From: Acidobacteriota bacterium
GTDB taxonomy: Bacteria; Acidobacteriota; Vicinamibacteria; Vicinamibacterales; CAVVIG01
Assembly: GCA_017883165.1 (NCBI GenBank)
Contig: JADGOC010000024.1
Location: 1 to 33,321, forward strand
Reading direction: 5' to 3'
Length of the DNA stretch: 33,321 nt
The translations under genes were made by a program, and so were the position numbers. Position 1 is the first letter of the stretch, and each line of letters opens with the position of its first letter. The notes under the pieces were generated by a model. It saw nothing but the letters and a program-made list of their open reading frames with translations, was not told the origin of the DNA and ran no database searches. Shown piece after piece: positions 1 to 33,321 of this stretch.

Positions 1-315
1 ATCGGCGCCGTGATGCTCGGCTTCGGCCGCGCGCTCGGGGAGACGATGGCGGTGACGATGGTCATCGGGAACAACCCGAAGGTCTCGGCGTCGCTCTTTG
101 CGCCGCAGCACACGATGTCGGCGGTGATCGCGAACGAGTTCACCGAAGCGGCCGACCCGCTGTATCTCGCCGCGCTGATCGAGATTGGCCTCGTCCTCTT
201 CATCATTACTTTGGCGGTCAACGGCCTCTCGCGGCTGTTGATCTGGAGCATGGCCCGGAGCGCCCGCGGCTCACGGGCCGCCGCAGCAGCGACGCCGGCG
301 GAAGCGGCCGCATGA
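1..315 (+). CDS. pstC: Phosphate ABC transporter permease PstC (C-terminal part, cut by window start)
   Basis: Inner-membrane permease of the high-affinity phosphate transporter PstSCAB. The reading frame is open from base 1, so the gene starts upstream of the window. The visible 105 residues contain the permease cytoplasmic (EAA) loop end, FGRALGETMAVTMVIGN, which contacts the ATPase. A hydrophobic last transmembrane helix (IEIGLVLFIITLAVNGL) and an Ala/Arg-rich cytoplasmic tail follow. The stop overlaps the start of pstA in an ATGA arrangement, so the two are translationally coupled. The assignment rests on the GRALGETMA signature and on the adjacent pstA. Confidence 0.93.
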   Translation: MGAVMLGFGRALGETMAVTMVIGNNPKVSASLFAPQHTMSAVIANEFTEAADPLYLAALIEIGLVLFIITLAVNGLSRLLIWSMARSARGSRAAAAATPAEAAA

Positions 316-1157
316 GCCGCACGTCGCGCCGGAAGCTGCTGTCGGCACTTTTCGTCGGGTTCTGCGCACTGTCGGTGCTGCTCGCGCTCGTGCCGCTCGC
401 GCTGATCCTGTTCTTCGTCGTCAGCCAGGGGATTCAGTCGCTCAACGTCGCGTTCTTCACGCACATGCCCGCGCCGGTCGGCGAGGCCGGCGGCGGGATG
501 GCCAACGCGATCGTCGGCACGCTCATCCTGACCGCGCTCGGTTCGATCTTCGCCGTGCCGATTGGGATTCTGAGCGGCGTCTACACGTCGGAGTACGGGG
601 GAACACGGCTCGCGTCGGCGATCCGGTTCGCGGCCGACACGCTGAATGGCGTGCCGTCGATCGTGATCGGCGTCTTCGTGTACGGCATCGCCGTGCTGCC
701 GTTCAAGCAGTTCAGCGCGATGGCGGGCGGCCTGGCGCTCGGCATCATGATGATTCCGATCATCGCGCGGACCACCGAGGAACTGTTGCTGCTGGTGCCC
801 GGCACGATGCGCGAAGGCGCGCTGGCGCTCGGCGCGACCCGGGCCCGCGCCGTCTTCAGCGTCGTCCTGCCGGCGGCGCTGCCCGGCATCATCACCGGCG
901 TCGTGCTCGCGCTGGCGCGCATCGCCGGCGAGACGGCGCCGTTGCTGTTTACGGCGTTCAACAACCGGTTCTTCACGACGAAGCTGAATCAGCCAATCGC
1001 CTCGCTGACTGTTCAGGTCTACACGTACGCGAACTCGCCGTATGCGGACTGGCACCGCCAGGCGTGGGCCGGCGCGCTGGTGCTGGTGTCGATCGTGTTC
1101 TTGTGCTCGATCTTTGCGCGCCTCGCGACACGCCGCCTTGAAGCGATGCGCGGCTGA
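312..1157 (+). CDS. pstA: Phosphate ABC transporter permease PstA
   Basis: Second inner-membrane permease subunit of PstSCAB; 281 residues, the usual family length. The sequence shows an N-terminal helix (about residues 12-38), a periplasmic segment, and several further helices. The EAA loop is EGALALGATRARAVFSVVLP, followed by GIITGVVLALARIAGETAPLLF, which is typical of PstA. The ATG overlaps the pstC stop by 4 nt. The expected next genes, pstB and phoU, are not present: a convergent glgC begins 50 bp downstream. The ATPase must therefore be encoded upstream of the window or elsewhere. Confidence 0.95.
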   Translation: MSRTSRRKLLSALFVGFCALSVLLALVPLALILFFVVSQGIQSLNVAFFTHMPAPVGEAGGGMANAIVGTLILTALGSIFAVPIGILSGVYTSEYGGTRLASAIRFAADTLNGVPSIVIGVFVYGIAVLPFKQFSAMAGGLALGIMMIPIIARTTEELLLLVPGTMREGALALGATRARAVFSVVLPAALPGIITGVVLALARIAGETAPLLFTAFNNRFFTTKLNQPIASLTVQVYTYANSPYADWHRQAWAGALVLVSIVFLCSIFARLATRRLEAMRG

Positions 1158-1170
1158 CGCCCTAGAAACG

Positions 1171-1206
1171 CCCAGCCACGAGCCACTAGCCCCCAGCCAT
1201 GAGTCG
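1171..1206. repeat. Short degenerate tandem repeat between pstA and glgC
   Basis: The 49-bp gap between the two convergent stops is filled by imperfect repeats of an AGCCACGAGCCACTAGCC type (on the other strand TGGCTNGTGGCTNG). No hairpin with a T-run is visible, so it does not look like an intrinsic terminator. It resembles the other simple repeats at gene edges in this window (5959-5987, 11787-11814, 13513-13553). Confidence 0.5.
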
Positions 1207-2487
1207 CTACACCGTCGTCCCCGCCTTGATCACCCCGTCCTTCGGAACGACGATGACGCCGCCGCGGATGAAGTAGCCGTCGCCGTCGGCTTCCTGCACG
1301 CCGTGTTCGTTCACCAACCGGGCGCCGTCGCCGATGCGCGCGTTCTTGTCCACGATGACGCGGTCGAGCACGACGTCGCGGCCGATGCCCAGGCGCGGAC
1401 CATCCCCTCGCGCCGTCGCGTCGTCGTCGGCCTCGTAGAAGTCGGCGCCGAGGAGCACCGACCGGCGGATTTCGGCGCCGGGCTGGATGCTGGTGCGGAT
1501 CCCGATCACCGACTCTTCGACCAAGCACCGATCGACGTGGCAGCCTTCGGCGAGGATGACGTCGCGCAGCGTGCAGTCGCTGACGTGCGAGCCTGGCAGA
1601 AAGCGCGGGTGCGTGTACACCGGCCGGCGCGGGTCGTAGAAGGTGAACGGCGCGCCGCGGCGCGTGAGCTGGATGTTGGCGTTGTAGAGAGAGCCCACCG
1701 TGCCGACGTCCGCCCAGTAGCCGCGATAGAGATGCGCGTGCACGCGGTAGCGATCGATCGCGGCGGGGATCACTTCGCGGCCGAAGTCCGTCGCGGCGTC
1801 GCGCTCGAGGATGTCGAGCAGGACGTCGCGCGAGAACACGTAGATGCCGATTGAGGCGACGAACGGCTTGTCCGGCGCGTGCGCCGCGAACGTCGCGCCG
1901 CTCGGAATGCTGCGGCCGATGTCGGCGAGCCGTTCCGCCTTCGGCTTCTCCTCGAAGGCGACGATACGGCCGGCTCGATCGAAGCTGAAGATCCCCATCG
2001 CCGACGCGTCGGAGACGGCGACCGGCTGCGCGGCGATCGTGATGTCGGCTTTGTGGTCGATGTGGTCCTCGATGAGCTCGCCGTAATCCATCCGATAGAG
2101 ATGATCGCCGGCGAGAATCAGGTAGTAGTCGGCGTCGTAGCGCGCGAAGTGGCGGGCGGCCTGGCGGACGGCGTCCGCCGTGCCTTGGAACCAGTTCGGG
2201 TTGTCGGGCGTCTGTTCGGCGGCGAGAATCTCGACGAATCCCTGGCTGAAGAGATCCATCCGATAGGTCTGCGCGATGTGGCGGTTCAGCGAAGCGGAGT
2301 TGAATTGCGTCAGCACGAAGATGCGACGAATGTCGGCGTGCAGGCAGTTGCTCACCGGCACGTCGATCAGCCGGTACTTGCCCCCGATGGGGACCGCCGG
2401 CTTCGACCGGTGCTGCGTCAGCGGGAAGAGGCGCGAGCCCCGTCCGCCTCCGAGAATCAGCGCCAGCACCTCGTTGTTCACAGCCAT
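1207..2487 (-). CDS. glgC: Glucose-1-phosphate adenylyltransferase (ADP-glucose pyrophosphorylase)
   Basis: Makes ADP-glucose from ATP and glucose-1-phosphate, the committed step of bacterial glycogen synthesis; cytoplasmic homotetramer. The N-terminus has the nucleotidyltransferase signature LILGGGRGSRLFPLT, then SKPAVPIGGKYRLIDVPVSN. WFQGTADAVRQ, GDHLYRMDY and FEEKP follow in the catalytic domain. The C-terminal third is a left-handed beta-helix with hexapeptide-like repeats. I chose ATG 2487 (426 aa); a TTG two codons upstream is possible. No clear Shine-Dalgarno is seen. It is convergent with pstA and divergent from the DUF47-pit pair, so it sits inside a phosphate block without an obvious functional link except that it releases pyrophosphate. 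Confidence 0.95.
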   Translation of the reverse strand: MAVNNEVLALILGGGRGSRLFPLTQHRSKPAVPIGGKYRLIDVPVSNCLHADIRRIFVLTQFNSASLNRHIAQTYRMDLFSQGFVEILAAEQTPDNPNWFQGTADAVRQAARHFARYDADYYLILAGDHLYRMDYGELIEDHIDHKADITIAAQPVAVSDASAMGIFSFDRAGRIVAFEEKPKAERLADIGRSIPSGATFAAHAPDKPFVASIGIYVFSRDVLLDILERDAATDFGREVIPAAIDRYRVHAHLYRGYWADVGTVGSLYNANIQLTRRGAPFTFYDPRRPVYTHPRFLPGSHVSDCTLRDVILAEGCHVDRCLVEESVIGIRTSIQPGAEIRRSVLLGADFYEADDDATARGDGPRLGIGRDVVLDRVIVDKNARIGDGARLVNEHGVQEADGDGYFIRGGVIVVPKDGVIKAGTTV

Positions 2488-2540
2488 GCGCAACGTAAAT
2501 GGTACACCGCGGCGTATAACGGCTGTGTAAACGAATCTGC

Positions 2541-2546
2541 TACAAT
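2541..2546 (+). promoter_or_regulatory. Putative -10 box for DUF47-pit
   Basis: TACAAT, one mismatch from TATAAT, lies 45 bp before the GTG start of the DUF47 gene. No good -35 box is visible. A partial direct repeat (CTGTGTA and CTGCTAC) overlaps it, but its period of 14 does not fit the 11-bp period of a Pho box. Confidence 0.4.
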
Positions 2547-2591
2547 CCTCGGGTTTCGGCTCCGTCCGGCGGAGCTGAAGGGGGGCGACGC

Positions 2592-3209
2592 GTGCGTTTT
2601 CGTCTGATTCCGCGGGAAGAGAAGTTCTACGACGATTTCCTCGCCATGGCCGATGAGCTGCTGAAGGGCTCGCGGCTGCTCGAGGAAATGCTCGCGGCCG
2701 ACCATCCGATCTGGGACAAGGCGGACGAGATCAAGGAGGTCGAGCACAAGTGCGACTTCCTGACGCACGAGATCATCCAGCGGCTGAACCGGACGTTCGT
2801 CACGCCGATCGATCGCGAGGACATCCACGCGCTGGCGCGGTCGCTCGACGACGTGATGGACGCGATCGACGCGTCGGCGACGCTGGTGCGGATGTACCGC
2901 CTCGATCGCGTGCTGTTTGGCGCGCGCGAGCTGGCGCACATCATCTCCTCCTGCACGACCGAAGTCCGCCTCGCGCTCGCCGCGCTCGAGCAGACCAAAG
3001 GCGTCGCGGCGCACTCGGTCGAGATCAACCGCCTCGAGAACGAAGCCGACCGCACCCATCAGCAGGCCGTCATGCGCCTCTTCGACGACGAGCGCGACCC
3101 GATCAGCGTGATGAAGTGGAAGGAGACGCTCGATTTCCTCGAGGACGCCACCGATCGCTGCGAGGACGTCGCCAACGTCATCGAGGGCGTCATGGTCAAA
3201 CACGGGTAG
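2592..3209 (+). CDS. DUF47 / PhoU-like protein partnered with Pit transporter
   Basis: A 205-residue, almost all-helical cytoplasmic protein of the DUF47 (PhoU-like) family. These proteins are commonly encoded immediately before low-affinity Pit phosphate transporters and are thought to regulate them. Typical family segments are visible: FYDDFLAMADEL near the start, EIKEVEHKCDFLTHEI with PIDREDIHAL in the middle, and IHxLE-type repeats (INRLENEADRTHQQAV, LDFLEDATDRCEDVANVIEG). Start is GTG with AAGGGGGG about 8 nt upstream. It is followed by pit after 2 nt, forming a two-gene operon. Confidence 0.92.
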   Translation: MRFRLIPREEKFYDDFLAMADELLKGSRLLEEMLAADHPIWDKADEIKEVEHKCDFLTHEIIQRLNRTFVTPIDREDIHALARSLDDVMDAIDASATLVRMYRLDRVLFGARELAHIISSCTTEVRLALAALEQTKGVAAHSVEINRLENEADRTHQQAVMRLFDDERDPISVMKWKETLDFLEDATDRCEDVANVIEGVMVKHG

Positions 3210-3211
3210 CG

Positions 3212-4204
3212 ATGCTCTACGTCGTCATCGCGCTCATCCTCGTCGCGCTGCTCTTCGACTTCATCAACGGCTTTCACGACGCGGCCAATTCGATCGCCAC
3301 TGTCGTGTCCACGCGCGTGCTGTCGCCTGGCAAAGCGGTGATCTGGGCGGCCTTCTTCAACTTCGTCGCCGCGTTCACCTTCGGCACCGCCGTCGCGAAC
3401 ACGGTCGGGGCCGGGATGATCGACATCCACATCGTGACGTTTGCCGTGGTGTTCGGCGGCCTCTCCGGGGCGATCCTGTGGGATCTGATCACGTGGTATT
3501 TCGGGCTGCCGACGAGCTCCTCGCACGCGCTCATCGGCGGCTACGCGGGCGCCGCGGTGGCCAAGGCCGGTTTCGCCGCCGTCATCCCCGGTGGCTGGAG
3601 CAAGACGATCCTCTTCATCTTCCTGTCGCCGCTCATCGGCCTGGTCGCCGGCCTGCTCCTGATGACCGCCATCTTCTGGATCTTCCGGTGGACGCCGCCG
3701 TCGCGCGTGGATCGGTGGTTCCGGAAGCTCCAGCTCGTGTCCGCGGCCTTCTTCAGCCTGAACCACGGCGCGAATGACGCGCAGAAGACGATGGGCATCA
3801 TCGCGGGTGTCTTGTTCGCGGCCGGCTACATGGAGAAGTTCTTTATTCCGTTCTGGGTGATCCTGATCGCGCACGCGGCGATCGCGCTCGGCACGCTCGC
3901 CGGCGGGTGGCGCATCATCCACACGATGGGATCGAAGATCACCAAACTGCAGCCGGTCAGCGGATTCGCCGCGGAAACCGGCGCGGCGCTCGCGCTCCTG
4001 ACGGCGACGCATTTCGGCGTGCCGGTGAGCACGACCCACGCGATCACCGGGTCGATCGTCGGCGTCGGCTCGACACGGCGCGTGTCGGCCGTGCGGTGGG
4101 GCGTCGCCCGCCAGATTGTGTGGGCGTGGGTGCTCACGATTCCCGCGGCGTTCTTGATCGCCGCCACCACCTACAAGCTGCTGGCGCTGGCGGGAGCGCA
4201 CTAA
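3212..4204 (+). CDS. pit: Inorganic phosphate transporter, PiT family
   Basis: Cation-coupled low-affinity phosphate permease in the inner membrane; 330 residues. Both inverted-repeat signatures of PiT transporters are visible: [21 protein letters not shown] at the N-terminus and [18 protein letters not shown] in the second half. The helix motifs [11 protein letters not shown] and [16 protein letters not shown] follow each. ATG 3212 was chosen because homology starts there; the open frame upstream is antisense or out-of-frame to the DUF47 gene. The stop overlaps the stop of phoR on the other strand (positions 4201-4204), leaving no room for a terminator between the convergent genes. Confidence 0.95.
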
Positions 4205-5961
4205 GGCAGAAGAATCGTGAACCGCGCGCCGCCTTCGGCGCGGTTTTCCGCGCGCACCTCGCCGCCGTGCAAGCCGACCAGGTGCTTGACGATCGCGAGG
4301 CCGAGGCCGGTGCCTCCCGGGTCGCGCGCCCGCGATTTGTCCACGCGGTAGAAGCGCTCGAACACGCGCGACAAGTCCTCTTCGGGAATGCCCGGGCCTT
4401 CATCGGAGACCGACACCCGCATCTGGCCCCCCTCCCGCGACACGTCGATCTGAATACCGGTCCGCTCCGGCGCGTAGGTCATCGCATTGGTGACGAGATT
4501 GCGCAGCGCGTCCTGCAGCTTCGCGGCGTCGCCGCGCAGCGTTTCCGCGCCGGCGGCGATGGTCACCTCGACGCGCTGGCCGCGCCGCTCGAGCGCCGGC
4601 GCCAGATCGCCAATGACCGCCTGGACGAGGCCGCGCGCGTCGTACTCGGAGACGTCGAGCGTCTCCTGGCCGGCGTCGAGCCGCGCCAGGCGCAGCAGAT
4701 CCTTGACGAGCCCTTCCATGCGTTGCGTGTGGCGCGCGATGATCTCGAGGAAGCGCCGGCTGTCCTCGGCGTTGACGTCACCCTCGGCGAGCGCTTCGAC
4801 GTAGCCGCGGATGGCGGTGAGCGGCGTCCGGAGCTCGTGCGACACGTTGGCGACGAAATCACGCCGCATCTGATCGGCCCGCCGCAGCTCGGTGATGTCG
4901 TGCAGCACCAGCACGGCGCCGTGCCCGCGGCCTGAGGCGGCCGGCGCCGCCCTGGCCATGATCGTGCGCGACGGATCGCGTGGCGGCGAGAGCTGGAGCG
5001 CGTCGGGCGTCGCGCCGCCGAGCGCGGCGCCGACGAGCCCGGCGATCGCCGGGTGGCGGATCGTCTCGAGGTAGTGGCGCCCGGGCGCGAACTCCTCGAG
5101 CCGCAGCATCCGCCGCGCCGCGTCGTTGACCATCTGCAGCCGGCCCTGCGGATCGATGACGATGACGCCTTCGATCATGCCGGCGAGAATCGCTTCCATC
5201 CGGGCGCGATCGCGCGCCAGCTCCTCGAGGCGGCGCCCGAGATCCTGGACCGAGTCGTCCAGCACGCGCGCCACCGTGCCGAGCTCGTCACCCCCGTAAT
5301 CGAGCCGCGGCGGCGTCAGGTCGCCGCGGCGATAACGCGTCGCGACCTCGGCGATGCTCCGCACGCGCAGCCCCATGCGGCCCGAAATCAGCCACGCGAT
5401 TCCCGCGGCGCCGACGAGCGCCAGGGCGAGCGCCAGGAGCGTCGCGTTCACGATCGTCTGGAGCTGCTGCCGGACGGTGGTGAGCGGCAGCGCCACTCGC
5501 GCGAACGCAATCGCCGGATGATGCACCGGCACCGCCACGTACAGCATGTCGATCTTCAGCGTCTCGCTGTGGCGCCGCGCACGGCCGAGTCCGCTCGCCC
5601 TCGCCTCGACGACCTCCGGCCGCAAGGCGTGATTTTCCATCGCGGCCAGGCCTGCCAGTGTCTCGGCCGAATCGCCGACGACGACGCCGTCGGGCCCGAT
5701 GAAGGTGATGCGCGCGCCGAGCAGCGCCCCGATGCGGCTTGCTTCCTCCTGGAGCGAGGGCACCGTCGAAATCGTTTCGGGGCGGGCGCTGCGTGCGAGA
5801 AGCTCCGCGGTGAGCGTCGCCTCGGCGACGAGCGTGCCCTCGATCTGGCGATCGGTGCGCTCGCGCATCGACTGGGCGAACAGCACGCCCGCGACGACGA
5901 GCGCGATGAGCGCGGCGGAGAAGGCCGCGAGAAAGAGCTTCCCGCGAAAGGACACAGTCAT
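4201..5961 (-). CDS. phoR: Phosphate-regulon type sensor histidine kinase PhoR
   Basis: Membrane sensor kinase of 586 residues. Order of parts: TM1 (about 9-30), a periplasmic sensor segment (31-165), TM2 (about 172-194), HAMP (195-247), a PAS domain (about 250-355), HisKA with the phosphorylated His at [15 protein letters not shown] (His375), and HATPase with [21 protein letters not shown] and [11 protein letters not shown]. The architecture and phoB upstream match PhoR of the phosphate response, and nearby pst and pit genes support this. The start is uncertain. ATG 5961 lies inside a GACTG-type tandem repeat with no Shine-Dalgarno; GTG 5955 is an alternative. Cotranscribed after phoB. Confidence 0.93.
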
Positions 5962-5987
5962 CAGTCGTCAGTCACCAGTCGTCAGTC
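5959..5987. repeat. GACTG-type tandem repeat at the phoB-phoR junction
   Basis: On the minus strand the junction reads as near-perfect repeats of GACTGACGACTGGTGACTGA. It fills the 20-bp gap and supplies the ATG of phoR. It extends a few codons into the end of phoB. A related stretch (ACGAGTCGCCAGTCGTCAG) forms the C-terminal codons of the radical SAM gene at 24300-24335. Confidence 0.6.
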
Positions 5988-6683
5988 GGCGGCGCCCGGC
6001 GATTGGCGCAGCTTGTAGCCGAACTGCTTGACCGTCACGAGCGCGTCGGCCAGCAGCGGCAGCTTCTCGCGCAACCGGCGGACGTGAACGTCCACCGTCC
6101 GTGTGCCGCCCGTGTAGCGGTATCCCCAGACATCGGTCAACAACACGTCACGGGACAGGACACGGCTCCGGTGCGCCAACAGGTACTCGAGCAGGAGAAA
6201 CTCCTTTGCCGTGAGCGTGACCGGCTCGCCGTTCGACGACACGATGTGCCGCCCGGGATCGACGACGATCGACCCGTACGTGACCGTCTGTCCCGCGGGC
6301 GCGGCGCCTCGCGCGGCGCGGCGCAGAAGCGCGCGCACCCGCGCCACGAGCTCGTTCGGGCTGAACGGTTTCGCCAGGTAGTCGTCGGCGCCGATCTCGA
6401 GCCCGGCGATGCGATCGGACTCCTCGGCGCGGGCCGTCAGCATGATGATCGGGATCGCCGCCGTCTTCTCGTGGCCGCGCACGACGCGGCAGATCTCGAG
6501 GCCGTCGACGTGCGGCAGCATGAGATCGAGGATCAGGAGATCGGGCGGCCGCGCGGCGAGTGCGCCGAGCGCGTCGCGGCCCGACGCGATCACGTCCGTC
6601 GTGAAGCCGGCCTTCTCGAGATATCGCGCGACGAGCTGCGCGATATCCGGATCGTCCTCGACCACGAGGATGCGGCTGGGCAT
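5982..6683 (-). CDS. phoB: Phosphate-regulon type response regulator PhoB
   Basis: OmpR/PhoB-family transcription factor of 233 residues. The receiver domain shows the acidic pocket VVEDD (residues 7-11), the phosphorylated Asp53 in LLILDLMLP, Thr in MLTARAEE and Lys in LAKPFSPNE. The C-terminal winged helix contains TLTAKEFLLLEYL, VWGYRYTGGTRTVDVHVRRLREKL and the wing KQFGYKL. It acts with PhoR downstream. A TAGAAT -10 box lies 9 bp before the ATG, so the mRNA is probably leaderless or nearly so; no Shine-Dalgarno is seen. Confidence 0.94.
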   Translation of the reverse strand: MPSRILVVEDDPDIAQLVARYLEKAGFTTDVIASGRDALGALAARPPDLLILDLMLPHVDGLEICRVVRGHEKTAAIPIIMLTARAEESDRIAGLEIGADDYLAKPFSPNELVARVRALLRRAARGAAPAGQTVTYGSIVVDPGRHIVSSNGEPVTLTAKEFLLLEYLLAHRSRVLSRDVLLTDVWGYRYTGGTRTVDVHVRRLREKLPLLADALVTVKQFGYKLRQSPGAAD

Positions 6684-6692
6684 GCGGTGTCA

Positions 6693-6730
6693 ATTCTACT
6701 TCTGAGGACAGCTCGACAGGGCGATAGAAT
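6693..6730. promoter_or_regulatory. Divergent promoter pair, phoB and DsbD-alpha-like gene
   Basis: TAGAAT occurs on the minus strand at 6693-6698 and on the plus strand at 6725-6730. Each is followed by exactly 9 nt before an ATG (6683 and 6740). This spacing predicts leaderless transcripts in both directions. The 26 bp between the boxes means the -35 regions overlap. A CTGTC-GAG-CTGTC direct repeat lies between them (minus strand), with a period of 8, not the 11 of a Pho box. Confidence 0.5.
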
Positions 6731-6739
6731 GGTTGGCTG

Positions 6740-7186
6740 ATGCCGATCATCCTGCTGCTCCTATCGCTGTTGCAGTCTCCGCAGGCGCCCCAGCACTTGG
6801 CCGTGCGCGCGACCTCGAGTGCGGCCACGGCCGCGCGCGGGTCGAAGGTGTCGCTCTTTCTCGACATCGTGCCCAAGCCGGGCATCCACGTGTATGCGCC
6901 CGGCGCGAAAGACTACGTGCCGATCGTCGTGAAGATGGATCCGCGGCCCGGCGTTACGTTTGCCGCTCTGAAGTATCCGAAATCGGACCTGCTGGTCTTC
7001 GATGGCGAGAACGTGCCGGTCTATCAGCAGCCGTTCCGGCTCGTGGAAGACGTGTCGATCGGGCGCACGGTGAAGACGGCGAGCACGCTGACGCTGACCG
7101 GCATCGTGAAGTACCAGGCCTGCGACGATCGCGTCTGTTTCATTCCGGCGTCGGTGCCGGTGACGTGGACGATTGCGGTGAGGTAG
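6740..7186 (+). CDS. Secreted DsbD N-terminal-like (DsbD-alpha) domain protein
   Basis: A 148-residue exported protein: a short hydrophobic N-terminus (MPIILLLLSLLQS) followed by one immunoglobulin-like domain. The end, IVKYQACDDRVCFIPASVPV, matches the DsbD N-terminal domain pattern, where two cysteines in a C-x4-C arrangement exchange electrons with periplasmic thiol-disulfide proteins. The transmembrane and thioredoxin parts of DsbD are absent, so this is a stand-alone alpha domain. Its partner is not visible; the next gene, a metal permease, is convergent. The role in periplasmic disulfide reduction is inferred from the family. Confidence 0.8.
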   Translation: MPIILLLLSLLQSPQAPQHLAVRATSSAATAARGSKVSLFLDIVPKPGIHVYAPGAKDYVPIVVKMDPRPGVTFAALKYPKSDLLVFDGENVPVYQQPFRLVEDVSIGRTVKTASTLTLTGIVKYQACDDRVCFIPASVPVTWTIAVR

Positions 7187-7188
7187 CG

Positions 7189-7884
7189 CTACCCAATGAG
7201 GCGGCCGACGAGCGGAACGCCCCAGAAGACACCCAGCACGGTCGACACGCATCCGACGACCAGCGAGATCGTGCGGAGCGTGCGGGTCTCGCCGCCGATG
7301 CGGGCCAGCGGCCATCCCAGAAGCCCCGACAGCGCCGCCATGCCGAGCGTCGAGCCGAGCCCGAAGAGCGTCATGTAGGTGATGCGCGCCGCGGCCGACG
7401 GCAGCGTCGCGAGCACGAGCGCCGTCAACGCGCCGCTGCCGGCGAGGCCGTGGACGACGCCGACCAACAGCGGCCGCCGCGCGAGCGTGAAGTGCCCGAC
7501 GTGCACGTGCGGCGCGATGCCCGGATGCCGATGGACGACCGGCCCATGCTGGTGCAGCGCGGAGGGACCGGCCACGCCCTGACGCGCCGCGCGGCTGATG
7601 GCGCGCAGCCCCAGCGCGATCAGCATCATCGCCACGCCGAACTCGAAGAGGTCGGCGACTCTCGGCGGCATTTCGGCGCGCAGCAGAATCAGCACGCCGC
7701 CGACCACGACGAGCGCGAACGTGTGCCCGAGGCCCCAGCACAGCCCGAGGAACGCCCCCCGGAACGAGCCGCGCTCGTCGCTGATGAGCGTCGACACGGC
7801 GGCGAGGTGGTCGGGTTCGAGCGCGTGGCGCATGCCGAGCAGCGCCCCGAGCGTCGATCCCGTTGCGATTTCAAAAAATGGCAT
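7189..7884 (-). CDS. NicO/UreH-like metal (nickel/cobalt) transporter
   Basis: Multi-helix inner-membrane protein of 231 residues from ATG 7884; an ATG at 7899 would add five residues. TM1 carries RHALEPDHLAAV, the H-x4-D-H signature of NiCoT-type nickel/cobalt permeases. A central His-rich loop (HQHGPVVHRHPGIAPHVHVGH) is also typical of metal carriers. VGVVHGLAGSGALTALVLAT resembles the second conserved block of UreH/NicO proteins. I prefer 7884 because a TATAAT -10 lies at 7898-7903 on this strand, which would put ATG 7899 upstream of the transcription start. Substrate is inferred, not proven. Confidence 0.82.
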   Translation of the reverse strand: MPFFEIATGSTLGALLGMRHALEPDHLAAVSTLISDERGSFRGAFLGLCWGLGHTFALVVVGGVLILLRAEMPPRVADLFEFGVAMMLIALGLRAISRAARQGVAGPSALHQHGPVVHRHPGIAPHVHVGHFTLARRPLLVGVVHGLAGSGALTALVLATLPSAAARITYMTLFGLGSTLGMAALSGLLGWPLARIGGETRTLRTISLVVGCVSTVLGVFWGVPLVGRLIG

Positions 7885-7903
7885 AATTCGCGCGGCCATT
7901 ATA
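7882..7903. promoter_or_regulatory. Face-to-face -10 boxes between nicO-like gene and crcB
   Basis: GCATAAT at 7881-7887 and ATTATAC at 7898-7904 form an inverted repeat with one mismatch. Read outward, they give CATAAT for the plus strand (crcB) and TATAAT for the minus strand (metal transporter). The predicted start sites would fall between or within the opposing boxes, so the two promoters should compete. There is no room for a fluoride riboswitch ahead of crcB. Confidence 0.5.
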
Positions 7904-7904
7904 C

Positions 7905-8270
7905 GTGACTCTCTTCCTCATCGCCATCGGCGGCGCGTTCGGCTCGGTCGCACGCTATCTGTTTTCCTCGTTCGTGCTGCGCGTGTCGGCATCGCTCCTG
8001 GGCGTCGGGACATTTGCCGTCAACCTCGCCGGCTGCATCGTCTTCGGCGTCATCGTCGGCGCGGCGCAGCAGCGGTTCGTGCTCTCGCCGCGAGCGAGCG
8101 CGTTCCTGCTGATTGGCGTCCTCGGCGGCTTCACGACCTTTTCGTCGTTTGAGTACGAGAGCTTCATGATGCTGCGCGACGGCCAGTTCCTCGCCGCCTC
8201 CGTGAACATCGTGGGGCAGGTGGTGGCCGGCCTGATCGGACTCTGGGCCGGCTTCGTGATCAGCAGCTGA
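7905..8270 (+). CDS. crcB: Fluoride ion channel CrcB/Fluc
   Basis: A 121-residue, four-helix membrane protein that forms a dual-topology dimeric fluoride exporter. Family landmarks are IGGAFGSVARYLFS at the N-terminus, GTFAVNLAGC with the pore Asn in TM2, and GVLGGFTTFSSFEYES with the Phe-box and central sodium-site region in TM3. Start is GTG 7905 with no Shine-Dalgarno; the leader is very short. DUF190 follows after 22 bp in the same direction, a common partnership. Confidence 0.95.
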   Translation: MTLFLIAIGGAFGSVARYLFSSFVLRVSASLLGVGTFAVNLAGCIVFGVIVGAAQQRFVLSPRASAFLLIGVLGGFTTFSSFEYESFMMLRDGQFLAASVNIVGQVVAGLIGLWAGFVISS

Positions 8271-8292
8271 CGAAGCGGAAAGACGTGCAAAG

Positions 8293-8628
8293 ATGACTAT
8301 TCCCAGCGAAGGCAAACTTCTCCGGATCTTCATCGGCGAAGCGGATTACTGGCAGGGGAAGCCGCTCTACGAGGCGATCGTCGTCGAGGCGCGCAAGCGC
8401 GGGTTGGCGGGCGCCACCGTGGTCAAGGGCTTCATGGGTTTCGGCGCCCACAGCCGCATTCACACGGCGAAGCTGCTGGAGCTGTCGCAGGATCTGCCGA
8501 TCATCATCGAGATCGTGGATGCGCCGGAGAAGATCGAGGCGTTCATGCCGGATCTCGAGGCGATGGTCGGCGATGGATTGATTACGCTCGAGCGCGCGGA
8601 AGTGCTGCTGTATCGGCCGGGGCGATGA
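8293..8628 (+). CDS. DUF190 family protein (CrcB-associated)
   Basis: A 111-residue cytoplasmic protein of the DUF190 family, which is predicted to have a PII-like ferredoxin fold. Visible family features are LLRIFIGEADYWQGKPLYEAIVVEARKRG at the N-terminus (cited as positions 9-37), GATVVKGFMGFG, and the PIIIEIVDAPEKIEAFMP region. DUF190 genes are frequently next to or fused with crcB, so a role in fluoride resistance or regulation of the channel is likely but unproven. Confidence 0.88.
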   Translation: MTIPSEGKLLRIFIGEADYWQGKPLYEAIVVEARKRGLAGATVVKGFMGFGAHSRIHTAKLLELSQDLPIIIEIVDAPEKIEAFMPDLEAMVGDGLITLERAEVLLYRPGR

Positions 8629-8661
8629 CGCGGTGTTTCCGTTAGCTGACAGGAGTCCGCA

Positions 8662-9708
8662 ATGAAACGCATCACGTTCGTGTTCCTGCTCGCCATGCTC
8701 ATGCCACGCCCCGGCGTCGACGCGCAGGACGGCCCGTATCGGTTCGTGAAGGAGATCGCGATCGGCGGTGAAGGCGGTTGGGATTACCTGTCCGTCGATC
8801 CCATGGCGCATCGCCTGTTTGTGTCTCACGGCACTCGGATCGTGGTCGTCGATACCCAGCAGGACACGATCGCGGGCGAAATCACCGAGACCCCCGGCGT
8901 CCACGGCCTGACGGTCGCGTCCGATCTCGGCCGTGGGTTCGTCGCGAATGGCGGGGATAACACCGTCAGCATCGTCGATCTCGCCACGCTCAAGACGCTC
9001 CAGAAGGTCTCGACCGGCGCCGATCCTGACACCATCGCCTACGACCCGGTCCATCACGTCGCGTATGCCTTCGCCAAGGCCGGCAAGACGGCGACGGCGT
9101 TCGACGCGAACAGCGGTGCCATCGTCGCGGAATTCCCGCTTGGCGGCACGCCGCAGGCCACGGTCGTCGATGCGGCGCACGGCAAAGTGTATGTGAATCT
9201 CCAGGACAAGAACGCCATCGCCGTGATTGATACGGCCAGCCGGAAGCTGACAGACACGTGGTCGATCGAGCCGGGGGAGAATCAGTCAGGGCTGGCGATC
9301 GATCTCGAGCACCAGCGCCTGTTTGTCGGCTGCCGCAACAAGCTGATGGTCATGGTCGATGCCACCAACGGCAAGGTGCTCGCGCAGGTGCCAATCGGCG
9401 CCGGCACGGATTCCACCTGGTACGATCCCGGCTCGAAGCTCGCCTTCAGCTCGACTGGCGAGGGGACGGTGACGGTCGCTCGCGAGGAGTCGCCCACCTC
9501 GCTCACGACGGTCCAAACGCTGGCGACGCGGCCATACGCACGAACGATGACGCTCGATCCACGCACGCATCGCATCTATCTTGCGGTTCCCGACTTCGAG
9601 GCCCTCATCCCTGGCCAGCAGGGACGGCCGAAGGCCATTCCCGGGACCTTCCGCGTGCTGGTGTACGAGATGGCCGCGGTCGGCACCGTCGGTCGGTCCG
9701 TGCCGTAA
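8662..9708 (+). CDS. Secreted YncE-like seven-bladed beta-propeller protein
   Basis: A 348-residue protein with a signal peptide (MKRITFVFLLAMLMPRPGVDA, cleavage near residue 21). Repeated propeller blades of the YVTN/NHL type follow, for example HRLFVSHGTRIVVVDTQ, GFVANGGDNTVSIVDL, GKVYVNLQDKNAIAVID and QRLFVGCRNKLMVMVD. YncE-like propellers are periplasmic and bind proteins or DNA; the exact role is unknown. AGGAG lies 7 nt upstream of the ATG. It is 33 bp after DUF190 and may share its transcript. It converges on the MFS gene. Confidence 0.85.
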   Translation: MKRITFVFLLAMLMPRPGVDAQDGPYRFVKEIAIGGEGGWDYLSVDPMAHRLFVSHGTRIVVVDTQQDTIAGEITETPGVHGLTVASDLGRGFVANGGDNTVSIVDLATLKTLQKVSTGADPDTIAYDPVHHVAYAFAKAGKTATAFDANSGAIVAEFPLGGTPQATVVDAAHGKVYVNLQDKNAIAVIDTASRKLTDTWSIEPGENQSGLAIDLEHQRLFVGCRNKLMVMVDATNGKVLAQVPIGAGTDSTWYDPGSKLAFSSTGEGTVTVAREESPTSLTTVQTLATRPYARTMTLDPRTHRIYLAVPDFEALIPGQQGRPKAIPGTFRVLVYEMAAVGTVGRSVP

Positions 9709-9717
9709 TGATGGTGT

Positions 9718-11028
9718 TCAGGCTTCCCGGACGCCGTGGCTGCGCACGAGGAAGTACCCGGCCACGGCGATGAGCAGCACGCCGTTGACGGCGATGACCT
9801 TCGGTGCGCCGATGAGCGTCGCCAGATAGCCGCTCACCAGGCTGCCGAGCGGCATGCCGCCGCGGAACGCGAGCATGTAGATGCTCATCACGCGCCCGCG
9901 CATTTCGTTGGGCGCGATCATCTGGACGAGCGACGTCACCGTCGAAAACACCACCATCAGCGCCGCACCGGTGAGGAACAGGAAGATATCGCTCAGCCAC
10001 AGCACGCGCGAGACGGCGAAGGCGACGATGAGCGCGCCGTACACCGCCTGCATCAGCAGCGCTGTCAGTCCCATCCGCTTGAACTTGCCCAGCCACGCGA
10101 CCGTCAGCGCGCCGAGGATCGAACCGGCGCCCGAAAATGCCATCAGACGGCTGTAGGTGCCGGCGCCTTCGTGAAATACCTGCTGCGCGAACACCGGCAG
10201 GAACGTCAGCAGCGCGAACCCGAGGAACGTCGTCGCCGCCGCCAGGACGATGAAGGCCTTGAGGCTGGGGTGATGTCGCACGTAGGAGAGCCCGCTCTGG
10301 AGCTCGTCCCGCATGCCCTTCGAGGCCGCCGGCGGGATGTGCTTCACCCGCAGCATCATCAGCGTGTTGATCACCACGACGAACGACAGCGCGTTGAGCG
10401 CGAAGCAGGCGTTCATCGCCTGCGGCTCGTCGTAGCCCCACTTCCCGAACACGACCAGCGTCGCGCCGAAGAGCAAGGGGCCGAGCACGCGGGCGACGTT
10501 GAACTGGATCGAGTTGAGCGCGACGGCGTTGGGCAGATCTTTTTTGTCGACGAGCGACGGAATGAGCGACTGATACGCCGGGCCGCCGAACGCCTGCGCG
10601 AAGCCCGTGATCGACGACAGCATCAGGATGTGCCAGACGTGCACGACGTGCAGGTACATGAGCAGTGCGAGCGTGCCCGACGTCGCCATCTGCACGTACT
10701 GCGAGGCAATCAGCGTCCGCCGGCGATCGCGCCGATCGGCGAGCACGCCGCCGATGAGCGTGAAGAGCATGATCGGCAGCTGCTGCAGGAACGCGTCGAG
10801 ACCCAGGTAGAACGGCGACTTGGTCAGCGTGAGGACGAGCCAGTTCTGCGCGACGATCTGCATCCACGTGCCGATGCTCGAGGTGCAGGCGCCGAACCAC
10901 TGCACGCGGAAATCGCGGTACGTGAAAGCGGTCAGCATCCGGCGCATCGTGCGGGCGCCAAAGGAGGAGGGCGGCACGGCAGCGGCGTTGGTGGTCGTGG
11001 TCGGCTGAGCTTTCGAGGATTCGGCCAA
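9718..11028 (-). CDS. MFS transporter, MFS_3 / EntS-like exporter
   Basis: Inner-membrane drug or siderophore-type exporter of 436 residues with about 12 helices. The start is typical of the MFS_3 group: FTYRDFRVQWFGACTSSIGTW, QNWLVLTLTKSPFYLG and GGVLADRRDRRRTL (the loop 2-3 motif). The first 28 residues are a Thr/Ala-rich extension. The TTG start at 11028 is uncertain and an internal ATG before MLTAFTYRDF is possible. Substrate cannot be read from sequence. It is divergent from imuA. Confidence 0.88.
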   Translation of the reverse strand: MAESSKAQPTTTTNAAAVPPSSFGARTMRRMLTAFTYRDFRVQWFGACTSSIGTWMQIVAQNWLVLTLTKSPFYLGLDAFLQQLPIMLFTLIGGVLADRRDRRRTLIASQYVQMATSGTLALLMYLHVVHVWHILMLSSITGFAQAFGGPAYQSLIPSLVDKKDLPNAVALNSIQFNVARVLGPLLFGATLVVFGKWGYDEPQAMNACFALNALSFVVVINTLMMLRVKHIPPAASKGMRDELQSGLSYVRHHPSLKAFIVLAAATTFLGFALLTFLPVFAQQVFHEGAGTYSRLMAFSGAGSILGALTVAWLGKFKRMGLTALLMQAVYGALIVAFAVSRVLWLSDIFLFLTGAALMVVFSTVTSLVQMIAPNEMRGRVMSIYMLAFRGGMPLGSLVSGYLATLIGAPKVIAVNGVLLIAVAGYFLVRSHGVREA

Positions 11029-11076
11029 GAGGTTCTAGAAGGGGCGCGTTCGATATCTTAACCCACTCGACACCCC

Positions 11077-11105
11077 TTGATCGGACGGGACGGGTGCGTT
11101 ATAGT
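11077..11105 (+). promoter_or_regulatory. Sigma-70-type promoter of the imuA-imuB-dnaE2 operon
   Basis: TTGATC (11077-11082), a 17-bp spacer, and TATAGT (11100-11105) make a well-formed vegetative promoter. Transcription should begin near 11112, about 39 nt before the imuA ATG. Confidence 0.7.
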
Positions 11106-11108
11106 GCT

Positions 11109-11136
11109 GTTTCGAAGGGCGAAGAAAAAGCGAAAC
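11109..11136. promoter_or_regulatory. Candidate operator: GTTTCG-N16-CGAAAC at imuA
   Basis: A perfect 6+6 inverted repeat begins just after the -10 box and covers the predicted start site, a position suited to a repressor. The stretch also contains direct CGAA repeats. These operons are LexA-controlled in many bacteria, but this does not match the LexA boxes I know (CTGT-N8-ACAG, GAAC-N4-GTTC, GTTC-N7-GTTC), so the binding protein is unknown. Confidence 0.4.
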
Positions 11137-11150
11137 TCAGGAATCAAACA

Positions 11151-11930
11151 ATGCTTGGACTCGCGCGCGCCGACCTCGAATCGCTGCTTCGGGCCAGGAA
11201 GCTCGATCGCACGCTGACGACGGCGCTGCCACCGGTGTCGTCCGCCCCTGGGGACACCGGCCCGCGCGACGATCTCGCCGTGTCCGCCACCGGCCTTTCG
11301 ACGCTCGACGCGCGACTGGGCGGCGGCCTGCCGCGCGGGCAGTTGTCGGAGCTGGTCGGCCCGCGATCCTCGGGGCGCACGAGCCTCCTGCTGCGGATGC
11401 TCGCCGCGGCGACCGCGCGCGGCGAGCTCGTCGCGCTCGTCGATGTGCTCGATCGCTTCGACGTCGCGTCGGCGCAGGCGGCCGGGATCGATCTCGATCG
11501 GCTGCTCTGGATTCGCGGCCACGTCGTGATGAATCCGGGGCTCTGCCGCGATCTGAATCAGCGCGCGCTCGAGCAGGCGGTGAACGCGCTCACGCTCGTC
11601 CTGCAGGCCGGCAACTTCGGCCTCGTCGCCTTCGACGCCGCCGACGCGCCGTCCGATGCGATCCGCCGTCTTCCGTTCACGACGTGGCTGCGGCTGCAGC
11701 GCATGCTCGAAGGGAGCCAGACGACGTGCGTGCTCGTGGGCGGCGAGCGGCTGGCGCGCAGCTCGGCGGGGTTGACGCTGCAGCTGGGGATTCGGGATTC
11801 GGGATTCGGGGTTCGATTCAGCGGTCGCGTGTTCGATGGTCTCGATGTCGACGCGCGCGTCGTGCGCAGCCGCGCGCGATCGCAGGAGCAAGCCGATGTA
11901 CGCGTGTCTCTATCGACCACCTGCGCCTGA
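11151..11930 (+). CDS. imuA: ImuA, RecA-like protein of the mutasome
   Basis: A 259-residue RecA-fold protein of the damage-induced mutagenesis cassette. It works with ImuB and DnaE2 in translesion synthesis. Walker A region: GQLSELVGPRSSGRTSLLLR (residues 63-82), with the SSGRT form usual in ImuA. A Walker B-like strand FGLVAFDAADAP follows. ATG 11151 was chosen because AGGAA lies 8 nt upstream and because it follows the promoter; the open frame extends 19 codons further back. Near the C-terminus a (GGGATTC)4 repeat encodes GIRDSGFGVRF in place of the usual sequence. The 3' end overlaps imuB by 35 nt. Confidence 0.88.
   Translation: MLGLARADLESLLRARKLDRTLTTALPPVSSAPGDTGPRDDLAVSATGLSTLDARLGGGLPRGQLSELVGPRSSGRTSLLLRMLAAATARGELVALVDVLDRFDVASAQAAGIDLDRLLWIRGHVVMNPGLCRDLNQRALEQAVNALTLVLQAGNFGLVAFDAADAPSDAIRRLPFTTWLRLQRMLEGSQTTCVLVGGERLARSSAGLTLQLGIRDSGFGVRFSGRVFDGLDVDARVVRSRARSQEQADVRVSLSTTCA
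11787..11814 (+). repeat. (GGGATTC)4 heptamer repeat inside imuA
   Basis: Three perfect GGGATTC units and one GGGGTTC unit lie within the coding sequence (about residues 213-222). The unit is not a multiple of three, so gain or loss of one unit would shift the frame of the last ~38 codons and alter the overlap with imuB. Confidence 0.85.
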
Positions 11931-13497
11931 GGATCACGGACACGTAGGGGCCGACCTTGGTCGGCCCGAGCGGGCGGAGCCCTTCGCTATCGCTCAGGAC
12001 AGGCAAGCTCCGCCCCTACTCGCGATCGCGCGCGAGTTCTCGCCGCGCTACGAGCGCCAGGGCGACGACCTGGTGGTGATCGACGTGAGCGGGGTCGGCC
12101 GTCTCTTCGGCGCGTCCCGCGCGATCGGGGACGCGCTCGCGCGGGACGCCGCCCGCCGCGGCGTGCGCGTCCACGTGGCGCTGGCCGGCACGTGCACGGC
12201 GGCGCGGATCCTCGCGTACGCACGGCCCGGCGTCACGGTGGTCGATCGGGGCCGTGAGGCCGACGCGCTGGCGCTGCTCCCGATCGGGATTCTGGAAAAG
12301 ATGACACCCGAGCGCGAGCGTCTACGCTCGAGCGCGAGGAACAGCGAAGCCGTCGCGATCTTTCGCGCCTGGGGCCTCAACACGCTCGGGGAGCTCGCCG
12401 CGCTGCCCGCCTCCGAGCTGGCTGCACGGCTCGGTCAACAAGGCCTCCTGTGGCAGACGCTCGCGCGCGGCGACGATGTCCGCCCGCTGATACCGGATCT
12501 GGCGGAGGAGCGCTTCGACGGGTCGATCGATCTCGACTGGCCGATCGACGGGCTCGAGCCGCTGTCGTTCGTGCTGACGCGGTTGCTCGAGCCGCTGTCG
12601 ACGCGGCTCGAGCGGCGCGATCGCGGTGCGGCGGTACTGCACGTGCGGCTCGGCCTCGTCACACACGAGGTGCACGCACGCCGCCTCGAGTTGCCGGCGC
12701 CCATCCGCGACGTGCGGACGCTGCGCACGCTGGCGCTGCTCGATCTCGAATCGCATCCGCCCCCGGCGGCGATCGACCGCGTCACGGTCGTCATCGACCC
12801 GACGCCGGGCCGCGTGCTGCAGCACACGCTGTTCACGCGCGCGATGCCCACGCCCGAGCAGCTGTCGACGCTCATGGCGCGCCTCGGCGCGTTGATGGGG
12901 CAGGACCGGATCGGCGCGCCGGAGGCGGTCGATTCGTATCGTCCAGGGGCGTTTGCGATGCGAGAGTTTGCGAGCGTTACGTCATCTTTTCTTACTTCTC
13001 GCGGGGCTCCACCCCCGCTCGCCCCTGCGGCTTCGCTGTCCCTCGCGCTCGAGCATAGACTCTCGCGCTCGGGTGAAGGCTGTCACTCCACATTCATTTC
13101 TGCATTGCGGCGCTGTCGCCAGCCGGTGCCCGCGCGCGTGGCGATCGAGGACGATCGCCTCGTGCGCGTCACCACCGATCGCCGCGGATTTGCCGGCGGA
13201 CAGGTGACGCGGTGCGCGGGTCCGTGGCGCACGTCGGGGAACTGGTGGACGCTGACACCCGAGGCCGAGAGCCTACGCTCGAGGCCGAGGGACAGCGAAG
13301 CCGTTGGGGCGAGCGGGGACAGCCGTGAGCCAGAACGCGTGGGGGTGGGGCCCCACGCGCGTGAAGAAAGCACCCCGCGAGACAGTAAAGAATGGAATCG
13401 AGACGAATGGGACGTGGCGCTCAGCGACGGCGCCGTCTATCGCATTTTTCGCGATCGCGAGACCGACGCTTGGTTCATCGACGCGATTGTGGACTGA
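11896..13497 (+). CDS. imuB: ImuB, Y-family polymerase-like mutasome protein with repeat insertions
   Basis: Non-catalytic Y-family polymerase homologue that links DnaE2 to the sliding clamp. Recognised blocks are LLAIAREFSPRYE, VIDVSGVGRLFG, the HhH region IFRAWGLNTLGELAALPASELAARLGQQG, the little-finger region, DSYRPGAFAMREF, then ALRRCRQPVPARV, GPWRTSGNWW and WDVALSDGAVYRIFRD. ATG 11896 has AGGAG 8 nt upstream. The catalytic acidic residues of true Y-polymerases are not seen, as expected for ImuB. Four palindromic elements interrupt it in frame at residues 17-42, 136-153, about 364-397 and 453-500, each between conserved blocks. At 533 residues it is long for the family. Confidence 0.88.
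   Translation: MYACLYRPPAPEDHGHVGADLGRPERAEPFAIAQDRQAPPLLAIAREFSPRYERQGDDLVVIDVSGVGRLFGASRAIGDALARDAARRGVRVHVALAGTCTAARILAYARPGVTVVDRGREADALALLPIGILEKMTPERERLRSSARNSEAVAIFRAWGLNTLGELAALPASELAARLGQQGLLWQTLARGDDVRPLIPDLAEERFDGSIDLDWPIDGLEPLSFVLTRLLEPLSTRLERRDRGAAVLHVRLGLVTHEVHARRLELPAPIRDVRTLRTLALLDLESHPPPAAIDRVTVVIDPTPGRVLQHTLFTRAMPTPEQLSTLMARLGALMGQDRIGAPEAVDSYRPGAFAMREFASVTSSFLTSRGAPPPLAPAASLSLALEHRLSRSGEGCHSTFISALRRCRQPVPARVAIEDDRLVRVTTDRRGFAGGQVTRCAGPWRTSGNWWTLTPEAESLRSRPRDSEAVGASGDSREPERVGVGPHAREESTPRDSKEWNRDEWDVALSDGAVYRIFRDRETDAWFIDAIVD
11944..12019 (+). repeat. 76-bp two-hairpin palindromic element inserted in imuB
   Basis: The ends are an 8-bp inverted repeat, GTAGGGGC (11944-11951) and GCCCCTAC (12012-12019). 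Inside are two hairpins: GGGCCGACC-TT-GGTCGGCCC (11948-11967) and GGGCGGAGC (11972-11980) with GCTCCGCCC (12007-12015). It encodes about 25 residues between MYACLYRPPAPED and LLAIAREFSP, which should be nearly adjacent in ImuB. It looks like a MITE- or REP-like mobile palindrome that kept the frame. Confidence 0.85.
12302..12353 (+). repeat. Palindromic repeat family copy A (in imuB)
   Basis: The core TGACACCCGAG...CTACGCTCGAG...GAACAGCGAAGCCGT is shared with copies B, C and D. It encodes TPERERLRSSARNSEAV between GILEKM and the conserved IFRAWGLNTLG block. The inner part (GAGCGCGAGCGT-CTACGCTCGAGCG) is self-complementary. Confidence 0.85.
12985..13085 (-). repeat. Palindromic repeat family copy B (in imuB, inverted)
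   Basis: Read on the minus strand from 13085 it gives TGACAGCCTTCACCCGAG, then the CTATGCTCGAG core, GAGGGACAGCGAAGCCG and a tail GGGGCGAGCGGGGGTGGAGC. The tail matches copy C. It is inserted between MREF and ALRRCRQP in the opposite orientation, yet still in frame without stops. This shows that the element is open in both orientations. Confidence 0.8.
13253..13395 (+). repeat. Palindromic repeat family copy C (longest copy, in imuB)
   Basis: The core TGACACCCGAGGCCGAGAGC-CTACGCTCGAGG...GGGACAGCGAAGCCG is followed by GGGGCGAGCGGGG as in copy B. An extra hairpin (CGCGTGGGG at 13336-13344, CCCCACGCG at 13351-13359) and the CCCCGCGAGACAGTAAAGAA tail come next. It splits the conserved GNWW and EWDVALSDG segments of ImuB. 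Confidence 0.8.
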
Positions 13498-13512
13498 CGT
13501 TCTGCTATCACT

Positions 13513-13553
13513 CCATCACCCCATCACCCCCATCACCCCATCACCCCATCACC
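13513..13553 (+). repeat. (CCATCACC)n tandem repeat abutting the dnaE2 start
   Basis: Five imperfect CCATCACC units fill the gap between the imuB stop and the dnaE2 ATG. The last unit directly contacts the start codon. The repeat occupies the place where a Shine-Dalgarno should be, and none is visible. Confidence 0.8.
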
Positions 13554-16500
13554 ATGTTCCCCGTGTATATCGAACTCCACACCGCCTCCGCCTTCAGCTT
13601 TCTGCAGGGCGCGTCGCTGCCCGAGACGCTCGTCGATCGCGCCGCGGCGCTCGGCTATCCCGCGATCGCGCTGCTCGATCGCGACGGCGTTTACGGCGCG
13701 CCACGCTTCCACAAAGCGGCGCTCGCGGCCGGCATCCGTCCGATCATCGGCGCGGAGCTGACGATTGGGGAGACGGGAGGGGCGGGAAGCTGGTTGTTGC
13801 CGGTGTTATGCGAATCAGCCGACGGGTACAGGAACCTGTGCCGACTGATTACCACGATGAAGATGCGCGCGCCGAAAGGCGAAGGCGCGCTCGCCCTCGA
13901 CGAGCTCGACGGCCGCACGCGCGGCCTCGTCGCGCTCGTCGGCCGTACGGCGCTCGACGGCCGCCGGTATGGGGTCGGCGGCCTGCTCGATCGCGTCGCG
14001 GGCATCTTCGGCCGCGATCAGGTGTACGTCGAGCTGCAGCGCCATCTGCGCCGCGAGGAAGAAGCCGACATCCAGGCGCTCGTCGCGCTCGCCTCGGCGT
14101 TTCGCGTATCGGTCGTCGCGACCGGGGGCGTCCGCTTCGCGACGCCCGCCGAGCGGCCGCTCTTCGACGTGTTCACCTGCCTTCACCATCACACCGACCT
14201 GGCGCGGGCCGGCCGCCGCTTGGCGCCGAACGCGGAGCGGTACTTGAAGCCGTCGGCCGACATGGCGGCGCTCTTCAGCGATCTGCCGGACGCGGTGCGC
14301 GCGACGCGCGAGCTCGCCGATCGGCTGCAGTACACGATGGCCGATCTCGGCTACCGGTTTCCCGACTACCCGGTGCCGCCGGGCGAGACGCAGGCGTCGT
14401 TTTTGCGCAAGATGGCGGAGGTCGGGGCGCGCGAGCGGTACCGGCCGTATCACGATCGCGCGCGCGCGCAGATTGCGCGCGAGCTCGATCTCATCGAGAA
14501 GCTCGCCCTCGCCGGCTACTTCCTCATCGTCTGGGACATCGTCAATTTCTGCCGGCAGCAGGACATTCTCGTGCAGGGACGCGGAAGCGCGGCCAACAGC
14601 GCCGTGTGCTACAGCCTCGGGATCACGGCGGTCGATCCGGTCGGCATGGATCTGCTGTTCGAGCGGTTTTTGTCCGAAGAGCGCGGCGAGTGGCCCGACA
14701 TCGATCTCGATCTGCCGAGCGGCGATCGCCGCGAGCGCGTCATCCAGCATGTGTACGAGAAATACGGCCGGTTCGGAGCCGCGATGACGGCCAACGTCAT
14801 CACCTACCGCGGGCGAAGCGCCGCGCGCGAAGTGGGGAAGGCGCTCGGGTTCGAGCCGGCGCAGATCGATCGGCTGGCGAAGGTGATGAATAATTTCGAG
14901 TTCACCGATCCGGCCGACGCGCTGCCGCGCCATCTCGCGTCGGTCGGCCTCGATCTGCATGCCGACCGCGTGCGCCATTTCGCGCGCCTGTGGGGCGAGA
15001 TGCAGGATCTGCCGCGTCATCTCGGCCAGCATTCCGGCGGCATGGTGATCTGCCAGGGGCAGCTCGACGCCGTCGTGCCGCTCGAAAACGCGAGCATGCC
15101 GGGCCGCGTCGTCGTGCAGTGGGACAAGGACGACTGCGCCGACATGGGGATCGTCAAGGTCGATCTGCTCGGCCTCGGCATGATGGCGGTGATCCAGGAT
15201 TCGCTGACGCTCGTGCCCAACCTCGATCTGGCGCATTTGCCGCAAAATGATCCGGCCGTCTACCAGATGCTCTGCGAGGCCGACACGATCGGCGTTTTCC
15301 AGGTCGAATCGCGCGCGCAGATGGCGACGCTGCCGCGACTCAAGCCCGCCTGCTTCTATGACATCGTCGTGCAGGTGGCGATCATCAGGCCCGGGCCGAT
15401 CGTCGGCCAGATGGTCCACCCGTATTTGAACCGCCGCGCCGGCCGCGAGCCGGTGCGCTATCCGCATCCCTCGCTCGAGCCGATCCTCGCGCGGACGCTC
15501 GGCGTGCCGCTCTTTCAGGAGCAGTTGCTGCGCATGGCGATGGTCGCCGCCGGGTTCAGCGGCGGACAGGCCGAAGAGCTGCGGCGCGCGTTCGGGTTCA
15601 AGCGATCCGAGCGGCGGATGAAGCCCGTCGAGATGCAGTTGCGCGAGGGGATGGCGCGGCAGGGCATCGAGGGCGAGGCGGCCGAGGAGATCGTCAGGTC
15701 GATTGCGTCCTTCGCGTTGTACGGATTTCCCGAGTCGCACGCGGCGAGCTTCGCGCTGCTGGCGTACGCGAGCGCGTATCTCAAGGCGCATTATCCCGCG
15801 GCGTTCTATACCGCGCTCCTCAACAACCAGCCGATGGGCTTTTATCATCCGTCGACGCTCGTCAAGGACGCCCAGCGCCGCGGCGTCCGGTTCCATCCGA
15901 TCGACGTGCAGGTGTCGCAGTGGGACTGCACGGTGGAGGCCGACGGCTCGATCAGACTCGGCTTGCGATATGTAAACGGTTTGCGCGAGCAAGTTGGCAA
16001 AACGATCGCGACACAGCCTTCACCCGAGGCCGAGCGTCTACGCGCGAGGCCGAGGGACAATGTTGAAATAACCCCGTGTCCGAAATGCGGCTGTGACGAC
16101 CCCTCACTGATCGAACGCGTCAATGCGTCGCGATGGTTCTGCAACACCTGCTCGCACGACTGGGCCGCCGACCCCTCGAGTGACAAGAAACGATTTGCCT
16201 CGCTCGACGATCTGATCCGACAGAGCGGCCTGCGCCGCGATGAAATCGTCACCCTCGCCGACATCGGTGCGCTCAATGCATTCGGATACGACCGGCGCTC
16301 CGCGCTCTGGCAGGCCGAACGGGCGATCAGGCCCAGCGGGGAGCTGTTCACGACGACGGAGACGACGAACAGCGCAGAACTCGCTGAACACGCAGAGTAT
16401 TTTTATCAAGAGCTTTCTGCGAGTTCCGCGGGTTCTGCGCCGGACGTCGTGGACTGCCCACTCAAGCCGATGACCGAAGCCGAGCGTCTCGTGGCCGACT

Positions 16501-16886
16501 ACGCCGGCACGGGCCTCACCGTCGGCCGCCACCCCATGGCGCTGCGCCGCGACGAGCTGGCGATGCGCGGCGTGCTGCGCGCGTCCGATCTCCGCGCCAC
16601 GCGCCAGGGCCGCCGCGTGCGCGTCGCCGGCATGGTCATCACGCGCCAGCGTCCCGGCACGGCGAAGGGCTTCGTCTTTCTCACGCTCGAAGACGAAACC
16701 GGGATCGCGAACATCATCGTGCGGCCGGATCTCTTCGCGCGCGACCGCCTCGTCATCATCGACGAACCGTTCCTCGTGGTGGAAGGCGTGCTGCAGAATC
16801 AGGACGGTGTCACCTCCATCCGCGCCGAACAGGTGCAGGGGATGCGCGGCGCCGACGTCGACTTCGACGCGCACGATTTCTACTGA
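13554..16886 (+). CDS. dnaE2: Error-prone DNA polymerase III alpha-like DnaE2 (ImuC) with zinc-ribbon-like insert
   Basis: C-family polymerase that performs damage-induced mutagenic synthesis with ImuA and ImuB; 1110 residues, slightly above the usual ~1030-1080. N-terminal PHP domain starts MFPVYIELHTASAFSFLQGAS; its HxH metal motif is degenerate (HTA), common in DnaE2. Palm motifs are GRGSAANSAVCYSLGIT, PDIDLDLPSGDRRERV and VKVDLLGLGMM. The finger region LFQEQLLRMAM, the helix-hairpin-helix LRYVNGLRE...LADIGALNAFG and the OB fold (RVRVAGMVITRQRPGTAKGFVFLTLED) follow. Three extra pieces are inserted: repeat copy D (820-836), a C-x2-C-x17-C-x2-C module (Cys842, 845, 863, 866), and a second palindrome (940-962). 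ATG 13554 is chosen by homology. Confidence 0.93.
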   Translation: MFPVYIELHTASAFSFLQGASLPETLVDRAAALGYPAIALLDRDGVYGAPRFHKAALAAGIRPIIGAELTIGETGGAGSWLLPVLCESADGYRNLCRLITTMKMRAPKGEGALALDELDGRTRGLVALVGRTALDGRRYGVGGLLDRVAGIFGRDQVYVELQRHLRREEEADIQALVALASAFRVSVVATGGVRFATPAERPLFDVFTCLHHHTDLARAGRRLAPNAERYLKPSADMAALFSDLPDAVRATRELADRLQYTMADLGYRFPDYPVPPGETQASFLRKMAEVGARERYRPYHDRARAQIARELDLIEKLALAGYFLIVWDIVNFCRQQDILVQGRGSAANSAVCYSLGITAVDPVGMDLLFERFLSEERGEWPDIDLDLPSGDRRERVIQHVYEKYGRFGAAMTANVITYRGRSAAREVGKALGFEPAQIDRLAKVMNNFEFTDPADALPRHLASVGLDLHADRVRHFARLWGEMQDLPRHLGQHSGGMVICQGQLDAVVPLENASMPGRVVVQWDKDDCADMGIVKVDLLGLGMMAVIQDSLTLVPNLDLAHLPQNDPAVYQMLCEADTIGVFQVESRAQMATLPRLKPACFYDIVVQVAIIRPGPIVGQMVHPYLNRRAGREPVRYPHPSLEPILARTLGVPLFQEQLLRMAMVAAGFSGGQAEELRRAFGFKRSERRMKPVEMQLREGMARQGIEGEAAEEIVRSIASFALYGFPESHAASFALLAYASAYLKAHYPAAFYTALLNNQPMGFYHPSTLVKDAQRRGVRFHPIDVQVSQWDCTVEADGSIRLGLRYVNGLREQVGKTIATQPSPEAERLRARPRDNVEITPCPKCGCDDPSLIERVNASRWFCNTCSHDWAADPSSDKKRFASLDDLIRQSGLRRDEIVTLADIGALNAFGYDRRSALWQAERAIRPSGELFTTTETTNSAELAEHAEYFYQELSASSAGSAPDVVDCPLKPMTEAERLVADYAGTGLTVGRHPMALRRDELAMRGVLRASDLRATRQGRRVRVAGMVITRQRPGTAKGFVFLTLEDETGIANIIVRPDLFARDRLVIIDEPFLVVEGVLQNQDGVTSIRAEQVQGMRGADVDFDAHDFY
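16013..16060 (+). repeat. Palindromic repeat family copy D (in dnaE2)
   Basis: ACAGCCTTCACCCGAG (as in copy B) is followed by GCCGAGCGTCTACGCGCGAG and GCCGAGGGACAA. It encodes SPEAERLRARPRD between the conserved GLREQVGKTIA segment and the cysteine-rich insert of DnaE2. The 3' tail of the element is missing. Confidence 0.8.
16372..16440 (+). repeat. 69-bp imperfect palindrome (CGCAGA-type) in dnaE2
   Basis: The 26-nt arms 16372-16397 and 16415-16440 pair at 22 of 26 positions around a 17-nt AT-rich loop (TATTTTTATCAAGAGCT). Arms start GCGCAGAAC and end GTTCTGCGC. The element encodes about 23 residues (SAELAEHAEYFYQELSASSA) that are not expected in DnaE2, between the fingers/HhH part and the DYAGTGLTVGRHPM block. 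Confidence 0.8.
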
Positions 16887-16912
16887 CGTCGATCGCCGTC
16901 GTCTTTTATACT
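16883..16912 (+). promoter_or_regulatory. Putative promoter of the RluA-type gene
   Basis: CTGACG (16883-16888), an 18-bp spacer and TATACT (16907-16912) lie over the dnaE2 stop. The start would be near 16919, giving a leader of about 8 nt before ATG 16927. Confidence 0.45.
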
Positions 16913-16926
16913 CTCGTCACATCTCG

Positions 16927-17865
16927 ATGGCGGACACCGAATGGACGGCCGGCGCGGACGCGTCCGCAACCCGGCTCGATAAGTTTCTCGCCGCCCGAGA
17001 ACGCCTCGGCTCGCGCGCGCGCGCCGTCACGGCGATCGCGCGCGGCAAGGTGTTCGTCAACGGCGTGGAGGCCGGCGCCGACGCCGCGGGCACGCGCCTC
17101 CGCGCCGGCGACGTCGTCCGCGTCTGGATGGACCGCCCCGGCACGGCGAAGCGGCGTCCCGCGATCGGACCGTCGCGCGATCTCCGCATCATCTACGAGG
17201 ATGATGCGCTGCTGGTCTTGAACAAGCCGGCCGGGCTGCTCGTCGTCCCGCTCGAGCGCCGGAGCGACGCGCCGTCGGTGTACGAGGAAATCAAAGATCA
17301 TCTCCGCACGCGCGGCCAGCGGCGGCCCTTCGTCGTGCACCGCATCGACCGCGATACCTCAGGGCTCGTCGTGTTCGCCAAACGCGCCGACGCGCAGGCG
17401 CGGCTGAAGGAGCAGTTCAAGCGCCACGAGCCGGAGCGCGTGTATCGCGCGGTGGTCTACGGCCATCCCCATCCGCCGGCGGGAACCTGGCGCGACCATC
17501 TCGTGTGGGATCAGGATGCGCTCATTCAGAAGGAAACGAGCCCGCGCGATCCGCGCGGCAAGGAGGCGGCGAGCGAGTACCGCGTCATCGAGTCGTTCCG
17601 CGACGCGTCGCTCATCGAGGTCCGGCTCGTTACGGGCAAGCGCAATCAGATTCGCCTGCAGGCGCGGCTGCGCGGCCACATGCTCGTCGGCGAGCGGCGG
17701 TACGTCTTCGGGCCCGATCATCTGCGCTCGATCAACTTCCCGCGCCAGGCGCTCCACGCCTACCGGCTGTCATTCCGCCATCCGTTCGACGGGCGTGTGA
17801 TGGAATTCGAAGCGCCGATGCCCGCCGACATGGCGGATCTCATCGCGCGGCTGGGCCGACGATAG
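16927..17865 (+). CDS. RluA-family RNA pseudouridine synthase
   Basis: Converts specific uridines in rRNA or tRNA to pseudouridine. 312 residues: an N-terminal S4 RNA-binding domain (about 15-70, RLDKFLAARERLGSRARAVT, GKVFVNG), then the catalytic domain with DDALLVLNKPAGLLVVP and HRIDRDTSGLVVFAKRAD (catalytic Asp141). RVYRAVVYGHP, TGKRNQIRLQARLRGHMLVGERRY and LHAYRLSFRHPF complete the family motifs. It resembles RluD/RluC, but the exact target base cannot be told. ATG 16927 follows a short leader with no Shine-Dalgarno. Confidence 0.92.
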   Translation: MADTEWTAGADASATRLDKFLAARERLGSRARAVTAIARGKVFVNGVEAGADAAGTRLRAGDVVRVWMDRPGTAKRRPAIGPSRDLRIIYEDDALLVLNKPAGLLVVPLERRSDAPSVYEEIKDHLRTRGQRRPFVVHRIDRDTSGLVVFAKRADAQARLKEQFKRHEPERVYRAVVYGHPHPPAGTWRDHLVWDQDALIQKETSPRDPRGKEAASEYRVIESFRDASLIEVRLVTGKRNQIRLQARLRGHMLVGERRYVFGPDHLRSINFPRQALHAYRLSFRHPFDGRVMEFEAPMPADMADLIARLGRR

Positions 17866-17899
17866 CGGACTCTGGCGACAGACCAGAATAACGCACTCA

Positions 17900-17993
17900 G
17901 CTCACAATATCGTCATTATGTGAGCCGTTTCGAGACAGCACGATCTTCTCGTGCCCCACAATCGCACTCGAAACAGCTGGCATCGCACTTGCG
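17900..17993 (+). promoter_or_regulatory. Sigma-54-like promoter with upstream dyads
   Basis: CTGGCATCGCACTTGCG (17977-17993) matches the -24/-12 consensus, with GG and GC separated by exactly 10 nt. Upstream lie three dyads. GCTCACA (17900-17906) pairs with TGTGAGC (17919-17925). GCCGTTTCGAG (17924-17934) pairs with CTCGAAACAGC (17967-17977), 10 of 11 positions. GCACGA (17938-17943) pairs with TCGTGC (17949-17954). They could be activator sites. The predicted start near 18004 leads to the small gene at 18022. Confidence 0.55.
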
Positions 17994-18021
17994 GAAAGAG
18001 GTGGCTGGGAGGGTATCAACC

Positions 18022-18252
18022 GTGTCATTCACCAACTCGCCGGAGACGCTCGGCCCCATCGGCGACTCGGCCGACCAGACGGTGGAAGTCCTGGCGACGG
18101 AAATGCACATTCGCGAGCTGTGCATCGAGCGTCCGTCGATCATCGCGTACTTGCAGACGATTCCGGCCGGCAAGCAGACGATTGCGCTCGTGCACGCGCT
18201 CGAGGTCGGTGTCACGGAGATGATCGCGCGTCGCGAGCGGTTCAAGCACTAA
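18022..18252 (+). CDS. Small acidic helical protein of unknown function
   Basis: I do not recognise a family. From GTG 18022 it encodes 76 residues: MSFTNSPETLGPIGDSAD, then a predicted helical part with VLATEMHIRELCIERPSI, IAYLQTIPAGKQTIALVHAL and EVGVTEMIARRERFKH. There is no signal peptide or membrane segment. GGGAGGG sits 8 nt before the GTG, which decides this start over the longer open frame from 17920, because the upstream codons overlap the promoter dyads. The sigma-54-like promoter suggests conditional expression. It converges on the amidohydrolase (4-nt stop overlap). Confidence 0.65.
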   Translation: MSFTNSPETLGPIGDSADQTVEVLATEMHIRELCIERPSIIAYLQTIPAGKQTIALVHALEVGVTEMIARRERFKH

Positions 18253-19523
18253 CGCTTGAAGACGTGGCCGCCCTTCATCACGAACCTGACGCGCGTGACG
18301 GCGGTGATGTCGGAGGTCGGGTCGCCGTCCACGGCGATGATGTCGGCTTCCCGGCCTGGGGCGATCGTGCCGATCGTCTCGCCCAGATGCAGCGACTGCG
18401 CCGAGAGCGAGGTCGCTGAGATAATCGCGTCCATCGGCTTCTGATTGCCCTGCCGCACGCGCTCCACCAGCTCGTCGGCGTTATGGCCGTGGGCTCCGGC
18501 CACGGCGTCGGTGCCCAGCACGAGCTTCAGATTCGGCGTCGCCACCGCCTTCTTGATCATCGCGGCGTTGATGGCGAGGCCTCTCTCCATGGCCGCGAAA
18601 CCCGCCTCGTTGTAGTTGCCGATCCCGAGGTACTTCGCCTTGTTGCGCAGGTAGTTCTGCAGGACGACGCCGACGTTCGGATCGAAGTACACGCCTTTCG
18701 CCGCCATCAGCTTCAGCGTGTCGTCGTCGATGAGCACGCCGTGCTCGATTTGATCGCAGCCGGCGTTGACCGCGGCCTTCACCGACTCGCTGCTGTGCGC
18801 GTGCACCATCGTGCGAAGCCCCTGCGCCCTCGCTTCGCCGCATACGGCCTGCAGCTGCTCGTTCGTCATCGTCTGTGTACCGCCGTCGCGGATGCTGGCC
18901 GACGCGAAGATCTTCACGACGTCGGCGCCGTCGGCTTTGAGCTTGCGGACGAACTCGCGAAGCGCGTCCGGCGTCGCGAGGTGGTTCTCGCTCCTCGGCA
19001 CACCGGTGCGTTCGTCGATCGTGCGAATCGAGGTCAGGATGCGCGGCCCAGGCAGCACGCCGCGGGCGATCGCGTCGCGCAGATCGACGTCGCTGGGTTG
19101 GCCGGGGCTCTGAATAGTCGTGAAGCCGGCCATCAGCGTGACGTACGCATTCTCGGCGCTGTACAGGATGTCCTGCGCGGGCGTGCCCCCGCGCGCGGCG
19201 TAGCGGCCGTCTTTGTCGAAGTGCCAGCCGACGTGCACGTGGACGTCGATCATCCCCGGCATCACCGTCAGCGCGCCAAGGTCGTACGTGACATTTGCCC
19301 CCGCGCCCGCGTTGGTGGTGTCGATCGCGGCGATCGTCGATCCCTGCACCACGATGGTCGCGTTCCTCAGCACGCCCCCGGTGCCGTCGAGGATCATCGC
19401 CGCGTGAATCCGGACGGTCTGATCCTGCGCGATGAGGACGGCCGGAGCCCCCCTGGGGACGATGAAGACGACGAAGACGGCGAGCAGAGTGGCGAGGACG
19501 GCCTTCAGTCGCATGGTTCTCAT
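18249..19523 (-). CDS. Secreted imidazolonepropionase-like amidohydrolase
   Basis: Metal-dependent hydrolase of 424 residues with a signal peptide (hydrophobic AVLATLLAVFVVFIVP). The TIM-barrel metal motifs are visible: PGMIDVHVHVGWH (HxH), DVVKIFASASI (carboxylated Lys), MVHAHSSESV and QIEHGVLID (two His), and LVLGTDAVAG (Asp). The C-terminal composite domain has TIAPGREADIIAVDGDP. Relatives hydrolyse X-Pro dipeptides or other cyclic amides; the substrate is unknown and probably periplasmic. GGGGAG lies 4 nt before the ATG. It is divergent from the TonB receptor and shares its promoter region. Confidence 0.9.
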   Translation of the reverse strand: MRTMRLKAVLATLLAVFVVFIVPRGAPAVLIAQDQTVRIHAAMILDGTGGVLRNATIVVQGSTIAAIDTTNAGAGANVTYDLGALTVMPGMIDVHVHVGWHFDKDGRYAARGGTPAQDILYSAENAYVTLMAGFTTIQSPGQPSDVDLRDAIARGVLPGPRILTSIRTIDERTGVPRSENHLATPDALREFVRKLKADGADVVKIFASASIRDGGTQTMTNEQLQAVCGEARAQGLRTMVHAHSSESVKAAVNAGCDQIEHGVLIDDDTLKLMAAKGVYFDPNVGVVLQNYLRNKAKYLGIGNYNEAGFAAMERGLAINAAMIKKAVATPNLKLVLGTDAVAGAHGHNADELVERVRQGNQKPMDAIISATSLSAQSLHLGETIGTIAPGREADIIAVDGDPTSDITAVTRVRFVMKGGHVFKR

Positions 19524-19551
19524 GGTTCTCCCCTAGGCTGATCGTGCGCGC

Positions 19552-19559
19552 ATTATAAT
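19552..19559. promoter_or_regulatory. Self-complementary -10 (ATTATAAT) shared by amidohydrolase and TonB receptor
   Basis: The 8-mer is its own reverse complement and contains a perfect TATAAT on each strand. Leftward it fits the amidohydrolase ATG (29 nt away, with GGGGAG in between). Rightward it fits the short ORF at 19575 and the receptor. No convincing -35 is visible on either side. Confidence 0.5.
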
Positions 19560-19574
19560 CCCCTCACTTCAGCC

Positions 19575-19607
19575 ATGACGAAGCACTCGGCGGGACCCGC
19601 GCGATGA
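19575..19607 (+). CDS. Possible 10-residue leader ORF overlapping the TonB receptor start
   Basis: ATG 19575 opens a reading frame encoding MTKHSAGPAR. Its TGA stop (19605-19607) overlaps the receptor ATG (19604) as ATGA. It begins about 9 nt after the predicted transcription start. The receptor ATG has only a weak GGCGGGA upstream, so coupling to this mini-ORF is plausible. Its being real is unproven. Confidence 0.3.
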   Translation: MTKHSAGPAR

Positions 19608-21808
19608 TTGCGACGCTGCTCGTCATCACGTCGCTCTGGGCGTCGCTCGGGCTTCAGAGCGCGCCCCGCACCGTGTCGGGTGTCGTGCGCGACGAAAGCG
19701 GCGGCGTGGTGGCTGGCGCGTCGGTCATCGTGCGCGCGGGCGGCGCCGAGCGTCAGACGGCCACCGCGCCGGACGGCCGCTTTTCGGTGGAGCGGCCCGC
19801 TTCCGGCGACGTCGTAGTGATCGTGCGCGCCGGCGGCTTTGCCGAAACCGAGCGGCGCCTCACCGCTGACGCCGGTGCGCTCGACATCGTCCTCAGGCCG
19901 GCCACGCTGCTCGAAGCGGTGACCGTGACGGCGTCGCGCGGCGCCAGCGGCTCCGACGCGCCCGGCACGTCGACCGTGCTCACGCGCGCGATGCTCGATT
20001 CGACCGCGGCGCCGATGCTCGACGATCAACTGAAATCGGTGCCAGGCTTCAGCCTGTTCCGCCGCTCGTCGTCCCGCGTCGCGAACCCGACGACGCAAGG
20101 TGTGACGATGCGTGGGTTGTCGGCGTCCGGCGCGAGCCGGGGGCTCGTGATCGTCGACGGCGTCCCGCTGAACGACGCCTTCGGCGGCTGGATCTACTGG
20201 GACCGCGTGCCGCAGACGGCGATCGATCGCGTCGAGATCGCGCGCGGCGGATCGAGCGATCTGTACGGCGCGGACGCGGTCGGCGGCGTGATTCAGGTGC
20301 TGACACTCGCACCGTCCCGTCCGACGGCGCGCGCATCGATCGAGATCGCGTCGCGCAACACGCCGCGGGTGTCGCTCTTCGGCGGCGGCGCGCATCAGGG
20401 CTGGAGCGCCTTCGCGTCTGGCGAGTGGCAGCGCACCGACGGCTTCGTGATCGTCGCGCCGGAAGAACGCGGGCCGGTGGACACGCCGGCGGCGTCGAGC
20501 TATCGCACGGCGTACGCCAACATCGGCTACCAGACGGGCAGGTGGCATGCCTCGGTGCGCGGCAATGTGTTTGAGGAAAGCCGTCTGAACGGCACGCCGC
20601 TCACGACCAACAACACGGCGTCGCGAAGCGTGAGCGCGGATCTCTCGGGCACGGCCGCGGGGGGCGTCTGGATCGTGCGCGGATACGGCGGCACGCAAGG
20701 CTACGACCAGAGCTTCAGTGCCGTGGTCACGGCGCGCACCTCGGAGTCGCTGACGCAGCGCCAGCACGTGCCGAGCAGAAACAGCGGCGCGGCGGCCCAA
20801 TGGAATTTCTTCGCCAGGCGGACGAGCTGGACGATCGGCACCGATGCGCGCCACGTCAGCGGGTCGACCGAAGAGACGCCGTTTTCGCGCGGCGTGGCAA
20901 CCGGGTTCACCTCCGCGGGCGGCGTGCAGTGGAACGCCGGGCTGTTTGGCCGCGCGGAGTTCGCCGCAACCGATCGGCTGACTCTCGCCGGTTCGGCGCG
21001 CGTCGATCGCTGGTCGTCTGAGACCACCGGCGATCCGTCCCTGACCCACGGCGTCGTCGCGTTCGATCCGAAAGTCGGGGCGGCGTGGCGCGCCGGCGAG
21101 CATGTGACGCTCCACGCGCTGGCGCTGCAGGCGTTCCGCACGCCGACGCTCAACGAGCTGTACCGCAGCTTCCGCGTGGGGAACACGCTGACCGCGGCGA
21201 ATGATGGGCTTCAGCCGGAAGGATTGACGAGCGTCGAAGGCGGCATCACGGTGAACCGGCACGCCGCCAGCCTCCGCGTCGTGGGCTTCTGGAGTCACTT
21301 GGCCGACGCGGTCACCAACGTGACGCAGAGCTCGACGCCGTCGCTCATCACGCGGCAGCGCCAGAACGCCGGTACGATCCGCGCCGCCGGCGCCGAGATC
21401 GAAGGCGAGTGGCAGATCGCGCATGCGGTGCGCGCAATGGTCGGCGCCGAGCTGGTCGATTCCGTATTCGCCGACTCCCAGGAGCCGGGGCTGGCCGGCA
21501 ACCGTGTGCCGCAGGTGCCGCGCGCGCAGGCGTCGGCCGGGCTTCGCGTCAGCGCGCCGGGCGGGATCCTCGCGACGCTGCAGCTCCGCTTCAACAGCTC
21601 GCAGTTCGACGACGACCGCAATCAGTTTCTGCTGGGCCGCGCGACGGTCGTCGATATCTTCGCGTCTCGACCGCTCGGCCGGGGCGTGCAGATCTTCGGC
21701 GCGGTCGAGAACACGTTCAACGACGACTACGACGTCGGCCGTACGCCGACGCGCACGATCGGCCTGCCGCGCACGCTGCGCGGCGGTATCCGCGCCTATC
21801 TGCGCTAA
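19604..21808 (+). CDS. TonB-dependent outer-membrane receptor
   Basis: Outer-membrane beta-barrel importer of 734 residues, energised by TonB. Signal peptide (1-20). A carboxypeptidase-like regulatory domain follows (about 21-100: VSGVVRDESGGVVAGASVIV, TAPDGRFSV), then the plug (about 115-230) with LKSVPGFSLFRR, GVTMRGLSASGASRGLVIVDG and VEIARGGSSDLYGADAVGGV. The barrel is rich in aromatic strands, for example FRTPTLNELYRSFR. The plug resembles BtuB/siderophore receptors, but the ligand cannot be told. No cobalamin riboswitch fits in the short leader. The stop directly touches that of the convergent phosphoesterase. Confidence 0.92.
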   Translation: MIATLLVITSLWASLGLQSAPRTVSGVVRDESGGVVAGASVIVRAGGAERQTATAPDGRFSVERPASGDVVVIVRAGGFAETERRLTADAGALDIVLRPATLLEAVTVTASRGASGSDAPGTSTVLTRAMLDSTAAPMLDDQLKSVPGFSLFRRSSSRVANPTTQGVTMRGLSASGASRGLVIVDGVPLNDAFGGWIYWDRVPQTAIDRVEIARGGSSDLYGADAVGGVIQVLTLAPSRPTARASIEIASRNTPRVSLFGGGAHQGWSAFASGEWQRTDGFVIVAPEERGPVDTPAASSYRTAYANIGYQTGRWHASVRGNVFEESRLNGTPLTTNNTASRSVSADLSGTAAGGVWIVRGYGGTQGYDQSFSAVVTARTSESLTQRQHVPSRNSGAAAQWNFFARRTSWTIGTDARHVSGSTEETPFSRGVATGFTSAGGVQWNAGLFGRAEFAATDRLTLAGSARVDRWSSETTGDPSLTHGVVAFDPKVGAAWRAGEHVTLHALALQAFRTPTLNELYRSFRVGNTLTAANDGLQPEGLTSVEGGITVNRHAASLRVVGFWSHLADAVTNVTQSSTPSLITRQRQNAGTIRAAGAEIEGEWQIAHAVRAMVGAELVDSVFADSQEPGLAGNRVPQVPRAQASAGLRVSAPGGILATLQLRFNSSQFDDDRNQFLLGRATVVDIFASRPLGRGVQIFGAVENTFNDDYDVGRTPTRTIGLPRTLRGGIRAYLR

Positions 21809-22678
21809 TCAGGAAGACGGCGGCGGTTTGGGTTGCCGGTGGATGGATCCGGAGTCGACCGTCTTGCCGGTGCGCGAGATGACCTGGAAGAAGAGATCGT
21901 CGCCCGCCACTTCGTTGAGCATGAAGCTTCGATCCTGATCGAAGCCGGCGGCGGTCATCGCCGACCGGTGCAGATCGCCCGGCCGTAATTGTCCCGCCGC
22001 TCCCGACACGAAGTAATAGATCCCTTTTTGCGGCTTGAGGCGTTCGTAGACGTGATCGTGCCCGGAGTAGACGACGTTCACGCCGTACTTGATGAAGAGC
22101 GGCTCGAGGACGACCCGGAGATCGACCTCCGAGCCGTGGCGGCCGCCGTCGGAATAGAGCGGATGGTGAAAGTAGCAGATCTTCCAGTCCGCCCCGGAGT
22201 CCTTGAGCTGCGTTTCGATCCACTGCAGCTGTTTGGGATCGAGGTAGTCGGTGTCGAGCACGAAGAAGCGCACGTTCTTCTTGTTGTAGGCGTAGAACCG
22301 CTGGCCGTCCATGTTGAACGGCTTGTACAAGATGTTGGTCTGGTTGTCGTGGTTGCCGAGCGCGGCATAGAACTTCACGCCCGCGGCGAGCAGCGGCTGG
22401 TACGGCCGCTCGAACTTCTGCACGAAATCCTTCGGCTCCTGGCTGCCGTACAGGTTGTCGCCCAGCATGATCGCCGTGTCGAAGGGGAACTTCGCGTGCC
22501 ACGCCACCATCTGGGCGGCAACTTCGTACTGCGGTGCGTCGCCGGTGCCGTTGTCGCCCATGGCGGCGAACTTCACCGAGTCGGCGGTGTTGGGGAGCGT
22601 CAGCTCCTGCGCGCGGGGCGCCAGCGAGACGAGCGCGACGAGCGCGACGAGCGAGGGGAGAGCGAGCAGCCTGCGCAT
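21809..22678 (-). CDS. Secreted metallophosphoesterase (purple acid phosphatase-like)
   Basis: Calcineurin-like hydrolase of 289 residues with signal peptide (MRRLLALPSLVALVALVSLAP). Dinuclear metal motifs are present in order: FAAMGDNGTG, IMLGDNLYGS, AALGNHDNQT, CYFHHPLYSD and VYSGHDHVYER. It is most like secreted acid phosphatases; the substrate is unknown. It is the second gene of an operon, 4 bp after the unknown exported protein, and may belong to the phosphate-scavenging functions of this region. Confidence 0.9.
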   Translation of the reverse strand: MRRLLALPSLVALVALVSLAPRAQELTLPNTADSVKFAAMGDNGTGDAPQYEVAAQMVAWHAKFPFDTAIMLGDNLYGSQEPKDFVQKFERPYQPLLAAGVKFYAALGNHDNQTNILYKPFNMDGQRFYAYNKKNVRFFVLDTDYLDPKQLQWIETQLKDSGADWKICYFHHPLYSDGGRHGSEVDLRVVLEPLFIKYGVNVVYSGHDHVYERLKPQKGIYYFVSGAAGQLRPGDLHRSAMTAAGFDQDRSFMLNEVAGDDLFFQVISRTGKTVDSGSIHRQPKPPPSS

Positions 22679-22682
22679 GCTT

Positions 22683-23297
22683 CTACCGCCGGATCGTGGG
22701 CACCGCGTCGTGGACGACGTCGACGATGAGGTTGGCCTTGGTGTCGCGCAGGATCAAATCGCGTCCCATGAAGCGGTATTCGAGGCCGTCGGGCAGCGGC
22801 TGGAGCCGCGCGAGGATCAACGGCGGCACGGTGGCGAGCGGCGCCTGTTCCGGATACTCCGCATTGACGCGCGGCGTCACCGACTTGGGGACCTCCAGCA
22901 TCGCCGCAAACGCATCGCGGACCGAGCGATCGCGCGCGTCCTGTTCAATGATGAGTCGGAACTGGTCGGCGGTGTCGCCGAATACGTCACCGATGCGGGC
23001 GCCGGCGCGGGCGCTTCGAATGGCGTCTGCCAGCGCCTTGCGGTGCGCCTCCGCCTTGCCCGGGTCGTTGCTCGGTGCTTGCGAGGGCAGCCGGCCGTCG
23101 AGCTTGTTCTGCAAATCGACGTATTTGCCGATGCGATCGCCAAATTCCTTGAGCTTTTTCGCACCGGGGTTGACCGGTCTCTGCGCGGCCGCCTGCCCGG
23201 TGGTCGTGAAAAGCACCGACGCCGCCAAGAGACCGACAAGGAAGAGGTGGACGGCTGGGTTGGCTAGTAACTTGCTATTATTCCTGAGTTGGGTCAC
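22683..23297 (-). CDS. Exported protein of unknown function
   Basis: A 204-residue protein from GTG 23297 (GTG 23306 also possible). A signal peptide is visible: LFLVGLLAASVLFTTTGQAAAQ. The mature part has a helical, charged first half (KKLKEFGDRIGKYVDLQNKL, GKAEAHRKALADAIRSARAG). Its C-terminal segment, GLEYRFMGRDLILRDTKANL, ends in IVDVVHDAVP. I believe this type occurs in other acidobacterial genomes, but know no function. It is cotranscribed with the metallophosphoesterase. The longer open frame running back to 24005 is only antisense to the PLD gene. Confidence 0.75.
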   Translation of the reverse strand: MTQLRNNSKLLANPAVHLFLVGLLAASVLFTTTGQAAAQRPVNPGAKKLKEFGDRIGKYVDLQNKLDGRLPSQAPSNDPGKAEAHRKALADAIRSARAGARIGDVFGDTADQFRLIIEQDARDRSVRDAFAAMLEVPKSVTPRVNAEYPEQAPLATVPPLILARLQPLPDGLEYRFMGRDLILRDTKANLIVDVVHDAVPTIRR

Positions 23298-23330
23298 GGC
23301 GTACACTGACCCTTCAAGGACCGTTCCGTA

Positions 23331-24293
23331 ATGAAGCTCATCGTGCAGCCGGACGCCGGCGTCGCACCTGTCGTCAGCGCCATCAAGCGGGCGAAGAAGT
23401 CGATCGACGTGTTGATCTTCCGCCTCGATCGACGCGAGGTGATCCAGGCGCTCGAGGCGGCGGCCGCTCGCGGCATCACCGTGCGGGCGCTCATCGCCCA
23501 CACAAACCGGGGCGGCGAAAAGACGCTGCGCAAGCTCGAGATGGGGCTCCTGGCCTCCGGCCTCACGGTGACGCGCACTTCCGACGACCTGGTGCGCTAT
23601 CACGGCAAGATGCTGATTGTCGATGCCAAGATCCTCCACGTGTACGGTTTCAACCTGACCGCGCTCGACATCGGGAAGAGCCGGAGCTTCGGCATCTCGA
23701 CGCGAAACCTGCATCTTGTGCAGGAGGCGATCAAACTGTTCGAAGCCGACTGCGCCCGCCAGCCCTACACGGCCGGGTACAACCGTTTCGTGGTGAGCCC
23801 TGAGAATGCGCGCGAATGCCTCTCGGTGTTCATCAAGTCCGCCAGGAAGCAGCTGCTTATTTACGATCCGAAGGTCGCCGACCCTGCGATCCTGCGGCTG
23901 CTCAACGAGCGGCAGAAGGCCGGCGTCGAGATCAAGATTATCGGCAGGATGGGCAGTACGAAATCCGAGCTGACGGCGGAGAGGTATCCGGGAAGGCGCC
24001 TGCATATCCGCGCCATCATCCGTGACGGCCGCCGCGCCTTTCTCGGCAGCCAGAGTTTACGCCGGCTCGAACTCGACAAGCGGCGCGAAATCGGCGTCAT
24101 CATTCACGACGATGGCGTCGTCCGGCTGATGCAGACAGTATTCGAACAGGACTGGGCGCTGACCGACCGGGGCAAGAGAGAAGCGAAGAAGGCGGTGAAG
24201 GCGGAGAAGGCGGAGAAGGCGGAGAAGAAAGAGGAGAAAGCGGAGAAGAAAGCGGAGAAGGCGGAAATCGCGAGTCAAACCGCCGCTGGCTAG
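23331..24293 (+). CDS. Phospholipase D-like protein with lysine-rich tail
   Basis: A 320-residue protein with two PLD-fold halves. The first active-site motif is intact: YHGKMLIVDAKILHVYGFNLT (cited by positions 90-110; His91, Lys93, Asp98). In the second, LHIRAIIRDGRRAFLGSQS, the lysine is replaced by Arg227 (His225, Asp232 kept). No signal peptide is seen, so it is probably cytoplasmic. The last ~35 residues are a K-A-E-K tandem repeat made from a 9-nt DNA repeat, which could bind nucleic acid or acidic membranes. Substrate unknown. Divergent from the exported protein gene. Confidence 0.82.
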   Translation: MKLIVQPDAGVAPVVSAIKRAKKSIDVLIFRLDRREVIQALEAAAARGITVRALIAHTNRGGEKTLRKLEMGLLASGLTVTRTSDDLVRYHGKMLIVDAKILHVYGFNLTALDIGKSRSFGISTRNLHLVQEAIKLFEADCARQPYTAGYNRFVVSPENARECLSVFIKSARKQLLIYDPKVADPAILRLLNERQKAGVEIKIIGRMGSTKSELTAERYPGRRLHIRAIIRDGRRAFLGSQSLRRLELDKRREIGVIIHDDGVVRLMQTVFEQDWALTDRGKREAKKAVKAEKAEKAEKKEEKAEKKAEKAEIASQTAAG

Positions 24294-25300
24294 AGCAGAC
24301 GCCGGCTGACGACTGGCGACTCGTGACTCGCAGCTTGCGGACTTCTCCAGAAATCCATCGTGGACACGCGGTGCACGCAGCCGACCGTGCAGTACGGCGC
24401 GCACGGCTTCGGAGTGTTGAACCCGCGGCGGATGTCGTCGATCGTGTACGACTCGAGCGGAACGCCGGGATGGCCGCGCTGCTGCGAGCAATAGTGGACG
24501 AGCCCTTCCTCGCACACGTATAAGTAACGCCCGCCGGCGCGACAGCGCCACTCGTTGGGCTTGCCGTCGGCCAGGTTATCCTGAAACGTGCTGATCCCCG
24601 AGTACAGGTTCTTGAAGACCTGCCACGGACCGCTGATGGCGGCCGAGACCTCGTCGTAGACCTTGCGCTCGACCGGCCCGAGCGGCCTCAGCCGTCCGGA
24701 GCCATCGTGAATGATGCCGATCGAGGTCGAGAAGCCGAGCGCGCGCGCCCGCGCGTTGATCGTGCGCGCGTCCTCGGGGTTCTTGATCCCGCCGCCGAGC
24801 ACCGAGTTGATGTTGACGTCGAAGGTCGCGTGATCCTTGAGGTGCTGCAGCTTCTTGTCGAGCAGCCGCAGGCTCTTCTTCGACACCTCGTCGGGCTCGA
24901 TGTTGTCGATGCTGATCTGCAGGAAGTCGAGCCCGGCCTCGTTCAGATCTTTGATTCTTTTCGGCACGAGGAAGTAGCCGTTGGTGATGAGACCGGCCAT
25001 CATGCCGCGGCCGCGGATGTGGCGAATCAGCTGATCGAGATCGGGATGCAGCATCGGCTCGCCGCCGCTGAACGCGACGACTGAGGTCCCCAGATCCGCG
25101 AGCTTGTCGATGCGCCGCAGCATGAGGTCGGTCGGGACCGGCGCCGACACCTTGTCGTACTCGTTGCAGTAGCCGCAGTCGATGTTGCAGCGGCGGATCG
25201 GAATGATCTGCACGAGCAGCGGATGCGCGGTGTGCACCAGCCCGCGCACGAATTCGCGGGCCGAGCGCGCCTTGCGGCTGGCCGTGGCAAAGGTTTTCAT
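24290..25300 (-). CDS. Radical SAM protein with C-terminal SPASM-like cysteines
   Basis: A 336-residue iron-sulfur enzyme. The radical SAM cluster motif is RCNIDCGYCNEYDK (Cys38, 42, 45), followed by VVAFSGGEPMLHPDLDQL for SAM binding and GLITNGYFL. The C-terminal part has clustered cysteines (WRCRAGG, YVCEEG, HYCSQQ, KPCAPYCTVGCVHR) typical of SPASM/twitch auxiliary clusters. Reaction and substrate are unknown; no peptide precursor is visible next to it. The last ~17 residues (SPQAASHESPVVSRRLL) come from a GACTG-like repeat, an apparent extension. It overlaps the PLD gene stop by 4 nt (CTAG). Confidence 0.85.
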   Translation of the reverse strand: MKTFATASRKARSAREFVRGLVHTAHPLLVQIIPIRRCNIDCGYCNEYDKVSAPVPTDLMLRRIDKLADLGTSVVAFSGGEPMLHPDLDQLIRHIRGRGMMAGLITNGYFLVPKRIKDLNEAGLDFLQISIDNIEPDEVSKKSLRLLDKKLQHLKDHATFDVNINSVLGGGIKNPEDARTINARARALGFSTSIGIIHDGSGRLRPLGPVERKVYDEVSAAISGPWQVFKNLYSGISTFQDNLADGKPNEWRCRAGGRYLYVCEEGLVHYCSQQRGHPGVPLESYTIDDIRRGFNTPKPCAPYCTVGCVHRVSTMDFWRSPQAASHESPVVSRRLL

Positions 25301-25319
25301 GGGGTAAACCCCAATTATA
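25301..25319 (-). promoter_or_regulatory. -10 box and GGGGT-TT-ACCCC dyad before radical SAM gene
   Basis: On the minus strand TATAAT (25314-25319) is followed by a perfect dyad GGGGTTTACCCC (25301-25312) that ends at the ATG. It could be an operator at the transcription start or a small leader hairpin hiding the start codon. No Shine-Dalgarno is seen. Confidence 0.5.
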
Positions 25320-25322
25320 GAC

Positions 25323-26093
25323 TCATTTGACGGCGACCATCGTGATCTCGATCAGATAGTCCGCCCCGGTCAACCCCATCGTCACCGTCGCGCGCGCCGG
25401 CGGAGTGGCGGGGAAGTAGGGCCGATACGCCAGGTCCACCTGCTCGAGGGTCGCAGGGTCGGTCAGGAACACACGCGCGCTGACGACGTCGGCGTAGCTC
25501 ATGCCGGCGGCTTTGAGGATCGCGCCGCCGTTGTCGAGGACCGTTTTGGTCTGCGCCGCCGCGTCGCCCTTGACGATCGTGTTGTCCGTGCCGTTGCGGC
25601 TCACGAGGCCCGAGAGAAACAACGTATCGCCGGTCCTGATGCCGTAGCTGTACGGATTGGGCGATCGCAACCAGTCGCGCGGATGCACGACGCGCCTCTC
25701 GGTGCCGTCGGGGACCGCGACCACCGACATTTCGACCAGTGCGGCGGGCAGCGCCAGCGGCGCGGTGACGACGACCGTCGTCCTCGCCGGCGGATCCGTG
25801 GGCCAGCGCGCGGCGTAGACGTCGTTCATCGCGGCGAAGTCGCTGGCGTTCCTGAGGTACACCATGACGCTGACGGCGTTGGCCAGGCTCGATCCGCCCG
25901 CCGTGAGCGTGGCGGAGATGTTGTCGAGCAGCCGCGCGGTCTGCGCCTTGATGTCGCCTGGCACGATCTGTCCCGTGACGTCGGTGGCAAGCGTGCCGGA
26001 CACGTAGATCCGACCGTCCGCTCTGACGCCGGCGCTGAAGGGGAGCCCCGGATCCGGGCCGGGGCGGATCTTGTGGTTGGACGATTGCGGCAT
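25323..26093 (-). CDS. Tandem RidA-family (YjgF/YER057c) protein
   Basis: A 256-residue protein made of two RidA-like domains (about 1-125 and 135-256). Each shows the family pattern: GRIYVSGTLA...QTARLLDNISATLTAGG...VYLRNASDFAAMNDVY in the first and DTLFLSGLVS...QTKTVLDNGGAILKAAG...VFLTDPATLEQVD in the second. RidA proteins hydrolyse reactive enamines/imines from PLP enzymes; the catalytic Arg position is not clearly conserved here. GGAGGGAGG precedes ATG 26093. The longer open frame upstream is antisense to other genes. Confidence 0.85.
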   Translation of the reverse strand: MPQSSNHKIRPGPDPGLPFSAGVRADGRIYVSGTLATDVTGQIVPGDIKAQTARLLDNISATLTAGGSSLANAVSVMVYLRNASDFAAMNDVYAARWPTDPPARTTVVVTAPLALPAALVEMSVVAVPDGTERRVVHPRDWLRSPNPYSYGIRTGDTLFLSGLVSRNGTDNTIVKGDAAAQTKTVLDNGGAILKAAGMSYADVVSARVFLTDPATLEQVDLAYRPYFPATPPARATVTMGLTGADYLIEITMVAVK

Positions 26094-26107
26094 GACCTCC
26101 CTCCACC

Positions 26108-26491
26108 CTACACGAGATGCACGCTGGCGGCGAGGCGCCAGTCGAATTCGTCCAGCCGGCCCGCGCCGAGACGCTGCACCTCTTCGAGCGCCAGCGCCGC
26201 CGCGGCGAGCAGCGCCTCGACGTTGACGCGCTGGCAGTGCGGCGCGAACGGACGAAGATACTGCGGGCCGCGCGTCAGCATGTAGACCGTCCCGTGATGG
26301 TTGAGACGCCGCAGATGATGGAAGGCGACGCCGATCTGCAGGATGCCCTGGTAGAGGCGGCGCACCTCGCGCGTCTCCTCGCGCCACAGCCGTTCGAGTG
26401 TGTCGTGCTGCTCGAAGTACTCGCCGCGGTTGAACTGCGCGATCCCCTCGAGCAGCAGAGGCGGTGGCGGCTCGAGGCACCAGGAAGGCAT
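26108..26491 (-). CDS. DUF309 family protein
   Basis: A 127-residue helical protein with the DUF309 signature: LLEGIAQFNRGEYFEQHDTLE, LWREETREVRRLYQGILQIGVAFHHL and the His-rich HHGTVYML. Function is unknown; conserved E/H residues suggest metal binding. It lies 14 bp before the RidA gene on the same strand, so they are probably cotranscribed. Its ATG overlaps the alternative ATG of the divergent SET gene (GCATGC). Confidence 0.88.
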   Translation of the reverse strand: MPSWCLEPPPPLLLEGIAQFNRGEYFEQHDTLERLWREETREVRRLYQGILQIGVAFHHLRRLNHHGTVYMLTRGPQYLRPFAPHCQRVNVEALLAAAALALEEVQRLGAGRLDEFDWRLAASVHLV

Positions 26492-26501
26492 GCCCGGATG
26501 T

Positions 26502-26508
26502 TATCTTA
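26502..26508. promoter_or_regulatory. Overlapping divergent -10 boxes, DUF309 and SET gene
   Basis: TATCTT (plus, 26502-26507) lies 6 bp before GTG 26514, and TAAGAT (minus, 26503-26508) lies 11 bp before the DUF309 ATG. Both would give leaderless or nearly leaderless mRNAs. Confidence 0.4.
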
Positions 26509-26513
26509 GACTG

Positions 26514-26909
26514 GTGATACAGAAGCGACGATCGAAGATTCATGGCGCGGGCGTCTACGCGACCCGGGCGATTCCGAAGAACACACGCATCATCGACTAC
26601 GCCGGCGAGAAAATCTCGCACGGGGAGAGCCTCAAGCGGGAGCGGCGCTACATCAGGAACGGCCGTCACATCTGGTGCTTCACTCTGTCCACCCGCACGG
26701 TCGTCGACGCTGGCGTCGGCGGCAACATTGCGCGGTTCATCAATCATGCCTGCCGGCCCAACTGCTACATCGAGATCAAGGACGGCACGATCTGGATTCG
26801 GGCCGCGCGCACGATCAAGAAGGGTGAAGAGCTGACCTACGACTACAACACCGACGGCGACGGCCTCATCCCGTGCCAGTGCCGCCCCGATTGTCAGCGG
26901 CTGCTGTGA
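26514..26909 (+). CDS. Bacterial SET-domain protein (putative lysine methyltransferase)
   Basis: A 131-residue protein that is essentially one SET domain. Motifs in order: SKIHGAGVYATRAIPKNTRI, FINHACRPNC (SAM and substrate site), GEELTYDYN (catalytic Tyr) and a post-SET CQCRPDC zinc-type cluster. SET domains transfer methyl from SAM to protein lysines; the target is unknown. GTG 26514 is chosen because a -10 box lies just before it; ATG 26490 (8 more residues) is possible. It is first of three genes joined by 4-nt overlaps (GTGA, then TTGA). Confidence 0.87.
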   Translation: MIQKRRSKIHGAGVYATRAIPKNTRIIDYAGEKISHGESLKRERRYIRNGRHIWCFTLSTRTVVDAGVGGNIARFINHACRPNCYIEIKDGTIWIRAARTIKKGEELTYDYNTDGDGLIPCQCRPDCQRLL

Positions 26910-27553
26910 GCCGCATCTTCTATCTTCACGGCTTCGCCTCGTCCGCGCACTCGACCAAGGGCCGGTATCTGGCCGAACGCCTGCGCGAGCACGGCATGAC
27001 GCTGTACGGTCCGGACTTCAACGAGCCGGATTTTGCCTCGCTCACGATGACGCGGATGCTCGACCAGCTCGCGCACGACCTGCGCGGAGCCGAACCCGAA
27101 CCGGTGACGCTCGTCGGCTCGAGCCTCGGCGGCACGCTGGCGATCCTGGCGGCCGCCCGCTTCGCCTCGCGCATCGATCGGCTCGTGCTGCTGGCGCCGG
27201 CCGTGATGTTCGCGAAGGAGGGGGATCATCTGCTGCCGCCCGAACGCGTCGCCGAGTGGCGCCGTCGAGGCGCGCTGTCGTTTGTCCACTACGCGCACGG
27301 CGGCGAGCGGTCGCTCAACGTCTCGTTCTACGAAGACAGCCTGCAATACGACGCGTTCCATGCCGCGTTCACGCAGCCGACGCTCGTCTTTCAAGGGCTG
27401 CGCGACACGGCCGTCGATCCGCGGACGGTCGAGCTCTTCGCCCGCGATCGCCCGAACGTCACCCTGGCGCTGCTGGACGACGACCATCGGCTGGTCGCCA
27501 GCCTGCCGCGCATCTGGAGCGACATGCAGACGTTTCTGGGGTTGACCGATTGA
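26906..27553 (+). CDS. YqiA-like alpha/beta-hydrolase (esterase)
   Basis: A 215-residue alpha/beta-hydrolase of the YqiA/UPF0227 type. Oxyanion-side motif YLHGFASSAHSTKGRYLAER opens the protein. The nucleophile elbow is LVGSSLGGTLAIL (Ser in GSSLGG). An acid in GLRDTAVD and the His in DDDHRLV complete the triad. Physiological ester is unknown. Start GTG 26906 overlaps the SET stop (GTGA), and the stop overlaps the TTG of the next gene. Confidence 0.9.
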   Translation: MSRIFYLHGFASSAHSTKGRYLAERLREHGMTLYGPDFNEPDFASLTMTRMLDQLAHDLRGAEPEPVTLVGSSLGGTLAILAAARFASRIDRLVLLAPAVMFAKEGDHLLPPERVAEWRRRGALSFVHYAHGGERSLNVSFYEDSLQYDAFHAAFTQPTLVFQGLRDTAVDPRTVELFARDRPNVTLALLDDDHRLVASLPRIWSDMQTFLGLTD

Positions 27554-29007
27554 AGCTCGCGTTGGCGCTCGCCTGCCTCGTTGCCCTCGGTGCGCCGCCA
27601 TCGCCGGCAGCCCTGACAACAGTGTCGACCGACCTCCGCGTCGGCATCGCCCGCCCGGGCGGCGGCTACACCATCACGACGATGCCGCTCGAAGCGTACG
27701 TCGCGCGCGTCGTGGCGGGCGAAGCGGCGCGCGACAGCCAGCCCGCGGCGCTCGAGGCGCTCGCGATCGCCGTGCGCACCTTCGCGCTCGCCAACCGCGG
27801 CCGCCACCGCGCCGACGGCTTCGATCTCTGCGATCAGACGCATTGCCAGGTGGTGCGCGCCGCGACGGCCGCGACCGCACGCGCGGCCGAGCGGACGGCC
27901 GGCCGTGTCCTGCTGCACGACGGCGCGCCGGCCTCGATCTATTTCACGGCGTCGTGTGGAGGCCGGACCGAGATCCCATCGGCCGTGTGGCCGGGCGCGC
28001 AGGACCCGCCGTTTCTCCCGTCCAAACCCGACGCCGCGTGTGGCGGAGCGCCGCTGTGGACGGCCGAACTGGCCGACGGCGATCTGCTCCACGCGCTCCA
28101 GGCCGCCGGCTTCCGCGGCGATCGTCTCCGCGACCTGCGTATCGTCGCGCACGACAAGTCGGGTCGGGTCGCGCGTCTCAGCCTCGGCGGTCTGACGCCG
28201 AACGAGATTTCGGGTCAGGACCTGCGCGTGGCCGTTGGCCGCACGTTGGGCTGGCAGCACATCAAGAGTACCGCGTTTGAACTGAAGCGCATGCGGGCCG
28301 CGTATCGCTTCGCCGGCCATGGGTCCGGACACGGCGTGGGTCTGTGCGTGATCGGCTCCGCACATCTCGCCGTCGAGGGGAAGACGGCTGACGAAATTCT
28401 CGGCCGCTATTTCCCTGGTCTCGAGATCGCGCCGCTCGTCCGCCTTGCGGCGGCTTCGGCTCCGGCCGCCCCGGCTCGGGCCGCTCCGGCCGGCGTGCTC
28501 GTGTCGCTGCCGGATGAAGACGAAGGCGAGCGGGCGTCAGTCGACGAGGAGGCGCGCCGCGCGCGCGACGATCTGGCGCGCACGCTCGGCGTCCCGGCGC
28601 CATCGCGCATCACGCTGCGCTTCCATCCCACGACCGACAGCTTCGAGGTTGCGACCGGACAGCCGTGGTTCACGGCGGGCGCGGTCGTGAACGGCGAGCT
28701 GCACTTCACGCCGCTCGCGGTGCTGCGCACGCGTGGTGTCCTCGCGCGAACGATTCGCCACGAGCTCGTTCATGTGATGACCGATGCCGTGCTGGCGCGC
28801 CGTCCGCTGTGGGTGCGTGAGGGCGCGGCGGTGTATTTCTCCGACACGGCCGATCAGGCGCCGCCGCAGACGCGCGCGGCCTGCCCGACCGACGCGGAGC
28901 TGGCGCATCCGGTGTCGGTCGGCGCGCTGAGCAACGCCGACGCTCGCGCGCGCGCCTGTTTCGCGCGGCAGATCGCCGCCGGCAAGACCTGGCGGGACGT
29001 GGGTTAG
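27550..29007 (+). CDS. SpoIID/LytB-domain protein fused to a gluzincin metalloprotease-like domain
   Basis: A 485-residue exported protein. Signal peptide (1-20: MKLALALACLVALGAPPSPA). Then a SpoIID domain (about 27-300), with MPLEAYVARVVAGEA, LEALAIAVRTFALAN, YFTASCGGRTE and the GHGSGHGVGLCVIGS block. SpoIID proteins cut glycan strands of peptidoglycan. An Ala/Pro linker leads to a peptidase-like domain with RHELVHVMTDAVL (His404, Glu405, His408) and VREGAAVYFSD, the HExxH + E pattern of gluzincins. The start is TTG in a TTGA overlap with the esterase stop, chosen because it places the signal peptide at the N-terminus. The combination suggests cell-wall remodelling. Confidence 0.83.
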   Translation: MKLALALACLVALGAPPSPAALTTVSTDLRVGIARPGGGYTITTMPLEAYVARVVAGEAARDSQPAALEALAIAVRTFALANRGRHRADGFDLCDQTHCQVVRAATAATARAAERTAGRVLLHDGAPASIYFTASCGGRTEIPSAVWPGAQDPPFLPSKPDAACGGAPLWTAELADGDLLHALQAAGFRGDRLRDLRIVAHDKSGRVARLSLGGLTPNEISGQDLRVAVGRTLGWQHIKSTAFELKRMRAAYRFAGHGSGHGVGLCVIGSAHLAVEGKTADEILGRYFPGLEIAPLVRLAAASAPAAPARAAPAGVLVSLPDEDEGERASVDEEARRARDDLARTLGVPAPSRITLRFHPTTDSFEVATGQPWFTAGAVVNGELHFTPLAVLRTRGVLARTIRHELVHVMTDAVLARRPLWVREGAAVYFSDTADQAPPQTRAACPTDAELAHPVSVGALSNADARARACFARQIAAGKTWRDVG

Positions 29008-29053
29008 CAGCCAACATCGTACGCATGCCGCGGATTATCGCAGCCCGAGCCCT

Positions 29054-29066
29054 TATAATGAGGTGG
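29054..29066 (+). promoter_or_regulatory. -10 box and Shine-Dalgarno of msrP
   Basis: TATAAT at 29054-29059 is followed by AGGTGG at 29061-29066 and ATG at 29074. The Shine-Dalgarno lies at the predicted transcription start, so the leader is very short. No good -35 is seen. Confidence 0.5.
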
Positions 29067-29073
29067 TACCCGT

Positions 29074-30038
<965 letters not shown>

Positions 30039-30042
<4 letters not shown>

Positions 30043-30707
30043 CCGCGAATCAGACGATCCGCTGGGTGCTCAAGCCGGCGGTGTTCCTCGCGGCTCTTGG
30101 CCCGCTCGGATGGCTCCTCTGGGCGGCGTACACGGGCAATTTCAGCGCCGATCCGCTCGCCGACATCACGCACGAGACCGGCGACTGGACGCTGCGCTTC
30201 CTCTGCATCACGCTCGCCGTGACGCCGCTCCGGCGCGTGATCGGCTGGAACGGCGCGATCCGTTTCCGGCGGATGCTCGGTCTCTTCGCGTTCTTCTATG
30301 GGACGCTGCACCTGCTGATTTACCTGATCGCGGATCGCTACGCGTCGCTCGATTTTCCCAACGGCATTCTCGCCTGGCAGAGCGTGCGCGCGTTCGCGGC
30401 CTCGGTCTGGGCCGACATCTACAAGCGGCCGTTCATCACCGTCGGGTTTACCGCGTGGCTGTGCATGCTGTCGCTCGCGCTGACGTCGACGGCGGGCATG
30501 ATCCGCCGGCTCGGCGGGAAGCGCTGGAATCAGCTCCACGCGCTGATCTACGTGGCGGCGACCGCCGGCGTCGTGCACTACTGGTGGCTGGTGAAGGCGG
30601 ACGTGCGGCGGCCGGCAACTTACGCGGCGATTGTGTTCGTGCTGCTGTCCTTCCGCGTCGTGTGGGGGTTCACGAGCGGGTCGCGAGCCACGCCGCGACC
30701 TGCGTGA
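30039..30707 (+). CDS. msrQ: Heme-binding membrane subunit MsrQ (CTG start)
   Basis: Multi-helix inner-membrane cytochrome (YedZ) passing quinol/flavin electrons to MsrP; 222 residues. Motifs: GPLGWLLWAAYTGNFSADP, HETGDWTLRFLCITLAVTPLR, RRMLGLFAFFYGTLHLLIYL and KRWNQLHALIYVAATAGVVHYWW, with the His residues that bind heme. From memory, E. coli MsrQ begins MRLTAKQ. Here the homologous LTANQ is encoded from CTG 30039, overlapping the msrP TGA (CTGA). No ATG, GTG or TTG occurs in frame between there and GTG 30066, which would cut off this conserved start. Overlaps the convergent dehydratase by 38 bp. Confidence 0.9.
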
Positions 30708-31641
30708 GGTCGACGTTGCCGCCGCTCAAGATGACGCCGACGCGTTTGCCGGCGACCGGAATGCTGCCGTGGATCGCGGCGGCGGCGCCGAGCGCGCCCG
30801 TCGGCTCGACGACCAGCTTCATCCGTTCCCACACATAAAACATCGTCTCGAGGAGCGTCGCATCGTCCACCGTGGTCATGTCGGCGACGTGCTCGAGGAC
30901 GAGCGGGAACGTCAGCGCGCCGAGCGACGACGTGCGCGCGCCGTCGGCGACCGTCTTGGGGTTGTGGACCGTCTGCAGCGTCCTCGTGCGAAACGACCGC
31001 GTCGCATCGTCCCCGGCCGAGGGCTCGACGCCGACGACGCGGCAGCCGGGGGACATCGCGCCGGCGGCGAGCGCGGAGCCGGAGAGGAGGCCACCGCCGC
31101 CGCAGGGGACAAACAGCAGGTCGAGCGGGCCGACCTCTTCGAAGAGCTCGCGTGCGGCCGTGCCCTGGCCGGCGATGATGTGCGGGTGGTCGTACGGCGG
31201 AATCAGCACGAGGCCGCGCTCGGCCGAGAGACGGCGTCCGATTGCTTCGCGGTCGTCGCGCTCGCGATCGTAGAGCACGACCTCGCCGCCATAGCCTTCC
31301 GTGGCGATGCGTTTAACGGCGGGGGCGTCGGTCGGCATCACGATGACGCGCGGGATCCCGAGGAGTTGTCCCGCCAGCGCGATCGCCTGGGCGTGATTGC
31401 CGGACGAGAAGGTGACGACGCCGCGCCGGCGCTCGTCGGGGGAGAGGCGCGAGAGCGCGTTGTAGGCGCCGCGGAACTTGAAGGCGCCGCCGCGCTGGAA
31501 GTTCTCGCATTTGAAAAATAGATGCCCGCCGGTGCGGGCGTCGACGGTGCGCGAGGTGGCGACGGGCGTGCGGTGCGCGACGCCGCGGATTTGTTCGGCG
31601 GCGCTGTCGACGTCCGCGGAGGTGGGCAGGATGTTGGCCAA
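30670..31641 (-). CDS. Threonine/serine dehydratase-like PLP enzyme
   Basis: Fold-type II PLP lyase of 323 residues. CENFQRGGAFKFRGAYNAL contains the PLP-binding Lys55. FSSGNHAQAIALAGQLLG binds substrate, PCGGGGLLSG binds the PLP phosphate, and the end is VGVILSGGNVDL. It lacks a C-terminal ACT regulatory domain, so it resembles catabolic threonine dehydratase, serine racemase or hydroxyaspartate ammonia-lyase. The exact substrate is open. Start is TTG 31641 with no Shine-Dalgarno; a -10-like TAGCAT lies 13 bp upstream in the palindrome shared with the tRNA promoter region. Confidence 0.9.
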   Translation of the reverse strand: MANILPTSADVDSAAEQIRGVAHRTPVATSRTVDARTGGHLFFKCENFQRGGAFKFRGAYNALSRLSPDERRRGVVTFSSGNHAQAIALAGQLLGIPRVIVMPTDAPAVKRIATEGYGGEVVLYDRERDDREAIGRRLSAERGLVLIPPYDHPHIIAGQGTAARELFEEVGPLDLLFVPCGGGGLLSGSALAAGAMSPGCRVVGVEPSAGDDATRSFRTRTLQTVHNPKTVADGARTSSLGALTFPLVLEHVADMTTVDDATLLETMFYVWERMKLVVEPTGALGAAAAIHGSIPVAGKRVGVILSGGNVDLTQVAAWLATRS

Positions 31642-31654
31642 GGGTGAAGGACCT

Positions 31655-31664
31655 ATGCTAGCAT
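31655..31664. promoter_or_regulatory. Palindromic ATGCTAGCAT between dehydratase gene and tRNA-fMet
   Basis: This perfect 10-bp palindrome gives TAGCAT on each strand and TATGCT on the plus strand (31654-31659). It is placed so that it could serve as -10 for the leftward dehydratase gene and the rightward tRNA. The -35 spacing to TTGGCC (31634) is not standard. Confidence 0.35.
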
Positions 31665-31681
31665 TAGGGTTCCTTCAGTGA

Positions 31682-31758
<77 letters not shown>

Positions 31759-31766
31759 AACAGTTT

Positions 31767-31804
31767 CAAGGACTTGCAGAGATTTGCTGCAAGTCCTTTT
31801 TCTT
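31767..31804 (+). terminator. Intrinsic terminator of tRNA-fMet
   Basis: A perfect 10-bp stem GGACTTGCAG (31770-31779) and CTGCAAGTCC (31787-31796) with loop AGATTTG is followed by TTTTTCTT. This is the only textbook rho-independent terminator I see in the window. Confidence 0.92.
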
Positions 31805-31805
31805 G

Positions 31806-32005
31806 CCATCTAACGCCCATCTAACAATCGGGCGCGCCGCTGCCCGCCGGGAAGCTGAACGGGTGCTACGATTCCCTCCATGCGGGACACCGACTACGCC
31901 ACGCTGATCTCGGAATCGATTTGAACACCTGTTCGCTAGCTTGCTCATCAACCATCGTAGACAGCTACAGTCGAACGGCTCGCGAGCAAGGCATGTAGCA
32001 AATCA
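31806..32005. other. Non-coding stretch after tRNA-fMet
   Basis: About 200 bp without a complete gene. It begins with two short direct repeats (CCATCTAACG, CCATCTAACA) and holds a 14-codon ORF at 31880. The sequence is less GC-rich than the rest. I see no integrase or repeat of the tRNA 3' end, so there is no direct evidence for an island boundary. Confidence 0.5.
31880..31924 (+). pseudogene. Possible gene-start remnant (14 codons)
   Basis: TACGAT (31867-31872), 7 nt and ATG resemble the leaderless gene starts elsewhere in this window. The ORF MRDTDYATLISESI then stops at TGA. It may be the 5' remnant of a gene removed by recombination beside the tRNA, or simply chance. Confidence 0.2.
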
Positions 32006-32821
32006 ATGATCACATCCACTCAACAACCTGGCTTTCGGCTCCCGAACCTTCCGACGGTCATCGCGATTGCGGTCGTCGCGTACGCCGCGTCGAACGTCGT
32101 GCATGAGGCGCTTGGGCACGGCGGGGCCTGTCTGGCCCTCGGCGGCAGACCGCTGGTACTGTCGTCAGTGCATTTTGACTGCGGCGACAATGCGATGGGA
32201 ACGCTCGCTCGTCGCGGCGTCGCGGCCGCGGGCACGATCGCAAATTTCATCGCCGGTGCGTTGGCACTGTTTGCCTTCAAGATGACCAATCCGCGGGAGA
32301 AGCCGCACACCGCCTACTTTCTGTGGTTGTTCACAACGTTGAATCTGTTGACGGGCGCTGGCTATTTTGTCTTCTCAGGCGTTGGGGACATTGGCGATTG
32401 GGCTGACGTCGCGGCTTCGATGTCGCCTGTGCTCTGGCGTCCCGCGATGGCGATCTTCGGCGGAGCGCTCTACTTTCTGCTCGCTCGCCAATCGGCGCTA
32501 TGGTTGGGTTCGCTTGTGGGCAGCGACGAGCGACGCAGGACGAGAGCCAGGGCGCTCACCGTGCCTGCGTACATCGCGGGCGGAGTGCTCTTCTGCGTCG
32601 CGGGATTCTTCAACCCCGTTGGTCCCATCCTCATCGCCATCTCGGCGGCGGCCGCATCGTTCGGGGGAGCCTCTGGGCTTCTCTGGCTCACACAGTTCCT
32701 GCGCAGCAGCCGGCCCGCAGCAGAACCAGTCGGCCTGGACCGAAGCCATGTCTGGATCGTTGCCGGATGCGTCGTTTCGCTGATCTTCGTCGGGATTCTC
32801 GGGCCGGGCGTGCATTTCTAG
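32006..32821 (+). CDS. Multi-helix membrane protein with HExxxH motif, function unknown
   Basis: A 271-residue integral membrane protein with about seven hydrophobic segments. The first helix carries VVHEALGHGGACLALGG (His33, Glu34, His38). It resembles the HExxH of site-2 proteases (M50) but has one extra residue between the metal ligands, so protease activity is doubtful. A later FFNPVGP could stand in for the M50 NPDG-like motif, but only loosely. The upstream region lacks a clear Shine-Dalgarno. No partner gene is evident; a rhodanese-like gene follows after 153 bp. Confidence 0.7.
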   Translation: MITSTQQPGFRLPNLPTVIAIAVVAYAASNVVHEALGHGGACLALGGRPLVLSSVHFDCGDNAMGTLARRGVAAAGTIANFIAGALALFAFKMTNPREKPHTAYFLWLFTTLNLLTGAGYFVFSGVGDIGDWADVAASMSPVLWRPAMAIFGGALYFLLARQSALWLGSLVGSDERRRTRARALTVPAYIAGGVLFCVAGFFNPVGPILIAISAAAASFGGASGLLWLTQFLRSSRPAAEPVGLDRSHVWIVAGCVVSLIFVGILGPGVHF

Positions 32822-32974
32822 CGCCGGTCAGCCATCCGGATTCCTTTGACGCCCGCTAATCGCCTGGCGTTGAGAAAGTGAGCTGTTCGGTACAGCCGAA
32901 GGCGAGTCACGCCTCTTATCATTGCATTCGATCTGGCGGACAGCGCAACTATCAACGTCCTGAGGAGAAACAAC
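32822..32974. other. Intergenic region before the rhodanese-like gene
   Basis: The stretch holds two small adjacent hairpins, GCTGT-TCGGT-ACAGC (32882-32896) and AGGCG-AGTCA-CGCCT (32900-32914), without a T-run. A Shine-Dalgarno GAGGAG follows near the ATG. I cannot place a convincing promoter. Confidence 0.35.
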
Positions 32975-33295
32975 ATGGCGGACATCGAGCGAATCGGCGT
33001 GCAGGAAGCTCATCGTCGGGTCACAACAAACCAGGCCCTGCTCGTCTGCGCTTACGACGACGAGGCCAAGTATCGGATGCTTAACCTGGACGGGTCGATT
33101 TCGCTGTCGAGCTTCCAGTCGCGGGTCGACGCGCTGCCGAAGACGCAGGAAATAATCTTCTACTGCGCTTGACCGGCCGAAGCGAGCGCTGCCGGTCAGG
33201 CAGCGAAATACCAGGCACAGAGATTTGCCAACGTCAAGGCGCTAAAGGGCGGCGTCGACGCGTGGACAGCGGCGGGTTACTCGGTGGCTAGATAG
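32975..33295 (+). CDS. Rhodanese-like protein, probable selenoprotein (in-frame TGA = Sec66)
   Basis: Read to the first TGA (33170-33172), this is a 65-residue rhodanese fragment ending IIFYCA. The same frame continues as PAEASAAGQAAKYQAQRFAN and VKALKGGVDAWTAAGY, which is the normal second half of a rhodanese domain, and stops at TAG 33293. The full 106-residue product thus has TGA at residue 66, two after Cys64 at the active-site loop, where relatives often have Cys. A SECIS-type hairpin lies 14 nt after the TGA (loop at 21 nt), so selenocysteine insertion is the best explanation; a nonsense mutation is the alternative. GAGGAG lies 7 nt before ATG 32975. Rhodanese-like proteins move sulfane sulfur; a Cys-x-Sec pair suggests redox chemistry. 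Confidence 0.78.
33170..33205 (+). promoter_or_regulatory. Bacterial SECIS-like hairpin after the in-frame TGA
   Basis: The stem CGCTGCC (33187-33193) pairs perfectly with GGCAGCG (33199-33205) around the loop GGTCA. Bacterial SECIS elements need an apical loop with an early G about 16-37 nt after the UGA; here GG begins 21 nt after it. The loop matches the GGUC loop of the E. coli fdhF SECIS. A competing perfect pairing, TGACCGGC (33170-33177) with GCCGGTCA (33191-33198), overlaps the stem and loop. Confidence 0.75.
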
Positions 33296-33302
33296 TCTTC
33301 GT

Positions 33303-33310
33303 AAAGGAGG
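33303..33310 (+). promoter_or_regulatory. Shine-Dalgarno of a gene starting beyond the window
   Basis: AAAGGAGG occurs 7 nt after the rhodanese-like stop and 11 nt from the window end. It suggests another gene in the same operon immediately downstream. Confidence 0.45.
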
Positions 33311-33321
33311 GCTCGCGCTCA

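Follow-up and report, generated by a model that had tools for sequence, protein, structure and literature searches.

Rickettsia palindromic elements (RPEs) are short, dispersed palindromes that lie in frame in unrelated functional proteins, form several families per genome and also occur outside genes (Ogata et al. 2000/2002, summarised in PMC10969869); the same source covers intragenic ERIC and such MITEs, small and non-autonomous elements that are sometimes fused in frame. A 2013 survey reported intragenic GTAG/CGTC REPs, many of them in genes of replication and repair, such as those for DnaE2, helicases, tRNA synthetases and pseudouridine synthases; its authors proposed flexible loops as the tolerated sites and, as speculation, mutator effects (PMC3733652). 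Nothing on such repeats in Acidobacteria was found among open papers. Like RPEs, the element described here is a dispersed palindromic repeat with in-frame copies in protein genes; like the intragenic REPs, it is a short palindrome inside genes, including those for DnaE2, a helicase, a tRNA synthetase (metG) and a pseudouridine synthase; and like the MITEs, it is small and non-autonomous, with in-frame fusions.

Repeat copies in the imuA-imuB-dnaE2 operon

The window, the whole 33,321-nt stretch of DNA that was analysed, from a soil acidobacterium of the order Vicinamibacterales, contains adjacent imuA, imuB and dnaE2 genes of recognised families, as in an ImuA-ImuB-DnaE2 mutasome operon, with ImuA scoring below the family cut-off and ImuB assigned through position and orthology. 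The genes, the four copies of the repeat and the inserts of other types are as follows.

11151..11930, + strand: imuA, RecA/SulA-like mutasome accessory gene (Pfam RecA, E = 5.6e-13; NCBIfam ImuA_translesion, E = 4.4e-14, under the curated cut-off)
11896..13497, + strand: imuB, Y-family-like mutasome hub, between imuA and dnaE2 (weak Pol IV family matches; orthology)
13554..16886, + strand: dnaE2, error-prone DNA polymerase (NCBIfam error-prone DNA polymerase, 1221 bits against a cut-off of 939)
12302..12353, + strand: copy 1, imuB aa 135-152, in frame, truncated past the second hairpin, 42 bits
about 12989..13090, - strand: copy 2, imuB about aa 365-398, in frame, inverted, full length, 94.4 bits, low-pLDDT stretch 338-402
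about 13250..13395, + strand: copy 3, imuB about aa 452-499, in frame, full length plus an extra module, 69.3 bits, low-pLDDT stretch 451-498
16013..16060, + strand: copy 4, dnaE2 aa 820-835 (site C), in frame, first hairpin only, 45.5 bits
11941..12022, + strand: insert of a different palindromic family (GTAGGGGCCGACC...GGTCGGCC...CCGCCCCTAC), imuB aa 16-42, in frame, single-stranded DNA (ssDNA) fold z = -2.66, low-pLDDT stretch 13-36
16362..16451, + strand: insert of a third palindromic family (GCAGAG type), dnaE2 site D, in frame, ssDNA fold z = -6.7, matches on about eight contigs of the own genome
11788..11815, + strand: probable GGGATTC-repeat insert in imuA, read in the sequence

Four aligned copies of one repeat, as the original prediction had it, do exist in imuB and dnaE2 and required only slight corrections of coordinates; the inserts of other families at 11941-12022 and 16362-16451, and possibly that at 11788-11815 in imuA, had been overlooked. 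The placement of the copies in frame between conserved blocks was likewise upheld, the copies lying in loops that separate the conserved blocks in family alignments. Forward copies in the window (n = 3) use one shared reading frame, TPEAExLRSRPRD. An encoded peptide with a fixed frame was rejected as the unit of the family, as it holds for these three copies and fails in relatives, where copies are read in no fewer than three forward frames and also from the reverse strand. The claimed openness in either orientation stood up, the repeat being open in five of six frames and occurring both ways round in genes. TPEAESLRSRPR is an example of the peptides that inserts are predicted to add to ImuB or DnaE2.

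The imuB and dnaE2 genes look functional: their cores are under purifying selection (core dN/dS 0.17-0.19 for imuB, 0.09-0.15 for dnaE2), and the ImuB domains are confident in an AlphaFold model (mean pLDDT 73.7). The low-pLDDT stretches of that model, 13-36, 338-402 and 451-498, coincide with the N-terminal insert, with copy 2 and with copy 3, respectively, and copy 1 is modelled as a helix extension of lower confidence. The DnaE2 model (mean pLDDT 46) was set aside. An ImuB match is present in 24 of 27 family genomes, mostly spanning much of the protein. Apparently broken genes in two relatives (imuB of G011, dnaE2 of G012) were rejected as such, since the frame changes coincide with assembly gaps, that is, runs of N.

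The concentration of inserts in the operon is family-wide and involves several unrelated repeat families. The family at 11941-12022 has DNA matches elsewhere in the own genome (contigs C36, C198, C275, C57, C315 and C160), and in G013, G014 and G023 the GGGATTC repeat type also occupies site B of DnaE2. The GCAGAG-type palindrome, which encodes AELAE...SAxSA, recurs in similar form at DnaE2 site D in about eight family genera, which reflects either a single old insertion, since retained, or recurrent insertion. At site C, positions 16079-16164 (DnaE2 aa 842-870) encode a zinc-ribbon-like CxxCxC...CxxC segment (CPKCGCDD...FCNTCSHDW), which was present in 11 of 12 fully aligned family genomes (G013 lacking it) and in none of the short-loop relatives (site C of 10-17 aa), and which seems to be an older domain insertion with repeats on its flanks. 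Between imuB and dnaE2, positions 13507-13553 hold a short tandem repeat, ATCACCCC, with a period of about 8 bp.

Structure and distribution of the element

The unit is about 85-100 nt long and comprises three hairpins (H1, H2 and H3), with a consensus from 76-81 near-full copies of TTCACC-CGAGNNCGAGAGTCTACGCTCGAGNNCGAGG-GACAGCGAAGC-(spacer)-GCGCGTGGGGGTGGGGCCCCACGCG-AAGTAARRAA, of which the 3' end is an A-rich tail, GTAARRAA. H1 (5'-NC-GA-GNNC-GA-GAG-TCTACG-CTC-GA-GNNC-GA-GN) contains two tandem G.A motifs and covarying N positions; C-C-(GA)-GNNC-(GA)-GAG pairs with its mirror, and the GA steps form tandem G.A mismatches that are invariant in nearly all 31 copies. The NN positions occur as GC/GC, CG/CG, GG/CC and CC/GG, and the outer pair switches from C-G to G-C. 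The palindromic core had been said to vary between GCC and CGC with its arms kept complementary; two window copies are of CGC type and two of GCC type, hairpin pairing is kept, and GG opposite CC and CC opposite GG were both seen in relatives. After these GG/CC and CC/GG versions had been found, the description of CGAGNNCGAG as a plain direct repeat was rejected in favour of a tandem-G.A hairpin. H2 is centred on GCGAAGC and pairs more weakly (67%), and H3 is a variable G+C stem with a GTGGGG loop, in which sequence varies freely with pairing kept and tandem G.A replaces two Watson-Crick pairs jointly in 10 of 31 copies.

H1 and H3 covary, with 88.6% paired cells in the alignment and 41 double-change cells against 13.7 in shuffles (0/500) and at most 20 in slid-partner controls. 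Folding of ssDNA recovered H1, H2 and the GTGGGG-loop stem in full-length copies, with modest whole-copy z values of -1.2 to -2.2. A search of the copies against Rfam matched no family and returned only sub-threshold chance microRNA matches.

The 23-mer core (up to 2 mismatches) occurs at 13 places in the own 4.24-Mb genome, compared with 1 for a reversed-pattern control. The shared sequence pattern of the original prediction thus stands genome-wide as the 23-mer core, and fails as the weak 14-mer alone, which gave 11 matches in the window against 6.2 expected (up to 2 mismatches, not significant). A covariance model, the approach that had been proposed as a check, was built from 29 copies and run at a threshold of E <= 0.01, producing 30 matches in the own genome, all four window copies among them, and dispersed copies in relatives. 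The repeat is dispersed in 15 of 27 family genomes and 28 of 120 order genomes, most of them fragmented MAGs, so that copy numbers are lower bounds. Clustering of the four copies in the mutagenesis operon, previously called striking, is confirmed by count, as 4 of 13-30 copies lie in 5 kb of imuB and dnaE2, where chance would place 0.02-0.04 (binomial P 1e-9 to 5e-8). In the relative G012, imuB-dnaE2 accounts for 10 of 127 copies (P 2e-15); G012 operon copies were in the training set of the covariance model, and the 23-base pattern, untrained on them, gives the same concentration.

Copies are both intergenic and intragenic in the own genome and in related genera, and many are intergenic. Further in-frame matches lie in topA, a YpdA-family reductase gene, an amidase gene, mtaB, a pseudouridine synthase gene, metG and a DEAD/DEAH helicase gene (HRQ1/MrfA-type region); the YpdA loop is occupied in three genera, in opposite orientation in one. 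The helicase gene, another repair-type target, carries in-frame copies in tandem, as many as five, in two genera (L196, G011:C80; L207, G012:C131). By simple codon-model gene calls in five genomes, which make the figure approximate, about 14 of 25 intragenic clusters fall in imuB or dnaE2, a share that may exceed what tolerance alone would give. In related genomes, all 17 scored intergenic copies that have both neighbouring genes on one strand (L123, L124 and L125 among them) point the same way as those genes, and such copies mostly end 13-19 nt upstream of the next start codon. This bias may reflect a role at the transcript or RNA level, a directional target with a motif near start codons, or counter-selection of the opposite orientation.

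RAYT transposases were rejected as the mover, since the number of RAYT genes and that of repeat copies do not run in parallel (67 copies and 0 RAYT in G011; 4 RAYTs and 0 copies in G041), and none of the RAYT loci checked had a close copy of the element. The single RAYT-like gene of the own genome (L129, C210) has an unrelated inverted pair, GGGGTCGGGAGCC...GGCTCCCGACCCC, on its flanks. The search for an autonomous partner covered RAYT only, and the unit termini carry at most a short, imperfect TTCAC...GTRAA. No target duplication was identified at the copies.

Insertion into loops and explanations for the concentration

Alignment of orthologues, by which the original prediction proposed to separate native from inserted segments, did not find the same peptides in distant taxa. 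Outside the order, the DnaE2 loops at four sites (A-D) measure 4/9/13/9 aa in most phylum genomes, whereas in the family they reach up to 65/94/182/129 aa; four DnaE2 control blocks hold 20/86/146/84 aa in the family with few exceptions. ImuB and DnaE2 of the family are conserved blocks split by loops whose content differs genus by genus, each genus having its own peptide; the loop peptides of relatives are long, mutually unrelated and often derived from other palindromic repeats, with the present repeat also occurring at such loops, and are few or short in G013 and G015. Inserts of at least 10 aa number 38 in 12 DnaE2 proteins against 3 in 17 copies of the paralogue DnaE1, and self-complementarity at z < -2 was found in 21 of 37 DnaE2 loop inserts against 3 of 37 core DNA segments (P = 2e-5). 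The segments are therefore insertions, since loops outside the order are short and constant and the inserted DNA is common to intergenic copies.

That they are instead native, fast-evolving linkers of ImuB and DnaE2, alike through low-complexity coincidence, is scarcely credible: the sites are indeed loops, and a number of Terriglobia have a longer site A, but outside the order the native loops hardly vary in length, the covarying hairpin is kept, and the same DNA recurs on either strand in topA, ypdA, mtaB, metG and the helicase gene and in dispersed non-coding copies, which refute this explanation. Spread within the operon from one founder copy, by duplication or gene conversion, would fit the tandem copies spaced about 70-84 bp apart in relatives, dnaE2 of G012 included, and is nevertheless improbable, as the window copies comprise both core types, differ in truncation and include one inverted copy, and three unrelated families lie within imuB and dnaE2. 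We think it rather unlikely that the inserts have been co-opted, with longer charged linkers, or hairpins in mRNA or DNA, altering ImuB/DnaE2 activity or expression and being selected. The concentration in mutagenesis genes, also seen with unrelated REPs in other phyla, where a function has been speculated for REP-tagged repair proteins (PMC3733652), would be expected under such co-option, as would the recurrence of the GCAGAG-type palindrome at site D and the co-orientation of intergenic copies adjoining start codons; yet most sites carry an unrelated peptide in each genus and G013 and G015 have few or short ones, so that no particular peptide is kept, and in the rest of the phylum DnaE2 normally has no inserts. 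Insertion could also be biased to mutasome genes, with repeats moving under DNA-damage stress, upon induction of these genes or during synthesis by ImuB-DnaE2; we regard this as a minor prospect, under which the error-prone machinery would gather selfish DNA within the very genes that encode it, and its loops would diversify as a result.

The reading that we favour with good confidence is that of a mobile, hairpin-forming, non-autonomous, RPE-like repeat that the surface loops of a non-essential mutasome tolerate. The palindrome would insert widely rather than being aimed at imuB and dnaE2, its movement helped by some enzyme that plausibly recognises folded single-stranded DNA. Most intragenic insertions would be lost, and in-frame copies would persist where loops tolerate them; ImuB and DnaE2, which are large and modular and probably non-essential and dispensable in the short term, could accumulate inserts in this way, so that tolerance rather than targeting would underlie the concentration. 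The loops would turn over between repeat families as DNA is exchanged, and the added peptides would be mostly neutral, disordered linkers.

Relation to known palindromic elements

The family offers a natural experiment on selfish DNA adding peptides to proteins, with two proteins, fixed loop sites, many genera, several repeat families and DnaE1 as control. It shows which loops of ImuB and DnaE2 admit insertions and brings the RPE phenomenon into Acidobacteriota. It also strengthens the point made in 2013 that genes of replication and repair are favoured by in-frame palindromes, making tolerance versus targeting testable.

The RPE-like behaviour put forward originally holds in that the repeat is dispersed, palindromic and in frame in either orientation within genes whose cores are under purifying selection, and is qualified in that it is an analogy, the frame is not fixed and many copies are intergenic. 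The element may thus be called RPE-like by behaviour, and it is not filed as an RPE because the likeness is one of behaviour and a fixed frame was not found. Unlike RPEs, it belongs to a different phylum, has a different sequence and three hairpins with tandem G.A motifs, uses no fixed reading frame across copies and is strongly concentrated in one operon. It is not filed as a REP because the GTAG/CGTC tag is missing and RAYT genes are not followed: the 29-copy consensus has no unpaired GTAG/CGTC foot, CTAC is confined to the loop of H1, and the 3' tail, mostly GTAA, has the opposite polarity. Unlike the intragenic REPs, it therefore has neither the foot nor a RAYT association, and unlike those surveyed in 2013, it concerns a whole family, with both ImuB and DnaE2 loaded at conserved loop sites by several repeat families. 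As to MITEs, long terminal inverted repeats were not seen, only the imperfect terminal match, and no parent insertion sequence is known. Phenomena of this kind are known already; what appears to be new, among open papers, is the element family with its structure and the load that ImuB and DnaE2 carry across the bacterial family.
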